Shown piece after piece: positions 1 through 64,000 of a DNA stretch of 64,000 bases (position 1 is the first letter of the stretch; the number at the start of each line of letters is the position of its first letter). The DNA comes from a virus: positions 47,464 to 111,463 of IMG/VR virus record IMGVR_UViG_3300049491_001102; one strand, given 5' to 3'. The position numbers were made by a program, and so were the translations under genes. The notes beneath the pieces are model-generated. The model was not told the origin of the DNA. It was given only the letters and a program-made list of their open reading frames with translations, and did no database searches.

Positions 1-409
1 TACTGACAGCCGCTCTAGCCTGTTGAATCTGCTGCTGGTGCTTATCCAGTTCAACTAACATAGTTACGCTCTGTTGAAGCGCATTTATGTTTTTACCGTT
101 GGTATTAAGCACGTCAATGATTGGTTGCAGCTTAGCGTCGAGCTTTTCTTCTGTAACGATAGCCTGACTCCACAGAACAAAAGCACCTCCCAATGAAAAT
201 GCTAACGCGATCAGCGATAGTATGTTCTTTGGATTAAGCATAGCTTTTAGCCATGATTCAGGTTTAGACGCTTTTTTGCGCTCTTGGTCGAATACTTCGC
301 CGACCATCGTTGTTATCTTGGGCATCATGTTGTCCACGATAAACCCAAGCTGCGCACGAACGCGTGCGTCATCGTTGTCTGTACTAGGTTCTTGTTGAGG
401 TACAGGCAT
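1..409 (-). CDS. single-pass membrane protein, 3' end beyond window (partial)
   Basis: This open frame starts with ATG at 409 and runs off the left edge, giving 136 visible residues. After a charged, presumably cytoplasmic, N-terminus of about 55 residues there is one hydrophobic segment (LSLIALAFSLGGAFVLW). It is followed by a polar, Gln-rich stretch of coiled-coil character (LQQSVTMLVELDKHQQQIQQ). Lying last in the late tail region, it could be a holin or inner spanin component or a virion membrane protein. I do not recognise a family. An in-frame GTG lies nine bases upstream and no strong ribosome binding site separates the two. Confidence 0.7.
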   Translation of the reverse strand, partial: MPVPQQEPSTDNDDARVRAQLGFIVDNMMPKITTMVGEVFDQERKKASKPESWLKAMLNPKNILSLIALAFSLGGAFVLWSQAIVTEEKLDAKLQPIIDVLNTNGKNINALQQSVTMLVELDKHQQQIQQARAAVS

Positions 410-512
410 GGTGATCACCCGAAATCGCTTATTTTCTCCGCGAATCATTGGCATCCCCACACCTAATGATTAACACGGAACAGTCAATCAGTTTGAACAG
501 TATTAGGCCGAA

Positions 513-1250
513 CTATGGTGAATTACGAACCAATCCGCTGGGCGGAATCTGGTCGGCTTTGAGACGCTTCAGGAGTTTATTCAACTTCCGCTGCACCTCA
601 TCTACTTCTACTTTGCTAATCGACAATTCTGCTTCTGCAAGAATTTTTCGATCGTCAGCGGAAAATAGATGGCTTCTCTTGTTAGCCAAAGCTTTCAACT
701 GTTGAGTTTTAGCCACATTCTGCGAGAAGTCGTCTAGTTTCCGATTGCGAATTGTCGTCGCGTCTTCGGCATCTTTTCGGACTTTCTCTGCGGATCGGAT
801 AGCCCCAATCGCTTGTTTCTCCGCTCGCACAGCAGGTGACAATGCGCGAAGCAATGCTTCTCGTTCTGCTTTATCCCCAAGAAATGTTCTCTTGTTGGCG
901 GCAGCTTGTTTTCTGGCTTTTGTACCAAGATCGTCAATTTTGTTCTTCTTATAGAACTTCTTGAGTTTGTTCTTGATGTCTGCCTCGGGCGGTGTAACGA
1001 ACTGGTCCTTTTTTGCAAGACATCCAACAAGGATACCCATGAGATTGGGTTCAATGGAGTCATCATCTGCAAAGTGCAGCGGAGCAAAACCTTGAATAGA
1101 TGAGGAACAATGAGCGCATGACCCAACGACGACAGTGTTGCATTCGGCACCACTTAGTCGAATAACATCTAGCCGCACTGTGGTTTCTTCATGACAAGCT
1201 TGGCATGAGAAAGTCACTGTTCCAGCGTCTTCATTGATTTCTGTGATCAT
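513..1250 (-). CDS. zinc-ribbon-like hypothetical protein
   Basis: The 245-residue protein begins with two CxxC pairs (CQAC at about 16 and CAHC at about 45), the spacing of a zinc ribbon. It continues as a long, very charged, Lys/Arg/Glu-rich helical region from about residue 90 to 235 that is probably coiled coil. It lies seven bases after the fibre gene in the same late unit. The function is unknown; a tail fibre chaperone or DNA-binding protein are guesses I cannot support further. Confidence 0.7.
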   Translation of the reverse strand: MITEINEDAGTVTFSCQACHEETTVRLDVIRLSGAECNTVVVGSCAHCSSSIQGFAPLHFADDDSIEPNLMGILVGCLAKKDQFVTPPEADIKNKLKKFYKKNKIDDLGTKARKQAAANKRTFLGDKAEREALLRALSPAVRAEKQAIGAIRSAEKVRKDAEDATTIRNRKLDDFSQNVAKTQQLKALANKRSHLFSADDRKILAEAELSISKVEVDEVQRKLNKLLKRLKADQIPPSGLVRNSP

Positions 1251-1257
1251 ATAATCC

Positions 1258-2916
1258 TTACGGGGTCACAACAACGCGCCCAACGTAGTAACTTGTACCA
1301 ACACCTGCCCGAGTTGCACCGATAACAGCCCCTTTAGTGTTTGCAGCGATCAATGCAACACTTGAAATGTTGCTAGTTGCGTCAGCCGTAAATGTGAACG
1401 TAGTCGGTGTACTGCCAAAGTTACCGGGGAAGATCACGGGGATCGCATAATTTGAGCTACTACCGCTGTCGAGGTCACCACCAGCAACCGCACAGTCATA
1501 GCGACGCGATGGTTGTCCGCTTGGAGTGACATCGAAGTTGAACCCAACAGGATCGCTCGACGTAGACCCCGTTCCCAATCGAATGAGGTTTCCATTCGAA
1601 TAAGGAGAACGAATGCTGAATATGAACCCACCAGTCAGACCGCTGCTGAAAGCATCATCATCGAAATATTCCGATGCGGCTGATTCTTGAGCGATCATGG
1701 CGAAAATAGAACCCTGGTTCGTATTTCCACCATCGATACTGTGCTTTAAGTTACCGAAGCGGAAATTCTCTTTTCCACCGGCTGTATCAGTCATATTCCA
1801 CTTACTAGTAGTGGTATTCCAAAACTGATTGATCGTAAAGCACCAACCGTAATCATCATGCGTGTAGATGCGAATACCCTGATTGCTCGTCGTTGGGCGA
1901 CGAAACAATGGTCGATACGCAGCGCCTGAAGTTGTCGTTTGATAGATTGGTGCAACACTCTCGTCGATCTGCTCTTTCGTGACAAACTTCTGCACGATTT
2001 CATCGAAAGCTTGTTGAACCGTCCCACCATCGAAAAAGCTATTGAGTGGCAACAACGGGGAAATACCCGTGATGGTCACTTCTTGCGTTTCAATAATATC
2101 CGCTCCGGACTCGCGAACATCCGTTGTCAGCCCACCGATAGCTTCAGACATGTTGGCTCCCGCCAACAAATTCGTCCACGCCATTGAATCTGGAACGATG
2201 TCGTTGTCGATCGCGGTGCCCGGATGCACACCCGTTGTACCGGCGATGTGGGCGTTTAGCTGGTCCAACGTGAATTGCATGGCCGTGGGTAAACGACCCG
2301 TGCGGACCATCGCCGGTGAAGATGCCGCGAGGTTGAAGATGTACTGGAAGCGTGAATTCGGTTTGCTTATGACATCCGCCGATTCGATCATCGCGTTTAG
2401 GATCTGAGTGGTCCCAAAGCTAAGTTTGACGTCGCCGATGAGCAACGCATCGCTGCGCAAAGCTGGGCGTGTGGCCAAGCCTGCAGTGGCCTCAGCTCCT
2501 TGGGTGACGATGAACTGGTACCCCTCGTCGTTCACGTACAGCACCGGGAGGCCGTTGCCATCAAAACGCTGATCGGTTTGCACTCGCGTGAACTGCACAA
2601 AGATCGAGACCCACTTTTCGTTCCCGCTCGACACCACGGTCGTCGGCAAGCCGTTGCTGTCCGTGCTCATGTTGAGCGTGACAGAACTCGACATCGCGAC
2701 GCGGCGTCCTAGTTGGTCGTAACCAATGCCGGGCCCACCGATGTCGACGGTCAGGTTGGGGACCGGTGCATGCTGAACGACCGAGTACCCGGTGGTGACC
2801 CCGAAGTAGGCTTGGTCCGTCATGATGCGCTGCATGGCCTCTTCAGCATTCGACTGAAGCTGATCCATGTCGCTCTCACCAACCAACTGCTCAAAATAAA
2901 AGTCTAGCCGCTTCAT
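1258..2916 (-). CDS. tail fibre / baseplate-distal structural protein
   Basis: The 552-residue protein follows tail protein I with an ATGA overlap, the place where fibre or baseplate wedge proteins sit in P2- and PBSX-like modules. The N-terminal 150 residues are alpha/beta (starting MKRLDFYFEQLVGESDMDQL) and probably attach to the baseplate. The rest is Gly/Ser/Thr-rich beta structure ending in a compact domain (FTFTADATSNISSVALIAAN). No enzymatic motif is visible. The assignment as fibre rests on position and composition. Confidence 0.65.
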   Translation of the reverse strand: MKRLDFYFEQLVGESDMDQLQSNAEEAMQRIMTDQAYFGVTTGYSVVQHAPVPNLTVDIGGPGIGYDQLGRRVAMSSSVTLNMSTDSNGLPTTVVSSGNEKWVSIFVQFTRVQTDQRFDGNGLPVLYVNDEGYQFIVTQGAEATAGLATRPALRSDALLIGDVKLSFGTTQILNAMIESADVISKPNSRFQYIFNLAASSPAMVRTGRLPTAMQFTLDQLNAHIAGTTGVHPGTAIDNDIVPDSMAWTNLLAGANMSEAIGGLTTDVRESGADIIETQEVTITGISPLLPLNSFFDGGTVQQAFDEIVQKFVTKEQIDESVAPIYQTTTSGAAYRPLFRRPTTSNQGIRIYTHDDYGWCFTINQFWNTTTSKWNMTDTAGGKENFRFGNLKHSIDGGNTNQGSIFAMIAQESAASEYFDDDAFSSGLTGGFIFSIRSPYSNGNLIRLGTGSTSSDPVGFNFDVTPSGQPSRRYDCAVAGGDLDSGSSSNYAIPVIFPGNFGSTPTTFTFTADATSNISSVALIAANTKGAVIGATRAGVGTSYYVGRVVVTP

Positions 2917-5078
2917 GTGGTCAAAATCGTTTCTGTGCCCAACAGATGGACACCAATGCGCCAGTACGTCTTCGTTCCCGGACCATCATCTCCAGGCGTG
3001 CCATTAGGCTCGCGAATACCAACGATATGTTCGTGAGCACACTTCATGTAGTCCGCGATCTTGAACATAATGTCTCGTTGTTCATCCGTTAAAATCGTCG
3101 TTGAGACGATGAAGAATGAATACCACAACGGAGACCCAATACCAGGACCAATGATTGTGTTGACATTTAGGTTATGAATTCCTATTTGCCAGAAATCACG
3201 GTAGTTAAAGATGTCCAATGTGACCTCTACACCAGTGAAAAAGCGAATAGCGTTTATAACGCCTTCAGCCGTTCCCTTCTGTTTGTAGATAGGGACTAAA
3301 ATTCTCCCCAATTTTCTCTTCTGAGTCAAAGAGAGGTCTACGAACAGAAATGGATTCCCGAGGTCAGTTAATATCGCATCAACGAACTGCTCAGGTGCGA
3401 TGTCAAGGTCTATAATGTCTGTCCAATGGTCTATTTCACATAGTAGAAGGTCAACGACATCTTGTAGACATAAAATGAACTTCCGAAGTGGTTGGTCCAC
3501 CGACGAATCATCATCACGTCGATTCATCTGCGGGATTTTTTCCCACAAGTTCAATGACCGCCCAGCAGGCGCTATACATCGATATGCTGAGAAATCTGCG
3601 AAGTTGGCCGATGCGTTGATAACATTTTCTTGCAGATCGTAAGCGTTGTGAACGGTAACGCGATACGTTGCTGCCATTGTCATCTCAATGTCGAGCGCAA
3701 CGTCTACAGTGTAGCTATTGATGACCGTAACTCCAATTGCTTGGAGTGGGACTGCTGGCACTGTTTGGGCTGAGAATGAATAGTATGAAGGGTCATTGAT
3801 TGACTCAATGACCATAGCTTCACTAAAGAAAACACGGACAGTTTTTAGGTCTCTAGCTTGTGCGGACAGAACTGTTGGGTTCTGAACATCCGCCATGTAA
3901 AAAACCCAAGTTGTCTCACACTGGGTTATACCCGCTGTTCCAGAGTTAACGATGACTTCGATTGGCTGTTCTGAAACAAATGGGGCAATAACGTCTAACG
4001 GCACAGTGAACAGCAAATCATGAGCATCAGTATCTGGAACTGTAATGCTGCCGCCCACAAACGGTGCCACCCATGAACCCATGTTATAGGCTATTTGTCC
4101 ATTAACAATCACTGTTGTGATTGTCAGGTCAATTGGAATACCGGATGTGTTTACGATCTCAAATTGAAAGTCCGGACGAGAATGCGGGACTGCAATCTCA
4201 TTCGGCGGCGGCAACCTATTTCCAATGAAAACTGCACTTGGGATTGTATCGAGCTCAATAAAATCGAGATAAATCCCCGGGAGTTCAACAGGTCCTGGTC
4301 GTGCAACCGTAACCGCTTGCGCATCAAGTTGAAGCCCAAGACGAAGCTTCACAGGATCGGGGAGTGTGGTGATGTTGAGCACCACATCATCCAAAGTCGT
4401 CGTGTACTTGGTCCCACCATAAAGCAAGTTCTGGTCGGGAACGGACGGACCCATCGTGTCATCGTCAGCGAAGAATCTCCAGTAGAAGAAGTTTGTTGGT
4501 AGCGATGGGGGATACCCACTCTTTAACCGTGGCCAACGCGCCTCTCCATGCACACGAACAACTTTGGCGTTGTTCCGCGGTGCTTCCTGATACGTGATTA
4601 TTCTGTCACCGTAATGCAGGAACGGCCATATTTCGTTTTTCCTGTCATTACCAAGAACGAACGAATAGTGACCTTGCGTTCCGCTAACTTTGGTCCCCGG
4701 AAAATTGAACTTGTATTGAGCCAAACCGCCGACGATTTGGATGGAAGCCAAAAGTCCGGTTTTAACTGTTGTCAGCCTAACAGCGTTGTTATCCTCGACA
4801 GCGATAAGTTCTGGAACTTCAGCTCCGATTACAGCCGCCACTTCGATCGGGGAAGCAGATGTGATGTCAACGAAATCTATGCTGTCGAACGTCACCGATA
4901 CAGCATCTGCGCCATTAACACGCAACAGCAGCGTATCACCGTCAACAAGTGCATAGTTTCCATCAGACCCAGTAACGACCGTAGCGGGCTGCGGTAGGTC
5001 ATCCTCAGAGATCACGTGATTTTGCGGGTGAACGCGCCCTTGGTCGAGACCAAAGCGATAGTCGTACGGTGTTCGCAT
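2913..5078 (-). CDS. tail protein I (gpI-like baseplate protein) with long N-terminal extension
   Basis: Residues about 509-690 match the phage tail protein I family (P2 gpI), with the conserved end KQKGTAEGVINAIRFFTG that folds onto the baseplate. The family is usually about 200 residues; here it is preceded by about 500 extra residues. These contain one copy of the repeated beta module (41-126) that also occurs in the tail sheath and in the protein at 5813-7897. They also contain an Ig-like SwmB/Big_5-type domain at about 400-490. The gene overlaps the fibre gene by four bases (ATGA). It acts in the baseplate wedge and fibre attachment zone. Confidence 0.8.
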   Translation of the reverse strand: MRTPYDYRFGLDQGRVHPQNHVISEDDLPQPATVVTGSDGNYALVDGDTLLLRVNGADAVSVTFDSIDFVDITSASPIEVAAVIGAEVPELIAVEDNNAVRLTTVKTGLLASIQIVGGLAQYKFNFPGTKVSGTQGHYSFVLGNDRKNEIWPFLHYGDRIITYQEAPRNNAKVVRVHGEARWPRLKSGYPPSLPTNFFYWRFFADDDTMGPSVPDQNLLYGGTKYTTTLDDVVLNITTLPDPVKLRLGLQLDAQAVTVARPGPVELPGIYLDFIELDTIPSAVFIGNRLPPPNEIAVPHSRPDFQFEIVNTSGIPIDLTITTVIVNGQIAYNMGSWVAPFVGGSITVPDTDAHDLLFTVPLDVIAPFVSEQPIEVIVNSGTAGITQCETTWVFYMADVQNPTVLSAQARDLKTVRVFFSEAMVIESINDPSYYSFSAQTVPAVPLQAIGVTVINSYTVDVALDIEMTMAATYRVTVHNAYDLQENVINASANFADFSAYRCIAPAGRSLNLWEKIPQMNRRDDDSSVDQPLRKFILCLQDVVDLLLCEIDHWTDIIDLDIAPEQFVDAILTDLGNPFLFVDLSLTQKRKLGRILVPIYKQKGTAEGVINAIRFFTGVEVTLDIFNYRDFWQIGIHNLNVNTIIGPGIGSPLWYSFFIVSTTILTDEQRDIMFKIADYMKCAHEHIVGIREPNGTPGDDGPGTKTYWRIGVHLLGTETILTT
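4701..4958 (-). repeat. copy of shared virion beta-module within tail protein I
   Basis: Residues 41-126 read as YALVDGDTLLLRVNG, then VTFDSIDFVDITSASPIEVA, then ASIQIVGG. This is the same pattern seen three times in the 5813-7897 product and in the tail sheath insertion. It is a protein-level repeat, not a DNA-level one. Confidence 0.6.
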
Positions 5079-5079
5079 A

Positions 5080-5811
5080 CTAAGAGGGTGGAACGAATGG
5101 TGTTGCCGTCTTTGCGATAGTAATGTGGTCTACTGCGCCCACAACACCTGGAACAGCGGAATAGAATCCATATCCAGCTCTACCTCCTCCGGTAAGTCCG
5201 GGAGTTCCAGAGTTTACACCGAGGGAATCGTCGTTATACGACGCCATTCCGGGGATTGCAGTCCAAACTGGCGCAGTCACTGGATTGACAGCTAGATTGT
5301 TCTGATAGCAGTTCAGAATGACGTCACCTGAGGGATTTACGATGCAATCCAACCGCAGATGAACCCACTCATTGAGCCCAATTTGGGCAGTTGATCGGCG
5401 CAGAACACCTGAACTACCCGGAGTGTCATCAGGCAAACCGCCAATGATCGTCCCTTTGCGTAGCATGATGTACCCTGGGTCCCCCGCGGATAAACCGATC
5501 ATGTAGGCAGTGGCGGTAAGAGCATCGTTCGACTGGCACTGAATAGCCAAGAACGTGCTCATATTTGCCTCATCACCGATGTAGCGCATGACTGCACCCG
5601 TGATTTGTCCACCTTCGCCAGAATCAATTGGGTCAAACCCTGCGATTGCACAATAGTTGGCTGTTACTCCAACAACTCCGGAGTTCAAAGCTCTCCAGCC
5701 AAAAATATGGCTTGCGCCACCATTTGGCAGTGGCAAACCAGCAGTCACTCCACGAGCGACTGAAGCAAGGTCTAAGGAGTTTACGAACTCAAACCAGTCG
5801 TCTGCTGCCAT
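5080..5811 (-). CDS. putative lectin-like tail structural protein
   Basis: The 243-residue protein starts one base after the next gene. It reads as a jelly-roll/concanavalin-like beta sandwich: alternating strands, a WVHLRLDCIVNPSGDVILNC strand pair typical of LamG-like domains, and a C-terminal strand AVDHITIAK. I infer a receptor- or glycan-binding virion role from the fold pattern and from its LamG-like neighbour at 7897-8640. No exact family is recognised. Confidence 0.55.
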   Translation of the reverse strand: MAADDWFEFVNSLDLASVARGVTAGLPLPNGGASHIFGWRALNSGVVGVTANYCAIAGFDPIDSGEGGQITGAVMRYIGDEANMSTFLAIQCQSNDALTATAYMIGLSAGDPGYIMLRKGTIIGGLPDDTPGSSGVLRRSTAQIGLNEWVHLRLDCIVNPSGDVILNCYQNNLAVNPVTAPVWTAIPGMASYNDDSLGVNSGTPGLTGGGRAGYGFYSAVPGVVGAVDHITIAKTATPFVPPS

Positions 5812-5812
5812 A

Positions 5813-7897
5813 TTACACCAAAGATGGGTTCCAGTATTTGCCAGGCCACTTGTACGATGGCATGACGAAATGATCTTCTACTATACTTATCTCAGACGGG
5901 TTCGTCCCGTCAATTTCTACTGTCATTGGTGTTCCCGGCACTTCTTGCAGTAACACCACGTGGAAAGCAAACTGATACGCTGATGTTTGAACAGTGTTTC
6001 CATTGTTTATGTTGGAAACAAGTTCTTGTGCAATAATAAACTCTGTGTCGCCCATTTGAGCAACATAAGAGAATCTAATGCCATCTATTGTTACAGAATA
6101 AATGTTTCCTACCGTACAAGCGTTGATCAGAATATCGGTGTGTTCAGGATTAGCAGGACTAAATGTCTCCACTATTCCCGGCTGTGAAAAATCACAGTAA
6201 TGAAGTTCACGTTCTGGTCCAAGGTCGTCAATGTCGTAGATATCTCGTTCATTGCCCATAGACGGGATACTCGTCTTGAACCCCCATTCCGTGTTGAACG
6301 TCTCTTCTTCAAGTGTATCGCTATTAAACATGGCGATAACTTCGTTGAAGGGATCGCCGAGCCACGTAAGAGTCAAACGGACATCCCAGTCCACGACATC
6401 GTAATAGTTCGAAGGGTACGGACCTATATTGTACCTGTAACCATTACCAAATGTCTCCACAACACCTGTAGTGTCAGGATACGTTGTCGTATTAAAAACA
6501 ACAGCTATAGTTGCCGTTATATCTGTATAAAACGGGAACCAGTCCATTGTTTCCCATAGAAACGGCCCATCACCACTCAATCCCCAGAATGCACCTGTGA
6601 CCGTACTCCCCGAAATATCGCTGGCATCAGTGAACGCATCAGGATCGGTACTCGCAGGCCAACCTTTGGCGAACATCTCGTAGGCGGAAGGGAACAGCGA
6701 AGGTCCGCTTTCTGCGAATTCAGCCAACTCCCAGCCTTGCGACAACACCTCCATTGACCACAAACGGGCATACCCGGGGTCGGACTGGCCGCGTGAAATA
6801 ACGTTGGTGGGAAACCCAAACACCACATTGGCCGCGCCGCCGATCACTTCGATTGTCGCGATGTCCCCCTGAAGCTGAGGGAACGTCGTCAATACCAGGT
6901 AAAAACCGTCCATCACTGCGGTTAGCCCCGTGTTTGCGGCTTCCAACGCGGCCGATATCTCCGATGCCTGAACATCGTCCATGTCGGCAATCAGGTCGGT
7001 ACCATCGACGGGAAGAGCAAATGCAAACAAGGCGGCTGCTGACCCGCCGGAGATCACAACCGTGGACGTGGTGCCATACGATGCGCTGACAATGGACACC
7101 GAATCCCCGGGGCCCACAACCGAGAGTGATTGCGTGGTCGCTGTGTTCACTGCGATCACGACCTCTGCGGCACTGACTGCGGTGATGTCTTGCACGTTGC
7201 CCACGCCCGCGGTGGTGGACGCAGTGGTAAATGCACTGGCTCCTGTTCCACCCAAAATTTGAATGCTCGCCGAATCCCCGAGCAAGTCGGTGACCAACTC
7301 AATGCTGCTAGGACCCGTCGGCGCAACCGAGACACCGAGCAGCGCGAGGCTCAGAACTGCGGCGACTTCAGACTGCGTAGCTGCGGAAATATCCGCAAAG
7401 TCCTCTTCGCGGAAAACAACCGTCTTGGACGGGCTTGTGTTAACTTTAACGATCAACGTTGCACCGTGGTACAGCGCGTACGTTGGGCCAGATGATGAAT
7501 CTAGAACGAGCTCGTACGCTGTTCCTTGAACCCATTGGACAGATGTCGTCGGTAAGCCATCAAATGACACATCTAGAGTGTCACTGCCACCAGACATGTC
7601 AAATGGACCTGATACACCAGAATTGACGTACCCATGAGTTCCTGGGTAGAACGCAACGTTGTGCTCAACACCGTTAACAACGATCCTGAGGTTGTACCCG
7701 ATGCCTAAAGCGTACGGCGACGTATTATTCGCATGTAACGTCGGGTACGTGCCTTTTGGTTCTTCAAACGATAAATTGCCGAAACCTGTTGATCCCCCAC
7801 CACCACCGACGATTGCAGTTCCGGATCCAGAACCTGGACCCAACGACCCGAATGCGCCAGAACCGTGGCCATGTGTGATGACAAGAGTGGCAACCAT
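5813..7897 (-). CDS. large virion protein with triplicated beta-module
   Basis: The 694-residue protein has a Gly-rich N-terminus (about 10-40) and three tandem copies of a module of about 80 residues (139-383). The first copy reads YALYHGATLIVKVN, then VVFREEDFADISAATQSEVA, then ASIQILGGTGASAF. A C-terminal half of unknown fold follows. The module recurs in the tail sheath and in tail protein I. Its start overlaps the previous stop by one base (TAATG). It is most likely a tail fibre or baseplate appendage. Confidence 0.6.
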   Translation of the reverse strand: MVATLVITHGHGSGAFGSLGPGSGSGTAIVGGGGGSTGFGNLSFEEPKGTYPTLHANNTSPYALGIGYNLRIVVNGVEHNVAFYPGTHGYVNSGVSGPFDMSGGSDTLDVSFDGLPTTSVQWVQGTAYELVLDSSSGPTYALYHGATLIVKVNTSPSKTVVFREEDFADISAATQSEVAAVLSLALLGVSVAPTGPSSIELVTDLLGDSASIQILGGTGASAFTTASTTAGVGNVQDITAVSAAEVVIAVNTATTQSLSVVGPGDSVSIVSASYGTTSTVVISGGSAAALFAFALPVDGTDLIADMDDVQASEISAALEAANTGLTAVMDGFYLVLTTFPQLQGDIATIEVIGGAANVVFGFPTNVISRGQSDPGYARLWSMEVLSQGWELAEFAESGPSLFPSAYEMFAKGWPASTDPDAFTDASDISGSTVTGAFWGLSGDGPFLWETMDWFPFYTDITATIAVVFNTTTYPDTTGVVETFGNGYRYNIGPYPSNYYDVVDWDVRLTLTWLGDPFNEVIAMFNSDTLEEETFNTEWGFKTSIPSMGNERDIYDIDDLGPERELHYCDFSQPGIVETFSPANPEHTDILINACTVGNIYSVTIDGIRFSYVAQMGDTEFIIAQELVSNINNGNTVQTSAYQFAFHVVLLQEVPGTPMTVEIDGTNPSEISIVEDHFVMPSYKWPGKYWNPSLV
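6749..7483 (-). repeat. three tandem copies of shared virion beta-module
   Basis: Residues 139-383 of the host protein contain three consecutive units. They are recognised by the pattern D/E-F-x-x-I-x-A-A-x-x-x-E-V-A-A followed by SIQI/VVI/IEV-x-G-G-x-A. The second and third copies are more diverged than the first. Confidence 0.55.
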
Positions 7898-8640
7898 TAT
7901 CCAATCCTAAAGTAACCGCGAGTGTAGTTGATAGCCGCAGCAGAGGACACAATTTCGTCAACGTTGAATGGTTCAGTATTCAATAAATACGGCCCATCAG
8001 CCCCATACGTCATCGATACCTCCGTAATCGTCAATGCCCCCCGTATATCAAACGATGGTGAATTGTACGTGTTAAGCCACCATGACGATGTTGCCGGGAA
8101 AAATCCTGGAGAACGATATTGGGCTGTTAATATTTGAATGTCACTCAGTGACATCGTAATGTTTGACTTGAATGGATGGGCTATGCGTCCATTAAAGTAG
8201 TTAGAACCACCTGCAACGCTTTGTCCAATCCTGGCAACACCAGCAGGTGCAATAGCTCCTAAACTTGGCGGTGAAACTGTCTCAACAATTGCTGTTCCTG
8301 GACCCTGACCAACCCCAACGTACAAGTTTGTTCCGTTGTAGGAGACAACAATTGTATTCCATGTGTTTGCTACAAGCGTTGCAGAAACCGTCGTAGAATC
8401 AACTAGGTTGCCCCCGACCCAGTCGATAACTACTCGAACTTTAAGTGAACTTTTGCAGATGATGTTTAGAGCGGAAACATTCGTCCCCAAAGCACCGTGA
8501 CTGTAGATATACGCATTGGACTGTTGAGATGCATCTGGATAAACAAAAAACTGCATCAACCACCCAGTACCAGGGAGGTCTAAAGCAGCATTGTCCGCAA
8601 TGGATAGGTATGTTCCTGACCCAGTGAAAAGAGCGGACAT
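7897..8640 (-). CDS. LamG-like (concanavalin-fold) tail protein
   Basis: The 247-residue protein has the signature of a LamG/Laminin-G-3 domain: start YLSIADNAALDLPGTGWLMQ, then SALNIICKSSLKVRVVIDW, NTWNTIVVSYNGTNLYVGVG and the Gly-rich VARIGQSVAGGSNYFNGRIA. Such domains bind carbohydrate or other ligands and are common on phage tail appendages. A perfect ribosome binding site GGAGGT lies inside the end of the upstream gene, and the start ATG follows the upstream TAA directly. Confidence 0.75.
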   Translation of the reverse strand: MSALFTGSGTYLSIADNAALDLPGTGWLMQFFVYPDASQQSNAYIYSHGALGTNVSALNIICKSSLKVRVVIDWVGGNLVDSTTVSATLVANTWNTIVVSYNGTNLYVGVGQGPGTAIVETVSPPSLGAIAPAGVARIGQSVAGGSNYFNGRIAHPFKSNITMSLSDIQILTAQYRSPGFFPATSSWWLNTYNSPSFDIRGALTITEVSMTYGADGPYLLNTEPFNVDEIVSSAAAINYTRGYFRIG

Positions 8641-9132
8641 TTACACCTCCACAAGAGCTGCATTCATCAGATAGGCAAGTCCAACCATTGTATCCCCGAC
8701 ATTGGCACCTGTGCGCCCAACACGTATACGAAATCTGTCACCAGCAGCAATGCTGCTGATATTTGCCGGTGTCAGCGTTCCAAATGACGTAACGCGTGTT
8801 GATGACAGTGTAGACCCAGGCGTATCCGTTATCGGAAGTAACGTGCCCATCGTCAGTGTATCTGTTCGGTTACCGTTATGAGCCATACGTTCGAACTCGG
8901 CAGTCCAACGGCAATTACCGGTAGTTACCGTCCAACTTGCCCAATAAAGGTATAGAAGGACATTACCCCCTCCGTACCCGTTTGGCATCACACCAGTAAA
9001 AATCTGCGTCCAGTCAGCAGCATCTGAAAACGCAGCGCTCTTGTGTCCTGTTGTCGTTTGAACAACTGGGTAGGAGTTAGATTGGAAAAATGTAGCTGCG
9101 TGTCCGTCTGCGGACCAGAGTAGTTTTGCCAT
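8641..9132 (-). CDS. small beta-rich virion protein
   Basis: The 163-residue protein is almost entirely predicted beta strands (GGGNVLLYLYWASWTVTTG, FRIRVGRTGANVGDTMVGLA), as in small jelly-roll tail-tip or fibre-tip proteins. It sits directly upstream of the LamG-like gene, whose start codon follows its stop codon without a gap. The function is inferred from position only. Confidence 0.6.
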   Translation of the reverse strand: MAKLLWSADGHAATFFQSNSYPVVQTTTGHKSAAFSDAADWTQIFTGVMPNGYGGGNVLLYLYWASWTVTTGNCRWTAEFERMAHNGNRTDTLTMGTLLPITDTPGSTLSSTRVTSFGTLTPANISSIAAGDRFRIRVGRTGANVGDTMVGLAYLMNAALVEV

Positions 9133-9137
9133 GTGAT

Positions 9138-9464
9138 TTATCCGATGATCTCTTCATTGGAGACTACAACACCGACACCGCGTTCAACTCGAACTGAGGA
9201 GTCCGCTTCTTTCAAAGCTTGTTCCTCGGTTTTCTCCACCATCTGCAGCATCGACGATAGAAGCTTCGTAAGATATGGGTACGGCATATCTTTGAGTTTT
9301 CCTTCTGGGTCACACAATGCACGAACATCGAGGGCTAAAGCATTGTTGGCAAAAACACGAAGCTCTTCTTGCAGCTCCGGTTTTGTCATCTCCACTGGAA
9401 GTGGAACGTTATTGGCGGCCAAGTAGGCAGTAACTCGCTTGTAGAGTTCGAGATGGTATTCCAT
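9138..9464 (-). CDS. hypothetical protein, small helical
   Basis: A 108-residue acidic, mostly helical protein (start MEYHLELYKRVTAYLAANNV) between the giant spike gene and the appendage genes. Its size and place fit a fibre assembly chaperone or a virion accessory protein. I recognise no family. Confidence 0.6.
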   Translation of the reverse strand: MEYHLELYKRVTAYLAANNVPLPVEMTKPELQEELRVFANNALALDVRALCDPEGKLKDMPYPYLTKLLSSMLQMVEKTEEQALKEADSSVRVERGVGVVVSNEEIIG

Positions 9465-9471
9465 GACTTCC

Positions 9472-12400
9472 CTATGTGATCCTTAGACTTCCGTAGGCTT
9501 CAATCTCAAGACCAGCCCATACTGTGTCTGAACCGATTGTCTCGACGCTTATAATGTCACCAGCGACAAGAGGTGTTGTTACAAGGTTTGCAGTGATAGT
9601 TGTGTTGCCCGAAGTTATAATCGGCAACGAACCGCTGATGATTGAAGTTCCATTGGCTTTGATGTCAATGGTCAAGTTTGCGCCAGCAGCCGTGTTCAAT
9701 CGTGCGCGCATGGTCGCCGGGACCCAGTTCGTCACCGCTGGGGCGATCGTTTGGCGTGGCGCAGCCGATACCCCGGCACCCGAGTTGTAGTTTGCGGGAA
9801 CCGAGAAGCAAAAAGTCCCGGGGATGCCTTTGTAAGCAAGTGCCGTAGCACCAGCGTTCACAAACGGCGCCATACCAGCGCTTCCAGCCTTCGAACTAGG
9901 AACGTCCGAAAGCTGGTTAAACGTGCGGATCCAATTCGATGGTGTTGCCCGCCAGCGCGACGATGCAATGTCGTAGAGCAGGATAACTGCCTCGTTTGGT
10001 GCGACGGCCAAATCCTGGCTGTTCGGGCAGAGAATCCGGTTGATCCCCGACGACGTGACTTCATTCGCGAGTGTAATGATCGATGAACCAACGTTGATGA
10101 AGAGTTTGAGGATTGTTCCCGCGGTCGAAGACAGCGCGCCAAATCCTGTGATGGTTTGGGCCCCCGTGGCTGCTTGGCGGATCACATCCGCAATCGACCA
10201 ATCCGTGGGTGTGTAGTTATCCGCTTGAGCAGCAAGTGCCGTGGGTGTGATCGTGTATTGGCCTTGTCCGGCGATTCGATTCCCGCCTAACGCCAACGTG
10301 CCCGTCATTGTTCGCGACCCGTCGAGTGGCAACAAGGCGATGCCACTAATCGACAAAATATTTGATGCTAGCGATTCCCCAATTCCATTGGTCCCGAGAA
10401 TCTTAGCAAACGGAAGATCGAATCCGTTCTTAGCAAGGGCAATACCGGTCCCGGAAGCACCGGCATTCGAAGTCGTGTTGACCTCCCCCATCAAGGGGAA
10501 TGCACGCCACTTCGTCGACGTTGAGTCATAGGATAACAACACCGCTCCGCCGGGCCCGACAACAAGATCTGTTCCTCCGGGACATAAGACTTGATTGGCA
10601 GTCGCTGACCCACCATTATTGTTGTTGATCGTGAACGAATCACTCGCATCGGTATTGATGAGGATCTTCCGTGTCGTCAGCAGTCCCGTTGCCAAAAAAC
10701 CGGTAAACGCTTGGCTTCCCGTGAAGCTAAACCGAATAATGTCAGCCTTGTCGAAGTCGGTAGCCGTGTAGTCGTGCTGCGTTGCCGTTATTGTCGCTGG
10801 CGATATGAGGTTGTAACCAAGTCTCTTCAACGCGAACGCGCCCATGTCCAACTCTGCCGTCATGGCGCGGGAGCCATCACGTGGCAGTAGTGCAGTTGCG
10901 TCGAGATTGACTAGCGTGTTCGCAGGAAAACTCCCCGGGTTGGCAATCGTCAAGCCGCCAAGACCCGCAAGTGTGCGCAGCTCAAAGTCAACGCCTGTCT
11001 TTTGGTGGTACAGCCCCACACCAGCGCCGACGTTGCTCATTGTATTGAACTCGCCAGCCGCCCCGGCACCACCGCCCGCAAGTTGCGATCCAAATTTACC
11101 CGCAGGGTAAAACTCCGCTTGGGCCGTGTTGTTCAACGCTGTTGCGTTGCCGATAAGGACGAGGCGTGCGCAAAGGACTGCGCCACTTAAAATAGTTGGT
11201 ACTGCAAACGTATCAGCAGCAATGCCCGCGATGGCAGCCGCCTTAGTGGTGTAGATCTTCTGACCATAGACCACGCGATACTCCGGGTTGATGCCCCCAG
11301 GTACCAAATAAATCCATTGGGTCGTCCATTCCGCTGCCGCAACAGATTGCAGAGTTCCCGACCCGTTGTCCCACGACCCCGGTGCAATCGAAGTCGCTGC
11401 TGCCGTGATGGTGTAGCCCGAGGGAGAACTGGGATTCCGGTAGACGTAGCGGAACGACGCTGCCGTGGCGGATGCGTCCGTGGTGATCGAAGGATATTCG
11501 CGCGCGGTCGAGTAGTTGGCACCCGCCAGCCAACTGGAACCTGCGGTTTTGTTCAACTGCAGGTTGGCACCATTCGCCGACCAAACATTTCCGCTTAGAT
11601 TTACAGGACCAAAAATCTCGAAGAATGACGCAAGGTCAAATCCTTTATTGTAGGCAAGCTGCGTTACCGGTGTGATGTTGTCAATCGACGTATTATTTAC
11701 GTGACTGATCTTCGCCAACGGCACAATAACGCGTCGTTGTGCTAAAGTGAACGGTGTCGCTTGTTGCACTATAGATGAGGCTGTGTCTATCCCAATCCAT
11801 GTTTGTGCATTCGTTGCCAATCCACTAAGCGTTTGTGAATTGGCCATCCCCCAAGAAATCGGCTGAATAGACGGAGGATTAAGCGTGTGGTCTACGATTT
11901 GACCAAAACCGGCAGACACGTCGAAACGTGACGTGATAGCGTCAATAGTGACAACTCCACCCGAAATAAGTCCTGTATCTTGGATGACTTGTACATCAAA
12001 TGGTGAGGATGCTAGCATCAGCATCCACGTATCAATGGATTTGATGTAACGAAAACGAATTGTACTGTTACGCCTAATAAACTCGGGCCGGTAATTGAAG
12101 TTTATAGAAGACGAGAATGTGATGTCAGTGATTTGACCTGCTGACTCAATTTCGCACTCGTCACCGTCTTGAAGGCTCGCGCTTACGCTTGGTAAGTTTA
12201 TTGTGAACGTGGAAATAGACCCGTCATTTGTATTAACGACGCGTCCTCCCCTTGGTGATGGAAATGTGTAGCTACCAGCATTAGTAAAAAAAACGTATTC
12301 TTGAACGGACCAAAGTGTCCGATACGTTCCGCCGTCATTTAACATCAGTTGATTCATATCGGTTGCCCAGTAACGGGCACCATCAATTGATGCGGCTGGA

Positions 12401-14205
12401 ATACTCGCCAGCAAACCGGATGTCAGAAGCTGACCATTGTATTGGCGCCAGTCCGTACCATCCGTAACTTCACCTTGGAGGGTGGACGTGTTGAAATACG
12501 TCGACCCAATCGGCAACGAGTTAGCTGCAGGTCGTGCACCCGTTGTTCCAAACAGTGGCGTGTATGCGAAAATCTTCCAACCGGTGTTAACCGTGTTGGT
12601 TGTTTTCACATAGACCATCAAACGCTCGTTCGCCGCCGCGTAGTCAAGGCACAAGGACCCCTTGTCCGCTGCGAGCACACCTTCTGGGGTGCCATTGTTG
12701 GAGTAGAAGCGCACGTTCCCCGACGTGCCAATCTTCAACCCACCATTTTGAGCGATCATCGTCGCCCATTGGTCAGACGACGTTGCTTTGGCCGAAAAGA
12801 CATCAGTAGCGCCAAAAGCTACGCGGAACAGATCAGCGGAGAACTCAATCAACTGGTCCGAAATTTCCCATGCATCGGTGGTCGCCAATGTGGCAGCCGG
12901 CTGCGTGGATTTTATGGTCAGGAGTTGCGTTGCGTGCACCGCTTTGGTGACATGGTTCGCAAACGAGCAACCGATGAGCTTCAACGCTTCCGACTTTGCA
13001 CACCAAATCCCGTAGCTGTTCGCATCGAACACCACGGTGTCGCAGGTCAAGTTCATCAACGAGTCGAGAACATCGTTGTCCGTAAAAATACCGCGGGAGT
13101 TCCCCGCGATGCGGCAATTCGAAACGCGGTTAGCGAGTGAAGCTACAGCCGCAAACGTGATGCGCTGGAACTGAACACCACCGCCGGTGAGCGCACCAAC
13201 GTTTCCGTTGTTCAGGATTTCCGAGTCGAGAAGTTCAATGTTGTGCGAGTCGTTGAAGATCAAGCCTGTAGGGAAATCTGAAACTTTGCACGATTGAAAC
13301 GAGGTCAACGTGTTGTCGAGCGATGGTGACCCCGCAATCCTTCCCCGGTACCCCACTGCGGTGCCGGTGTTTTGGCCCCCACCTTTGAGTGCGAGCGCAC
13401 GGAAATATGTGCCCGCCATGGTGGTGCTGGGCGACACATAGGAGAGAAAGTCCCCCGTGGTCTTTGCGTACCGCAAGATCGACACGGCCGAGCCGGCGCC
13501 AACAAAGGCTTCGGTACCCGACAATGTGAGCTCGTTCGAATACCACTCACCCGGTGGAATGAAGATCGGCAAGCCAGTCGAATTGCTCGCCGCGATTGCG
13601 GCTTGAATGGCAATCGTGTTGGCTGTGGCATAGCTGCCAGACCCTGCCACAGCGCCGAACTTGCGAATGTCGATGATGACCGCGTTGGCGCCACCGACCG
13701 CCATGACAAGCTCGTGCCACGACCGAAACCAACCCGTGTAATCGTAAGTTCCGATTGTTCCGGGGCTCCCGGCGACGAATTCATTATCTTCTGATGCTGC
13801 AACAAAAGCAGGACCTGAATTGATAAGAGAGGCTAAAGGATCAGCCACCTCGTTAAATGCCGGTATGGCTAATCCTGCCGGTGTGCGAACACGGAATAGT
13901 CTGGTCGTTACCTCGGACTCATCAGGCAATCCAACATTTGTAACGAGACGAATACGGTACGTTCCGGGGCATCCGGCGGTCGGTGTAAACGTCCATACTA
14001 ATGGATTTCCTGTTACTGCAAGAGTTGGAACAGCGGTTGTGTCACCGATAGGAATCCAAAGCAAAGAAAACGTTGCAGTGGTTGCGCCAGGATTTGTTGC
14101 GGTCAAAGTGACCACAGCACCAGTAGCCAGACCATCAGATCGCGTCCGGCCGTTTGTTCCGGCAGGAAGGCCAACCTGGTCAATTCGCATTTCCGCAACT
14201 GCCAT
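9472..14205 (-). CDS. giant tail spike/fibre with pectate-lyase-like beta-helix
   Basis: At 1577 residues this is the largest protein here. Residues 1-110 look like an Ig-type domain (VVTLTATNPGATTATFSLLW). From about 177 the pattern KFGAVAG, then NTIAIQAAI, then GLPIFIPPGEW marks the start of a pectate-lyase superfamily right-handed beta-helix, the usual fold of depolymerase tail spikes. The C-terminal third carries repeated receptor-type modules introduced by LPRDGSRAMTAELDMG and LPLDGSRTMTGTLALG. The protein presumably binds, and may cleave, a host surface polysaccharide. It follows baseplate J in the late unit with a 35-base gap. Confidence 0.85.
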   Translation of the reverse strand: MAVAEMRIDQVGLPAGTNGRTRSDGLATGAVVTLTATNPGATTATFSLLWIPIGDTTAVPTLAVTGNPLVWTFTPTAGCPGTYRIRLVTNVGLPDESEVTTRLFRVRTPAGLAIPAFNEVADPLASLINSGPAFVAASEDNEFVAGSPGTIGTYDYTGWFRSWHELVMAVGGANAVIIDIRKFGAVAGSGSYATANTIAIQAAIAASNSTGLPIFIPPGEWYSNELTLSGTEAFVGAGSAVSILRYAKTTGDFLSYVSPSTTMAGTYFRALALKGGGQNTGTAVGYRGRIAGSPSLDNTLTSFQSCKVSDFPTGLIFNDSHNIELLDSEILNNGNVGALTGGGVQFQRITFAAVASLANRVSNCRIAGNSRGIFTDNDVLDSLMNLTCDTVVFDANSYGIWCAKSEALKLIGCSFANHVTKAVHATQLLTIKSTQPAATLATTDAWEISDQLIEFSADLFRVAFGATDVFSAKATSSDQWATMIAQNGGLKIGTSGNVRFYSNNGTPEGVLAADKGSLCLDYAAANERLMVYVKTTNTVNTGWKIFAYTPLFGTTGARPAANSLPIGSTYFNTSTLQGEVTDGTDWRQYNGQLLTSGLLASIPAASIDGARYWATDMNQLMLNDGGTYRTLWSVQEYVFFTNAGSYTFPSPRGGRVVNTNDGSISTFTINLPSVSASLQDGDECEIESAGQITDITFSSSINFNYRPEFIRRNSTIRFRYIKSIDTWMLMLASSPFDVQVIQDTGLISGGVVTIDAITSRFDVSAGFGQIVDHTLNPPSIQPISWGMANSQTLSGLATNAQTWIGIDTASSIVQQATPFTLAQRRVIVPLAKISHVNNTSIDNITPVTQLAYNKGFDLASFFEIFGPVNLSGNVWSANGANLQLNKTAGSSWLAGANYSTAREYPSITTDASATAASFRYVYRNPSSPSGYTITAAATSIAPGSWDNGSGTLQSVAAAEWTTQWIYLVPGGINPEYRVVYGQKIYTTKAAAIAGIAADTFAVPTILSGAVLCARLVLIGNATALNNTAQAEFYPAGKFGSQLAGGGAGAAGEFNTMSNVGAGVGLYHQKTGVDFELRTLAGLGGLTIANPGSFPANTLVNLDATALLPRDGSRAMTAELDMGAFALKRLGYNLISPATITATQHDYTATDFDKADIIRFSFTGSQAFTGFLATGLLTTRKILINTDASDSFTINNNNGGSATANQVLCPGGTDLVVGPGGAVLLSYDSTSTKWRAFPLMGEVNTTSNAGASGTGIALAKNGFDLPFAKILGTNGIGESLASNILSISGIALLPLDGSRTMTGTLALGGNRIAGQGQYTITPTALAAQADNYTPTDWSIADVIRQAATGAQTITGFGALSSTAGTILKLFINVGSSIITLANEVTSSGINRILCPNSQDLAVAPNEAVILLYDIASSRWRATPSNWIRTFNQLSDVPSSKAGSAGMAPFVNAGATALAYKGIPGTFCFSVPANYNSGAGVSAAPRQTIAPAVTNWVPATMRARLNTAAGANLTIDIKANGTSIISGSLPIITSGNTTITANLVTTPLVAGDIISVETIGSDTVWAGLEIEAYGSLRIT

Positions 14206-14240
14206 GCCCGGAATGTACCAGGCTTCATGGCCGCGAGCGA

Positions 14241-15758
14241 CTACATCGGAAGACCTGTTTCACCATCCGTCAACGTTACAGTGCCCAAAACAGGGAACTC
14301 AAAGAGTTGCAACTGCAAATCTTCGTGTTCTCCATTCAGCATGTAATGATGAGGCGAGTCGCCGATTTTGAGCACACCAGTTGATGACTTGATGATATCA
14401 GCGATCAACGGGCCTAATAGTGGTATCTCCAAAGACGGACTTCCATCTGATTTTAAGTCCGCAAAGCCAAACCCAATCTTTGTGTTTGGAGTCCCATCCG
14501 GGTTTTTTAATGCGAAGTACGAGTCAAGTGTAGTCCGAATGGCGTTGCCAACGATAGACGCGATTGTTCCGTATCGACGGAATATCGTGGCATCCACGTT
14601 AACTATCTTGTAGACGGGGTCTTCAACGCTTAGCCGAAATGTGATGGTATGCTTCTTCGTAACAGATACAGCCGTGTAAACAGCATCTTTTAGCGTTTGA
14701 GTTGGCAGTCCACCACCATCGGGTACGATGTATAAAAACCCGCGATTCTCCGCAACCCCAGGCGCCTGGTCGGACGTCAGCATCAATGCGCGAGCAACCC
14801 CAGGAACAAGCTCAGCCTCGATCTCATAATCCTCGCGCGCGACTACCCGATCGGAAACCCGCAAAGACCTGGGCGCTTGCTCCTTGATTTGCGCCACGGA
14901 CATGCGGTCTTCGCCGCCGCTCGCTTGCAGTGGATTGTTAACGCTGACCTGAACGGGGCTCCCCAGCACGTCGGTGAACGTGCCGGGGATGACTTTGATG
15001 GTGTTGGCGTCCACGTTCCCCGCCGCACCGCCGCCAATCTTGTACCGAGCCACGATGGTGCCCGCAGGAATTTGCCCATTAACGCCATCGCCGAATACAA
15101 CGCGTGCACGATCGTTTTGGTCCACCACGATGTAGAAATCCCGATCGATCGCCGACGAATCCAAGAGGTTGTCCACCTCGGTATATGCGCCGTTGGCTGC
15201 CGTGAGGATGATCGAGCCGTCAAGGTAGGGGATCCCCGCTAGGAAGAATGACTGGTCCGCTAAATTGCTGGAAACGAACGCTTCGTCGTAGTTGGTGGAG
15301 TTCTCGACATCCACCATGGCTTGAGGCGGATTAGTGCCGCCGGGGATCGTCACGTCCGTCAAAATCTGAAACGTCACTGGGTCGGTGACGTCCTGCGTGC
15401 GCACAACTTGCTCTGCGGGAATGATGACGTCGTTAACTGGAACATCCGCGAGCGTGAGTGTGACCGTTGCTGAAGCTGCGGCCGCACCAGGTACAGAGAA
15501 ACCAAGCATCTTTGCTAATGCAAGAACGTTGGATCTCATTCTCGCATCTGTAAGGCGCGACTCAGCAGCTTGATTATCCATGTAGAAGGATAAAATATCC
15601 CCTACGTAGCTCATCAAGCCTTTCAGGATGTTACCGAAATTGGCAACTGTGTCATTGGACCAATCTGGGAACACACTCTGCGTCAGCAAAGTTAGCCGTG
15701 CATAAATGGAGTCATAATCCTTGTCAGTGTAATCAAGGTTCTGGGGTAAAACTGTCAT
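14241..15758 (-). CDS. baseplate J-like wedge protein
   Basis: The 505-residue protein shows the Baseplate_J pattern. The N-terminus reads LDYTDKDYDSIYARLTLLTQ. In the centre are FYIVVDQNDRARVVFGDGVN and GQIPAGTIVARYKIGGGAAG, and later comes the segment VVAREDYEIEAELVPGVARA. It forms the baseplate periphery with gp25 and tail protein I. It overlaps the gp25 gene by ATGA, implying coupled translation. The length is typical. Confidence 0.93.
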   Translation of the reverse strand: MTVLPQNLDYTDKDYDSIYARLTLLTQSVFPDWSNDTVANFGNILKGLMSYVGDILSFYMDNQAAESRLTDARMRSNVLALAKMLGFSVPGAAAASATVTLTLADVPVNDVIIPAEQVVRTQDVTDPVTFQILTDVTIPGGTNPPQAMVDVENSTNYDEAFVSSNLADQSFFLAGIPYLDGSIILTAANGAYTEVDNLLDSSAIDRDFYIVVDQNDRARVVFGDGVNGQIPAGTIVARYKIGGGAAGNVDANTIKVIPGTFTDVLGSPVQVSVNNPLQASGGEDRMSVAQIKEQAPRSLRVSDRVVAREDYEIEAELVPGVARALMLTSDQAPGVAENRGFLYIVPDGGGLPTQTLKDAVYTAVSVTKKHTITFRLSVEDPVYKIVNVDATIFRRYGTIASIVGNAIRTTLDSYFALKNPDGTPNTKIGFGFADLKSDGSPSLEIPLLGPLIADIIKSSTGVLKIGDSPHHYMLNGEHEDLQLQLFEFPVLGTVTLTDGETGLPM

Positions 15759-16570
15759 TGGATTGTTCCACTTACGTTAGAGACGATTACACCGCCATCT
15801 TTGGCATTAAGCACGTCGTACGTCAGATGTATCTGCAATGCATAGCGACCATCCGCATCGAGAGCATATTCGCACTTTGCCGTGAGAATTTTCACCCGCG
15901 GCTCATAGTTTCGCAGGGCATCAACAACACGAAGACGGGCGAGCGCAAGGGTGGCTTCGGTTGCCGGCGCATGCCGAATGCGATCTAAAAGCGAGCCGAA
16001 CTCTGGCATCCACTCCAACTCGCCGTATCCCTGGCCCGAACTGCAAATGGTCCCCAGGATTTGTCGAATATTGGCGCCAATTAGCCGGGTTCCTCCCGCA
16101 TGAGCAAAGTCCCCTTTGCCATCGCGACCGAAGGGCAAAAGCAAACCCTCGCGCAACTCTTGGGCGACAACCGATGAGCCTATCGTTGCGCCGCGCAGGC
16201 TTGATTCGGGAAACGATGTCAGGGGTTTTTGGCCCGCGAAGGTTGACCATTTCAGGTCCTGCTCGACGATATTCACCCCCGCATCGATCGCCAACACGCG
16301 GAGCATCGGAGCTTCCGGCCATTTGCCTGCGCGGAGAACTCGAAACCGGTATCCGTTGGTGATTGCGGAAAGCGTGGAGTTTGCCAAGTAGCGCGCCGCA
16401 AAAGCGCTGCCGTCGTAAACGACTTCTTGATCTCCAGACGAGTAAATTGCGTTTACTGCAATACGAACAAGGTTGTTGTCCGCGTCTGTTACAGAGAACT
16501 GTAAAATAGTGTTCTCTGAGACAGCACTGTCAACATTCGGCAGTACGTCGTCTACGACTGGAAAAGCCAT
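15755..16570 (-). CDS. gpW/gp25-like baseplate wedge protein with N-terminal extension
   Basis: The C-terminal half has the gp25/gpW signature: GYGELEWMPEFGSLLDRIRH followed by LALARLRVVDALRNYEPRVK. These resemble the lysozyme-like baseplate wedge subunit that nucleates sheath assembly. The family usually has 100-140 residues; here about 130 extra N-terminal residues form a beta-rich domain. The start at 16570 is chosen because its ATG shares one base with the upstream TAA (TAATG); a GTG six bases upstream is also in frame. Confidence 0.85.
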   Translation of the reverse strand: MAFPVVDDVLPNVDSAVSENTILQFSVTDADNNLVRIAVNAIYSSGDQEVVYDGSAFAARYLANSTLSAITNGYRFRVLRAGKWPEAPMLRVLAIDAGVNIVEQDLKWSTFAGQKPLTSFPESSLRGATIGSSVVAQELREGLLLPFGRDGKGDFAHAGGTRLIGANIRQILGTICSSGQGYGELEWMPEFGSLLDRIRHAPATEATLALARLRVVDALRNYEPRVKILTAKCEYALDADGRYALQIHLTYDVLNAKDGGVIVSNVSGTIQ

Positions 16571-17307
16571 TAGCACTCGTTAGAAGCTTTAGGCAGCTTC
16601 GGTATTGGGATAGTAATGACCGACGCCAAAAAAGACAAGAAATCCGATAGTTCCCGCATGTAAGCTAAAAAGCCCTCTGATAAATTTGGAGTTGAGAACG
16701 ATGGTATGCAGGGCAACCCCAGCAGTTTTAAGAAAGCATTGATGAGATTGATAAGTTGCTCGATGGGAGCAACTTGCTTTCCCTTGTGTGCAAGCTCTAT
16801 TTCCAGATTTTTCTGCGCACAATCAATGATGACAGCGATGTCCACGTTGTACTTGGCCGCCCGATTCGTCGCCAGTCTAATCCGTAATTGGTACTCAATC
16901 ATCGCAGTTAAGTCTTCAATGAATCCTTGAAGGAATGCAATCATTGCTAGCACGAAATCGCGAATCATTAAGGGCAATGACAACTGTGGTATTAGCTTTA
17001 TTAGAGCATCAACTGCTTGTGCCAAGTCTGGGATACATGCAGCTATTTTTGACGGATTTAGCGTTGCAACTGCTTTTATGCAGTCAAACACTGCTATAAC
17101 CGCATCAATTATGTTGAACACCGGCTGAAGCGGTGCCAAAGCCGTATTGAGTTGGCCGATCAACGCGGCAACGAGCTGCGTTTGTGGAATCGGTACGGGC
17201 GATGGAATGGACGCGCAGATCTCCACACCACCTGGCATGGTGATGCACAACCCATCCGGCGTTGCTATGGATGGAACGCAGGTTTGTGTGAATCCAAATA
17301 TAGGCAT
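16570..17307 (-). CDS. hypothetical baseplate-region protein, hydrophobic helices
   Basis: The 245-residue protein starts with a Cys-containing Pro/Ile-rich stretch (GGVEICASIPSPVPIPQTQL). Several long amphipathic or hydrophobic helices follow (SLPLMIRDFVLAMIAFLQGF). It lies between the gpV-like spike and gp25 genes, coupled to both by one-base overlaps, so it is probably a baseplate component. In contractile systems a PAAR tip protein is often found in this place, but no PAAR motif is visible. Confidence 0.65.
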   Translation of the reverse strand: MPIFGFTQTCVPSIATPDGLCITMPGGVEICASIPSPVPIPQTQLVAALIGQLNTALAPLQPVFNIIDAVIAVFDCIKAVATLNPSKIAACIPDLAQAVDALIKLIPQLSLPLMIRDFVLAMIAFLQGFIEDLTAMIEYQLRIRLATNRAAKYNVDIAVIIDCAQKNLEIELAHKGKQVAPIEQLINLINAFLKLLGLPCIPSFSTPNLSEGFLAYMRELSDFLSFLASVITIPIPKLPKASNEC

Positions 17308-17906
17308 TAGATCGCCGCCTTTGTCGCTTGAGAAACAACACGCCCGTTAATTTCTACGAGCGGCGCTTTTATCGATATTTTGGCTGAAGACTGGATTGAG
17401 ACACCACCAATTCCAGACAGGGATACAACAGCTTGTTCACGGTCAAGTTCAATCATCAACGCCTCTCCCTCTAAGTCTTCACCCATCTCTTTGGCATTTA
17501 TAAACATCCGTCTTTTCCCTGGTCGCTCGTCCACGACAATATGGAACTCTTTTGTCTCCCAAACCTTAACTTGTAGCGATGCTGCTATCTTACCTTCAGG
17601 TGTCGTGGCCTCCTCGCGTGCCTTTTGAACTGCCGTAGGATGCTCACCACGCCCCCAATGCCCGGTGAAGTACCGTGGCTTGTCGGGGTCACCGCCCAAG
17701 AACATCACGTAAACCTCAGCTTGGATTTCAGGCACGTCCCAGATTCCACGCTGTGCAGTTCCTCCGCCTGGTGATCCTACGGGGTAGGCCCAATCGCTAC
17801 CCTCTTCCGGCAAAAGATTCGGAACACACACTCGAACGCGGCCAAGACCTTCAGGGTCTTTGTTATCGACCACGTACCCTTCCCATAAGCCAAGGTACTC
17901 GCTCAT
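17307..17906 (-). CDS. gpV / gp5-like baseplate spike protein (OB fold)
   Basis: The 199-residue protein opens with LGLWEGYVVDNKDPEGLGRV, the OB-fold signature shared by gpV, gp5 and VgrG proteins. It continues with AEVYVMFLGGDPDKPRYFTG and a C-terminal beta region typical of a trimeric spike shaft. It should form the central membrane-piercing spike under the hub protein encoded just upstream, with which it overlaps by ATGA. Confidence 0.88.
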   Translation of the reverse strand: MSEYLGLWEGYVVDNKDPEGLGRVRVCVPNLLPEEGSDWAYPVGSPGGGTAQRGIWDVPEIQAEVYVMFLGGDPDKPRYFTGHWGRGEHPTAVQKAREEATTPEGKIAASLQVKVWETKEFHIVVDERPGKRRMFINAKEMGEDLEGEALMIELDREQAVVSLSGIGGVSIQSSAKISIKAPLVEINGRVVSQATKAAI

Positions 17907-19477
17907 TTTGCTCTCGTCTGGGTAATTTCGCCGTCGAAGTATCCGCGGCCGTCATAAGCTGACGTGAAGTTGGTGCGGACTTCCAGCGTCTCTTCGTCGA
18001 TGTAGAGACGCTGATCTAGCTCATTCGGATCAGCAACGTCTTTGTCATTCGGCCGGCCTTGCGCTGCATTGTCTGGGTCCAAACATGGACTGAGAAGTGC
18101 GTAAGATTGTGTCAATGATTTCTCGGCTGTGAGCGCTGGAACGTTGGTTGATAATCCCATTTTCTGGAATCTCTTCAACGCGTGAACGACGGCAAATGTC
18201 TTGTTCATGGCATTCCTGACGTTCACTGGATTGTTAGAGCTAACAGCTTCTCGAATAGACTTTGTTACAGTTGTAACAGATTTTTGGAGCTCCGCATGTG
18301 GGATACTTTTTGCGGCGGATTCCGCATCGTCTAAGAAAGCGTACACACTTGTGTCCATCGTACACTTTTTTGGCGTTGACTTCCGGAATCCATCCGTCGC
18401 AACTTTTACTGTCATATCGTAACCGGAAGTGAGCTCGTGTGTTACCTCTTTGACGTAGTATTTCCCGGATATTCTTGTTCCAAGCCCGCTAACCTTAACT
18501 ACTGTTTTAGCCAGAAGAATTGGGTTTCCAATACAATTCAATGTCATTTTTACGGCACTTAGTGTCGTAAGTCGAAACTTCTTCGTCGCCTCCGTCTGGA
18601 CAGCACCAGGCGTTTGCTCCGAACTTGGCATTGACTCATCCTGCGGAATACCACCGAGTGGTACGTCTTTTTGTGTAACAGCAAGCGTTTCCTCGTCAAT
18701 GTCCAGACGAAACTCAGTTAAAGCTTTCTCCGGTTGAAGAATGCTTCGATTTCCGTCTGTATCATTGTCAGCCTTTCCCTCGATTGTGACTTTCTCCAGA
18801 GGATCCCGTGACTTCGTCTTAATGCGACCAGGCATCCGCGTAATGTCATTTTCAATGTTGTACGTGTATATAGAGCCTTTATCTTTGTCCGTAAAATAAA
18901 CTAGCTCTAGAATAGGAGCTTGCTGCAAATCACGCGTATGCCAGTGCAAGCCATCGAAACTCACCCAGAATGAACATCCTTGGAGATCCGCCAACTTTCG
19001 CAACATCATGGCATCGGTGATGTTGTGTTGCGTTATCTGACCGAAAACTTCGGATGTATCCTCAATAATAGCTGTTGGACCAGAATAACCGTATCTCTCT
19101 GCAATCTCACGTACAACTTCAGACCGTGTTTTATTCCTATACGCTTTACGAACCTTCTTTGTGTCCATCAGCACAGATTTGGCGTTAGCCTCAACTGTTA
19201 CTTGGTCACCACCAGAAACTTTGCGTATTACGCATTCATACGTTGGTGACATTACGCCATCAGTGTACCCAAAAGAAAACTGGATTATGTTACCGTGGGC
19301 AACTAATGGGTTGTCATAAATAACAGCCTCGTAATTGTCCATTACAAGCGTAAGCTTGTCAGCTTTGGCTTCTGAATCAATAAAAGACAAGCTCAGAACA
19401 CTGTCTGACATGTCAACGAAATCAGAGTTGCTGCCACTCTTCTTAAATTTTACGACCCATCGAGGGGCTTGATTCAT
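17903..19477 (-). CDS. gpD / gp27-like baseplate hub protein
   Basis: The 524-residue protein matches the late control D/hub family. It has an N-terminal beta domain (LSLSFIDSEAKADKLTLVMD), the segment KTRSEVVREIAERYGYSG and the characteristic MLRKLADLQGCSFWVSFDGL. The C-terminal 150 residues are an extra helical extension. It links the tail tube to the spike. It overlaps the flanking spike and LysM genes by four bases on each side. Confidence 0.88.
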   Translation of the reverse strand: MNQAPRWVVKFKKSGSNSDFVDMSDSVLSLSFIDSEAKADKLTLVMDNYEAVIYDNPLVAHGNIIQFSFGYTDGVMSPTYECVIRKVSGGDQVTVEANAKSVLMDTKKVRKAYRNKTRSEVVREIAERYGYSGPTAIIEDTSEVFGQITQHNITDAMMLRKLADLQGCSFWVSFDGLHWHTRDLQQAPILELVYFTDKDKGSIYTYNIENDITRMPGRIKTKSRDPLEKVTIEGKADNDTDGNRSILQPEKALTEFRLDIDEETLAVTQKDVPLGGIPQDESMPSSEQTPGAVQTEATKKFRLTTLSAVKMTLNCIGNPILLAKTVVKVSGLGTRISGKYYVKEVTHELTSGYDMTVKVATDGFRKSTPKKCTMDTSVYAFLDDAESAAKSIPHAELQKSVTTVTKSIREAVSSNNPVNVRNAMNKTFAVVHALKRFQKMGLSTNVPALTAEKSLTQSYALLSPCLDPDNAAQGRPNDKDVADPNELDQRLYIDEETLEVRTNFTSAYDGRGYFDGEITQTRAK

Positions 19478-19839
19478 AACCCCAGTCTAGCGCGTTCGCT
19501 GGGATTCAGAATAGTCCCCAATACCGTATCAAGAGCCGGAATAACCACAGACGAGCCAGGTATGAGTGCGATTGTAGGATCGTGCACCGGGTCAGGTTGA
19601 AAATCAGCAATGACCCACCATAGTTGTGCGGCTGAAAATGCGCCAACCTTCGTCAGGCCAGCATAATACTTGGATGCTAACCGATGAAACGTATCTCCAA
19701 CAACTACGATATGAATGATGTTGTTGTCCAATTTCTTGTATGGGAACCGAACACGGTCAGTCAAAATCGTAGTGGAGTCGGTTCGACCAGACGACAACAT
19801 AGTTGTAGTTGTATGCCTGCTATACAAACGAGGGGGCAT
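19474..19839 (-). CDS. LysM-domain tail protein (XkdP/gpX/gp53-like)
   Basis: The 121-residue protein contains a LysM domain at about 40-105: IIHIVVVGDTFHRLASKYYA, then AAQLWWVIADFQP, then LIPGSSVVIPALD. In contractile tails this protein caps the tube-baseplate junction. Its start shares one base with the stop of the CIS-tube-like gene upstream. In related systems the two domains are often one protein. Confidence 0.87.
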   Translation of the reverse strand: MPPRLYSRHTTTTMLSSGRTDSTTILTDRVRFPYKKLDNNIIHIVVVGDTFHRLASKYYAGLTKVGAFSAAQLWWVIADFQPDPVHDPTIALIPGSSVVIPALDTVLGTILNPSERARLGL

Positions 19840-20357
19840 TATCGGTTACCATTTCGTAAGAAGCCTTGTTGAATCTGGTCCTCATACGTCCAGCGGAAGT
19901 CACGACACTCCTCAATCGTGCAGGACACGACTTGCTGAACAGCAGCCAAATCACGCTGTCTGAAGCGTACGAATCGTGTGTTTATCGTCGTCACACGAGT
20001 GGTGAGCGATAGCGTATTCGGCCAAATAAACAGTAGCCGAGGCGGTGACCCAGTTCGAACCGAGTTCGCGCTCTTAAACGGGTACAAAAATCCATGAATG
20101 AAATTTAAGAACTTCAGGTTGAAATCATGATTTTCAGCAGTTTGTGTCAACAAAAAGAACTCAAGATTTATGACAGGGTTATCCGTCCCGCTATACTGCA
20201 AGTTGGCGTGTGGATGTCCAATAGGCCGCTTTCGTTCGTAGGCGGCCGCAACTTGCGTTTCAAATTCTGTGGGGTTGAAAAACGGCGACATCTCTTTCGC
20301 CGTCTCCACGCACATGCACACGCACTTCGTGATCACTCGATTGGGTGTGAGGCTCAT
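19839..20357 (-). CDS. CIS-tube-like baseplate/tube-initiator protein
   Basis: The 172-residue protein resembles the contractile-injection-system tube-initiator domain that normally precedes LysM (Afp7-like). Visible parts are FFNPTEFETQVAAAYERKRP, LQYSGTDNPVINLEFFLL, the conserved PPRLLFIWPNTLSLTTRVTT and the closing CTIEECRDFRWTYEDQ. I chose the start at 20357 because it forms an ATGA overlap with the tape-measure stop. An ATG twelve bases upstream is also in frame. Together with the next gene it represents a split Afp7-type protein. Confidence 0.7.
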   Translation of the reverse strand: MSLTPNRVITKCVCMCVETAKEMSPFFNPTEFETQVAAAYERKRPIGHPHANLQYSGTDNPVINLEFFLLTQTAENHDFNLKFLNFIHGFLYPFKSANSVRTGSPPRLLFIWPNTLSLTTRVTTINTRFVRFRQRDLAAVQQVVSCTIEECRDFRWTYEDQIQQGFLRNGNR

Positions 20358-23032
20358 CCTTCTCCCCATTCTCCCTCAGCGAAGGAGTTCGCGGCACGAT
20401 TTCTTTCACGCCCGCGCACAAGCTGTCCAACCTTCTCGCCGTCGAGGAGCACGGCGACACTTTCCGGTTTCTTTGGGTTGTTTCGTGCATGAGCTGCCCA
20501 AGCGTTCTGCATCGCTATTTGCACGTCCTCGCGTGACAACCCTTGCTTTTGCGCTTTCGGGACAGGAACTGCCAACTGTGGCGCCTCATAGGCCAGGTTG
20601 TTGTTGGTCACATACGCTGGTGGCAACCCAGTCGTGTTGGGAACTCCCCTGTTCCCACCAACTGTAGGGAGATATGTATCCGCGTTCGCAGCTACAATCG
20701 TTCGCGGCGACTGAACAGTATTCGCTTCAACTTTAGCGATTATATCACCAGAAAACAGCTTTTTCAGGTCACCAATCTTACCGGCGACGTTATCGTATAT
20801 TCCGCGAACTTTGTCCCAAACACCTGACACTTTCTCTGCAAACGTTTCCCACTTCAGGATGAGGGAATCAACAACGCTCATTGCTTTTTCTTTAATGCCT
20901 TTGAAAAAGTCAACAACTGAGTTCCAAGCGTTTGATGTGATGTCTTGAACCTTCTTGAACATTGACGAGAAAAAGTCAACAACTTTGTCTACACCCATTG
21001 ATATTGCTGAAGTGACAATGTTGAACGCCATCTTCAACCAGTTCCAGGCGGCGGACACCCCATCAACGAGGTCTACAAAGCCATCAACAATCCTCGTGTA
21101 GGCCCAAACGATACCATCGACAATCATGCTGATGAACGACCATGCCGTGAGAAAACTTTGTGTCGTCATGTTGAACAACCACGCCAATGTACCAATAGCC
21201 CAAATTGTTCCCTCCACAACCTTTCCTACGAACATTCCGATGGCAAACCCCACCTTACGCCATTTATCACTGGAACCAATAGAGTCTGCAGCTTCCTTAC
21301 TAAAGATTCCAAGGTACTCACCGAGGTTCTCAAATGCACTCATTAAAAAGTCGAATGCAGGACCCATTGTGTCAACAGCAGCCATAAATCCTTCTCCAAC
21401 ACCAGAGAAGAATCTTTTCAACCGGAAGATATAGCCGACGACAGTGCGGACAAATCCTAGTATCCCTTCGTTTTCCTTCTTGGCGAGTTCTTTCGCAACC
21501 GAACCCCGGATGAACCCATGCTGTAAGAACTGAGCTATTCCTTGGAACGCCAGTTTAACGTTGTTGAATATTTTCATCGCCCTATCGGCGAATCCACCAA
21601 TATTCTGGTCAAACGCACGCTTAGTCGCAATGAACACGAGCGCCAATCCGGCCACAATGAGAAGAACGGGCCACGCGGCAACAAGGAGTCCTTTAAGGGC
21701 CGCGATCGCGACTGGAACCATGGGGGCGAGAACGGCGATCGCACCCCCAACAAACAGCAGGGCAGACCCAAGAATGAGGATGCCGGATGTTGCGTACACA
21801 CCAACCGCGATCATTTGTTTCACAGGTTCTGGTAACGCTTCAAATTTTTCGGTGAGTCTTGCAACGAACTCAATGAGTCTCTCTACTCCAGGTCGTAAAA
21901 ATCTGGCGAATGCGTCACCGACAACGATAGTGAATGTACTGAACGCACCACTCAGTAGTGACATCTGTCCTGGTAAAGAGTTCAAAAATGCGTCTTTGAA
22001 CTGTTTAGTGGTCCCAGTGGCGTTACCGATCTGATCCCGCAGGTATTTAACAGCATCAGCTCCCTTAACAAGTTGACCAGTTGCTGTCTCAATACCTTCT
22101 GATAGCTGGGTTGTAATCGCTGTAAACGCTGTTAGACCAAATCTTCCAGACAAGTCCTCAATTAAAGATACCCGCTTTGTTGGGCTCTCGATCTTCTCCA
22201 GTGCTTTGGCAGCTTCCATCACGATGTCGAGGAACGGCCGAAACTTCCCCGCGCCGTCCTCAACTGCAACCCCGAGTTTGGACTTCAACTTGTCGCTGTT
22301 TTTTGTGAGCTCTAACAACGCAGTCGACACCGAACTTGCGGCAACCGTGGCGTCCACACCGGTGTTTTTAACCATACCCATCGACACCAGCATCTCGTCG
22401 AGACTCTGGCGTGTGATGCTGGCGCCTCGGCTCACGGTACCCAACATCACTTCAAGGTCATGGGCTTCAACCGCGGTCGAAATGGTGAGTTTCATCAGCT
22501 TATCGCTGACCGCAACCGCGTCTTCGGCTTTTAGGCTGAAAACCTTGATAGCTGCAGCCAAAGTCGAGGCTGATCGCGCTCCCGTCAGCTCCGCTGCTGA
22601 GGCAAAATCCAATGTGCCCGTGAGTGCGCGCAGTGACTGCGAAGCGCTCAAACCTTGCTGAGCAAGTTGTTTTAGCGTCTCGACAGCTTCGATAGGGGTG
22701 AACTGTGTCGTAGTCCCAGCTTTGAGCGCGGCGGCTCGCAGTTTTTTGAGCTCTTCGGCCGTGGCGCTGGCGGAGACGCCCAACAAATTGACGCGTTGCT
22801 CGAACTGTCCGCTCGCGTTGGCGACGAACCACACTCCATCCAACAGCTTTTTGCTGGCAGCCAAACTTGCCATCGATGCGACCATCGCGGCGGTTCCTGC
22901 CTGCATGACCTTTTGGGCTATTGTATTGGCCCTCTCCAAGCGTGTAACCGACTTCGATATGTTGTCTATCGTTCGCGACGCATGATCTTTTGCCGAAAAG
23001 ATAAAACCAAGGCCAAGATTATTTAGCGCCAT
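20354..23032 (-). CDS. tail tape measure protein
   Basis: The 892-residue protein has the TP901-type tape-measure core at about 60-330 (ALKAGTTTQFTPIEAVETLK, SLDEMLVSMGMVKNTGVDAT). Hydrophobic segments follow at about 400-460 (ILILGSALLFVGGAIAVLAP), then amphipathic helices (VVDFFSSMFKKVQDITSNAW). It sets tail length and is ejected with the DNA. By the usual 0.15 nm per residue rule the tail would be about 130 nm long. It follows the chaperone frames as in other long-tailed phages. Confidence 0.93.
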   Translation of the reverse strand: MALNNLGLGFIFSAKDHASRTIDNISKSVTRLERANTIAQKVMQAGTAAMVASMASLAASKKLLDGVWFVANASGQFEQRVNLLGVSASATAEELKKLRAAALKAGTTTQFTPIEAVETLKQLAQQGLSASQSLRALTGTLDFASAAELTGARSASTLAAAIKVFSLKAEDAVAVSDKLMKLTISTAVEAHDLEVMLGTVSRGASITRQSLDEMLVSMGMVKNTGVDATVAASSVSTALLELTKNSDKLKSKLGVAVEDGAGKFRPFLDIVMEAAKALEKIESPTKRVSLIEDLSGRFGLTAFTAITTQLSEGIETATGQLVKGADAVKYLRDQIGNATGTTKQFKDAFLNSLPGQMSLLSGAFSTFTIVVGDAFARFLRPGVERLIEFVARLTEKFEALPEPVKQMIAVGVYATSGILILGSALLFVGGAIAVLAPMVPVAIAALKGLLVAAWPVLLIVAGLALVFIATKRAFDQNIGGFADRAMKIFNNVKLAFQGIAQFLQHGFIRGSVAKELAKKENEGILGFVRTVVGYIFRLKRFFSGVGEGFMAAVDTMGPAFDFLMSAFENLGEYLGIFSKEAADSIGSSDKWRKVGFAIGMFVGKVVEGTIWAIGTLAWLFNMTTQSFLTAWSFISMIVDGIVWAYTRIVDGFVDLVDGVSAAWNWLKMAFNIVTSAISMGVDKVVDFFSSMFKKVQDITSNAWNSVVDFFKGIKEKAMSVVDSLILKWETFAEKVSGVWDKVRGIYDNVAGKIGDLKKLFSGDIIAKVEANTVQSPRTIVAANADTYLPTVGGNRGVPNTTGLPPAYVTNNNLAYEAPQLAVPVPKAQKQGLSREDVQIAMQNAWAAHARNNPKKPESVAVLLDGEKVGQLVRGRERNRAANSFAEGEWGEG

Positions 23033-23044
23033 GAACTGACTCCA

Positions 23045-23311
23045 TCATTCTTCTTCAGGGTCTTCGTATTTTTTGTGTTCAGAAGACACTAAATCGTGCT
23101 GCTTGTTTACGTACCAAACTAAATCGTCAAGTTCTAGGTTCATAGCTTCTGAATACGTAAAATTCAAACCGGAACCTTGAACATTGCGAATCAATGCGGT
23201 TACGTAACTGCGTACAATACCGCGATCGAATAGGCTGAGGAGGGTGATCAACCCGGGCTCTGTCGAATCACCCTCTTGTTTTTGGAAGAAGAGGGCGGCG
23301 TTTTTATCCAA
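23045..23311 (-). CDS. tail assembly chaperone, probable -1 frameshift extension
   Basis: This 88-codon frame overlaps the end of the upstream chaperone frame by 64 bases and lies in its -1 frame. Its only possible start is a TTG, so it is best read as the C-terminal extension of a frameshifted chaperone, the conserved arrangement just before tape-measure genes. The overlap contains ATA-AAA-ACG (23307-23299) and TCC-AAA-AAC (23286-23278); either A-run could slip. The product is acidic (ends KKYEDPEEE). Confidence 0.65.
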   Translation of the reverse strand: MDKNAALFFQKQEGDSTEPGLITLLSLFDRGIVRSYVTALIRNVQGSGLNFTYSEAMNLELDDLVWYVNKQHDLVSSEHKKYEDPEEE

Positions 23312-24045
23312 AATCCCTCGTCGAAAGGGATGTTCACGTGCATTTCGTTACTGCAAAACGGGCAGTAAATTTCGAGTTGTGTCTCGTACCCGCCGTCGAC
23401 GGCGTCCATTTCGCTTACAAGCTCCATAGACTCTGGTACGCTAAGCGAGCGAACCCACTCAGCAATCAAATAGTAGTCAGTGAACTCTTTACCGTTGCTG
23501 ATAACTCGACTAATTCGACGTGCTAGTCCAGTAGTTACGCGCGCTCGGAAGTTCTTTTCAATGTGGTTCGCAAGCTCTCGCTCGTCTTTGCCCCGAATTA
23601 AACGGAAGAAGAACTGGTCACCATTCGCGAGCTGAGCACGGAACGGAGCGTCTTCTAATGCATTCGTTATCGATGCTTCGGGCAATTGATACTGGGGAAG
23701 AACATTAAGGTCCAATCCCCATTCGAAGTGCTTATCGCACTTGTCGTCAGAACATTTGACTCTGAAGCTATAGTCTGACCCGTGCGTTGCAATGCGTGTT
23801 GCAAGCAATGTTGAGAATCTGTCGCAAACAAGGACTTTGTCCCAAAATCCTTCTTCGTCAAACTTCAATCCGTCATACAGAGGGCCGTAGTCTTCTACGG
23901 CGACAGTGCACGCAGATAGTATCCGATTGGATATCATCTTGGACGCCACTTCTTGCTTGTTGGCGAACAAATCCATTTCGGATGCTTTGAGACCGCGAAC
24001 GACTAACTTCAGACCTGATGGGCAGATTGTGGTGTGCTCGGACAT
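23248..24045 (-). CDS. tail assembly chaperone / gp26-like protein with Cys pairs
   Basis: The 265-residue protein precedes the tape measure. It has two Cys clusters, CSDDKCDKHFEWGLDLN at about 122-138 and CPFCSNEMHVNIPFDEGF near the end, which could bind zinc together. This layout recalls T4 gp26-type baseplate or chaperone proteins. I set the start at 24045 because AGAGG lies five bases upstream; an earlier in-frame start at 24066 lacks this. The frame ends inside the region where -1 frameshifting is expected. Confidence 0.7.
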   Translation of the reverse strand: MSEHTTICPSGLKLVVRGLKASEMDLFANKQEVASKMISNRILSACTVAVEDYGPLYDGLKFDEEGFWDKVLVCDRFSTLLATRIATHGSDYSFRVKCSDDKCDKHFEWGLDLNVLPQYQLPEASITNALEDAPFRAQLANGDQFFFRLIRGKDERELANHIEKNFRARVTTGLARRISRVISNGKEFTDYYLIAEWVRSLSVPESMELVSEMDAVDGGYETQLEIYCPFCSNEMHVNIPFDEGFWIKTPPSSSKNKRVIRQSPG

Positions 24046-24080
24046 GGTGCCTCTCGTCAGTGGCACTATTTAAGTACACC

Positions 24081-24116
24081 AAAAACAAAACCACGGCAAA
24101 CGCATGTTTACCGTGG
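24081..24116 (-). terminator. rho-independent terminator after tail tube gene
   Basis: On the minus strand CCACGG pairs with CCGTGG, extended by TAAAC/GTTTG around a four-base loop (24091-24116). TTTTGTTTTT follows. It lies between the tail tube gene and the chaperone gene, so it would reduce expression from tube (many copies) to chaperone and tape measure (few copies). Confidence 0.8.
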
Positions 24117-24135
24117 CTAAGCTTAAAAATGAAAA

Positions 24136-24645
24136 CTAGCGTCCGCTCGGGCGTCCAGTTCCATTTGCCGGAATGCGCTCAAAGCCATTAATCGATAGCT
24201 CAACGCTTTCCATCGTCTTTTCAGACGTTCCATTATCCCACTCGCCTGCTTTGAACTTCTTCGGCCACGCTTCGTAGATGCGCCACCGCTTGATCACAGC
24301 TTTACGGTTGTTCCGGCACACAATGTCCATGGTCCGTTTGTAACTCCCATCAGGACCTGCGGCTTCAAGGCCAAGGTCTGAGACCAAGTTCGTCACGGTT
24401 TGTACCCAGTCATAAAGGTCGGAATCCGACGCAACCGCAGCGCGTTCAATGGTGAGATCGGAGAAATCGACAAGACCAGCATCCTTGGTCGTTGGCCGAA
24501 TATCTCCTCCTTCACGATACTTGACTTCTTCAATCTCTGCTTCAAGAGCAGAGCACTTGTTGAAGCCCATATGGACTACACCATCGATTTCGACGGTGAA
24601 GCGGAATTTATCCTCAAACAGTCTTGGTGCTCCTGCTACTGCCAT
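24136..24645 (-). CDS. tail tube protein (gp19/T4-type)
   Basis: The 169-residue protein matches the phage tail tube/gp19 family: FRFTVEIDGVVHMGFNKCSA, EEVKYREGGDIRPTTKDAG, then MDIVCRNNRKAVIKRWRIYE and AWPKKFKAGEWDNGTSEKTM. It polymerises into the inner tube inside the sheath. Length and position after the sheath are standard. A terminator follows it. Confidence 0.93.
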   Translation of the reverse strand: MAVAGAPRLFEDKFRFTVEIDGVVHMGFNKCSALEAEIEEVKYREGGDIRPTTKDAGLVDFSDLTIERAAVASDSDLYDWVQTVTNLVSDLGLEAAGPDGSYKRTMDIVCRNNRKAVIKRWRIYEAWPKKFKAGEWDNGTSEKTMESVELSINGFERIPANGTGRPSGR

Positions 24646-24682
24646 AATACTCCTTTTAGACTTTAGAATGTCTTAACTCGGC

Positions 24683-26935
24683 TTATCCGTTAGCCAAGAG
24701 CTGTTCTAGGGCCCGTGTATCCTTTGTGAAGTCGAGGACAACCCATTCGACGGTATCGTTGGTGTTGAGGCCAACACGAGCTTTCAGTTGGCCAGAAGCC
24801 ACGACATCAGGTGTGTTGAGGCCAATTCCTTGGACGTCAACATCGACATAGAACGCAGTGGCCGGGTTCTTCGTCTTGAACGCGCCAACTTTCATCTGGG
24901 CGAGCAAGAAGTTGGTGATCGTACGCTCCACCTCAGCACGGAGTTCTTCCGTGTTGTTCCGGTGGCGTGCGAAGTCGGTTCCGAGCTTGATGCTTTGCTC
25001 GATGAAGATCACGCCGCGGCGAGCCGCAATGTTGGTGAAGTTTCCCCCCGACCTTAGAGTTCGGGTCCCATCGAGATTAAGCGCACCTCCCTGCGTGTCG
25101 ATCGGATTGATAAGCGCCGGGTAGACGTAGTCGCGCACCTCTTCTTTGAGGACTTGGTGCCGAACATTTCCATCCGGGTCATCTTCCAGGCCAACAATCG
25201 TTGGCATACGTCCATTTTCGATGCCGCAAGGAGCAATGTAGATCCCGCCTGGCCGCGCATTGTCTTGGCGCGCGCACATACCTGCGATGAGCCCGGTGTT
25301 CGGGATCGTGATGCTGTCGGCTGCGCCAAACACCGCCTTATTCGGGTTCAAAACCTTGACCCGAGGCCAAGCGATGAAGCCGAACTCGGTCGTGTTGAAT
25401 AGCCCCGTCGTGACCTTGACGTAGTTCACGATGGCGAGAGCATTCATGCCCGCGGGACATTCGATGAGCGGGAAGATCGACTTGTTACGCGTGATTTCGC
25501 AGTACGAAACCATCGCATTGGCCACGGCGGCCGTGGCTCGCTGCGGAATCGCGAGCAACGTCGCATCATTCACCGTATCCAGTGAGCGGATACCCGTTTC
25601 AGAAGCCGAGTTGCCCACGAAGTCGATGTCTGCAAGGCCAACCAGCCCGTCATCACCACCAGTCGGGGTGTACGTGCCATTCTGTGGCCTTTCACTTCCC
25701 CCTGCATCTTGGTCTTCAGCCAAGATCAATGCGGACCCGATACCGGGCGCAGCCAGTGCTGTTTCCACATATCGTGCGTCGGCGTCATCCATCGAGCAGT
25801 TCGGGAACTGCTCCACGATCAGGCCATTGCGCCGAATGATGAGGTTGAAGTGGTCGGGATCCAAGTCTGTGGCATCGGCAACTTCGATCGTTAGATCGTT
25901 TGCGTACGCACCCGGAGTCTTGCCCCGGAAAATCAACGTCGCTACTGGCGATCCCGCGGTACCGTTCACGGGTCCTGATGCCCAGCCAACTGCAGTTTGA
26001 ACCCCTGCAGACGCCGTGATTTCGAGTTCTGACGAAACACCTGTCGTGTCGGACACGATATCCGGGATTCCAGACCCCGAAGGTGATTGCTCGACAACCG
26101 ACAGACCCGCGAGCGCGCCCACGATAGAGATGACCTCGGCTAACGTCACCGCAGCCAAGTTCGCGACGTTGCCGGTACCGGCAACCGCTGCACCAAAGCC
26201 CAGGGCGGCAGCCGCAGTTCCGCCGGTGACATTGACCAGCGACGCAGTTCCTTTTTTGTCGCTGCGTAGCGTCACTGCGCTTACGGTGGAGGTCGCAGAC
26301 ACTCCCACCAAAATCGCGTTGAGCTTGGCCGCAACTTCGGCCGGCGTGGCAGCGCCAATCGAAATGAAGTCCGCGGTCAAGAACGTCACGGTTTGCGTCG
26401 CGCCGCCGTCTACCTGCACGGTCAGGTTCAAGCCGTTGGACAGCACATAGGGCGCCGACGCGCTGGTCACCGAACTCGACGCCGTGCCATTGAACGTAGC
26501 CGTGACGGGAGAACCGCCATCAACCGCGATCGACACATTGTCCCCATGCGCGAGCGCGTAGGGAGCAGCATTGACGCCGGGAAGTTTGGCCGCCGTGGCG
26601 GCGATGGTGTTGGCCGTGACCTCGGCCGTATCTGCCGTCAAACTCAGAGCATCGGTGATGTCGGAATAGTGGGCAGTCCGCGTGAACCAGAGGTATTGAC
26701 CTCCGGCGTCAAAATACGCACTGACCGAGTTCCACGTGTCGGCACAGTCCGCAGTGACATCGCCGTAGTCGCGCCGCCATGCGTCCCATGAAAAGTAAAA
26801 CTGAGCGACACCAATAGGACCACGCTGCGTAACACCGACCATCGCCAACACTGCGGTAATCAGCGATGGGATAGTACGAATGCCCGAAGTGCTCTCCGTG
26901 ATGATAGTTTTTGAAGAAAGCAATGCGTTAGACAT
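24683..26935 (-). CDS. tail sheath protein with inserted beta-modules
   Basis: The C-terminal part is a canonical sheath: GVIFIEQSIKLGTDFARHRN, LRAEVERTITNFLLAQMKVG and FYVDVDVQGIGLNTPDV. The N-terminus (MVGVTQRGPIGVAQFYFSW, GGQYLWFTRTA) is also typical. Between residues about 113 and 328 lies a foreign-looking insertion of beta-modules homologous to those in the 694-residue virion protein and in tail protein I. Sheath-type sequence resumes at GKTPGAYANDLTIEV. At 750 residues the protein is longer than most sheaths. The insertion should project from the outer sheath surface. Confidence 0.92.
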   Translation of the reverse strand: MSNALLSSKTIITESTSGIRTIPSLITAVLAMVGVTQRGPIGVAQFYFSWDAWRRDYGDVTADCADTWNSVSAYFDAGGQYLWFTRTAHYSDITDALSLTADTAEVTANTIAATAAKLPGVNAAPYALAHGDNVSIAVDGGSPVTATFNGTASSSVTSASAPYVLSNGLNLTVQVDGGATQTVTFLTADFISIGAATPAEVAAKLNAILVGVSATSTVSAVTLRSDKKGTASLVNVTGGTAAAALGFGAAVAGTGNVANLAAVTLAEVISIVGALAGLSVVEQSPSGSGIPDIVSDTTGVSSELEITASAGVQTAVGWASGPVNGTAGSPVATLIFRGKTPGAYANDLTIEVADATDLDPDHFNLIIRRNGLIVEQFPNCSMDDADARYVETALAAPGIGSALILAEDQDAGGSERPQNGTYTPTGGDDGLVGLADIDFVGNSASETGIRSLDTVNDATLLAIPQRATAAVANAMVSYCEITRNKSIFPLIECPAGMNALAIVNYVKVTTGLFNTTEFGFIAWPRVKVLNPNKAVFGAADSITIPNTGLIAGMCARQDNARPGGIYIAPCGIENGRMPTIVGLEDDPDGNVRHQVLKEEVRDYVYPALINPIDTQGGALNLDGTRTLRSGGNFTNIAARRGVIFIEQSIKLGTDFARHRNNTEELRAEVERTITNFLLAQMKVGAFKTKNPATAFYVDVDVQGIGLNTPDVVASGQLKARVGLNTNDTVEWVVLDFTKDTRALEQLLANG
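25952..26599 (-). repeat. beta-module insertion in tail sheath
   Basis: Residues about 113-328 contain two to three units. The clearest reads APYVLSNGLNLTVQVDGGAT, then FLTADFISIGAATPAEVAA, then GTASLVNVTGGTAAAALGFG. A truncated copy precedes it (APYALAHGDNVSIAVDGGS) and a diverged copy follows. The stretch is also Ala/Gly/Thr-rich compared with the rest of the gene. Confidence 0.65.
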
Positions 26936-26938
26936 GGA

Positions 26939-27241
26939 CTAAACTTCTCGCTCCTCAGCGACGACGAGAACCTTTTGCACACTAACTAGCGAACGAATTT
27001 GCGGGATCTTCAGTACAGCATGAGGCAGCGGTTCGCTAACCCCACCAGCCTGAATCGTCACCGATGGTGGTGTATTGACCACAACGTCGCGAAAGCGCGG
27101 TTGTCCGGATGCGGGATCAATTTCACTGATCAATCGCGGGACCTTCACCCCATGAAGATGAGGCAAAGCGCCGTCTTCCGACGAGCTTAACTGCAAAGTG
27201 ACCGGGGTACGCCCCCGATTGCGAAGAATTACGCAGCGCAT
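26939..27241 (-). CDS. hypothetical protein, head-tail joining region
   Basis: The 100-residue protein is beta-rich (MRCVILRNRGRTPVTLQLSS) and ends AEEREV. It lies between the TIG-domain protein and the sheath, three bases before the latter. Small proteins in this place are often tail terminators, but I see no diagnostic motif. Confidence 0.6.
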   Translation of the reverse strand: MRCVILRNRGRTPVTLQLSSSEDGALPHLHGVKVPRLISEIDPASGQPRFRDVVVNTPPSVTIQAGGVSEPLPHAVLKIPQIRSLVSVQKVLVVAEEREV

Positions 27242-27246
27242 GATGG

Positions 27247-28263
27247 TTACGGGGTTTTGGGTTGCAGCCTGTCAACAACGAGTTCGGTCGACCGAACCGT
27301 GTCGAGCAGGACCTCCTCGACTTCGGCAGTGTACCCTTTCGCCGCATCGAATGCGACGCCAGGAATGCCAACGAGCACAAGGTCTCGGATTCGCAGCAGC
27401 ATCGTGAAATAGTGGACGTTGCTATTCATTGCAGGGCCATATTCACGGCCCGCAGTTCCATCGCCACCAATTTCAAGTTCAATCTCATGCTCAGAATATC
27501 CCTTTGACAAATCAAGTGGATCTAATGGGATGCTTATTCGACCTGTTCGCTCAACCCATTGATTGAACAAAACCAACAGATTCATCGAGTCTGCTGGGTT
27601 ATTAGCATACCCAGTGACCTCAAATAGAACATGGACTATTTTTGGGCTTTGGATAACGTAGGATTCTGACGAGTTGAAAGGAACTGTAGTATCAACGTTA
27701 AAATCTGGATTAGTGCTTCGCTCAAAACTTGGACCAAGTAGGCTTATACCTGGAGTTGATGCCACTACAGTGTACGGTTCAGAGTCCTCGTCGCCGTAAT
27801 CCGACGACTGAGTTAAAACTACATTGTCAACAACGGCTGATTTTAAGCGCCCTATTAACTCACGGGTTAATAGTGTCAAGCTGCTTGAATTTTCAGAACT
27901 TAAATCCGGCCGATAGAACGTGACGGCATCAAGGCTTGTAACTGTCTCTGTTGGGATTAGAACACCAGAATCATCAATGTTTTCAACCGTAACATCACTG
28001 AGAACACTAGATTGTGGCTGCTCGTCCGCATCCAGCAGGCTTATAAACGGAGAGATAATCAATAGCCGTGTTGCGGACAAAACAATGGTTTTTTCCGCCG
28101 GAGTCGTACCAAAAAGCACACGAACGGATTGAGGTCGTGGCGGAACGACGCCCGTCGGTGGCGGCGGTGTCGGTAGACGGAACCCAGTCCCCACGATTTG
28201 CACCGGAGTTCCTCCCATGGATGGAACAGATATGGGACTTACGGTTGAAATCGTGGGGATCAT
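27247..28263 (-). CDS. IPT/TIG-domain neck or tail-completion protein
   Basis: The 338-residue protein starts with an IPT/TIG Ig-like domain (PTISTVSPISVPSMGGTPVQ then IVGTGFRLP). A mixed alpha/beta body follows (YVIQSPKIVHVLFEVTGYAN). The start at 28263 makes an ATGA overlap with the upstream gene. By position it could be the tail terminator or sheath-attachment protein. The TIG domain is probably a surface decoration of the neck. Confidence 0.65.
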   Translation of the reverse strand: MIPTISTVSPISVPSMGGTPVQIVGTGFRLPTPPPPTGVVPPRPQSVRVLFGTTPAEKTIVLSATRLLIISPFISLLDADEQPQSSVLSDVTVENIDDSGVLIPTETVTSLDAVTFYRPDLSSENSSSLTLLTRELIGRLKSAVVDNVVLTQSSDYGDEDSEPYTVVASTPGISLLGPSFERSTNPDFNVDTTVPFNSSESYVIQSPKIVHVLFEVTGYANNPADSMNLLVLFNQWVERTGRISIPLDPLDLSKGYSEHEIELEIGGDGTAGREYGPAMNSNVHYFTMLLRIRDLVLVGIPGVAFDAAKGYTAEVEEVLLDTVRSTELVVDRLQPKTP

Positions 28264-28886
28264 GGGGTTCCTGGATTCTTTTGTCCTGGTTGCCAACCCA
28301 TTTTTTGGGCGACAAAGTTCATCATTCGGGCTTCTACATCACCAGGCTTAAAGTGGGCTTTGAATGTTTCCCGTAAGAAACTTCTCTCCGGAATACGTAT
28401 TACAAGCGTACTCCCTGGACGGAGCTTATTAGCTGATGATTTCTTTCCGGTTGGGCCATACTTCCTAAGCAACCCCATAATGTATTTGAACTGCTTAGAG
28501 GTGACTTGCATTGTTATTACATGTCCATACTCATGCACAGCCCCAATGCGTGTCATTTTCTCCCCATTATCTGACCTCGCATTGTTCGGAATGCCTACAA
28601 AGTACGTGGATTCCTGAACCGGTATCACAATGATGGAGCCATAAAGGTCGCCTTTATCGATTAACGGCTTACTCGACTTTTTTCGTTTTATCGTCCACGG
28701 TTCGTTACGTTGCCAAGGCTTCCCATTGCTTCGTCCCGAAGTTCTAAATGCCTTTAGAACATCATTGCGAAATTTCTGGGCTTCGCGTTTGACCGCCGTA
28801 TCCATTGCACGACCAAAGCGTTGTTCCATCCCTTTGGTGATGCTCAAAGCCGCCGCCCAGTCCCCAACTTTTACAACTTGGATCAT
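28260..28886 (-). CDS. virion morphogenesis / tail completion protein (gpS, Mu gpG-like)
   Basis: The 208-residue protein has the conserved pattern of the phage virion morphogenesis family: PWQRNEPWTIKRKK, then PLIDKGDLYGSIIVIP, then GAVHEYGHVITM and IPERSFLRETFKAHF. Members act at tail completion and head-tail joining. It overlaps both neighbours by ATGA. Confidence 0.82.
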   Translation of the reverse strand: MIQVVKVGDWAAALSITKGMEQRFGRAMDTAVKREAQKFRNDVLKAFRTSGRSNGKPWQRNEPWTIKRKKSSKPLIDKGDLYGSIIVIPVQESTYFVGIPNNARSDNGEKMTRIGAVHEYGHVITMQVTSKQFKYIMGLLRKYGPTGKKSSANKLRPGSTLVIRIPERSFLRETFKAHFKPGDVEARMMNFVAQKMGWQPGQKNPGTP

Positions 28887-29383
28887 ACGGTCGCCTTTGT
28901 GTCCCGTCTAAACGATACCAGCAACAAGTTGCGGAAACCACCGGATAGACCGTAACTCCGGGGTTGCGGTTGCATAGACACTAGATTCATCGCTTCGTAG
29001 TCGTCAAGAAGTGAATAATGTTGGTCGAATATTCTCAACAGCTTGGACCCTTTTGGCATGACGGCTTTACCGTTGCTATCTACGAATCCGTTATCTTCGA
29101 GGTCCTGAAAGTGAAAGCAGAGTTTTATCTCTGTTGTGTTTTCATCGCCGAGATTCTTTACATCCAACATTTCAGTCGGGTCGTACTCGGTTTCAACTTG
29201 GCATTCGAGTTGAATCGGGGCCATGTACTGGGTTGTCTCAACACCAGTTGCACGTGAACGTGGAGTTCGAAGAATGTTGTCGTAGCCACCAGTAAATGGC
29301 GCAACTGGACCACGTGTTGCCGTTACATCCAACCTAGCTATATCCGCATACATTGGGAATATTAATCGGCCTCTGTATCCCAT
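28883..29383 (-). CDS. hypothetical neck/head-completion protein
   Basis: The 166-residue protein (start MGYRGRLIFPMYADIARLD) sits between the connector and the gpS-like gene with overlapping start and stop codons. That is the usual place of a head-closure protein. No motif allows a firmer assignment. Confidence 0.62.
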   Translation of the reverse strand: MGYRGRLIFPMYADIARLDVTATRGPVAPFTGGYDNILRTPRSRATGVETTQYMAPIQLECQVETEYDPTEMLDVKNLGDENTTEIKLCFHFQDLEDNGFVDSNGKAVMPKGSKLLRIFDQHYSLLDDYEAMNLVSMQPQPRSYGLSGGFRNLLLVSFRRDTKATV

Positions 29384-30525
29384 TATGCAGCTCCTAACCG
29401 CATTGGTGCCATAAATCTGGATAGGATTTGGTCAATAGTCGGATCGCCAGTTATTCCGGCTTTGAATGACGCGTCAACACCAGTCTCATACCAAACAGTT
29501 TGGTCTCTCGTTCGCTCTTGAATCAAGTTTCCGTGAGATCCGCTCCCAGAACTACTGCCAAAGTTTTTCCATGCCGGACGTACAGATTGCATGGCCATCA
29601 GAATACACACGTACGAAATGAGATCCGGAGTTTTTCCTAACGGTGAGCCATCAGGGTCTGTATAGCCAAACCATCCAGTCATTCGAACATTTTGCTGCCC
29701 AACAGCGAATCTCGTTTGGTACGCACCTTCGCGATAGCGTGTGAATTCCTCACCTGTGTACGAATCCATCCCATAAAGGGCGTAACAATTGATGAACTCT
29801 ATTTTTGGGTTTGCACGGTCATCCGGGTTTATGAGACCACGCATATGTCGATTGTAGATTCGTAGATTCTCAAGAGCGACTGGTATTTCAGAAGGTGACA
29901 CTGAATCAAATACGTAGTCGATGTCGCAAATACCAATGATTGGGTCCTCTAACAAAATCATTGGACCACCGACACCGTCGACATCAATCGTCTTAAAACG
30001 TGGCTCAAAGAATCTTCGCGTTATGTTCTCAATTCTTCGGCTTGCAATCTCAATAGCCATCTTCAACCGAGCGTCGTTGAAGGCAACTGGAACACCTTCA
30101 TCACGCATTTGAGCAATAGAGGCATAGCCATCTGGTATGAGTGACCCAACAGCAAGGAGAGGAAAAACCGTTTTCCACGTTTCTTCGTCCGCAGTATTGG
30201 TCAACTCTGCAAACCAATTTACCGTGTAGTTTCCAAGTGGGTCACCAACCAAGAATGCGATGGTCGGTGCATAGCCACAATTAACCGCTTCAGTCGTCAG
30301 GTTGACGGCCGTGCGCGCAACCTTAACAGTGCCATCTGGGTATAGCACCTCGTACTCAAGCGAATACGGGGTAGCCATGCGGCCACCACCTGTTGGATCG
30401 CTTTTAACGTAAGCGAAGTAGATTTTCGGGTTGGTTACCGACGAAGTTTCGCCCCGTACGAGTGCGAGCATGGGCCCATCATAGCCCAAAAAGAAGGCGT
30501 TGAATGAGAGAGCAAGCTCCCCCAA
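29383..30525 (-). CDS. head-tail connector/adaptor protein
   Basis: The 380-residue protein begins with a beta domain (about 1-120) and continues as a helical domain of gp6-like connector type: ARLKMAIEIASRRIENITRR followed by FFEPRFKTIDVDGVGGPMIL and PDLISYVCILMAMQS. It should form the ring under the portal. The N-terminal domain is an addition compared with simple gp6 connectors. Confidence 0.68.
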   Translation of the reverse strand: MGELALSFNAFFLGYDGPMLALVRGETSSVTNPKIYFAYVKSDPTGGGRMATPYSLEYEVLYPDGTVKVARTAVNLTTEAVNCGYAPTIAFLVGDPLGNYTVNWFAELTNTADEETWKTVFPLLAVGSLIPDGYASIAQMRDEGVPVAFNDARLKMAIEIASRRIENITRRFFEPRFKTIDVDGVGGPMILLEDPIIGICDIDYVFDSVSPSEIPVALENLRIYNRHMRGLINPDDRANPKIEFINCYALYGMDSYTGEEFTRYREGAYQTRFAVGQQNVRMTGWFGYTDPDGSPLGKTPDLISYVCILMAMQSVRPAWKNFGSSSGSGSHGNLIQERTRDQTVWYETGVDASFKAGITGDPTIDQILSRFMAPMRLGAA

Positions 30526-30572
30526 ACAACGCCAGCAGCCAGACGAGTTGGCCGAGTCGATCCTAACCCAAC

Positions 30573-31316
30573 TTAGAGCTGATCACCACGGCGACGAGGT
30601 TGCCGAGCCGGTTCGGCCGAAGTGGTGGCCGTAGGGTTACCCGCTGGTGGCGGCGAACTTTGGTCTTCGCCCGAAGTTTGGCTTCCAGGGTCTTGATCGT
30701 TCTCGCCATCCTCCGGGGTCGCATCCGCAAGCTCTTGCGCTGCCCGTTTGTCCGTTTGAGGCGTGCGAACCCGTTGCTCTTCCTCCACTTTCGCCCATGC
30801 CTTGTCATCCTCAGTTTGAACCGGTGTGCGAGGTGCCACACTCGGTTTTGACCGAACAACCGGAGGGGACAAGGGCGGAGTCGAAACGCTATTTTCCAGG
30901 TACCCGGCCGGAAGATCCGGCACGGATTCCGCATCGGGGTCATAGCGCCAAAGCGGTGCTTCTGGTTGATTAACACGACTTTCTACGGGCGCGTAAACCC
31001 GCTTATAGAGCTCAGTATCCTTCACGCGAGACGCGGACTGATTAGCGAACGGATTCCCCTCTTGGATATCGATAGCACGAGCTTGCTCTTCAGTTACAAC
31101 ATCGAAGATGCGTTTCCCGACTTCATTGCGCTGAAGAGCTAACAACTGACCGAGTTGGTCAGAAACACTGTACCAGAGGCTCTTCCCTTGAGAAGAGTAC
31201 CCTTCCACGAACACTTTCCCACCAAAGGTGTAGCGGCGACTCGTACGGCCATGACGGGGGGAATGAGGTTTGATGCGCGCGAACATAAAAAACCGGCAGG
31301 GTGTCTGCCGGTTCAC
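30573..31316 (-). CDS. hypothetical Pro/Gln/Ser-rich head-region protein
   Basis: The first about 110 residues look folded (RRYTFGGKVFVEGYSSQGKS). The C-terminal 120 are low-complexity and charged (PSVAPRTPVQTEDDKAW, ending RQPRRRGDQL). The GTG at 31316 has an AGG six bases upstream, but its first ten codons are the hairpin and T-run of a terminator. The ATG at 31286 begins right after that T-run and has no clear ribosome binding site, so the start is uncertain. Confidence 0.6.
   Translation of the reverse strand: MNRQTPCRFFMFARIKPHSPRHGRTSRRYTFGGKVFVEGYSSQGKSLWYSVSDQLGQLLALQRNEVGKRIFDVVTEEQARAIDIQEGNPFANQSASRVKDTELYKRVYAPVESRVNQPEAPLWRYDPDAESVPDLPAGYLENSVSTPPLSPPVVRSKPSVAPRTPVQTEDDKAWAKVEEEQRVRTPQTDKRAAQELADATPEDGENDQDPGSQTSGEDQSSPPPAGNPTATTSAEPARQPRRRGDQL
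31287..31313 (-). terminator. rho-independent terminator after capsid-associated gene
   Basis: On the minus strand AACCGGCAG and CTGCCGGTT form a nine-pair stem with a five-base loop, followed by TTTTTT. It closes the unit carrying the capsid protein and the 114-residue protein, and overlaps the possible start of the next gene. Read-through must supply the downstream tail genes unless another promoter exists. Confidence 0.85.
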
Positions 31317-31366
31317 TGTAACCTGTCTCGAAAGTGTGTCAATACTGGTCAGTTTCCTGACCCAGA

Positions 31367-31711
31367 TTAGTTCGCTTCGACGTACAGGTGCAAAGTCGAC
31401 GTGCTCAAGTTCGCGTCCGCTTGAGCAGCGCCGGCGGCGATCGTGTTCAAGAAGATCGCTTTCGTGGACGGTTTGTAACGCACCAGGTGAGTGATCGCCG
31501 TGGGAGCTGCCGTAAGCACTCCATAACCGTGCACGTAGTTCACGTTCACGGCATGACCAACAACCTTTCGAACAACCGTCTCAATCTCCGAGCCATCTGC
31601 AGCGGTATACGCCGCGTCGCCGGGGATAGTGATGTAGATCCGAAAAGTCGGGCGCATGGTCGTCTGACCATCTTCACCCTGTACAACTCCAGAAGCTGGG
31701 ATAAGTGCCAT
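31367..31711 (-). CDS. putative capsid decoration protein
   Basis: The 114-residue protein (MALIPASGVVQGEDGQTTMR) has strands and an Ala-rich C-terminus ending LHLYVEAN. It is encoded directly after the major capsid protein and is followed by a strong terminator, which suggests high-copy expression with the capsid. I infer decoration or cement function from position; no family motif is visible. Confidence 0.6.
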   Translation of the reverse strand: MALIPASGVVQGEDGQTTMRPTFRIYITIPGDAAYTAADGSEIETVVRKVVGHAVNVNYVHGYGVLTAAPTAITHLVRYKPSTKAIFLNTIAAGAAQADANLSTSTLHLYVEAN

Positions 31712-31741
31712 TGTTTGTTCTCCGGTACAAAAGTTGAACTT

Positions 31742-31758
31742 TGCCCGCTAAGCGGGCA
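31742..31758 (-). other. strong hairpin between capsid and decoration genes
   Basis: TGCCCGC and GCGGGCA pair perfectly around a three-base loop in the gap between the two genes. No T-run follows, so it is not an intrinsic terminator. It may stabilise or mark a processing site in the highly expressed capsid mRNA. Confidence 0.5.
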
Positions 31759-31776
31759 CGAGCTGCCTAGTTTAGG

Positions 31777-32724
31777 CTACCCAACCTTGATGCCAGTTGC
31801 CTTCACAACGGCGGGTTCGTGGGCGTATTTGACGTCAAAGCGAACCGACGTCACAATGATGAGCTCACTAGCGGTGATATCCTTGTCGGTTTCCATCGTG
31901 ATCTTGCGTTGAAAGCCGAGCACGATGTTCTTGGGGTCCAGCAAGAGCGCGTAGGACTCATCATTCCCGGAACCAAGGTTCTCCGGGAACATCGGCACGT
32001 CGATGACCTTCATGCCGTTGTAGTTGATGTTGTTCAGCGAAGCTGCGTAAGCACCCAAAGCTTGGTCGCCCACATCGGTAGCGCGATTGGCCACTGAATC
32101 GCGATAGTCGATTTCTGCCTGGTTCGACACCAAGTAGAGCATCCGCGATCGGTCCATGAACTCGCTCGGCATCGTCTTCTGCATGTCGCGAAGCGTGTTC
32201 TTGTCGAGCGACACACCGCCGGCAGCCACAACGTTGGACGCAGCCTGCTTAACGATGCCATCCAACTCTGCAAGGTCCGGGTCCGCCGAAGTGGTGTCAC
32301 CCTGGATGACGATCTCATCCATGTCCCGTGCGACCGCGCCGGAAGCCGTCTCCATGACCGTGTTGACCAAGCCACCGCGCTCGATTTGGTCCTCCAACAC
32401 TTCATTGCCAAGGCGAATCTCCGCCTTGAACAAATGAGTGGTCAAGGTGACCTTCCCCAGCGTGGGTTTGGCCCGCTGATTGCTCGACAACGCAACTTGG
32501 GGTTTCGCCGCGTGCAAGATGCGGGTCGGGAAATAGAGCTTGTCGATTTCCGCCGTCGGGCCCGACATCGTCTGCACGGAAATCAATGGCAAAACTTTTG
32601 CCTGCTTGATCGTAATGCGCAAAAAGTTTGCTGCTTGCTGTGCAACGAGCAAACCGCCGGAAGTCAAATCAGACAGTGCAAGGTCTGCTTTTTCAAGGAG
32701 AGCTTTATTCTGGAGAGTGGCCAT
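31777..32724 (-). CDS. major capsid protein (HK97 fold)
   Basis: The 315-residue protein follows the protease and scaffold genes. It shows a capsid-like layout: N-arm (LTSGGLLVAQQAANFLRITI), a long helix region (LGNEVLEDQIERGGLVNTVM, GAVARDMDEIVIQGDTT) and a C-terminal beta end (LLLDPKNIVLGFQRKITMET). It is encoded in the usual place for the HK97-like coat protein. Confidence 0.9.
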   Translation of the reverse strand: MATLQNKALLEKADLALSDLTSGGLLVAQQAANFLRITIKQAKVLPLISVQTMSGPTAEIDKLYFPTRILHAAKPQVALSSNQRAKPTLGKVTLTTHLFKAEIRLGNEVLEDQIERGGLVNTVMETASGAVARDMDEIVIQGDTTSADPDLAELDGIVKQAASNVVAAGGVSLDKNTLRDMQKTMPSEFMDRSRMLYLVSNQAEIDYRDSVANRATDVGDQALGAYAASLNNINYNGMKVIDVPMFPENLGSGNDESYALLLDPKNIVLGFQRKITMETDKDITASELIIVTSVRFDVKYAHEPAVVKATGIKVG

Positions 32725-32767
32725 GTGTTGTCCTTAGTATGAACGGAACTGTGACTTTTGTTGACGA

Positions 32768-33346
32768 TTACAGGCTCGACTTGCGGTCAAATTCCGCCCA
32801 TGGATCTTTCGTTGCTTCCCCAGTAGCGGCCTGCTCATCCTTAGCAACGTTAGAAGTTGCTGTACTGGGTGTGACATGCATTTTTGCAACTTGAGCCAAT
32901 GTTTCAAGTGCAGCGGTAATCTGTTGAGTTGGGACCACGTTCGATGCTTTCGTCACCACTAAAGCACCCAAACCGGCACCCTTAGCAACATCTTCCATTG
33001 GAGGAGTAACGGCTGGTTCCTGCGGTGGTGTTTGTGCTGCCGGAGGTTCAGCAGCCGCGGGAGTTGGCGCTTCATCCCCATCCTTCAGCAGGAGGTTCAA
33101 AATAGCCGTTTTTTCCCGCAAGGCTTTCAAGCCTTCAGGAGTAGACGCGTCGAGTTTTTGGAGCTCGGCGACTACCACTGCAATACCTTCTGCTGATTCT
33201 TTGCCCTTCAATAGTTTTCCGCGCATATCTGCCTTTACAACCAAGAATTCGCGCTTGTTCGCGGCGGCCGTCACCAGCGACACCTCATGAACCGTTAGGT
33301 CCTCAAGTCGATGTGTGGCATCAGCATTTCCCTTGGCCGTTTTCAT
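32768..33346 (-). CDS. capsid scaffolding protein carrying XkdF-type 'EVSLV' motif
   Basis: The 192-residue protein begins with HRLEDLTVHEVSLVTAAANK, a motif that in XkdF-like proteins follows the protease domain. It continues with helix, an Ala/Pro linker (PAAAEPPAAQTPPQEP) and a C-terminal end DPWAEFDRKSSL, as in scaffolds that must bind coat. The frame is the same as that of the protease upstream and only one TGA (33380-33382) separates them. The start at 33346 has GAGG close upstream. Confidence 0.75.
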   Translation of the reverse strand: MKTAKGNADATHRLEDLTVHEVSLVTAAANKREFLVVKADMRGKLLKGKESAEGIAVVVAELQKLDASTPEGLKALREKTAILNLLLKDGDEAPTPAAAEPPAAQTPPQEPAVTPPMEDVAKGAGLGALVVTKASNVVPTQQITAALETLAQVAKMHVTPSTATSNVAKDEQAATGEATKDPWAEFDRKSSL

Positions 33347-33379
33347 ATACCTCAAAGGTAGAGCAACTAGTGCGGCCAA

Positions 33380-35311
33380 TCAATTCTTTTCGATAGCGAC
33401 TCGTTCAGCATACCCACCGAACGAGAACCCAGTAATGGCCCCGGACTTCACCGCAAGCCACAGATCATCGTCGAGAACACGCACGGCCATTAGCCACGAT
33501 CCTTTTTTGACGTAACCGGCATCGCCGGGCGCACCCTCGTCAACTTTTGCAATGTAGGATTCGACGATCTTAACTTGAGAATTGATGAACTGCTTATGTT
33601 GCAGTCCGATATTCCGGAAGTCTTCTAGAAACCCATAAGCTGCTTTCTTCACTTCAGCAGCACTCTGGGTATCACCCTGGGTATCGGTTTCTTCCGGCTC
33701 GGCGACTACTCCCAACACGTATCGCTCGTCATTTTCCGCTTTTAGGACAACACGAACTTTTTCGGTCGCCTTATTCATCCTGTTCAGGACTGGATTCTCG
33801 GCCGGTGTTGGAACTGCCAGAATACCAAGCCGCGATTTAGCGATAGGAGTTGCACTCTCTTGATAAACGGGGAGCAAAACCTCGTGACCGAAATCAACGT
33901 TTGTAGCGAATAACCGATCGAATGCTCCGGCATCGTTAATCTTGAACAATCGCCCGATGCTACCAAGTGAAGCACGATTTTCGGCTGAATCATCAGCACC
34001 AATCACAAACTTTGATTTGGCCACAACAGCACAAACATCCGCCAGCTCATCTTGACTGGGGACATCCATCAACATCAACACATTGGATTTGCGGAAGATC
34101 GCTGCTTCTGCCCGCCAATCTTCTTCTGCAAATGGGCTCACAACCGGGATGTCTCGTGGCAGGCAATCGGTGAGTTTAGAAATCCAGGTTGGAATCCCAG
34201 CCGATGTGGTCTCATCCGGTAGAAACTCGTAAACAGCTTTGTCTACGGTAACAAGTACGAGCTCCTTACCAACAGGTTGGAAACCCATTTCCTCGTTTGT
34301 CGCGAACCCGCTCTCGACGAGCCAATCAAGTGCCTTTTGTGCTCGCTCGCGATCTTCCATCTCCCAGTAGCGAACGGCCACTGGAATCTGTTTTTCTACG
34401 CCGAATGGCAATCCGGAGATTCCTTTTGGGGGGACCCGATTCTTGGTGCAGAGGGCAAGAGGAGTGGACAAAGCAACTTTGCACACCCAGCCTGCAGCCG
34501 TTGGCGTCAACTCCAATCGTTGGGTAAAAACCTCGGACTCAGCGAAGAGCTCGACTCGATCTGGTGTCACCACACCAGCGGACAAAGAGCACTTGCTCAC
34601 CAAGGTGCCAACCCCCGGCGCCGCTTTCCCCACTGGGATTGGTCCTGCGCAAAACACCTCAGGCGTCCATGATGCCACCGCCTTTTGGAGGTCGACTTTG
34701 CCTTCAAAGTCTTTTTTCACTACCGCGGCAAGCGTGAGCGACGAATCACCAAAATCGAAATGCAGTCCTTCTTTGCTGAGTCGCAGCTCGCAAGTCCGCC
34801 CGCTCTTCGTGATCGCGGCGAGGACCGAAGCCGGCGGCGACTTAGCCTCAGCATCTTCGGTTGCAGTTTCGAACATAAGCTCATAGATGTCTTTCGACGT
34901 TAATGAGCGAAGTATTTCTCCATTGTACACAAGCGTGTGCGAATGGACGCCGTCAAAAGCGGTTGACGTTGGCTGCGGTTGATGCCCATGAGTGCCATCA
35001 ACCGATGTCCATTGCGTTGTCCCGTCTGGATACGTAACTTTGTGCGTGTGCTCGCCGCTCCACCAGATGTAAAATTCGGAACTGTAGTTATCGAGCCAAT
35101 GCTGGTGCTCGCCACCCTCTTCTGTGACGATCACTGTACCGTCGGGTAGTTGGAATTTGTGCGTGTGGGCACCATCCTTTTGCGTTTTACCGGCTTCCAC
35201 GTCCAACAAGTGGACATGAATGCCATCTTCAGCAGTACCCGACGGAAGTGACTTAGCTAGCTTTTGGCTCACGGTTGAAGTCTCCTGTACCCCAGGGATC
35301 TTTACCATCAT
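33380..35311 (-). CDS. XkdF-like prohead protease with His-rich N-terminal extension
   Basis: Residues about 505-640 match the XkdF-like putative serine protease family: NDERYVLGVVAEPEETDTQG, DFRNIGLQHKQFINSQVKIV, ESYIAKVDEG, GSWLMAVRVLDDDLWLAVKS and GAITGFSFGGYAER. It should cleave scaffold during prohead maturation. The N-terminal about 125 residues are His-rich repeats (DGAHTHKFQLPDG, GGEHQHWL, SGEHTHKVTYPDG, DGTHGHQ, DGVHSHT). About 370 residues of unknown fold follow. The usual family members lack both parts. The start overlaps the gene upstream by 59 bases. Confidence 0.8.
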   Translation of the reverse strand: MMVKIPGVQETSTVSQKLAKSLPSGTAEDGIHVHLLDVEAGKTQKDGAHTHKFQLPDGTVIVTEEGGEHQHWLDNYSSEFYIWWSGEHTHKVTYPDGTTQWTSVDGTHGHQPQPTSTAFDGVHSHTLVYNGEILRSLTSKDIYELMFETATEDAEAKSPPASVLAAITKSGRTCELRLSKEGLHFDFGDSSLTLAAVVKKDFEGKVDLQKAVASWTPEVFCAGPIPVGKAAPGVGTLVSKCSLSAGVVTPDRVELFAESEVFTQRLELTPTAAGWVCKVALSTPLALCTKNRVPPKGISGLPFGVEKQIPVAVRYWEMEDRERAQKALDWLVESGFATNEEMGFQPVGKELVLVTVDKAVYEFLPDETTSAGIPTWISKLTDCLPRDIPVVSPFAEEDWRAEAAIFRKSNVLMLMDVPSQDELADVCAVVAKSKFVIGADDSAENRASLGSIGRLFKINDAGAFDRLFATNVDFGHEVLLPVYQESATPIAKSRLGILAVPTPAENPVLNRMNKATEKVRVVLKAENDERYVLGVVAEPEETDTQGDTQSAAEVKKAAYGFLEDFRNIGLQHKQFINSQVKIVESYIAKVDEGAPGDAGYVKKGSWLMAVRVLDDDLWLAVKSGAITGFSFGGYAERVAIEKN

Positions 35312-35681
35312 TTTTGACGACTGGCAGATTGTCGCTGAAGTTCGTCACTGGCGTAGCGCTGCGAGCTTCAATGACCTTGCGGGTCATTGACGACCATGCG
35401 GTCATCGATTCTACGGACATTGGCCCGGTCAACATGGGGAAGCGGAAGGAGGAATTGTCGCTCCACGACCCGCTATCCGCGAGAAGTTTGGTGACCTCGA
35501 CGACTTCGCGAATCGCCTTGAGCTGCACGATTTGGTCGCGGGTCATCATCTTTTCGGTTTCGACCAAAGCAGCTTTCAAGGTGGATTCGAACCCATCTGG
35601 CGTGAGCTCTTTCGTCAGCCCGTCGGTGAGCTGGGTAACATGAGTATCGATTTTTTGGAGGGTGCTGACGTAGTCAATCAT
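35253..35681 (-). CDS. hypothetical head-region protein
   Basis: The 142-residue helical protein (MIDYVSTLQKIDTHVTQLTD) ends NDGKDPWGTGDFNREPKAS. That ending shares the D-P-W-x-x-x-D/F pattern of the scaffold C-terminus (DPWAEFDRKSS), so both tails may bind the same partner, perhaps the coat. The start at 35681 has GGTGA five bases upstream; an earlier in-frame TTG has none. Confidence 0.6.
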   Translation of the reverse strand: MIDYVSTLQKIDTHVTQLTDGLTKELTPDGFESTLKAALVETEKMMTRDQIVQLKAIREVVEVTKLLADSGSWSDNSSFRFPMLTGPMSVESMTAWSSMTRKVIEARSATPVTNFSDNLPVVKNDGKDPWGTGDFNREPKAS

Positions 35682-35685
35682 AATT

Positions 35686-35997
35686 TCACCGTGCAAACCA
35701 ACCGTTACGTTTTGACACTTGGTGTTCCAACTTGTCCAAAGCAGCTTTTAAGACTTCGAACATTTGGTCACAAGCTCTTTGGAAACTGAACCCGTGGTCA
35801 TTTCTCAGACGCTTAAACGCCATATAGCAGATATTCGTGCGCCGCTTGTGCTCCGCTGCCGTTTGATGCCGCATTGGATGCGTCTCAAATGACTCGGTGA
35901 CGTCGCGAGCAATAGCGGCGATCAAAATCTTCTGCTTGGTGCCATCGGACATGTCGACGGTCGACGATGGGACAAGGACTGACGGGGTACCGGTCAT
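35686..35997 (-). CDS. hypothetical small helical protein
   Basis: A 103-residue basic, helical protein (RHQTAAEHKRRTNICYMAFK) between the Mu F-like gene and the next head gene. It has no recognisable family, and its place suggests a head assembly factor. Confidence 0.55.
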   Translation of the reverse strand: MTGTPSVLVPSSTVDMSDGTKQKILIAAIARDVTESFETHPMRHQTAAEHKRRTNICYMAFKRLRNDHGFSFQRACDQMFEVLKAALDKLEHQVSKRNGWFAR

Positions 35998-36020
35998 TTA
36001 TGACCCCGAGAATAGCGCGC

Positions 36021-37178
36021 CTAGAAGTCAACCTCAACCGTACTGCGACAGAACCCGTGAAGGGGCGGCATCATAATGCCGGCAGACGCTAGAGAAGCGG
36101 ATGACGCCAATTTTACGTAATCACCAGCGTCATCGATGTTCCCAACACCTGATCGTCCAATAACACCAACTTGGAACTCACTTCCGTCCAGGTACTTAAC
36201 ATACATTTCAGTTGTACCATCTGCCAAAGGTCTATTTCTAACCCATGGTAAGATGTCTTTTACCGCATCATGCGTGTACCCAGACGCCATATCCACTTGA
36301 TTAAACTTCTGGAGAGCGACACTAACTTCCCAGACTTTCCCGTGGAGCGCACGACATATATCAGTCGTCCTCTCATCCATTACTGCTACAAAGCGATAGT
36401 GAGTGAACCCTGCCTCTTTGAACGTTACTAATTGAGTATTTGTCCGCGCACGATTCATCGTGGCGTAAGAGTATATTCCCCAGTAAGACTTTGGTTTATC
36501 TATGCCCGCCAACGTAGCGGCTTTAACCAAGTCTTCTGTAATATACTCTGCGCGCAAACCGGACTGAAGTCCATCAGCTACTATTTTACGCGCTGTAGAG
36601 GAAAACGCAGTAGAATGGCGTTTATACTCATCCGTTACATAAATAGACTGCGAACGCAAAATGTTGTTTGCGATCCCAGGATGCTGAGCATCAAAACTCG
36701 CGGTCACCCCAGCGCCCGGTGTGCCGAACAATCCCCCGAGCACACCGCCGCCACCTGACGATCCTCCGCCACCAAATCCAAGAACTCCTGGTGTTGAGGG
36801 TAAGCGATCACTCGTAGCCTGGGCAGTTCCATTGATGAGGTCCGCCAACGAAGCAGCCGTTGGCGCACGCACAAGGTCAGCTACCTCAACACCTGCAGCC
36901 GTAAAAAGCTTGGACACCGCAAGAATCACGGCCGCAACTTGGTCCAACGACATGTTGGTCCAGTTCACATCAAGCATTTGCACCGCGCGGTCGACCGTAC
37001 GCTGATCGATAGGCGCTGATGCTTCGCTCAAATCCTCAGCGAACTGTTCTGCGACCAGAACAAAATCGTCGGGTTTTGTGGGGTCGTCGGCTTTCCCAAC
37101 TTTCCCATAAGCTCGCAAGATTCGAGCAGCTCCTTTTGCTGTTCGGTGTGCGTGCGTGCAACTACAGCTCGGATTCAT
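36021..37178 (-). CDS. Mu F / SPP1 gp7-like head morphogenesis protein
   Basis: The C-terminal region has the Mu F-like signature: NRARTNTQLVTFKEAGFTHY, RFVAVMDERTTDICRALHGK and HGFCRSTVEV. The 385-residue product is a minor capsid protein made with the portal. The start at 37178 has AAGGA nine bases upstream and overlaps the portal stop by 17 bases. The N-terminus holds a Cys/His cluster (CSCTHAHR). The middle contains a Gly-rich linker (GFGGGGSSGGGGVLGGLFG). Confidence 0.85.
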   Translation of the reverse strand: MNPSCSCTHAHRTAKGAARILRAYGKVGKADDPTKPDDFVLVAEQFAEDLSEASAPIDQRTVDRAVQMLDVNWTNMSLDQVAAVILAVSKLFTAAGVEVADLVRAPTAASLADLINGTAQATSDRLPSTPGVLGFGGGGSSGGGGVLGGLFGTPGAGVTASFDAQHPGIANNILRSQSIYVTDEYKRHSTAFSSTARKIVADGLQSGLRAEYITEDLVKAATLAGIDKPKSYWGIYSYATMNRARTNTQLVTFKEAGFTHYRFVAVMDERTTDICRALHGKVWEVSVALQKFNQVDMASGYTHDAVKDILPWVRNRPLADGTTEMYVKYLDGSEFQVGVIGRSGVGNIDDAGDYVKLASSASLASAGIMMPPLHGFCRSTVEVDF

Positions 37179-39147
37179 TGGCAGTTTCCTTGCGTGATGC
37201 AAAAACACCTCCCGCAAGTTTGACTGCCCGCGCTCGGCTATGCGTTTCAACCTGTTCTAGCAGATCGAAAAACTTGGTAAACGCCGCTTTATTGACGTCC
37301 ATCATTTCTTCCGACTCCGGTGTCGCTTCTTCCTGTGGGTCTTTGGACGGCGGCAACACTCCTTGGGCTTGGTCATTGGCCCCACCCGTTGCCGCCTTGC
37401 GCGAGTTCATGCGCAACACCTCCAAGGGGATGTCGAGGTTCTCCTCGGTGTCCGGTTTTTGGAACGTGGTCTGGAACACATCCTCGGACAACCGACGCAG
37501 TTCGGGAATCGTCAAGAAGCCGCGAGCGGCTGCATGGTCGATGAAAGTCGACATCAACTCTTTGTTGGTGTTCTTCGGCGCAAGCGTTTTGAACGAGTAG
37601 AAGCGAACACCCATCGCCTCGAACAAGACATCGTTCATGAACCAATCAAAGTCCTCCCGCATCGGGCTGTAGACTTGGTTGTCGGCAATCTGCATCGCTG
37701 CGTCCGCCGTCGCGCGATTGAAGTCTTGCGTGTTTGCTCGGGCAATTCGCGGGTTGCGAAATACGGAGCCGATGCCATCGTCGTTGCGCTCCATGTACTT
37801 CATAAATTGCCCGTCGTCTGGGATGTAGTGCTGCAACGGCTTGATCTCGATGGTGACCTTGCCGTTGGTGATTCCCATGGGGTTGGATGATTCAGCCTCC
37901 AAAATCAGCACTTTGTGGAAGTTCCGTTTTCCCCGAACTTCGTTTCGGATGAAATCGCGAAGGCGGTCAACGTCACCCGTCGCCAAGCGTCCTCCCGACA
38001 CCAAGATGGCCATGGGCGGAATGGATTTGTTCTCGAAGAACGCGAGGTTGATCTCCTCGGCGTATCGATTCCCAAGGACGGCCAAGAGTTCCGATATCCA
38101 GCGAGGAATACCGTATGGTGTCGTCGCAGACTTAATCCGAAAGTGATAGACCTCCGTAGCGACAAGTGATGGATTTTTGCTCTTATTATCCTTCTCGATG
38201 GTTTCGAGCTCTTCAACGCTTTTGTACGGTCGTCCGGTAACTGACGATATAACCCTGGGGTCTCCGAACTCTTTGAAGTAGCACTTCTTCCCCTTGAGTA
38301 TCTGAATGTACGTCCGAAATTTTCGCGTTCTTGTAACTGTAATTGAGTTCAAAGGGTCAATTCGCATAACCTGCTGAATCGGTATTTCTTCCTTTGATAA
38401 CTCACATAGACGCATTGTCTGCGCCTGCATGTAACGAATCTCGTTTGGGACATTGTTTCCGTTACGCAATATCTCCCAATACGCGTTTCCTACAGCTTCT
38501 AAATCACGCGTTCTTTCTTTACGTAGTGACTTGAACGAATCAGTAAGTGAACAATACCGAATAAATAGATCTATGTTTTGTTTCTCGATCACCATCAATT
38601 GCCGCAGAGAATCGATGGTTGACAGAATGTCATCTTCGGTAACTCCAAACTCACTACTAATGGCAAGAGCCTCGGTTAGATCAGTGTCTTCCTCGTCTTG
38701 CTTCTCTTCTGCCTTCTTTAGCAGCGTCTGCGCCGTTTTCTTGAGCCTAGATGTCAAAGCTTCAATAGACTCAGTTTTAAGTCTCTCACGAAGTTTTTGA
38801 GCCACAATAGCGGTGGCAACCCGTGATTTAACATCCGGCTTATTGAGGTCAATAATTGGCTGTAGAACGTAATCGCCGCCATCGATATTCTGCTCATAGA
38901 TATCGATGTTCGTTCGCAGCGAACCGCTCATATCGTAAAGACCAAACAAGCTAGTTTGGTCAAATGGTGGTTCCAGTGCTTTCGCATCTGCAAAAAGCTT
39001 CGCCAACTCCGGGTCATCACGGACAGATCGTGTCTCGTTAAACCCAAAGTCGATAAAATGTGTCTTTATGACTGGAACGTGGTCTCTGGCTTCTTTCTTG
39101 GTTGGGGCGGCGTATGTGATCTCTTCTTCATTATTCGTGGTCGCCAA
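37162..39147 (-). CDS. portal protein
   Basis: The 661-residue protein is a PBSX-type portal: VGNAYWEILRNGNNVPNEIR, VTRTRKFRTYIQILKGKKCY, the hallmark PYGIPRWISELLAVLGNRYA and NLAFFENKSIPPMAILVSGG. It forms the dodecameric DNA gate. A charged N-terminal insertion at about 120-185 (LLKKAEEKQDEEDTDLTEAL) and an acidic C-terminal tail extend it beyond the family average. Confidence 0.9.
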   Translation of the reverse strand: MATTNNEEEITYAAPTKKEARDHVPVIKTHFIDFGFNETRSVRDDPELAKLFADAKALEPPFDQTSLFGLYDMSGSLRTNIDIYEQNIDGGDYVLQPIIDLNKPDVKSRVATAIVAQKLRERLKTESIEALTSRLKKTAQTLLKKAEEKQDEEDTDLTEALAISSEFGVTEDDILSTIDSLRQLMVIEKQNIDLFIRYCSLTDSFKSLRKERTRDLEAVGNAYWEILRNGNNVPNEIRYMQAQTMRLCELSKEEIPIQQVMRIDPLNSITVTRTRKFRTYIQILKGKKCYFKEFGDPRVISSVTGRPYKSVEELETIEKDNKSKNPSLVATEVYHFRIKSATTPYGIPRWISELLAVLGNRYAEEINLAFFENKSIPPMAILVSGGRLATGDVDRLRDFIRNEVRGKRNFHKVLILEAESSNPMGITNGKVTIEIKPLQHYIPDDGQFMKYMERNDDGIGSVFRNPRIARANTQDFNRATADAAMQIADNQVYSPMREDFDWFMNDVLFEAMGVRFYSFKTLAPKNTNKELMSTFIDHAAARGFLTIPELRRLSEDVFQTTFQKPDTEENLDIPLEVLRMNSRKAATGGANDQAQGVLPPSKDPQEEATPESEEMMDVNKAAFTKFFDLLEQVETHSRARAVKLAGGVFASRKETANESEL

Positions 39148-39457
39148 CTGTGTACCCTCCCAATGCGGCCTGCATTAAGTTTGCGGCTCCAGCAGTTCCT
39201 ACTACAAGGCGCATGGCTCTCCAGAACTCAGGAACCTCCACAATCGTTGCCGAGGTGACCGCAGAACCAATGTTCACGAAATTCGTACCATCGACGGTGC
39301 CTTGCAAGGTCACACTCCAACCCACAAATGTTCCCGAGAACTGAACGCGTTTTGAAGTGATATGCGAAGTCCGCTTTGCCGGGCCATTCCCCGTGGTTGG
39401 TGCACCACCGGAAAGGGGGACTTCGAATTTCATGGAGTTTTTCAATAATTCGCGCAT
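39131..39457 (-). CDS. hypothetical beta-rich virion protein
   Basis: The 108-residue protein reads like a phage beta-sandwich accessory domain (VQFSGTFVGWSVTLQGTVDG followed by TNFVNIGSAVTSATIVEVPE). This pattern is common in small head fibre or capsid accessory proteins. It overlaps the portal start by 17 bases. Confidence 0.6.
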   Translation of the reverse strand: MRELLKNSMKFEVPLSGGAPTTGNGPAKRTSHITSKRVQFSGTFVGWSVTLQGTVDGTNFVNIGSAVTSATIVEVPEFWRAMRLVVGTAGAANLMQAALGGYTVGDHE

Positions 39458-39741
39458 TACGTAGCCTTTCCCGTAACATAGACATTAATGCCACTCGGTG
39501 TCATATTAGCCGACCGAATGGTATAACCCATGTTCATAACTTTGGACTTCGCTTCAGCCAGCGCTTTATCAGCCCCAATACAAGTTACAGAAAACCGTGT
39601 GAAGGCTTTTAGTGCGCTTTTGTTGTCTTTCTGTGACAATATTCGGCGCGCAACTTCTTGGGGAGTAGAGTTTGGAGCGAGAAATACAGACACTGGATAG
39701 CTGGTTTCTCGTGCTGCAGACACTGTTTTGAAGCTACTCAT
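39457..39741 (-). CDS. hypothetical small protein
   Basis: The 94-residue product starts MSSFKTVSAARETSYPVSVF and has an alpha/beta pattern. The start at 39741 lies eight bases inside the upstream gene. A longer upstream extension is possible but would overlap that gene by almost 100 bases. No function is recognised. Confidence 0.55.
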   Translation of the reverse strand: MSSFKTVSAARETSYPVSVFLAPNSTPQEVARRILSQKDNKSALKAFTRFSVTCIGADKALAEAKSKVMNMGYTIRSANMTPSGINVYVTGKAT

Positions 39742-40306
39742 CTGATGTGTCCTTCCGCATTTTCCGGATAATACGTTCGAAGTCAACGGGCTGAAATCGT
39801 GGTGGCTTCCTGAAACTACCACGTTCATCCACGTACGGCCTGTTATTGTTTTCCTTCAACAGTCCGTACTGGGGATCGACCTTCGTCATATTTGCTTGGT
39901 GGAGAACGCCCCAAAGTTCGTTAATCTGCGCAGCCGTCATCCCCGTCCGCAGTAAGCCTTGGATAGCCACATAGATCATGTCCAAGAACTCATTGCACAC
40001 GTTTGCCAAGTCACCACGGTTAAGACCCATAATGACTTCACGCTGCTCGCTCTTCAACAACAGTAGAACAAGAGCTGTAGCTTTCGGATCTAGTTTTATC
40101 GACGTTGGGATCTCCGTCCCCCCAACGCGATGGAATTCTGCAACGTCTTCGACCATTCCCATGATGTTAAGATCCGAAAATTTCTTGTTAAACGTTGTCC
40201 GGCTAATACCGAGACTCTTGGCGGCTATAGACTTGTTACCCCCGTTCAGGAGGTATGCCGCTGTCATGAACACCCGTGTTACTGCATCCAGCGATAGGTT
40301 TACCAT
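39734..40306 (-). CDS. Fis-type HTH protein, possible small terminase
   Basis: Residues about 5-40 form a Fis/NtrC-type helix-turn-helix (TAAYLLNGGNKSIAAKSLGI then SRTTFNKKF). The remaining 150 residues are helical (LVLLLLKSEQREVIMGLNRG). A DNA-binding N-terminus with a helical oligomerisation region between the terminase and portal genes fits a small terminase subunit, but a late transcription regulator is equally possible. It overlaps the upstream gene by 71 bases. Confidence 0.6.
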   Translation of the reverse strand: MVNLSLDAVTRVFMTAAYLLNGGNKSIAAKSLGISRTTFNKKFSDLNIMGMVEDVAEFHRVGGTEIPTSIKLDPKATALVLLLLKSEQREVIMGLNRGDLANVCNEFLDMIYVAIQGLLRTGMTAAQINELWGVLHQANMTKVDPQYGLLKENNNRPYVDERGSFRKPPRFQPVDFERIIRKMRKDTSDE

Positions 40307-40622
40307 TTTTCTTTAACGGGGCAGCTACGCCCGGTAGATACACGAAACTAGTTAGAACCGCGATTTTACGAGCAGCATTTTCACCGAGGTCGATACAGTT
40401 AACGTATCCACCTGTTAGCTCTTGTAGCTTAACAGATGTCTTTACTGCCCAGCATATGTTGAGTCCACCGACAACGACACCATGAGAGATGTAAACAAAC
40501 CCGGGGATAAACCCGAGCAATAGACAAAGATCTTCAAATTCTGCGTGGTCAGCATGACTTGGCACTGCCCTACATCTGAAGTCCAAATCATCAATGTGGA
40601 CAGATAATACTTTGGAACTCAT
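40236..40622 (-). CDS. degenerate ParB-fold protein (second of a tandem pair)
   Basis: The 128-residue protein follows the same strand-helix-strand order as its upstream neighbour and ParB N-terminal domains: VLSVHIDDLDF, HAEFEDLCLLLGF, GFVYISHGVVVGGLNICWAV and VNCIDLGENAARKIAVLTS. The last block parallels the D-x-D-E-E-x-A-x-x-x-x-L-A segment of ParB. The basic GxRR box is replaced by GGLNICWA. The start at 40622 makes an ATGA overlap. Confidence 0.5.
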   Translation of the reverse strand: MSSKVLSVHIDDLDFRCRAVPSHADHAEFEDLCLLLGFIPGFVYISHGVVVGGLNICWAVKTSVKLQELTGGYVNCIDLGENAARKIAVLTSFVYLPGVAAPLKKNGKPIAGCSNTGVHDSGIPPERG

Positions 40623-41185
40623 CGACGAAACCTTTCTGGTAGCCATTTCACATAATCCTCTGTTTGTTTTGGACTTCTCACACTGTCACCGAGCAACCCA
40701 CTTAGTTCGTAGTCCGACCATCCTGGAATTGAACTGAACTTAGATTGTGCCCTATGTATTAAGGTCTCAATGTGTCGGTTGCTATACGACGACATCCGTC
40801 CTATTTGATTGTCCGCAAGAATCATCGATGCCGCTGTTTCTTCGTCGACATCTGCGAAAATGCACGCGATCGTATCATACGACGCCCGTTGCATCGCCAC
40901 GAACAGACCCGTACCCAGAATGATCACTCGGGTTGAAGTTCGCGCAACAACTGGTCGGTACTGCCCAAACATAGAAATCGAAGCTTGCAGGGCCGCGATT
41001 GACCGGTTGGTGTGTAAAACTGGGGTATTTTCATTGATCCGCAGGCTTGCGACGGGCACCCCCAGCCCGCGAAGTGCCGCCAGGATGTGCAGGTCCCCCA
41101 CGCCAAAAACGTACAGTTTCTGGACACTTTCCGCAAGCCTGGCGGCAATAAAAAAGGCACCAATTGGTGCCTTTACCGCTTGCAA
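40619..41185 (-). CDS. ParB-like nuclease-fold protein
   Basis: Residues about 43-150 have ParB N-terminal-domain order: VPVASLRINENTPVL, NRSIAALQASISMFGQYRPV, VIILGTGLFVAMQRASYDTI and IFADVDEETAASMILADNQI. The usual GHRR/GERR box is GTGLF, so classical CTP-binding residues are not evident. Such proteins in phages often accompany terminases or methyltransferases. The frame opens at a TTG (41185) that lies in a terminator; the true start is probably a downstream GTG such as the one before PVASLRI. Confidence 0.65.
   Translation of the reverse strand: MQAVKAPIGAFFIAARLAESVQKLYVFGVGDLHILAALRGLGVPVASLRINENTPVLHTNRSIAALQASISMFGQYRPVVARTSTRVIILGTGLFVAMQRASYDTIACIFADVDEETAASMILADNQIGRMSSYSNRHIETLIHRAQSKFSSIPGWSDYELSGLLGDSVRSPKQTEDYVKWLPERFRR
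41149..41174 (-). terminator. rho-independent terminator after small virion gene
   Basis: On the minus strand AAAGGCACC and GGTGCCTTT pair perfectly around AATT, followed by TTTTATT. It ends the transcript of the 153-residue virion protein gene and overlaps the frame of the ParB-like gene downstream. Confidence 0.85.
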
Positions 41186-41196
41186 ACGGTATGTCT

Positions 41197-41658
41197 TTAA
41201 CCTTGATTAAAGATGCGCCAAACAGTTCCTACTAGCCGGAACAAAGCATAACCTCGCCCATTACTCGTACCACCGATGGTGGTGGACGCCCCGGCGGCTC
41301 CAACCTCAGCAAACCCAGAATACGCTTCAATAGTCGTTCCTGCACCAGCTGTGATTGTAAGCAAGTTTGCACTATCTGCAATGTTCTTAAACATGATTAC
41401 ATCACCGCTAGTGGCTGTAGGAAGGGTTACCCCGATCGCACCGCCAGTAGTGTCCACGATGTAGGTATTCCCCACCGCGGGTGTGAACGTAGCCGTGTGA
41501 GCAGTCGCCGACTCCAACGGGGGGCCGCCGAGGGCGGCAAGGCCAACCAACTCGGTGCGGAGGTCATTGAGAATCGATGCGAGCGCAGCCGCGTCCTTTT
41601 CAGTCAGATGCGCGCCGCCAGAGAAATAGTCGGATTTGAGCGGGAATGAAGTTGCCAT
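41197..41658 (-). CDS. small virion protein with phage beta-module
   Basis: The 153-residue protein has a short helical N-terminus (EKDAAALASILNDLRTELVG). A beta module of a type found in many phage head fibre and tail proteins follows: GGAIGVTLPTATSGDVIMFK, then ANLLTITAGAGTTIEAYSGF, then LFRLVGTVWRIFN. It is a likely capsid or tail accessory protein. Its own terminator suggests abundant expression. Confidence 0.65.
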   Translation of the reverse strand: MATSFPLKSDYFSGGAHLTEKDAAALASILNDLRTELVGLAALGGPPLESATAHTATFTPAVGNTYIVDTTGGAIGVTLPTATSGDVIMFKNIADSANLLTITAGAGTTIEAYSGFAEVGAAGASTTIGGTSNGRGYALFRLVGTVWRIFNQG

Positions 41659-41680
41659 GGTGTACCTAACGGATCTCGGG

Positions 41681-42298
41681 TTAACGACTCAAAGTTAGCG
41701 CCTGCTCGGGAGTATACCCGCGACGTCGGCGGCCTTCATACGTTGAACGAGGTATTTGTAACACGCGAAGCCAATAACTTGTAGCGCGAGTTTCACCGTT
41801 CAATGTGATCAATCTTGTTGTCCTTCTGTTTTCAGCTTGCTGTTGCTTCGTGGCCCAGCGACAGTTTGTAGGAGAATAATTCCCATTATTGTCTACTCTT
41901 TCAATAGAATAGCCAGTATCTGGTTTTCTTCCCATATCTGCTAAAAAATTTGAGTAAACGAGCCAGGACTCACAGATTTTTATTCCTCGCCCTCCGTACC
42001 GCGGATAATCTCTAGATGAAGGGTTATTACACCTGTCAAGTATATGCGACCACGATCGGTATTCACTCGTATGTTTACCCTTGCGGCTATCCCCGTGGGT
42101 TAACAACTTATTCCCACAAAGTTCACTGTGTTTGCATCCACAGCTTCTTGTGTTCCCCGTTGTTAAACTAGACCTTCTGATATTCAGTACACGACCGCAA
42201 GCACAAACACACTTGCAAGCCTTACGACCGTCATTGCTTGGCGCTTCATTTTCAAGAACCGTGAAAAACCCAAAAGTTTGCCCGACCAAATCACGCAT
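41681..42298 (-). CDS. free-standing HNH homing-type endonuclease with zinc-ribbon N-terminus
   Basis: The N-terminus GQTFGFFTVLENEAP plus CKCVCACG and SCGC forms the zinc-binding DNA-recognition domain typical of this phage HNH family. The core follows: YRSWSHILDRCNNPSSRDYP, RYGGRGIKICESWLVYSNFL, YSIERVDNNGNYSPTNCRW and ATKQQQAENRR. A C-terminal helix-turn-helix-like region reads SYWLRVLQIPRSTYEGRR. It lies 36 bases downstream of the intein-bearing terminase gene. A paralogue sits at the right window edge. Confidence 0.85.
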   Translation of the reverse strand: MRDLVGQTFGFFTVLENEAPSNDGRKACKCVCACGRVLNIRRSSLTTGNTRSCGCKHSELCGNKLLTHGDSRKGKHTSEYRSWSHILDRCNNPSSRDYPRYGGRGIKICESWLVYSNFLADMGRKPDTGYSIERVDNNGNYSPTNCRWATKQQQAENRRTTRLITLNGETRATSYWLRVLQIPRSTYEGRRRRGYTPEQALTLSR

Positions 42299-42334
42299 AC
42301 GATGAGGTTACTGTCCTATGGCTTTTTGTCAAGG

Positions 42335-44932
42335 TCAGATGATAGTCAACCGACTTGGCTGTCTGCTCTTGGCCCGTTCTAACCTTGAGGCACCAAGTTG
42401 TGCCAACCATAGAGCGATTAGCCGGTCACCAGTGTGCTGGCGTCCTTCTGGAGAATAAGCCAACATTTCATCAATCAACTCAGCTACTGAGTCTTGGTGC
42501 GGCTTTAATCCTTTAGAAGGAATAATCCATTTCTTATTTGCAAACTCAGCGGCCAAGACTTCAATGCCTGTGAGTGGGTCTGCTTTCCCATTTCCAGTCG
42601 TGTACGGATAGACTGGTATTGCGGTATGCCCTTGCAAAAGCTGAACAATGTAGTCTTGACCGCCATTGTTCTCGACCATGAACAATCCACCGTACCGAGA
42701 GTGTACGTCGCGGATGTTCTTTACTATGTCATCTACTTGCCACAAACCGCCCTGAATGTTTAATAGGAACCGCTTGAAGGTTTTCCTATTAACTGCGACA
42801 GTTGCAAGTTGTGTTGTGTCTGTTGCTTTTCCTGTTGAAAGGTCAACACCGGTGATGACATCGTACCCTAGCTGTGGTGAATACTCTGCCCCTGTTATAG
42901 CTATACGAACTAATTCCGCAAGCTCCTCCATGGGCATGTCTTCGCAATCCCAGCCCATGAACTCCACCATTGAGCTGCAGTACGGAACGAAGTCGCCGGA
43001 ACGCAATGCTGTGTCAATCCAGGATTGGCGGAATGATGACATAGAGTCATCACGAACCGTGCAGTAAAGCTGCCGAGCACATTCGTACGGGTGCTGTGCA
43101 TCCAAGTCCGCTTTTTTCGTGGCGATGCGGGCTTCGGTGTAAACCTCTGGCCAACTAAGATCACCGACTCTTCGACCCCACCCGCCGCGACTTACCGGCT
43201 TTCGAATCTCGGGGAACGTCGCGATCATCTCTTTGGTGATCTTCACGGGGAAGCGATACGTGGGCCAACCGCCTCGTTCGAGGCGGTGGTAAAGGTCGTC
43301 ATTGTGCCAAGCATTGCCGAGGAAGTAGACCCACGCCTCTTCGGTAAGCCGCGAGATCAACTCCTGGTGAAACCACTCGTCCGCCTCGTCGCGCTTCTTC
43401 TTGGTGTTGGTGTTCACCGAGTCCAGAAAGTCGTCGAGAATGATGCCGTCCAGGCGCGCGCCCGAAACCGCCTTGCGGAACCCCACCGCTTGAACGGAGG
43501 GCTCCACAATCTCGCCGTCACGCTCCACGGAGAATCCAAATTTCTCTGACCACAAGTTCCCTGGGCGCAAACCGGGAAACACCGCTGGCACATCTTGGGA
43601 CCGGGCAATGTAGCCCATTTGCGTGCGCACGATCTTCACGGCCTGCTCGTGCGTTTTACTCACGATGGCCATGCGCATTCGTGGGTTCTTTCCCAACTCG
43701 TGGAGAGGAACCCCTACGGAAAACTGCTGCGTGTTGTGGGTAACCACGTAGTTTCGGCCCGCCAAATACGAATGCGTGGGCGCGTCAACGGTGATGCAGC
43801 GAACTGACGTTGGTTCCGCAGCGGTAATTCGCGTGATAACCCGAACTTCCGGACCAATAGGTTCGAAGTCTTTGCGGAATAGGTTTTTCTTCGCCTTACA
43901 TTGGAATGGGTTTTTCTCAACTTTATAAGACAAAACGCATTTTCCAGCGAAACGTCCTTCATTCGGTTGTGTCATCACAACAAGATGACCCAACGATCGA
44001 ATGAGCTCTAACATTGGCCAGGCTAAATCTGGAGTCAATGGAAGGTGGACTTTATTCACACCCCCCACAAAATCTATTGACCCCATCGAATCGCATAACC
44101 CATTAAGTAGGTCTTCGCGCTGGTCTACACTGGAAATGCAATATCTCTCCGGAACATTCTTGCGCCCGAGTATTCCTAGGTCTCTCAACCTTGTATTTAG
44201 CTTTTCTTTACCGATAGCAGCTACAAACTGTGATTTAATCGTTGAATCAGATATAGATATCTTGCTTACGCTACCATCCAAATCGCAAGCTTTAGAAAGC
44301 ATGTCAGATTGAGATAACGGACATGTGAATACAGCCCCGTCTTTATTGCCACAACCCAACCAAACACCTAAAGTGTACGGATGAATCGGCAAATCAATCG
44401 GGGCATACGCAACCGCACCACCAACTGGGATGGACCATCTACTCGGATCAAATCCTGCGACCAAATCGGCAGTTGTTAACGTTTGAAGCTCGTCGTCAAA
44501 ACCGTCGTGTACCAGCCAACGATGGTCAGCATCTGCTTCAATTTCTGTCCTATCGTGGAATTGAACACGATAGACTAGTTTATCGTGTTCAATTGGGCTC
44601 AGTGCTGTTACATGGCACTGAGCCCCAAACATATCGAATACTACGTCTCCAATATTCAGTTCGCGAAGAATCGTCCAACCTACAGATGTCGGAATCTGCG
44701 TCGTCAGTGGCAACGCTTTGCCGGCCTCAACATGGCCGATGATCACTGCTCGTTTATGTCGCCGCCGAATTTCTGTCCACAGCTCGTGCGCCATCCCTTG
44801 TTGGATTGGCTTACCCGTTCGCTGATCCTTGAGAATGAATTCCGCAAATTCGTTGTAGTCTGTCTGCGCTAGCGCAATCTTGCTTTGGCGAATCCTGGCC
44901 GCTTCCGCAATGATGTCTTCTGCCGAGCTCAC
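42335..44932 (-). CDS. large terminase subunit interrupted by an intein
   Basis: The 865-residue precursor contains terminase extein parts 1-72 and 401-865. After splicing the P-loop GHVEAGK is joined to TQQF, giving a 537-residue protein of normal length. Walker B is DGIILDDF, and the nuclease domain starts DVITGVDLSTGKATDTT. The protein packages DNA by ATP hydrolysis and cuts concatemers. The intein separates the P-loop Lys from its Thr, so the unspliced protein cannot be active and splicing is essential. Confidence 0.93.
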   Translation of the reverse strand: MSSAEDIIAEAARIRQSKIALAQTDYNEFAEFILKDQRTGKPIQQGMAHELWTEIRRRHKRAVIIGHVEAGKALPLTTQIPTSVGWTILRELNIGDVVFDMFGAQCHVTALSPIEHDKLVYRVQFHDRTEIEADADHRWLVHDGFDDELQTLTTADLVAGFDPSRWSIPVGGAVAYAPIDLPIHPYTLGVWLGCGNKDGAVFTCPLSQSDMLSKACDLDGSVSKISISDSTIKSQFVAAIGKEKLNTRLRDLGILGRKNVPERYCISSVDQREDLLNGLCDSMGSIDFVGGVNKVHLPLTPDLAWPMLELIRSLGHLVVMTQPNEGRFAGKCVLSYKVEKNPFQCKAKKNLFRKDFEPIGPEVRVITRITAAEPTSVRCITVDAPTHSYLAGRNYVVTHNTQQFSVGVPLHELGKNPRMRMAIVSKTHEQAVKIVRTQMGYIARSQDVPAVFPGLRPGNLWSEKFGFSVERDGEIVEPSVQAVGFRKAVSGARLDGIILDDFLDSVNTNTKKKRDEADEWFHQELISRLTEEAWVYFLGNAWHNDDLYHRLERGGWPTYRFPVKITKEMIATFPEIRKPVSRGGWGRRVGDLSWPEVYTEARIATKKADLDAQHPYECARQLYCTVRDDSMSSFRQSWIDTALRSGDFVPYCSSMVEFMGWDCEDMPMEELAELVRIAITGAEYSPQLGYDVITGVDLSTGKATDTTQLATVAVNRKTFKRFLLNIQGGLWQVDDIVKNIRDVHSRYGGLFMVENNGGQDYIVQLLQGHTAIPVYPYTTGNGKADPLTGIEVLAAEFANKKWIIPSKGLKPHQDSVAELIDEMLAYSPEGRQHTGDRLIALWLAQLGASRLERAKSRQPSRLTII
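43733..44716 (-). mobile_element. intein in TerL P-loop, class-3-like, with decayed LAGLIDADG domain
   Basis: The intein has 328 residues. It begins with Ala (ALPLTTQIPTSVGW), not Cys or Ser, and ends HN before extein Thr. Block B reads ADADHRWLVHDG, placing Trp after the conserved His. Block F reads SVRCITVDAPTHSYLAG, with Cys where class 3 inteins carry their nucleophile. Together with Thr+1 this gives the Trp-Cys-Thr set of class 3 inteins. The central domain has LAGLIDADG-like motifs LGVWLGCGNKDG and LLNGLCDSMGSID. The residues expected to be catalytic Asp are Cys and Met, so the endonuclease is probably dead. Confidence 0.88.
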
Positions 44933-44959
44933 CGCAGAACTGTACCATAGTTGGTCAGT

Positions 44960-45199
44960 TCATTCGGCCCACTCGAATACCACGTGCCCTTTATACCGGA
45001 GAACAAGAGGTCCTGCTGTTTCAATCCACACTGCAGGGTCTGCACTCGGGTCGGATATAACTTGAGACGGCCCGTTAATTGAAACGGCATCTCCTAAGCT
45101 AACACGACCATCGTCATCTGTTACGGTAACAGTCGGAAGATGAAGTCCAGACCGTTTGTTGTTCTCAATGGCGGCTCTGAGCACGTGTACTCGAATCAT
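44960..45199 (-). CDS. hypothetical small beta-rich protein
   Basis: The 79-residue protein (HLPTVTVTDDDGRVSLGDAV) lies just upstream of TerL and overlaps the preceding gene by four bases. It has an all-beta appearance and no recognised family. Confidence 0.55.
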   Translation of the reverse strand: MIRVHVLRAAIENNKRSGLHLPTVTVTDDDGRVSLGDAVSINGPSQVISDPSADPAVWIETAGPLVLRYKGHVVFEWAE

Positions 45200-45429
45200 G
45201 TCCTTTGTCCTCGTCGGATCGCCGTGGCCTTTGATTCTAGGTCTCCGGCAATCGTGAGTGAAACTTCTCTAGCGCTTCCACAATCTGGAGAGCACACCGA
45301 CTCCCATTCTCTGGGATGATTATCGTCGGTTACTTTCCACATGTCATTTCCAGCACTGATGACTGAGAAGCATGATTTGCAGAGGCCGAAGCTTTCACAT
45401 GTGAATGGTCCACTAATCTCGATTGCCAT
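45196..45429 (-). CDS. small Cys-rich protein, putative zinc binding
   Basis: The 77-residue protein carries CESFGLCKSC near the start and CSPDCG near residue 46, spacing that fits a small treble-clef or ribbon zinc site. It is coupled by ATGA overlap to the next gene. Function is unknown. Confidence 0.55.
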   Translation of the reverse strand: MAIEISGPFTCESFGLCKSCFSVISAGNDMWKVTDDNHPREWESVCSPDCGSAREVSLTIAGDLESKATAIRRGQRT

Positions 45430-45476
45430 GTCTGTATTCCCTCTTAGTCCCGTTCAACATTACACAGACATTACAC

Positions 45477-46385
45477 TTAACTATGTTCTATCGCTGTATC
45501 TGGCTCTTCCAATTCATGGAGATCCGCAATTTCTTTTGCTTCCAAAACGCGCGGTGCAAGCTTGGCCAGGATTGACGCTACCACTTCGGGCGGTGTGGTG
45601 GCCTGCGCCGTCGCGGGTAACCATTGGTCCACAAGAATGCGGCGCAGGTAACCCATTTCCAGACGGTTGAACTTACCACCATACATCGATGGGTGATTGT
45701 CCATAAACGCGGCACATGCCGTGGGTGCTACGGTTTCGGCGAGGGCGAACAATGTGTGAGCGTACTCACGGATCTCTTTGAGTGCAGCTTGGTCTCGTCG
45801 TAACCCACAAAAATGCAAAAAGTTGTGTAGATCAATTTTCCACACAAAATTCGTGTAGAGGTTAACGGGCAAGCAAATCCTTGCTTGTTCGCGCGTCATC
45901 CCATTCGCTAAAGCTTCTTGATACAACTCGTAGGCAAGTTGTGAGAAGGCTAAATACTTCTGCCGATACATCTTGTTCATATCTACAGGAAGTGGGTCAC
46001 CACTTCCTTGTCGATTAACAATCGATTGCACGCGGAACTCGTCTGGAATGAAGAAGTCGTCGGGTAACTCTGAGTAACGGCCGCTCAACTCGTTGATACT
46101 CGCCGTACGGTGTCGAAACCACTCCCGAACGACGAAAAGTGGTGCAGACACGAAGAACTTCAACTCTACCATCTCAAACGGGGATGTGTGCCGATCCTCG
46201 TACAAGCGCCGCGTCAACCTCTCATCTGATGATTTCTTGGTTGTTCCTTTCTGGTACGACCTCCGGGCATCCCCGGCTACCGTTGCATCGTTGCCCATGT
46301 AATCGACGAGAGCAACAAAACCCTTGTCTAATACTCTGTACCGTCTATTTAGAATTTTCTCGGCTGCTGGTGCTTCTGGTCTCAT
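45477..46385 (-). CDS. thyX: flavin-dependent thymidylate synthase
   Basis: The 302-residue protein has the ThyX motif RHRTASINELSGRY at 91-104, preceded by HTSPFEMVELKFFVSAP and followed by the C-terminal region HNFLHFCGLRRDQAALKEIR with a conserved NHPSMYGG-type end. It converts dUMP to dTMP with FAD, NADPH and methylene-tetrahydrofolate, supplying dTTP for phage replication. The start at 46385 has AAGG seven bases upstream. The gene overlaps the upstream zinc-ribbon gene by 41 bases. Confidence 0.93.
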   Translation of the reverse strand: MRPEAPAAEKILNRRYRVLDKGFVALVDYMGNDATVAGDARRSYQKGTTKKSSDERLTRRLYEDRHTSPFEMVELKFFVSAPLFVVREWFRHRTASINELSGRYSELPDDFFIPDEFRVQSIVNRQGSGDPLPVDMNKMYRQKYLAFSQLAYELYQEALANGMTREQARICLPVNLYTNFVWKIDLHNFLHFCGLRRDQAALKEIREYAHTLFALAETVAPTACAAFMDNHPSMYGGKFNRLEMGYLRRILVDQWLPATAQATTPPEVVASILAKLAPRVLEAKEIADLHELEEPDTAIEHS

Positions 46386-46575
46386 AACATGCCTTACAAA
46401 TAGCTTTATGCTCGTAGTCTGTGTGGTGGAAGTAAAAATCAACAAACTCGTCTGCACCACATACTTCGCATTTCCGCATCCCATACAGTTTTGCCACAAC
46501 TGCAGGAATTGGAACCGGACCAGCTAGAATAACTGGCCGCGCAAAGTACATAGTTGACGAAGAGGTTCGGCACAT
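46345..46575 (-). CDS. small zinc-ribbon protein
   Basis: The 76-residue protein carries CEVCGADEFVDFYFHHTDYE and CKACYE, a clear four-Cys zinc ribbon. Its C-terminal codons overlap the thyX start. Such proteins are common in phages as DNA- or protein-binding accessory factors. The exact start (46575 or a Met eight residues later) is open. Confidence 0.6.
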   Translation of the reverse strand: MCRTSSSTMYFARPVILAGPVPIPAVVAKLYGMRKCEVCGADEFVDFYFHHTDYEHKAICKACYETRSTSSRENSK

Positions 46576-46584
46576 GCGCCCAAG

Positions 46585-47034
46585 TTAGCCGCGGCGCAAA
46601 CGAAGGTCAAAAGAGGAAGAATCCGTAATGTACCGGTAGACCCAAGGTTTGGCGCTAATGATTGTCGCTTGCACTGGGTCGAGACCGCCGGAAGTTACAC
46701 GCAAACAACTCCATTGTTGCGTGTCCATTTCAGTGACATACCCAGACACTCGGCGACTCCAAACGGCGATTGTCGTGCCTTCATCGATGAAGGCGCTCAA
46801 ACAACACTTTCTGTGGTATACGCCGGGTGGCCCCCACTGACCTTCGTATTTGACACAGAGAGTCAGTGGGACGAGTTGGTGTGCGACTAGATCAATCGTG
46901 TACGATATCTCTTCGTAACCATTTCCTAGTGCATTAAGTGTTCTCAGGCGTATTGGGAGAACAATACCGATGTTCGTCGCCTGAAGTTTGATCCCTGGGA
47001 ATGTCCGAACTTGGCGCTTTTTTGTCGATGGCAT
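46585..47034 (-). CDS. hypothetical protein
   Basis: The 149-residue protein starts MPSTKKRQVRTFPGIKLQA and has a mixed beta pattern (SYTIDLVAHQLVPLTLCVKY). It overlaps the upstream gene by about 100 bases in another frame. Both reading frames look protein-like, but I cannot exclude a later start. Confidence 0.5.
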   Translation of the reverse strand: MPSTKKRQVRTFPGIKLQATNIGIVLPIRLRTLNALGNGYEEISYTIDLVAHQLVPLTLCVKYEGQWGPPGVYHRKCCLSAFIDEGTTIAVWSRRVSGYVTEMDTQQWSCLRVTSGGLDPVQATIISAKPWVYRYITDSSSFDLRLRRG

Positions 47035-47197
47035 CAATCTTATCAATCCAAGTGATTAAACTTGCCTCAAAATTGCACAGTTCACGAACACGCCCTTCTT
47101 GTTGTTCTATTAAAGCATTCCCCGCTGTTATGGCCGTGCGGGTTTGGGCGAGGACTGAGTTAAGATGATCCAGTGTGATTGTTTTTGGGTCAAACAT
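46934..47197 (-). CDS. hypothetical small helical protein
   Basis: The 87-residue protein is helical with coiled-coil character (TLDHLNSVLAQTRTAITAGN then ALIEQQEGRVRELCNF) and has a hydrophilic tail. Its start shares its first base with the stop of the upstream gene. No family is recognised. Confidence 0.5.
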   Translation of the reverse strand: MFDPKTITLDHLNSVLAQTRTAITAGNALIEQQEGRVRELCNFEASLITWIDKIDAIDKKAPSSDIPRDQTSGDEHRYCSPNTPENT

Positions 47198-47403
47198 TAT
47201 GCACGTACTTCTTTCGGATAACGGCCAAAATCGATAGGTTCTGAAGTTGTGGTCAATATCTTCCCGTTACGATTGACCCGGATGTTCGTCAACGTAATGG
47301 GGTTTTCGACGATAAACATCGTCTTAGTAGCCCTGATTATCCTGTAGAAAACACCAGAACTATCAACGAGAAACTTTGCACCCTCCGTGGGTCCACGACT
47401 CAT
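47197..47403 (-). CDS. hypothetical small protein
   Basis: The 68-residue protein (GAKFLVDSSGVFYRIIRATK) has an SH3-like beta pattern and overlaps the genes on both sides. No function is recognised. Confidence 0.5.
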   Translation of the reverse strand: MSRGPTEGAKFLVDSSGVFYRIIRATKTMFIVENPITLTNIRVNRNGKILTTTSEPIDFGRYPKEVRA

Positions 47404-47650
47404 TTAGTGCTTCCCGCAAACCTTCTCGTATCAAACGACTCTTTTTTGACGTGTCAACTAAGGCCACTGACAATCGAGCACCAATAGCACAATGCACACT
47501 ATTGTTGCACCAAAACATACATTGGTCATATGTTTCTTTCTGAAAATTCGCAATGCAAATACGTTTTGGTCTTTTGCATTGCTCATAATTCTCGTCTGGG
47601 TTGCCCTTAGTTAGCAAGACAATAAACGATAGTAACCGAATAAAACCCAC
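47363..47650 (-). CDS. hypothetical small Cys-rich protein
   Basis: The 95-residue protein starts at a GTG that overlaps the TAG of the acidic protein gene (TAGTG). It has a hydrophobic N-terminus (MGFIRLLSFIVLLTKG) and five scattered Cys (QCMFWCNNSVHCA). A short signal or membrane segment is possible. Confidence 0.45.
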   Translation of the reverse strand: MGFIRLLSFIVLLTKGNPDENYEQCKRPKRICIANFQKETYDQCMFWCNNSVHCAIGARLSVALVDTSKKSRLIREGLREALNESWTHGGCKVSR

Positions 47651-47922
47651 TATTCGCTGTCCTCTTCTCCTTCTTCGTCCTCGTCTTCGTCATCGTCATC
47701 GTCATCGTCTTCGTCGTCTCCTTCATCTTCAGCGTCCCCTTCCTCCTCGTCCTCCTCGCCTTCTTCTTCTCCTTCTTCTTCTCCTTCTTCTTCTCCTTCT
47801 TCGTCCTCATCCTCGTCCGCTGCCTCCGCGACCACTTCTCCCGTTGTTTCGGCGAGGTCCCCATTGCTGGTGACTGGGCTAGTAGATGCGTTATCGATTT
47901 TGTTTGATGTAGAGATGTGCAT
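47650..47922 (-). CDS. hyperacidic low-complexity protein
   Basis: Of 90 residues about 51 are Asp or Glu, with one Lys and one His. After 30 ordinary residues the chain becomes runs such as EEGEEEGEEEGEEEGEE and GDDEDDDDDDDEDEDEE. The gene has a good ribosome binding site (AGAGGAA, five bases spacing) and is the first gene of a leftward unit behind a probable promoter, so it is likely expressed early and well. The charge suggests a DNA mimic or a protein that titrates basic host proteins. Sequence alone does not prove that role. Confidence 0.65.
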   Translation of the reverse strand: MHISTSNKIDNASTSPVTSNGDLAETTGEVVAEAADEDEDEEGEEEGEEEGEEEGEEDEEEGDAEDEGDDEDDDDDDDEDEDEEGEEDSE

Positions 47923-48062
47923 GGTTCGTTCCTCTGGATCAGTGCGTGTGTACCTATTTTATAGTGTTAGAACAAAAAAGTTCTCGAAAATTAAAGCGTG
48001 AATAACGCAAACCCTCGGCTACAACACCAAACTTTTATCGCTAAACGCTATAATAGGGAAAG
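47923..48062. promoter_or_regulatory. divergent promoter region with inverted repeat
   Basis: Two units diverge here. Leftward, TATAAA (minus strand, 47963-47958) lies about 35 bases before the acidic-protein start. Just upstream of it is a perfect inverted repeat AGAAC-N6-GTTCT (47969-47984), in operator position. Rightward, a consensus TATAAT lies at 48049-48054. It is only nine bases before the ATG at 48063, so that mRNA would be leaderless or the gene starts later. No good -35 box is seen on either side. Confidence 0.55.
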
Positions 48063-48650
48063 ATGGAGAGCACAAGGACAATAAAGGTCGTTGAGCACCG
48101 TGTCGTTAAAAGGCAAGGATACCGCCCAAAATCGACAATAACGCGATCGTACGCAGTTGATCCTGACACGGGAATGACGACCCCATTAGGGGCAGACCCT
48201 ACCCGCGAACTCAACGGCCTGGGTGTGGGGACTACTTCATGTTCCACTGCCAAAATTGTTCCACCTGGAACGATAATTCTGCAGGAGAAGTTTACAGGGG
48301 AGCTACAGCGCCCACAACGTGTAGATTACAGCTTACACGTTTCTGATGGCAGTACGTTCCGGTTTATTGATTACCCAGATGAGTGCGACCCATCCAGTTT
48401 ACATGTGGTACATCAAGGATTGCACCTATATTTCACGGTCGGACCATGCACGGCTGATGTCCGAATCAAGCGCATGGCGAAGAAAAACGGGTTCACTGTG
48501 TTTGTGGACCATACTATTGGAAGCGAATACGAGCACATCTACGGAGACGACAATGACGACACCAAAAGAGAAGCCACAACCCTCGCAAGAATCCTCGCCG
48601 CCAGAGGTGGGTCTATTGTGCGTTCACTTAGCTGGGAAGACACCGAATGA
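48063..48650 (+). CDS. hypothetical protein, first gene of short rightward unit
   Basis: The 195-residue protein begins MESTRTIKVVEHRVVKRQG, has a beta-rich middle (RVDYSLHVSDGSTFRFIDYP) and a charged end. It is one of only two rightward genes in an otherwise leftward accessory region. If TATAAT at 48049 is the -10 box, its mRNA has almost no leader. Function is unknown. Confidence 0.6.
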   Translation: MESTRTIKVVEHRVVKRQGYRPKSTITRSYAVDPDTGMTTPLGADPTRELNGLGVGTTSCSTAKIVPPGTIILQEKFTGELQRPQRVDYSLHVSDGSTFRFIDYPDECDPSSLHVVHQGLHLYFTVGPCTADVRIKRMAKKNGFTVFVDHTIGSEYEHIYGDDNDDTKREATTLARILAARGGSIVRSLSWEDTE

Positions 48651-49062
48651 GCTTGTTCGTGAAGCTGTCGCACCACCATCCCCACTGCTCGTGGAAAAGG
48701 TCATCGACATGTTGGAATACGTGAAAGACACAGGGTTCCAACACTGGAATCAAGCGGTAATGTTTGCCCGACATGGAACCATCCGTGTCATTTGGAGTTT
48801 GCCGGGCCGGCATGTCTCCTTCGCTACTGCCATCATCGACGGTGAAGTCGTCGTACATGCTGACTTTACCATCGCCGGTCTGACGCTTCCTATTCGTGGT
48901 GACGTTGGCGAGAAGATCTCCAAACTCTGCAAACTGTTTATCTTCGAGGGTGAATCTCCGAAGACACAGTTGGAAGTTATGGCAGAAGTGACGAAGATTA
49001 CAGGTTACAAGTTTGACATTCGAACCGCTAGTCCGACTCCTGCAGGTCGTCACTCCCACTAG
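48553..49062 (+). CDS. hypothetical protein, second gene of rightward unit
   Basis: The 169-residue product starts MTTPKEKPQPSQESSPPEVG and folds as alpha/beta (NQAVMFARHGTIRVIWSLPG, HADFTIAGLTLPIRGDVGE). The start is chosen for GGAG six bases upstream and lies 98 bases inside the preceding gene. Its end converges on the methyltransferase-like gene with a 35-base overlap. Confidence 0.55.
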   Translation: MTTPKEKPQPSQESSPPEVGLLCVHLAGKTPNELVREAVAPPSPLLVEKVIDMLEYVKDTGFQHWNQAVMFARHGTIRVIWSLPGRHVSFATAIIDGEVVVHADFTIAGLTLPIRGDVGEKISKLCKLFIFEGESPKTQLEVMAEVTKITGYKFDIRTASPTPAGRHSH

Positions 49063-49765
49063 TGCCCATCCACAGCGGAAAATCTTCAGATTCCCCGTAA
49101 GATGCGTACAAGTGTTGAATAAGCCCTAGGTCGGAACTCACGGCGACCACTCGACGCCGCTCGGCGAGCGCTCGCGCAGTGACACCTCGTACCGGATGCG
49201 ATTCATCGACCGTGAGGACCAAGTCGCCAAGTTTGGTGGTGTGGTCGACAACGTCGGCGATCTGCATTCGCGATGCACCGCGAAGATTACCAGCGTACCA
49301 CTGGAACTGGGCGGCATCTCGCGCGAAAACCAAAAGTGCATCATCTTGGGCAGGACCCGGCGCAAACGTACCCGATCGCATCGCGGCTTCCGGCGAGCGC
49401 AAGGGAATGTCGTTGACGAAGCTGTCGTCACCGAAGATTTCATCGACCAACAGGCGTGCGTACGCGGCCAAGTACGCGTTCACCCGCAAACACAAGATTC
49501 CGGAATCTCGCAACAACGAATGGACCAACCGCAACGCAGCTTCGTTGTCGCCCAAGAAGTTCGCGAACACCCGGCGACGGCGGAATCGATCCTCGTGGGA
49601 TGCAAAAGCGGCGTGATTCAGCGTCAGCGGTGAGATTGGCATCTCATTGTCCTGAGCAGCTAAATGCACGTAGGCCAACTTTACCGATGCCATTGCCATG
49701 CGTTTTGCGATCTCAGGAAGCTTGCCCGCAAACAATTTCCCGCACGAATCGGCATAAGGGGTCAT
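49028..49765 (-). CDS. degenerate DNA-methyltransferase-like protein (pseudoenzyme)
   Basis: The 245-residue protein follows the block order of type III/beta-class N6-adenine methyltransferases. A strand VKLAYVHLAAQD stands where DPPY is expected (HLAA). The segment ALRLVHSLLRDSGILCLRVN and the family hallmark RLLVDEIFGDDSFVNDI follow. Next comes the ALLVFARDAAQFQWY strand, then KLGDLVLTVDESHPVRGVT, where the SAM-binding DPFxGSGT box should be. Both catalytic and cofactor motifs are lost while the scaffold is kept. It overlaps its leftward neighbour by four bases. Confidence 0.6.
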   Translation of the reverse strand: MTPYADSCGKLFAGKLPEIAKRMAMASVKLAYVHLAAQDNEMPISPLTLNHAAFASHEDRFRRRRVFANFLGDNEAALRLVHSLLRDSGILCLRVNAYLAAYARLLVDEIFGDDSFVNDIPLRSPEAAMRSGTFAPGPAQDDALLVFARDAAQFQWYAGNLRGASRMQIADVVDHTTKLGDLVLTVDESHPVRGVTARALAERRRVVAVSSDLGLIQHLYASYGESEDFPLWMGTSGSDDLQESD

Positions 49766-50097
49766 GCTGCGGTGGACTCCTCAATATCTGGTGGTGGAAT
49801 TGGTGTGGGCGTCACATAGTGCTGGACAGCTTCCCCCACTGCGAGCACAACGGCTGCGAATTGCTGAGGATTTCGAATTTGGGCGGCCGCCCAAATCAAA
49901 GCATCTGACGCAATATTGCGCGCCGCGGCTGCGTTGAAATTGGTCGCAATCCAGAACCGCCCATAGTTATGCAACGTAAGCGCGAGCACACGCTTATTAC
50001 CCCGCGTTTGCGGTTTAATCTCTACTTGAATGTCTAGTCCAATATACTTGTCAAGAACTTGTGCTTGGGTTGCGCGCATCTTTGACCGCCTTTTCAA
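49762..50097 (-). CDS. hypothetical small protein
   Basis: The product has up to 111 residues; a Met six codons in (MRATQAQVLDKYIGLDIQVE) is the more likely start. It has an alpha/beta body and an Ala-rich helix (IATNFNAAAARNIASDALIW). Its stop overlaps the methyltransferase-like start by ATGA, so the two are probably co-translated. Confidence 0.5.
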   Translation of the reverse strand: MKRRSKMRATQAQVLDKYIGLDIQVEIKPQTRGNKRVLALTLHNYGRFWIATNFNAAAARNIASDALIWAAAQIRNPQQFAAVVLAVGEAVQHYVTPTPIPPPDIEESTAA

Positions 50098-50443
50098 GAA
50101 AGATATAGAGACCCGTGATCATCTCGTTCAACTCTTCCGCATGGTCTGCAAGAGCGCGTGGGATCGAGTCCTCGTTGCACTCTTGCAGAAAAGAATCTGC
50201 CATCCCGCGTAATTCGCTGATGGACACAACAAAACGTGGGTAAAGCACTTCGCGAAGCTGCGCTTCCACATCAGGGTCTTTGATGGCATCAGCGTCAGAA
50301 ATATCGAGTGCTAATCGATTGTCTCCTGTGGTTCGCAAGGTGTCCTTTCGGACCCAGTGGCCTTGGTCTGTGATCCAGAACTTTTCTGTTTCCTGTACGA
50401 CGGTGGCCGTCGTACCTTCGATGTGAAACCTTCGGGTGCCCAT
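50051..50443 (-). CDS. hypothetical protein
   Basis: The 130-residue protein has a beta N-terminus (EGTTATVVQETEKFWITDQG) and a helical C-terminus (LADHAEELNEMITGLYIFLE). It overlaps the genes before and after. No family is recognised. Confidence 0.5.
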   Translation of the reverse strand: MGTRRFHIEGTTATVVQETEKFWITDQGHWVRKDTLRTTGDNRLALDISDADAIKDPDVEAQLREVLYPRFVVSISELRGMADSFLQECNEDSIPRALADHAEELNEMITGLYIFLEKAVKDARNPSTSS

Positions 50444-50880
50444 AATTTCTTACCGGTGATTTGCTTTGAGTTGTCTAATGCTGCCAACGCATTGGCGATG
50501 GATCTGAACTGCGGAAGCTCCCCCATCCCCGGGATTTGAGCTGCAGCTTCGAAAACAAATTTCAGGTGCATGTAAGGGATGGGAACCCATGCTTCGCCAG
50601 CGAATTTTTCGGGCCAAGGCGGGTCAATTGCAGCATGAACTTGCACGATCGTGAACTCTTCGTAGAAGCGCACGACATGCCGCCGAGTCTGTCGCGGGTT
50701 GCCTTTGCGTCCACGCACAGATGGCGTCCACATCCCCATAAACAGTGACGGAATGACACGTTGCATTCGAACGTGGTCACCGACTTCCAGCACCTGAACG
50801 TATTCAATCGATTTTGTGGACACTGTGGATGCCCAAATCGACCCAACCTTCAAGTATTGGTCTTTGGTGCTCTTGTCCAT
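50311..50880 (-). CDS. hypothetical protein
   Basis: The 189-residue protein has a small beta-barrel-like N-terminus (YLKVGSIWASTVSTKSIEYV, VLEVGDHVRMQRVIP) and a basic, Ser/Lys-rich tail. The last 130 bases overlap the next gene in another frame. I do not recognise it. Confidence 0.5.
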   Translation of the reverse strand: MDKSTKDQYLKVGSIWASTVSTKSIEYVQVLEVGDHVRMQRVIPSLFMGMWTPSVRGRKGNPRQTRRHVVRFYEEFTIVQVHAAIDPPWPEKFAGEAWVPIPYMHLKFVFEAAAQIPGMGELPQFRSIANALAALDNSKQITGKKLWAPEGFTSKVRRPPSYRKQKSSGSQTKATGSERTPCEPQETID

Positions 50881-51236
50881 ACTCCGTACAAAACGTCATC
50901 TACTCCAAGGCAGCGAAAGTTTGTGGTGATGCGCCCGAACACAGCCAACACACCATCATCGGTCATGCACACTGCGGGCAAAATGTGGGGGACATCCATG
51001 TCCTTGTGCATTTCGATCGCGCGGTAGAGGTAGTGCCAGCGACGAGGATGTGGCCCCATGCCATAAAGAAGATCACCGCCAAGAACCATTGCCACCAAAC
51101 CTGCAGGCCAGGTGTGGAGCGCAGGTATCGTGGCGTGGATCTGAACGACCGAGGCAGGTAGCTCCACGAGCGGTTCCAGCCTCGGTAGCGTGAAAGTGTG
51201 CAGGGAAGGGAGTGTCGTCGGTGCGCGCTCTGCCAC
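50850..51236 (-). CDS. hypothetical protein
   Basis: The 128-residue protein (LPRLEPLVELPASVVQIHAT) ends with VDDVLYGVWTRAPKTNT and overlaps the following gene by 31 bases. No motif is recognised. Confidence 0.5.
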   Translation of the reverse strand: MAERAPTTLPSLHTFTLPRLEPLVELPASVVQIHATIPALHTWPAGLVAMVLGGDLLYGMGPHPRRWHYLYRAIEMHKDMDVPHILPAVCMTDDGVLAVFGRITTNFRCLGVDDVLYGVWTRAPKTNT

Positions 51237-51254
51237 CGTGAAACTGTATCAATT

Positions 51255-51551
51255 CTAACCATTCTCGACCATGGTGTGCGCGCTCTGTACGATTTTGAGC
51301 GCGGTTTCAGCCGTGTACCCGAAACGGGCTACGATCAGTCGGTACACGTGCCTGAAGCACGCTGCCTTGAGGCCATCCACATTGAACGGCCCATATTCTG
51401 GCGTTCTTGTGTCATCGACTTGGGTTGTGTTAACCGGGACGACGGTCATCTGACAACCTTTGTCTAGGTCAAACAGAATGTGAGTCTTGTCTGATACGTT
51501 TACACCAACGTAACGTGGCATTGGGTAGCATAGATTGACATTCGCCTTCAT
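51255..51551 (-). CDS. hypothetical small protein
   Basis: The 98-residue protein has an N-terminal beta part (YVGVNVSDKTHILFDLDKG) and a C-terminal helix (VYRLIVARFGYTAETALKIV). It is separated from both neighbours by short gaps. No family is recognised. Confidence 0.5.
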   Translation of the reverse strand: MKANVNLCYPMPRYVGVNVSDKTHILFDLDKGCQMTVVPVNTTQVDDTRTPEYGPFNVDGLKAACFRHVYRLIVARFGYTAETALKIVQSAHTMVENG

Positions 51552-51580
51552 ACTTCTTTAATAGCGAATATTTGCAATTC

Positions 51581-52147
51581 TTACGCTACAAAAAGAGGAG
51601 CGAAAGCAATCGTTAGCGAATCAGCCAAAAACTTATCGCTGATAATAGGCTTGGAAGGCACGAAGGCGATTTCTCCGCGCGCCATGTACCCTGCGTAAAC
51701 GGGGTTTGGAATCCACTGCCAGTCGCCGCGAAGTTGTGCTTCTGCGGTATCTCGAACCCAATAACCCTGGACATAAGCACTCCAATAGACGTTTGCCTGT
51801 GTATCAGGAACTTCGTGCTCTAAGTACTCACGATCTAACGGGTCCATCCCAACGAGTACATACCGATGCAATTTTTGACTCGTAGACATCACAATACCGT
51901 CTTGTGACACCCAGAAGCCAACAACACCAGCTTCATACGGTATTTCCCCGTGTCTACGCCCTACCAATCTACTGGTATGGCGCTTTGCCGTGTACTCAGT
52001 GATAAACGTCTCGTGAAGCATTCGAAACATACTGCGACCGTGCCACCATGGAACGTTTGCTTCTTGGTACTGAATCGCCATATGCCTTCGCACACCGTTT
52101 TCCCCGTGCTCGATGACGCGCCGTTGGACCTGAGTTAAGTGTTCCAT
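51581..52147 (-). CDS. hypothetical protein
   Basis: The 188-residue protein begins MEHLTQVQRRVIEHGENGVR. It is rich in aromatic residues (YWSAYVQGYWVRDTAEAQLR). It stands alone with about 30 to 50 bases of spacer on each side. Function is unknown. Confidence 0.5.
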   Translation of the reverse strand: MEHLTQVQRRVIEHGENGVRRHMAIQYQEANVPWWHGRSMFRMLHETFITEYTAKRHTSRLVGRRHGEIPYEAGVVGFWVSQDGIVMSTSQKLHRYVLVGMDPLDREYLEHEVPDTQANVYWSAYVQGYWVRDTAEAQLRGDWQWIPNPVYAGYMARGEIAFVPSKPIISDKFLADSLTIAFAPLFVA

Positions 52148-52200
52148 AACTTTGAGTGGCCAATTGCCAAGACTTCACCCTAGCAATGGCCAGTTTTTGG

Positions 52201-52626
52201 TCAAGCGCAGCGAAGGTGCGGAATTCGCAAACTCCTTGCCTGCGCGATGCAATCCGCCGTGCCGCTATCCCCCGGAAACGAGATCAGCAAATCGGGGCTC
52301 ACCTCGCGCAGCATCACCCCATTCCGAATCGGCCCCGCACGCTTGGGTCCGTAGCGCCCCCAATCTGCATCCCATGTGCGACCAAGTACGCCCCGGTATT
52401 CTGCCCACTTCTTCGCAGCGAAGTCGGCTCCGCGGGCACCCCCTTGCGCCAAAAATGCAATCCGAAATTGTTCGTGCACGATGTCGAGGTGCTCGAAGAC
52501 CAAAGGCACGTTGGCGTACTTTCGGCCGCCGGTCACAACGACAATAAGGTCTTCAAACGTCGTCAGCGTCGGCGTCAATAGCTTCAGGGAGCATGGCTCG
52601 ATCCGCCGTCGCTTTTGCCCGTTCAT
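52201..52626 (-). CDS. SLOG-superfamily protein (DUF2493/YspA-like)
   Basis: The fold is clear from VVVTGGRKYANVPLVFEHLD, AFLAQGGARGADFAAKKWAE, the segment DADWGRYGPKRAGPIRNGVM and LISFPGDSGTADCIAQARSL. This is the conserved order of the DUF2493 branch of SLOG proteins, which bind nucleotide-derived ligands such as ADP-ribose. They are common in phages and defence-related loci. The first 25 residues overlap the upstream gene by 74 bases, so a later start is possible. Confidence 0.82.
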   Translation of the reverse strand: MNGQKRRRIEPCSLKLLTPTLTTFEDLIVVVTGGRKYANVPLVFEHLDIVHEQFRIAFLAQGGARGADFAAKKWAEYRGVLGRTWDADWGRYGPKRAGPIRNGVMLREVSPDLLISFPGDSGTADCIAQARSLRIPHLRCA

Positions 52627-53233
52627 AGTCTGCTCGGCGCGCTAAGGTACCCAACACGGATTGCACAACGTCCTCGACCAGAATCGAAATCTGCCGATTG
52701 ATCTGCTCGGCGAGGAACGGCATGTCACTGCTAATTTTGGAACGTGTCTGGTCCACTTGCCGCTGGACGTGCGCAACAAAGGTTTTTACCGTGCCTTTAG
52801 CCGGCGGCTTGCTGCCTTGAAGTTCCCCCGCGAATGCATCCAGAATCGACTCCAACTCCTCAAAGTTGGCGGCAACCTTCTCGGCTTTTTCCTCAATCTC
52901 AACGCGAAGTTGAGCGAAAGTCGTGTCCGGTGGGCACTTGGCAACACCTTTCCGACCGATGCTTTTGATCGTGCATGGCGTTCCTTCGGCCTTGCCCAGT
53001 CGCGAAATGAGCTGCCCCCATTGCAGTTCACTAAACTCCACGGTGACAATCTCTTGGCGCGGGTTTACGCGTGTTTCATGCAAACCCCGGTAAAGGTCTG
53101 CGTGCTTGATCGAGAGGCGTACCCGATTCGCGTGCGTAATCGTCGACATGCAGAGATTTTCATCACCACCATGCACATACGACACCACGGCCGCGCCAAA
53201 GCTTTCATGTTGTAGATGTTGCTCCACTGTCAC
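52553..53233 (-). CDS. conserved-looking phage hypothetical protein
   Basis: The 226-residue protein has a beta N-terminal half (HESFGAAVVSYVHGGDENLC, EIVTVEFSELQWGQLISRLG, EGTPCTIKSIG). The helical C-terminal half has coiled-coil character (LRVEIEEKAEKVAANFEELE). The E/D-x-S-E-x-Q-W and G-x-P-C-T-I pieces resemble a family of uncharacterised phage proteins I have seen but cannot name. The gene overlaps both neighbours. Confidence 0.55.
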   Translation of the reverse strand: MTVEQHLQHESFGAAVVSYVHGGDENLCMSTITHANRVRLSIKHADLYRGLHETRVNPRQEIVTVEFSELQWGQLISRLGKAEGTPCTIKSIGRKGVAKCPPDTTFAQLRVEIEEKAEKVAANFEELESILDAFAGELQGSKPPAKGTVKTFVAHVQRQVDQTRSKISSDMPFLAEQINRQISILVEDVVQSVLGTLARRADYERAKATADRAMLPEAIDADADDV

Positions 53234-53441
53234 ACCACTCCTTCAAAATCACGTCGAGCTCAGCCACTGTCTTTGTCTTGGCAAGCTCACACAGTTCACC
53301 AGCGCGCTCACGGTCGGCCGATTTGCGTTTCGTAAGAAACGGAAATTCTTGCTCCATGGCCAGAGCTAATAGCCCCCGGCGCTCACGCGCGGTTACGGGT
53401 GTAAGTCGTCCTAACTCTCGCAGTTTTTCGCGGACAGTCAT
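53205..53441 (-). CDS. hypothetical small helical protein
   Basis: The 78-residue product starts MTVREKLRELGRLTPVTARE and is highly charged and helical. The start at 53441 forms an ATGA overlap with the small membrane-protein gene upstream. No family is recognised. Confidence 0.5.
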   Translation of the reverse strand: MTVREKLRELGRLTPVTARERRGLLALAMEQEFPFLTKRKSADRERAGELCELAKTKTVAELDVILKEWCDSGATSTT

Positions 53442-53587
53442 TCGGAGGCTGCCCCTTTGAATGAGCAAATGCAGTGGGCTTCATGGTTCTTGTACCCAAT
53501 CCATGCATGGATTGCGGCGCTGCAGCACAGAGCGAAAAAGCTTGAGAGCAGCAGTGTGAGATGAAGATTGGCGCTATTGCGACTCAT
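53438..53587 (-). CDS. 49-residue putative membrane protein
   Basis: The short frame reads MSRNSANLHLTLLLSSFFAL followed by CCSAAIHAWIGYKNHEAHC and a polar end. The N-terminal half is a hydrophobic helix suited to a signal anchor. Its stop overlaps the next start (ATGA) and its start lies 14 bases inside the upstream gene, so it fills what would otherwise be a gap in a tightly packed operon. It may belong to the lysis group. Confidence 0.5.
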   Translation of the reverse strand: MSRNSANLHLTLLLSSFFALCCSAAIHAWIGYKNHEAHCICSFKGAASE

Positions 53588-53798
53588 TGTTCGGGCCCTT
53601 ATTCTCTCCACCCGGAGACTCAGGCACTAACCATTCCTGATATGTCCGAAGTTTCGTTCCGCACTTTGGACAATCTAGTACTCCATTAGATAGGACACGG
53701 CAAAACTGTAGCCTGGAGTTCGGAATAACCTCCCCGCAGTCTGGACACGATGCCCCTTCTCTTTCAGTAGTCCACGACGTTGGTTTCTCAGTACTCAT
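53574..53798 (-). CDS. small zinc-ribbon protein
   Basis: The 74-residue protein carries CPDCGEVIPNSRLQFC and CPKCGTKLRTYQEWL, a standard zinc ribbon. It overlaps the neighbouring genes by four and 14 bases. Function is unknown. Confidence 0.6.
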   Translation of the reverse strand: MSTEKPTSWTTEREGASCPDCGEVIPNSRLQFCRVLSNGVLDCPKCGTKLRTYQEWLVPESPGGENKGPNNESQ

Positions 53799-54046
53799 TG
53801 CTCAGGTCCTCGTTGCGTGCGAACCCAACAACCTTGCTCTGCCCACAGCGATCCATCAGGGCAAAGCAATTCCCGCTCACCATACTTGGTCCGCGTCATG
53901 CTCACCGCTTTGCACGGCATCTGATGTTGCACTCGATACGAGTCCGGACCCCGGCAAGGATCCCCCAGGTACATCGCCGTGATCACCAGCACGGTCACAA
54001 CCCCGATTGCTACAATTTTCACAGCTCGAAAAATCTTTGATTTCAT
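53795..54046 (-). CDS. small membrane-anchored protein overlapping the endolysin gene
   Basis: The 83-residue protein has an N-terminal transmembrane segment (AVKIVAIGVVTVLVITAMYL) and an exported domain with four Cys (PCRGPDSYRVQHQMPC, LLCPDGS, GCWV). The first 170 bases are also the end of the M23 peptidase gene in another frame. A membrane protein nested in the end of an endolysin gene recalls spanin gene organisation, but this link is inference. Confidence 0.55.
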   Translation of the reverse strand: MKSKIFRAVKIVAIGVVTVLVITAMYLGDPCRGPDSYRVQHQMPCKAVSMTRTKYGERELLCPDGSLWAEQGCWVRTQRGPEQ

Positions 54047-55025
54047 ACTTCACCAAACCTTTTGGATTCAGCAGATATGGTGGGCGCGGCTGCCCTAAAT
54101 CCCATGTCGCCCCCAGATCATTGACCCGAGAAGTTGCCACTTCCAGATGCAACATCGACATCGGCCGACCCTTGTAGGTGCGCAGCACTTGCCGGACCCA
54201 TCCAACAACATCACCTGGGCGCACGATATCCCCAAGACCACATGCGGGCTCGATCTCCCCGTACGTCACGTAAATACCCCCATGGTCGACCACCACCGCT
54301 TCCGTGCGGTTCCACCAAGGGGACCCCACCTCTGCGCCGGTAAACTGCCCAACATTGATGACCTGCCCTGCCCGCATTGCCCACACGGGCGTGTCCACCG
54401 GGGCGTATAAATCCAACCCTGTGTGCACATCGTAGGTTCGTTCTGCCCCAAACTCGCCCTCGACAGAGCTGACCAACTCGTCCATAGGAATGGACCACGG
54501 ATTCGACAGTATATCGACCAGTTCCAATGAGGCGCCGAATCCCTGAAGCTTCGAAATCCAAGCGCGAAAATACCGATGGAGCTCATCGGCATCGGGATGC
54601 GTGCCCGCGATTGTGCGCAAAAATGCCGCATAGTTTTGTGCCTTGTCAGCTACCAGCGCGACGTTAACCTCATGCCACCGGGAGAGCACGGGCTGCCTGC
54701 CCGTTCGCGGTAAGCAAGAATTTGCGGTGCAGTGGTAGTCAAAACCTGCCGCGTGCACGCTCATTGGGAAAATCCGGGCCAACGCAGACTTTTGCTCCTC
54801 CCACTCCTTTTCCATCTGATATAGCGGATGGAGGCAGAACAGAACGCGGGTGAACTCATCAGCGCCTAAAAGGTCGAGGATCTGCAAACCCTCAGTGATG
54901 TGCCGCATGTACGGCTCGCGGGAACGTTTTGATACACGGTCCTTGAAACACGACTGGATGAACTCCAGTGCAATGGGTAGTGACACCGGTTTGAATGGGC
55001 TTGCAATATGAATGGACCAGGTCAT
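53877..55025 (-). CDS. M23-family peptidase, probable endolysin
   Basis: The 382-residue protein has an M23/LytM domain at about 190-330: TYDVHTGLDLYAPVDTPVW supplies the zinc-binding HxxxD, and PMSMLHLEVATSRVN supplies the HxE-type site. M23 enzymes cut peptidoglycan cross-links. There is no signal peptide, which fits a holin-dependent endolysin. The N-terminal 185 residues are of unknown fold and the last 50 are low-complexity. The start MTWSIHIASPF at 55025 follows a small membrane-protein gene by two bases. Confidence 0.8.
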   Translation of the reverse strand: MTWSIHIASPFKPVSLPIALEFIQSCFKDRVSKRSREPYMRHITEGLQILDLLGADEFTRVLFCLHPLYQMEKEWEEQKSALARIFPMSVHAAGFDYHCTANSCLPRTGRQPVLSRWHEVNVALVADKAQNYAAFLRTIAGTHPDADELHRYFRAWISKLQGFGASLELVDILSNPWSIPMDELVSSVEGEFGAERTYDVHTGLDLYAPVDTPVWAMRAGQVINVGQFTGAEVGSPWWNRTEAVVVDHGGIYVTYGEIEPACGLGDIVRPGDVVGWVRQVLRTYKGRPMSMLHLEVATSRVNDLGATWDLGQPRPPYLLNPKGLVKYEIKDFSSCENCSNRGCDRAGDHGDVPGGSLPGSGLVSSATSDAVQSGEHDADQVW

Positions 55026-55027
55026 GA

Positions 55028-55144
55028 CTACCCTTTCCACAGCGACCAAAGAAGTTCAGCAACGAATAACGCCATCACAGTGATGAGAAAATCAACGATG
55101 AGTTTTTTGAGCGGTGATGATTGCTTCTTATTTTCGCAGTCCAT
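55028..55144 (-). CDS. 38-residue single-pass membrane protein, holin candidate
   Basis: The frame reads MDCENKKQSSPLKKLIVDFL then ITVMALFVAELLWSLWKG: a charged N-terminus followed by one hydrophobic helix. It lies two bases upstream of the M23 peptidase start and two bases downstream of the tRNA-like gene. The place and size suggest a holin or pinholin-like partner. No ribosome binding site is evident, so the start is uncertain. Confidence 0.45.
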   Translation of the reverse strand: MDCENKKQSSPLKKLIVDFLITVMALFVAELLWSLWKG

Positions 55145-55146
55145 AG

Positions 55147-55228
55147 TGGTCGTGAGGGGATTCGAACCCCTGGCTGCTCGCTGTTGAAACGCTATGAACG
55201 ACAACTCACAGTCCACCGAGGCACGACC
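55147..55228 (-). tRNA. tRNA-like gene, identity unresolved
   Basis: On the minus strand a perfect seven-pair acceptor stem GGTCGTG/CACGACC encloses a canonical T-arm (AGGGG-TTCGAAT-CCCCT) placed exactly next to the 3' acceptor strand, then discriminator A. No CCA is encoded. The length of 82 fits a tRNA with a long variable arm. The D and anticodon arms fold badly. The best helix GTTG/CAAC encloses a heptaloop TTCATAG that would give anticodon CAT, but with an internal loop. It may be a degenerate or unusual tRNA. Confidence 0.6.
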
Positions 55229-55251
55229 GAACCGGCAATCGCCGGCAATCA

Positions 55252-55770
55252 CTAGTCCCATCGGTCAATGAGATATTCGTTCCAGGCATTGTCCACGCAC
55301 GCGCGCACGTGAAGTCCCGTTGATTTTTGTCCAAAAAGAAAACCGCTTGCCAATAGTTCGGGACCGTCACCACTGGATATTGGGGTTGTGCGCGAATATG
55401 CCTCAAGTGTAGCCCTAACCTCATGCAACTCAGTGCGCAGCGTCTCTGGAAACAGTGCTAATGAATTTCGTCGCTGGTCCCGTGCATCCCGAAGAACAAA
55501 CATCACCTGCTGATTGATTGCTGGGTACTCGCCATGCCAATGACACGGCAATTTGGTCAATGCCAAGACATCGACCCATCCCAGAGGCAATCCCCATTGG
55601 CGAGGCGCACTCCCATTCACGTACAAATACCAGTTCACTGGATTCCGTGATTCTGGATTATCCCACTTGAATAGTGGTGCCGCATCCTCGTGCTCTGCAG
55701 TAACGAATGCTGCATAGCTATCCATCTGGTCGACCGTTCGAAACTGGAGTGCAGTGACACTGGGCAACAC
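55252..55770 (-). CDS. hypothetical protein
   Basis: The 172-residue protein (LQFRTVDQMDSYAAFVTAEH) has a mixed alpha/beta pattern and ends NEYLIDRWD. It precedes the tRNA-like gene. I recognise no family. Confidence 0.5.
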   Translation of the reverse strand: MLPSVTALQFRTVDQMDSYAAFVTAEHEDAAPLFKWDNPESRNPVNWYLYVNGSAPRQWGLPLGWVDVLALTKLPCHWHGEYPAINQQVMFVLRDARDQRRNSLALFPETLRTELHEVRATLEAYSRTTPISSGDGPELLASGFLFGQKSTGLHVRACVDNAWNEYLIDRWD

Positions 55771-55788
55771 GGTCTGCTGAAACTTTAC

Positions 55789-56874
55789 CTAGGTCATTCG
55801 CTGCTGCGGCAATGCGGTTGGTGCAACCTTGGGAGCTGCATCCTTGGTAGCCACCTTCCCGAAAAGGCCAGGCTTCTCCTCCGCGGTCAGGGTAACGGGT
55901 CGCCAAAAACTTACGATCTCGTCAAGCCGCGCGAACCGTCGGCGCAACGCCGAGGCAAGCCCGAGCTCTTGAAAGAGTTGCTCTGCTCGCTTCACGTTCT
56001 GCTCGCTCGGCGCGGCTTGGGGCCGTTGGTACCGAGTGGGGTCAACCATCGTCGCCATGCGCCGTGACATCTCGCTGAAATCCGTGCCTGCTTTCACCAT
56101 CTCCACGAGCTCACCTACGATCCCCGCTTTGGGGTGACAAAACCCTGGGCCTGCATGAGCGATCGCGTGCCAAACAATACGATCGGTCGCTCGTTGATCC
56201 CGTGCGGAATCCTTCTGCTTGCGCAAGTTGAGAAGCCAAGTCGCCGACCCTTTGGCTTTCTCAGTGCCGGGCAACTGGTTGGTGTTGAGGATGCGCACCA
56301 ACTCTTGCAAATGGTTGCTGGTTACCTCGCCCAGGAAGCGACTCACATTTTCGAAGTCGTGGCGCTTTGCCGCCTCAGCCCGCGAAGGTTCGGTAGCAAG
56401 ACCAGTCCACCCCGAAGGCAGGGTCACGTGGAAATGCTCCCAAGTGCCGGTCACGGGAGTGCCAAGCACTCGCTCCTTTGCCGAGAACGTTCCCACAATG
56501 GCTGCGTGTCGCACCAAACCCCGCAGGACGTTAATCGCTGGGGCGAAGATGTTGGTGTCCGGCACTTCCGGCCAAATTGCAGAGTGTGCAACCCCAAGCT
56601 CATCAAACACCACAAGGCCGCCGTATCGCTCGAAGAAATGACGACAGCTATTGCACGTGTAGTGCTGCCGCAACTCCTCAGGCAACCGACTCAAGAACAG
56701 CGAGAACAGTAAGGGTGCATCGGTGCGAAACAAGGGTGTTTTGCTCCCCACGATTCCGTCAAAGTGGCTCTTTACGAGAGCCTTGAGCGAAACGTAATCA
56801 AACCCATGGTGTTGATGCTGTTGGTGTTGTTGCTCTTGTGCTTGTACTTGTTGATCGTTCATAGCGTTTCTCAC
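55789..56874 (-). CDS. hypothetical protein with Cys pair and Gln/His-rich start
   Basis: The 361-residue protein has a Gln/His-rich N-terminus (QAQEQQHQQHQHHG). A CNSC pair follows in a conserved-looking segment (HYTCNSCRHFFERYGGLVVF) and then a long alpha-helical body. The GTG start at 56874 overlaps the upstream TGA (GTGA); an ATG four codons later is an alternative. It is one of the larger accessory proteins and I do not recognise its family. Confidence 0.6.
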   Translation of the reverse strand: MRNAMNDQQVQAQEQQHQQHQHHGFDYVSLKALVKSHFDGIVGSKTPLFRTDAPLLFSLFLSRLPEELRQHYTCNSCRHFFERYGGLVVFDELGVAHSAIWPEVPDTNIFAPAINVLRGLVRHAAIVGTFSAKERVLGTPVTGTWEHFHVTLPSGWTGLATEPSRAEAAKRHDFENVSRFLGEVTSNHLQELVRILNTNQLPGTEKAKGSATWLLNLRKQKDSARDQRATDRIVWHAIAHAGPGFCHPKAGIVGELVEMVKAGTDFSEMSRRMATMVDPTRYQRPQAAPSEQNVKRAEQLFQELGLASALRRRFARLDEIVSFWRPVTLTAEEKPGLFGKVATKDAAPKVAPTALPQQRMT

Positions 56875-57473
56875 ACTCTTGAGGCATTAATCAGTATCGG
56901 ATTCTTAAACTCGGTCGCGGTCACTGTAGGTTGCTGTGAAAGTGTATTCACAACATGAAGGTATTCCAATAACTGGAGTACCGACATTGTATCTGCACTC
57001 TCTGCTAGCCCTTTTCCTAGGAGGAAAGCGGGAATTTTTGACCGCTGCTGTTCACCGGTCAAAGTCTTTGTATACCATTGAATAGCCGCATTTGTCGCTG
57101 GTGACCAATGACCAGCACTTGGTACCATCTCTGCGTATGTATCAATGGCATGTAGTTTTGCTAATGGAGAAAAGTCGAAAGGAAATAGAGGTCTAGCCTG
57201 AGGCTTAGACACAACAAATTGAACAAAATCAGCACAAACATGGAGATACTCCCCTTCATCTGATACTCGACCAACACTGGCACAGTACCTATTTATGATT
57301 GTGTTTTGGTACTCGTCAGGTTCCAGGTTAACGCGACTGTTTTTAAGAAACGACAGACGACTAGCCTCAACTAAAGCCCAAGAAACTGCTGTGTACAGCA
57401 CACAAGATTGAGGCAAGCACTGTAGCACTCTACTTATGAAAACATTGTCTGTCTGGGCTTCCTTCATACTCAC
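56871..57473 (-). CDS. hypothetical protein
   Basis: The 200-residue helical protein (LQCLPQSCVLYTAVSWALVE) lies directly between the zincin gene and the Gln/His-rich protein gene, touching or overlapping both. No motif is recognised. Confidence 0.5.
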   Translation of the reverse strand: MSMKEAQTDNVFISRVLQCLPQSCVLYTAVSWALVEASRLSFLKNSRVNLEPDEYQNTIINRYCASVGRVSDEGEYLHVCADFVQFVVSKPQARPLFPFDFSPLAKLHAIDTYAEMVPSAGHWSPATNAAIQWYTKTLTGEQQRSKIPAFLLGKGLAESADTMSVLQLLEYLHVVNTLSQQPTVTATEFKNPILINASRV

Positions 57474-58007
57474 CTAACTGGCGACAGCGTTGCCGAGAAC
57501 ATCCAGAGAAGCACGCCGAATCTCAGACTTAGATAAAGTCAGCCACGGTGTGTAATCTTCGATGATCATTTCCGTCGTTGACTCTGCGTAGCCACTGACA
57601 TTTCGTCCTAGTCGTTTAGCAACGCGGATTGACTCACAGTACGCTTGCAACTCCCAGATCAACCGTTGTTTAGGGTTAATGACATATTGACGGCGAAACT
57701 TTGCCCCGCCAACGACTTGCTGCTGCACAAGGTGAATCCTCTCGTGCGCCAGCAATCCAGCTTTCGTCTCCAACAGTTTGCTCTCAAAGTCATAGGGCAA
57801 CATCAATTGACCCGGAAGTGTTGTTGCTACACGTGAGAACTTCTTAAATAAAATTGCCTTCTTCTTTGTTGTAATCGCGTAGTCTGCCTGTCTAAAGGCG
57901 TTGAGGCAGTAGATGAGAATGTGTTCCGCGTTCGTGATGGTGTCCAGGTACGGGTCGGCGTACATGCGCGACTTTGCTTCTTTGATGTCTAGAGCTGAGA
58001 TTGCCAT
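57474..58007 (-). CDS. HExxH zincin, putative metalloprotease
   Basis: The 177-residue protein has an intact zinc motif HERIH at 88-92 (KAGLLAHERIHLVQQQVVGG). A downstream Glu in WELQAYCESIRVAKRLG at about 118-134 could be the third ligand, as in gluzincins. The surrounding pattern recalls DUF4157-type peptidases. It probably cleaves a protein substrate in the infected cell. It is the only zincin in the right-hand region that keeps its catalytic Glu; the two ImmA-like neighbours across the promoter do not. Confidence 0.6.
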   Translation of the reverse strand: MAISALDIKEAKSRMYADPYLDTITNAEHILIYCLNAFRQADYAITTKKKAILFKKFSRVATTLPGQLMLPYDFESKLLETKAGLLAHERIHLVQQQVVGGAKFRRQYVINPKQRLIWELQAYCESIRVAKRLGRNVSGYAESTTEMIIEDYTPWLTLSKSEIRRASLDVLGNAVAS

Positions 58008-58054
58008 TAGTAGTTCTCGTTCCTTGCGACTTTAATAGCTTGAGTCGAGGAAAG

Positions 58055-58360
58055 TTAATCCTCGACCTTCGTACACACGCCATAGATGTGCTCCAATGGA
58101 CACCACCCGTTGGCACGTCCGCGTGCGTTCTTAATGAGGTACTTACCGTCTTTAACCTCAGCAACGTAATGCAGGTACTCATTCCCAGCGACGAGGCACA
58201 ACACAACGTCGCCGACCTGCACCCGCGGCGTAAAACTCGTCGGCTGGATTGTGCACAGTTGGCCTGACCGGATCTCCGGCTCCATGGACCGACCCTGAGG
58301 TCGGCATTTCACCGTCCGCCCTTTCTTGAGAAGCTCGATTAGTGGTGTGGCCCATCCCAT
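58055..58360 (-). CDS. small S24/S26-like (LexA/signal-peptidase fold) protein
   Basis: The 101-residue protein contains the nucleophile box CRPQGRSMEPEIRSGQLCTI (Ser25) and VGDVVLCLVAGNEYLHYVAE, then KNARGRANGWCPLEHIYGVC. The fold matches LexA/CI C-terminal or signal-peptidase domains without a DNA-binding domain. The position of the usual catalytic Lys is occupied by His (LHYV), as in a widespread family of small uncharacterised relatives. It is transcribed divergently from the ImmA-like genes. Confidence 0.75.
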   Translation of the reverse strand: MGWATPLIELLKKGRTVKCRPQGRSMEPEIRSGQLCTIQPTSFTPRVQVGDVVLCLVAGNEYLHYVAEVKDGKYLIKNARGRANGWCPLEHIYGVCTKVED

Positions 58361-58510
58361 TGTTTGCTCTCCGTAGTTAATAGCTTGAGCACGAAAAAGT
58401 TCACCGCAAGATGTTGGAGAAGTTTTTCACGCTGTGTACACAAAGCGCGCAAATTAGTGCGCGCAAAAGATTACACGTGAAAAAGTTTCCACAATGTGTA
58501 CAACAAGGTT
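58361..58510. promoter_or_regulatory. divergent control region with operator-like repeats
   Basis: The stretch separates the S24-like gene from the rightward operon. It contains three A5-tract sites of related sequence: CGAAAAAGTTCAC (58392-58404), GAAGTTTTTCAC (58419-58430, inverted) and GTGAAAAAGTTTC (58477-58489). There is also the palindrome TGTGTACACA (58433-58442) with a half copy at 58495, and GCGCGC repeated on both sides of eight bases (58445-58464). Such clustering is typical of repressor operators. I see no unambiguous -10/-35 pair. Confidence 0.6.
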
Positions 58511-59158
58511 ATGGCCGCCACTACAAATAACCGTGCCGTCTGGCCGTTCTCGGAAAACTTCCCAAACTGGTACCTATCCCGGAAAGGTTATCGGCGATGT
58601 GACCCCACCAGTATTCGCAACATTTTGCAGAGTCGCCGACCATACCATCCCGTAGACCTGAAAGAGTTAATGCGTATTCTACAGATAGAATTTCACGCGT
58701 TCTTACCGGGAACACGTGGTGGAACCTTTTCTTACTGCCAAGGTGTCCGCATTGACAGCAAAGCGAACAAAGTCAAGTTGTCCTACAATTTCGCCGAAAC
58801 TGAAGATGTATCCCGCTTTGTCGTAGCTCATGGGTTGGCGCACGTGGTCGCCCACGGGCGACAGCCTGACATTCCTGTACTAAAAGATTGCCACCACATT
58901 AACTGCTATCTCCGGTGCGACCACACGGAGTTGCACGTCAGCGCGAACTGGTTTGCACGCGAGCTTCTAATCCCGAGCGATGAAGTCGTGGACATAGCTA
59001 AGCACCATGCCGAACTTCCAGGGTTTAAGTACAGCCAAGAAAGTAAACATGGTGTGTACGGGTTGGTCTCAACTTTAGTGCCAAAGATAGCCAAAATGTA
59101 CAATGTACCAACAGGGTGCGCACAAGCGGCTCTAGACCACAACATGGACAAACTATGA
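58511..59158 (+). CDS. ImmA/IrrE-like protein 1, catalytic Glu lost
   Basis: The 215-residue protein has the ImmA/IrrE domain order: GTFSYCQGVRIDSKANKVKL, then SRFVVAHGLAHVVAHG at about 101-116, then SANWFARELLIPSDEVVDIA, then the C-terminal VYGLVSTLVPKIAKMYNVP. The HExxH helix reads HGLAH, so the Glu needed for proteolysis is Gly. Active family members cleave phage or stress repressors; this one can at most bind. AAGG lies just before the ATG at 58511; a GTG 15 bases upstream is also in frame. Confidence 0.75.
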   Translation: MAATTNNRAVWPFSENFPNWYLSRKGYRRCDPTSIRNILQSRRPYHPVDLKELMRILQIEFHAFLPGTRGGTFSYCQGVRIDSKANKVKLSYNFAETEDVSRFVVAHGLAHVVAHGRQPDIPVLKDCHHINCYLRCDHTELHVSANWFARELLIPSDEVVDIAKHHAELPGFKYSQESKHGVYGLVSTLVPKIAKMYNVPTGCAQAALDHNMDKL

Positions 59159-59718
59159 GTCATAACAGTGGACCTGCCCCAAAGTGGTTCGAACTCCGAG
59201 CGCAGACTGACCCCTGCACACCACAGGATGTCCTCACATTGTGCACTCGTGACCCGGGGTCCCCAGTTCCCATCGCTGAGCTAGCAGACACCCTAAATAT
59301 CGCCGTCTACGCAACCGCGATCCGGTACCCAAGCGACATCAAGTGCATCCACTCCATTTTCGGGGTCCTGGAAGGAACCCATTACGCCGGCGTCTGCCAC
59401 CTCACCAACCACGATGCGGTCACAACCCGGCGCCACATCGCCCACGGGATTGGCCACATCTTCCGTGGGACTACGGGCATTCCCCACCTCGTACGCTGTG
59501 AGGGCGACGCCGAAACATCGCCTGCCCACCAGTTCGCACTGGGGCTGCTGATGCCCGAAGACGAGGTTCGCCAAATCATCCACATCGGCATCGAAACACA
59601 GGTCGGGGGTGCGCGCATCATCACGGAGGTGGCTCGCCGCTACGAAGTCCCACACCGGGATGCCCAACTCCATGTCTTCAACCTACTGACCCGCTGGTTT
59701 TCCGATGCCAAAGTGTAA
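59155..59718 (+). CDS. ImmA/IrrE-like protein 2, catalytic Glu lost
   Basis: The 187-residue protein is a diverged paralogue of the gene before it. It shows YAGVCHLTNHDAVTTRRHI, then AHGIGHIFRG with HGIGH at 97-101 in place of HExxH, then SPAHQFALGLLMPEDEVRQI and the end ITEVARRYEVPHRDAQLHVF. Its start overlaps the upstream stop by ATGA. The DNA is visibly more GC-rich than both neighbours, as if it had a separate history. It leads directly into the tandem array. Confidence 0.75.
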   Translation: MSHNSGPAPKWFELRAQTDPCTPQDVLTLCTRDPGSPVPIAELADTLNIAVYATAIRYPSDIKCIHSIFGVLEGTHYAGVCHLTNHDAVTTRRHIAHGIGHIFRGTTGIPHLVRCEGDAETSPAHQFALGLLMPEDEVRQIIHIGIETQVGGARIITEVARRYEVPHRDAQLHVFNLLTRWFSDAKV

Positions 59719-60025
59719 ACCATGTATGTACGTCGTGTGCTGTGACACGGTTGGACAAATCGGTGTTCTTAGACCGTGGGGAGAATTTTCGCAGATTAAA
59801 AAGCACAAGATACGACTGTTCCGAAAACAGGAAGCAGTGGCAGAAGCAGTGAGACAGTCTATGGGTGTACTGGCGGCGTTTCAACCATTCTATGTTCGCC
59901 GTGTGCGACGTTCCGAGCGAAAACAGCATAAACAGGCATTAGACGGACGTATGCCATTTTCAAACTTTACACCTGCGCTACAATCCGACGTAGTAATAAG
60001 AGTTATTCACATACGTGAAGATTGA
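59705..60025 (+). CDS. array paralogue 1
   Basis: The 106-residue protein starts with strands MYVVCCDTVGQIGVLRPWG. The family helix is RLFRKQEAVAEAVRQSM and the closing strand is FYVRRVRR. A basic tail of about 35 residues follows. The start lies 14 bases inside the ImmA-like gene, so the array belongs to that operon. Unlike most copies it has a CxxC pair at its N-terminus (KCKPC). Confidence 0.75.
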   Translation: MPKCKPCMYVVCCDTVGQIGVLRPWGEFSQIKKHKIRLFRKQEAVAEAVRQSMGVLAAFQPFYVRRVRRSERKQHKQALDGRMPFSNFTPALQSDVVIRVIHIRED

Positions 60026-60028
60026 AAC

Positions 60029-60451
60029 ATGTCCAAACGTAAACAGCCACTATACGTTGTCTGCTTTGAGTTGGCAGACGGAACCATCTCTACTCTTAAA
60101 ACACACGGAGGATTTGCTATTAGCAATGTTTACCCAGAATTGTTCCTACACAAAGAGGAAGCCGAAGCAGAAACTGTTCGATTCGCACTCGTGAACGCGG
60201 GTAAGGGTAAGTTCTATACACGTCGCACGCACAAACGTGGGGACCAAACACCACGCAAACCTATTCCTGCACTTGAATCGCAAGGATCTGGCATCAAATG
60301 TGCGCGTATAGATCTGCTCATAATGGACGATAAAATCGACAACAAACTGCCGAGGGCCTTAGCTAAGCATATAAACATGATGTCTGTGTACGCGGTAAAA
60401 CCTGGAGATATCATAAAAATTCTTCCTAAAACCATTGTCCATGAAGACTAG
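60029..60451 (+). CDS. array paralogue 2, long C-terminal extension
   Basis: At 140 residues this is the longest member. The core is LYVVCFELADGTISTLKTHG, LFLHKEEAEAETVRFAL and FYTRRTHKR. An extra tail of about 65 residues (IKCARIDLLIMDDKIDNKLP) has an alpha/beta pattern not shared by the others and may be an effector or partner-binding part. Confidence 0.75.
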   Translation: MSKRKQPLYVVCFELADGTISTLKTHGGFAISNVYPELFLHKEEAEAETVRFALVNAGKGKFYTRRTHKRGDQTPRKPIPALESQGSGIKCARIDLLIMDDKIDNKLPRALAKHINMMSVYAVKPGDIIKILPKTIVHED

Positions 60452-60671
60452 GAGAAATCCTCTTTTTACCGTTAACTGCACGTGGAGAAACCAAGACTAC
60501 GTTCTCCACATTAACGGACACTTTACACAATTTGGCAGTGGCCAACTATTTCATACGCGTGAAGAGGCGACAGCACGACTTGTTGCTGTCGCGCTAACCA
60601 GGGATTCCAACGAAGGTGAACTCTACGTAAAAGAGGTCACAAAGCCAAAGAGACGAAATGACAGACCCTAA
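60441..60671 (+). CDS. array paralogue 3
   Basis: The 76-residue protein is nearly a pure core: LFTVNCTWRNQDYVLHINGH, LFHTREEATARLVAVAL and LYVKEVTKPKRRN. The ATG at 60441 overlaps the previous gene by 11 bases; an in-frame TTG lies six bases upstream. Confidence 0.73.
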   Translation: MKTRRNPLFTVNCTWRNQDYVLHINGHFTQFGSGQLFHTREEATARLVAVALTRDSNEGELYVKEVTKPKRRNDRP

Positions 60672-60918
60672 CGGATCAGGAAGCTTCTATGCCATATATC
60701 TCATATGGCAAGATACAGCGCTTGTACTGTGCAAAGACGGAAAATGGATGCCGGAAACTTTTGATAAAAGACTGTTCTACAACCGTGAAGAAGCGGTTGC
60801 AGAAACCGTCCGCCAAACGATGGCATCTGATATGACAAACAAAAAGTTCATCATTCGTAAAGTTGCCAGTGCCGAGCTACCAGTTGGTATTAATCCTGCA
60901 CTATGGAAGCAAACGTAA
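60658..60918 (+). CDS. array paralogue 4
   Basis: The 86-residue protein shows FYAIYLIWQDTALVLCKDG, RLFYNREEAVAETVRQTM and KFIIRKVASAEL. The start lies 14 bases inside paralogue 3. Confidence 0.75.
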   Translation: MTDPNGSGSFYAIYLIWQDTALVLCKDGKWMPETFDKRLFYNREEAVAETVRQTMASDMTNKKFIIRKVASAELPVGINPALWKQT

Positions 60919-61130
60919 AATATGTCATTTGTTACGAAATTGACAGTATGGAGCACGTACTAAGCTCTACCGGACGATTTGTCATCGCCAGTCCATATAT
61001 ACTGATTTTTAACAATGAAGATAGCGCACAAACTGAACTCATCCGAATAGTACTAGCGACCGGCACAACAGAAGGGTGTCAGTTCTACGTGCGCAAAGCT
61101 ACAGAGGATGAAATTCATGGTCGGTGCTAA
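60903..61130 (+). CDS. array paralogue 5
   Basis: The 75-residue protein shows YVICYEIDSMEHVLSSTGRF, LIFNNEDSAQTELIRIVL and FYVRKATEDEI. It is among the more diverged helices (ED-x-A in place of EEA). The start lies 16 bases inside paralogue 4. Confidence 0.73.
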   Translation: MEANVKYVICYEIDSMEHVLSSTGRFVIASPYILIFNNEDSAQTELIRIVLATGTTEGCQFYVRKATEDEIHGRC

Positions 61131-61504
61131 GCCAAAAGACCGTAACAGACTGGGTGACCGCCCGCGCTGAGAACTCTCCCCCAAAAATCACAACCATGAC
61201 CGGCATCCATCCAGACACAGAGTTCTACGTCGTTCGCTACATCGTCAGCACGGACAAATACCCTGGCAATCCCTTTGAGCTCTGCCAAAACGGGGAGTTC
61301 TACAGCGTAACCGAAGCCATTCGACCCATGGACGCCTCCGGTCGATTCGTTCAGATCTTCGACACTGAAGAAGAGGCCCTTGCGGTCATTGTTCGCTTTG
61401 TGCTCACCAACCCACCAGTTCCCGGCAAGAAGTTCTTCACCCACAAAGTCCGCTGGGGTGACATCACTGGTGAGCCTACAACCCCGCGCTTCCCTTTCGG
61501 CTAG
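61124..61504 (+). CDS. array paralogue 6, longer inter-strand loop
   Basis: The core is FYVVRYIVSTDKYPGNPFEL, QIFDTEEEALAVIVRFVL and FFTHKVRWGDITG. The loop before the helix is about 15 residues longer than in other copies. A GTG at 61124 overlaps the previous stop, but the ATG at 61196 (MTGIHPDTEF) matches the N-termini of the other members better, giving 102 residues. Its DNA is GC-richer than that of paralogues 1-5. Confidence 0.7.
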   Translation: MLSQKTVTDWVTARAENSPPKITTMTGIHPDTEFYVVRYIVSTDKYPGNPFELCQNGEFYSVTEAIRPMDASGRFVQIFDTEEEALAVIVRFVLTNPPVPGKKFFTHKVRWGDITGEPTTPRFPFG

Positions 61505-61571
61505 ATAACTAAAAATAGATGACCCAAACGATACGTTGATTCCGTTCCCGTTGACGAATTGTGGAATCCAA

Positions 61572-61925
61572 ATGGCGAGTCTTAAATCAGAACGAGAACT
61601 CTTCGTCGTGCGAGGCCGAATAGCCGCCAATACCGTGGTACTGCACAACGATGGGAAATTTTATCGACCTAGCCCGCGCGCTCGAATTTTCTTTACGCTA
61701 GAAGATGCAACTGCTGAACTTGTTCGGGAAGCATTAACTAACACATGCGGTCTGTACGAGGATCTACAGGTCTACCAAACAACCGTAGTGGAAATCTCAA
61801 GTTGGGCACAATCCCCACACGAGTCCACTACCATCGAGTACATAGAAGGTGGACCGATAAAGCCGCGCAAAATCGACATCGATATGGAACAGTGGGATCC
61901 ACTTAGGTGCCCTGTATATGAATGA
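61572..61925 (+). CDS. array paralogue 7, C-terminal extension
   Basis: The 117-residue protein shows LFVVRGRIAANTVVLHNDG, RIFFTLEDATAELVREAL and a diverged last strand. A tail of about 50 residues follows (TIEYIEGGPIKPRKIDIDME). A 67-base gap precedes it, one of only two gaps of note in the array. Confidence 0.75.
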   Translation: MASLKSERELFVVRGRIAANTVVLHNDGKFYRPSPRARIFFTLEDATAELVREALTNTCGLYEDLQVYQTTVVEISSWAQSPHESTTIEYIEGGPIKPRKIDIDMEQWDPLRCPVYE

Positions 61926-62175
61926 ACAGATCTTTGTTGTCTGCTGCGTTAATGAACAACTCGTACTTGAACTGGCGACCAACGGACACTTTTACGAGCC
62001 AAGTCAACACGCCAGACGGTTCCGTACCCACGAGGAGGCAACGGCAGAACTTGTCCGGCAAGTCCTTAGATGCGAACCGATCGGGTTCAAGTTTTTCGTG
62101 CAAATGCTAACCCTGCAAGAAATCCTTGGTCGTATCACGGCGACGAACCATCCCCCCAATAACGTCTGCCAATGA
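61918..62175 (+). CDS. array paralogue 8
   Basis: The 85-residue protein shows IFVVCCVNEQLVLELATNG, RRFRTHEEATAELVRQVL and KFFVQMLTLQEILG. It overlaps paralogue 7 by eight bases. Confidence 0.75.
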   Translation: MNEQIFVVCCVNEQLVLELATNGHFYEPSQHARRFRTHEEATAELVRQVLRCEPIGFKFFVQMLTLQEILGRITATNHPPNNVCQ

Positions 62176-62453
62176 CGACACCAACCACAACTCCTAAGTT
62201 CTTCGTGGTGCGCTACAACATTCGCCGCGTTTATTTTGAGCTCGCCGTCGACGATACATTCCGCGCTCCGGGTAAAAACTCAAGACGCTTTGATACTGAA
62301 GAAGAGGCCACGGCAGCACTTGTTCGTCATGCACTCGCAAACCCTAATGTGACTGACAAGAAGTATTACGTGCACCAACCAGGACACCCCGAATACATCC
62401 GCGTCTACGACCCATGGTTTCCAACCGCAACCAAATCACCAAATAACCCATGA
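62172..62453 (+). CDS. array paralogue 9
   Basis: The 93-residue protein shows FFVVRYNIRRVYFELAVDD, RRFDTEEEATAALVRHAL and KYYVHQPGHPEYI, with a Pro-rich tail. ATGA overlap joins it to paralogue 8. Confidence 0.75.
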   Translation: MTTPTTTPKFFVVRYNIRRVYFELAVDDTFRAPGKNSRRFDTEEEATAALVRHALANPNVTDKKYYVHQPGHPEYIRVYDPWFPTATKSPNNP

Positions 62454-62716
62454 CCTACCACTCCACGGTGACAAAGCGCTTGATCGTGTGCGCGACCGTA
62501 TCTCGCAAAACGTACATTCTCGACAAAGACGGACAGTTCGGCCCAACAAGTGCATCCGCCAAGATTTTCCTGGATGAAGAAGAAGCAAAGGCAGAACTCG
62601 TCCGCCAGTCCCTCATCACCTGGACACCACACGCCCAATTCTATCTCCGAACCATCGATATAAACGCGCACTTCTTTCTTCTCGCGCAGGCAAAAGATGA
62701 CGACCCCAAACCCTGA
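62450..62716 (+). CDS. array paralogue 10
   Basis: The 88-residue protein shows LIVCATVSRKTYILDKDGQF, KIFLDEEEAKAELVRQSL and FYLRTIDINAHFF. ATGA overlap joins it to paralogue 9. Confidence 0.75.
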   Translation: MTYHSTVTKRLIVCATVSRKTYILDKDGQFGPTSASAKIFLDEEEAKAELVRQSLITWTPHAQFYLRTIDINAHFFLLAQAKDDDPKP

Positions 62717-62954
62717 CGATCGCATCTTTGTTCTACACGTCGAGTGGCAGGGCAATGTCCTAAAGGACGATACGTCCACCCCGGTATTCGAAACGGAAGA
62801 CGAAGCGATGGCCGAACTCGTGAGGCTATCCCTCCATTGGAACACACCAGACATTAAGTTCTCGCTGCACACCATCCGCCGCGAAGACTATTGCCCAAAA
62901 ACTATTGAGCAAATCCTTTGCCCACCCGGGATGACCACCGATGACGACACGTGA
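62697..62954 (+). CDS. array paralogue 11, shortened middle
   Basis: The 85-residue protein shows IFVLHVEWQGNVLKDD followed almost directly by PVFETEDEAMAELVRLSL. The usual G-x-F loop is therefore missing. The last strand is KFSLHTIRREDY. It overlaps paralogue 10 by 20 bases. Confidence 0.73.
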   Translation: MTTPNPDDRIFVLHVEWQGNVLKDDTSTPVFETEDEAMAELVRLSLHWNTPDIKFSLHTIRREDYCPKTIEQILCPPGMTTDDDT

Positions 62955-63165
62955 CCTGGATGAGCGTGCGTTCGTGATTCGGATGGACGTGCGTGGCGAA
63001 ATCCTTGAACTCGATGACGAAAACGAGTTCTTCGAGCCAAGTCCGTTCGCGCAGCTTTTTGATACCGAAGATGAAGCAACCGCAGAAGTTGTTCGCCTCA
63101 TCCTCGACTGGGCAACCCCAGATATTCGGATTTACGTGCACCCCGTCCGCCTCAAAGACTACTAA
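62941..63165 (+). CDS. array paralogue 12
   Basis: The 74-residue protein is a minimal core: AFVIRMDVRGEILELDDEN, QLFDTEDEATAEVVRLIL and RIYVHPVRLKDY. It is closest to paralogues 11 and 13, suggesting a recent local duplication. It overlaps paralogue 11 by 14 bases. Confidence 0.75.
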   Translation: MTTRDLDERAFVIRMDVRGEILELDDENEFFEPSPFAQLFDTEDEATAEVVRLILDWATPDIRIYVHPVRLKDY

Positions 63166-63198
63166 CCGTGCAACGCTTTCTTTTCGAACCAACAAAAG

Positions 63199-63444
63199 AT
63201 GACAGCCCAAAACCATAACGAGCAGGCATTCGTGATCTGCATGGAAATACGCGATATTATATACATGTTTAATACGGATGACTATTACTCCTTTCCTGGA
63301 CCTACTACACGTATTTTCAGCACTGAAGATGAAGCAACCGCGGAAACCGTCCGCTTACTATTTCAGTGCACAACCCCAAACACCAAGATTTACGTGCACC
63401 CGGTTTCTCGCAGTCAATATTTGCACTGGGGCGTCACCCAGTGA
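63199..63444 (+). CDS. array paralogue 13
   Basis: The 81-residue protein shows AFVICMEIRDIIYMFNTDD, RIFSTEDEATAETVRLLF and KIYVHPVSRSQYL. A 33-base gap separates it from paralogue 12, with which it shares the T-E-D-E-A-T-A-E block and the I-Y-V-H-P-V strand. Its end converges on the HNH gene with a 31-base overlap. Confidence 0.75.
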   Translation: MTAQNHNEQAFVICMEIRDIIYMFNTDDYYSFPGPTTRIFSTEDEATAETVRLLFQCTTPNTKIYVHPVSRSQYLHWGVTQ

Positions 63445-64000
63445 ACGTTCCCCGGCTCCCACGGCGCGGCCGAATCTAATCTTCGTAGTCTTGCGCGCTT
63501 GTCGCTTTTGCGCCCCAAGCAGTGCAAGAAATCCCGGAAATCTTCCCAGCTCTCGTCGACCCGCAAGTGCACCGGCCATTCCCATATTGGGGGGATCGTG
63601 CACCCCGGGCCAAACCACTCGCGAACCCCCGCGTTCGCCCGCGCCCACATATTCTTCCACGCCCGATACTCGCTCGACCCCCCGTCGCTCCCAACATGCT
63701 CCCCATGCTTGGTGAGCCACACCTTCGGCACCAACGCCGCCGCCCGATAGCGTAACCGACACCCACAACACGTCCTCGCCCCACTCAACAGGTGGTCCCT
63801 CCGGGCGAATGTCTCCTGCCCGCAGTCGCAGATGCATCGCCAAACTCGGCTTCGCCGAACGACGGCGGCTGTCGCCGCGAAGGCGGTCAAGTAGCCGAAC
63901 TGCTCGCCGGTGATGTCGCGATTGCGCAGGTGGTACGGGAGCGGGAGTCGTGGCGGTGGCTTTGGCTTGGCAGGGGTGGTGGCTGTTGTTGGTAATGAGG
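63414..64000 (-). CDS. second HNH-type endonuclease, 5' end beyond window (partial)
   Basis: The frame is open to the right edge, so the start lies outside. Visible are a Pro-rich stretch and DITGEQFGYLTAFAA, the same opening as the HNH protein at 41681. The zinc cluster CICDCGQ plus CCGC follows, and then SSEYRAWKNMWARANAGVRE, RVDESWEDFRDFLHCLG and a diverged end NVHWVTPQCKY. The His/Asn residues of the core are less well conserved than in the first copy, so activity is uncertain. It converges on the tandem array. Confidence 0.7.
   Translation of the reverse strand, partial: SLPTTATTPAKPKPPPRLPLPYHLRNRDITGEQFGYLTAFAATAAVVRRSRVWRCICDCGQETFARRDHLLSGARTCCGCRLRYRAAALVPKVWLTKHGEHVGSDGGSSEYRAWKNMWARANAGVREWFGPGCTIPPIWEWPVHLRVDESWEDFRDFLHCLGRKSDKRARLRRLDSAAPWEPGNVHWVTPQCKY

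Follow-up and report, generated by a model that had tools for sequence, protein, structure and literature searches.

A divergent class 3 intein with a degenerate LAGLIDADG endonuclease in the Walker A motif of a phage terminase

The large terminase gene of a tailed phage is interrupted by an insert whose residues and kinship identify it as a genuine class 3 intein. In the most probable reading (roughly 0.9), this full-length class 3 intein lies at the TerL1-a K/T site, its splicing would restore the terminase, and it has kept the fold of its endonuclease and no longer homes. The evidence comes from the position of the insert, its residues, its homology, its predicted fold and the biased divergence of its endonuclease domain. 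Splicing itself is expected by analogy with characterised class 3 inteins, the need for splicing before packaging is deduced from the insertion site, and the endonuclease is presumed inactive from its residues and divergence.

The DNA analysed, here called the window, is a stretch of 64,000 nucleotides from a 111,463-base IMG/VR virus record (IMGVR_UViG_3300049491_001102). Tailed-phage genes in the record include those for tail sheath, portal and head. The terminase precursor consists of an N-extein of 72 residues, the intein of 328 residues and a C-extein of 465 residues (Table 1). Apart from its PHROG match, it matches the NCBIfam model termin_lrg_T7 with E=2.5e-18, which is under that model's curated cut-off.

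Table 1. Features of the terminase locus (positions in the window)
Feature	Position	Strand	Remarks
Terminase large subunit precursor	42335..44932	-	865 aa, GTG start; phrog_38 E=1.7e-46
N-extein	44717..44932	-	final residues are the Walker A sequence GHVEAGK
Class 3 intein	43733..44716	-	328 aa, Ala1 to Asn328, precursor residues 73-400
Splicing (HINT) domain, N-terminal half	44504..44716	-	approximately residues 1-71; block A Ala1, block B ADADHRW
LAGLIDADG endonuclease domain	43862..44401	-	approximately residues 106-285; predicted fold intact, catalytically degenerate
First LAGLIDADG motif, WLGCG	44348..44362	-	Cys122 (TGT) in the catalytic Asp place
Second LAGLIDADG motif, DSMGS	44078..44092	-	Met211 (ATG) in the catalytic Asp place
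Splicing domain, C-terminal half	43733..43843	-	residues 292-328; blocks F and G
C-extein	42335..43732	-	opens with Thr+1 (Walker A second half), then the remaining ATPase and the nuclease
Free-standing HNH homing-endonuclease-like gene	41681..42298	-	phrog_374 HNH endonuclease E=1.5e-62

An intein-free homologue is found in the TerL of Weizmannia phage Youna2. Its Walker A motif is unbroken at the place of the intein (...IEHGKST...), and the two terminases can also be aligned in the Walker B region (GARLDVIICDDILD in Youna2, GARLDGIILDDFLD in the window). This is the nearest intein-free homologue found, and it is only 23.5% identical over the C-extein. Pattern scans of IMG/VR with the intein alone and with the C-extein alone confirmed no close relatives, and the host phage has none in the collections searched.

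The reading frame of the intein is open from end to end. The first codon, GCG for Ala1, lies at 44714-44716, and the last, AAC for Asn328, at 43733-43735. The boundaries given in the original prediction, made from the DNA letters, proved to be exact, and the Walker A motif is split as it had described, between Lys (K72) and Thr (GHVEAGK/T). The G+C content of the intein is 46.5%, compared with 53.2% in the exteins, which is compatible with an acquired element.

Class 3 inteins are defined by Trp at B:12, Cys at F:4 and Thr at G:5; they have Ser or Thr at the +1 position (G:8) and do not need a nucleophile at position 1 (PMC5222942, PMC5050341). The window intein begins with Ala1 rather than with a Cys, Ser or Thr nucleophile. 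Block B provides Asp62, His65 and Trp67 (B:12), with DHRW at 44516-44527, while block F, VRCITVD at 43784-43804, holds the nucleophile Cys307 (F:4). Block G is THN (Thr326 at G:5, His327 and Asn328), and the +1 residue is Thr. The initial Ala, the block B Trp and the block F Cys had all been recognised correctly. A Trp-Cys-Thr set had also been proposed, and all three residues are present, but its Thr had been taken to be the +1 extein residue, and here the prediction was wrong. The Thr that defines class 3 is at G:5, and here this is Thr326, a residue of the intein itself; at +1, roughly half of the aligned sequences have Ser (Ser 92 and Thr 86 of 181 rows, including the window).

The alignment comprises the window intein and 180 relatives, which come from phages, from viral contigs or from the genomes of bacteria. 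Three residues are invariant among the relatives, namely His B10, Cys F4 and Asn G7 (180/180 each). Trp B12 and Thr G5 are each present in 178 of 180, and Ala at position 1 in 120 of 180. The terminal branch of the window intein in the intein tree is long (1.95 vs a median of 0.54), which makes its placement there uncertain. A separate observation concerns the intein at 235-1257 of the Vibrio phage D128 locus (L014). This is of class 3 type, with the block F Cys and the THN end, and has Asn in place of Trp at B:12 (HINIV). It is a possible natural test of the need for this Trp.

Kinship with other inteins, class 3 members among them, is also seen in database searches, at levels well above chance. 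In a phmmer search of solved structures the best matches are DnaB1 inteins of class 3: 6rix from M. chimaera, with E=2e-15, and 6bs8 from M. smegmatis, with E=1e-12. The alignments with 6rix, 6riy and 6bs8 (E=2e-15 to 1e-12) span both halves of the splicing domain. A tblastn search with the intein matches 487 phage records, 485 of them with at least 80% query cover. Among the matching records, L002, L008, L010, L015, L019 and others carry class 3 inteins at a terminase GK/T or GK/S site. The intein matches a profile with E=6e-94, and a profile search of the same record found no further class 3 inteins. Pfam gives no match to the intein at its cut-off; the best, Intein_splicing, scores 14.3 bits vs the 35.8 needed.

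The structure of the intein was predicted with AlphaFold2 (mean pLDDT 92.1, pTM 0.91). The best Foldseek match of the model is PI-SceI (1vde, E=1.9e-17), which it resembles over its whole length. PI-SceI, which belongs to class 1 and whose endonuclease is active, has the same overall architecture, a HINT splicing domain combined with a LAGLIDADG endonuclease (1vde and 1jva, TMq up to 0.79). Class 3 DnaB inteins match the splicing domain of the model, with a TM of 0.80-0.87 by target length. What had been called a class-3-like intein is thus upheld as class 3 by the alignment, the solved structures and the confident model; the active-site residues match those of class 3 members, and the arrangement of nucleophiles is theirs and no different one. 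A LAGLIDADG fold is likewise predicted to be present. A second set of endonuclease motifs was sought in the insert and not found, the only motif helices in the model being 113-122 and 197-211.

LAGLIDADG enzymes have a catalytic acid at these two motif positions. The first is Asp in 160 and Asn in 14 of the 180 relatives, and Cys122 in the window; the second is Asp in 173 of 180, and Met211 in the window. The acid that closes each LAGLIDADG helix in active enzymes is therefore missing from both helices, as had been predicted. Going from an Asp codon to TGT takes at least two base changes and to ATG at least three, or at least five together. A single sequencing error or a recent point mutation therefore explains neither residue. 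Loss of both acids is seen in only three of the relatives: the inteins of Vibrio phage USC-1 TerL (L018), a Streptomyces (L126) and a Geodermatophilus (L180). The patterns used to collect the relatives included parts of intact LAGLIDADG motifs, so the number of dead endonucleases among them is an underestimate.

The divergence of the intein is concentrated in the endonuclease domain. Of the columns conserved in 90% or more of the relatives, the window intein keeps all 17 in the splicing domain and has lost 3 of 27 in the endonuclease. Besides the two catalytic positions, otherwise conserved endonuclease residues are changed in D136Q and R275A, while the conserved Lys186 is kept. Mean identity to the relatives is 0.42 for the splicing domain, with 23 of 178 rows as low, and 0.29 for the endonuclease domain, with only 1 of 178 as low. 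In its ratio of endonuclease to splicing identity the window intein ranks fourth from the bottom among 179; the second catalytic acid is also missing from all three rows below it (L129, L126 and L173). Such a bias would be the pattern expected from relaxed selection on the endonuclease alone.

From these residues, the endonuclease is very probably catalytically dead, which bears out the original prediction; residual nicking by the domain may occur. One alternative is that the endonuclease is divergent and yet active by means of other residues. The fold, confidently predicted to be intact, and the retained Lys186 agree with this. Two non-acidic catalytic positions, the changes D136Q and R275A, and drift across the whole domain count against it, and it is very improbable.

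The proposed splicing of the precursor is modelled on characterised class 3 inteins (PMC5222942, PMC6195587, PMC7664689). After translation, Cys307, placed with His65 and Trp67, would attack the peptide bond between Lys72 and Ala1 to form the branched thioester of class 3 inteins. The N-extein would then pass to Thr+1. Next, Asn328 would cyclise with the assistance of His327, freeing the intein. Finally, an acyl shift would link ...GHVEAGK to TQQF..., so that GHVEAGKT is whole again and the packaging ATPase active. The insertion site suggests that packaging depends on splicing. The endonuclease domain would have kept its fold and, with the loss of both catalytic acids, have ended its homing. 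As the endonuclease half lacks both catalytic residues, the intein most likely survives by self-excision alone. It would persist because any inexact deletion would damage a motif that is essential, and it is probably no longer mobile but fixed at its site, since only exact removal restores Walker A.

One residue of the splicing domain raises doubt about its efficiency. Position 48 is Val in the window and Cys in 142 of 178 relatives. In M. smegmatis DnaB1, Cys48 and the catalytic Cys form a disulfide that is inhibitory, and splicing was abolished by each of the seven replacements tested at this position, Val not among them (PMC6195587). With Val48, a redox switch of this type is impossible in the window intein, and the effect of these substitutions leaves its splicing efficiency less than certain, although other relatives have Ala, Ser, Thr, Met or Leu at this place. 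As an alternative, the intein might be intact in sequence and splice slowly or deficiently, in which case the terminase would be made conditionally or the phage would be impaired. The unusual Val48 and the long terminal branch speak for this. It is nevertheless improbable: the 17 most conserved splicing-domain columns are all kept, and the extein frame and the terminase motifs are intact, as continuing selection for splicing predicts. If the intein splices, the surroundings of position 48 must tolerate Val, and the intein could offer a natural test of the need for Cys48 in splicing.

A further alternative leaves the class 3 assignment standing and competes only with the view that the intein is no longer mobile. 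Here the adjacent HNH enzyme would cut intein-free terminase genes near the P-loop, carrying the endonuclease-dead intein along in trans. The HNH gene of the phrog_374 family, which has matches in 1083 phage records, begins 36 bp downstream of the terminase stop, and phage ICP1 provides a precedent, the collaborative homing of a terminase intron with a neighbouring endonuclease gene (PMC10448857). Endonuclease genes are, however, common near terminases even where there is no intein (PMC10448857). Among the fetched loci, a similar HNH gene accompanies an intein at one other distinct locus (L096 and L100, with identical inteins), which leaves the association unsupported, and no annotated HNH gene was found in the 6.9 kb fetched around the doubly dead USC-1 intein. 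Mobility in trans is thus unlikely, at a few chances in a hundred. If true, it would mean that the mobility of a class 3 intein had been handed to the HNH enzyme, leaving the dead LAGLIDADG domain as a structural insert only, and that collaborative homing extends to an intein, not an intron. A second HNH gene of the same family lies at 63414-63890 on the minus strand and is 31% identical to the first. Its match crosses an in-frame TGA, and it looks truncated.

The fixed intein of the preferred reading has several counterparts. Its insertion site in phages is known as TerL1-a, and Kelley et al. (2016, PMC5050341) described both this site and the occurrence of class 3 inteins in phage terminases. 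Examples are the TerL1-a inteins of mycobacteriophages, such as that of Icee TerL (L008). These share with the window intein the large terminase, the Walker A Lys/Thr site, the Trp-Cys-Thr residues and a LAGLIDADG insert; the Icee intein is approximately 30% identical and, unlike the window intein, retains WLGDG and DTDG, and the host terminase of the window intein is only remotely related.

The DnaB1 inteins of M. smegmatis and M. chimaera (6bs8, 6rix and 6riy) have Ala1, His65 and Trp67 at the same numbers as the window intein, together with the block F Cys and the THN end. Asp62 also has the same number in M. smegmatis DnaB1, whose intein is likewise inserted in a P-loop. The DnaB1 inteins differ in being mini-inteins without an endonuclease, in having a helicase host and in having Ser at +1; M. 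smegmatis DnaB1 also has the regulatory Cys48. Its linker has been read as an endonuclease remnant (PMC6195587), and endonuclease loss in class 3 inteins, up to complete loss of the domain, is already known.

The closest parallel in decay is the USC-1 terminase intein, a class 3 intein at the TerL K/T site with Gly and Arg for the two acids. It has 293 residues compared with 328 in the window intein and is 26% identical to it, and the two endonucleases likely degenerated independently. Together with USC-1 and the actinobacterial cases, the window intein suggests that in class 3 inteins catalysis is lost before the endonuclease domain. The site, the class and the loss of the endonuclease have thus all been described before, and the window intein is a new, divergent example. 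It clearly illustrates the decay half of the homing cycle for a class 3 intein: the splicing residues are untouched, endonuclease catalysis is very probably gone and the predicted fold is still there.

Other genes of the window were noted in passing. Upstream of the terminase gene, on the minus strand at 45477-46499, lies a gene for a ThyX-type thymidylate synthase (Pfam Thy1, E=2.3e-48). At 59705-63000, on the plus strand, short and mutually similar ORFs follow in a row with a shared pattern like FFVVR...DDTFR...FDTEEEATAALVRHAL; they are apparently a tandem family of paralogues, with no function assigned. Next to them, the adjacent plus-strand ORFs 58496-59158 and 59116-59718 have similar His-rich motifs (VAHGLAHVVAHG and IAHGIGHIFRG) and look as if a metallopeptidase-like gene had been duplicated and perhaps altered.
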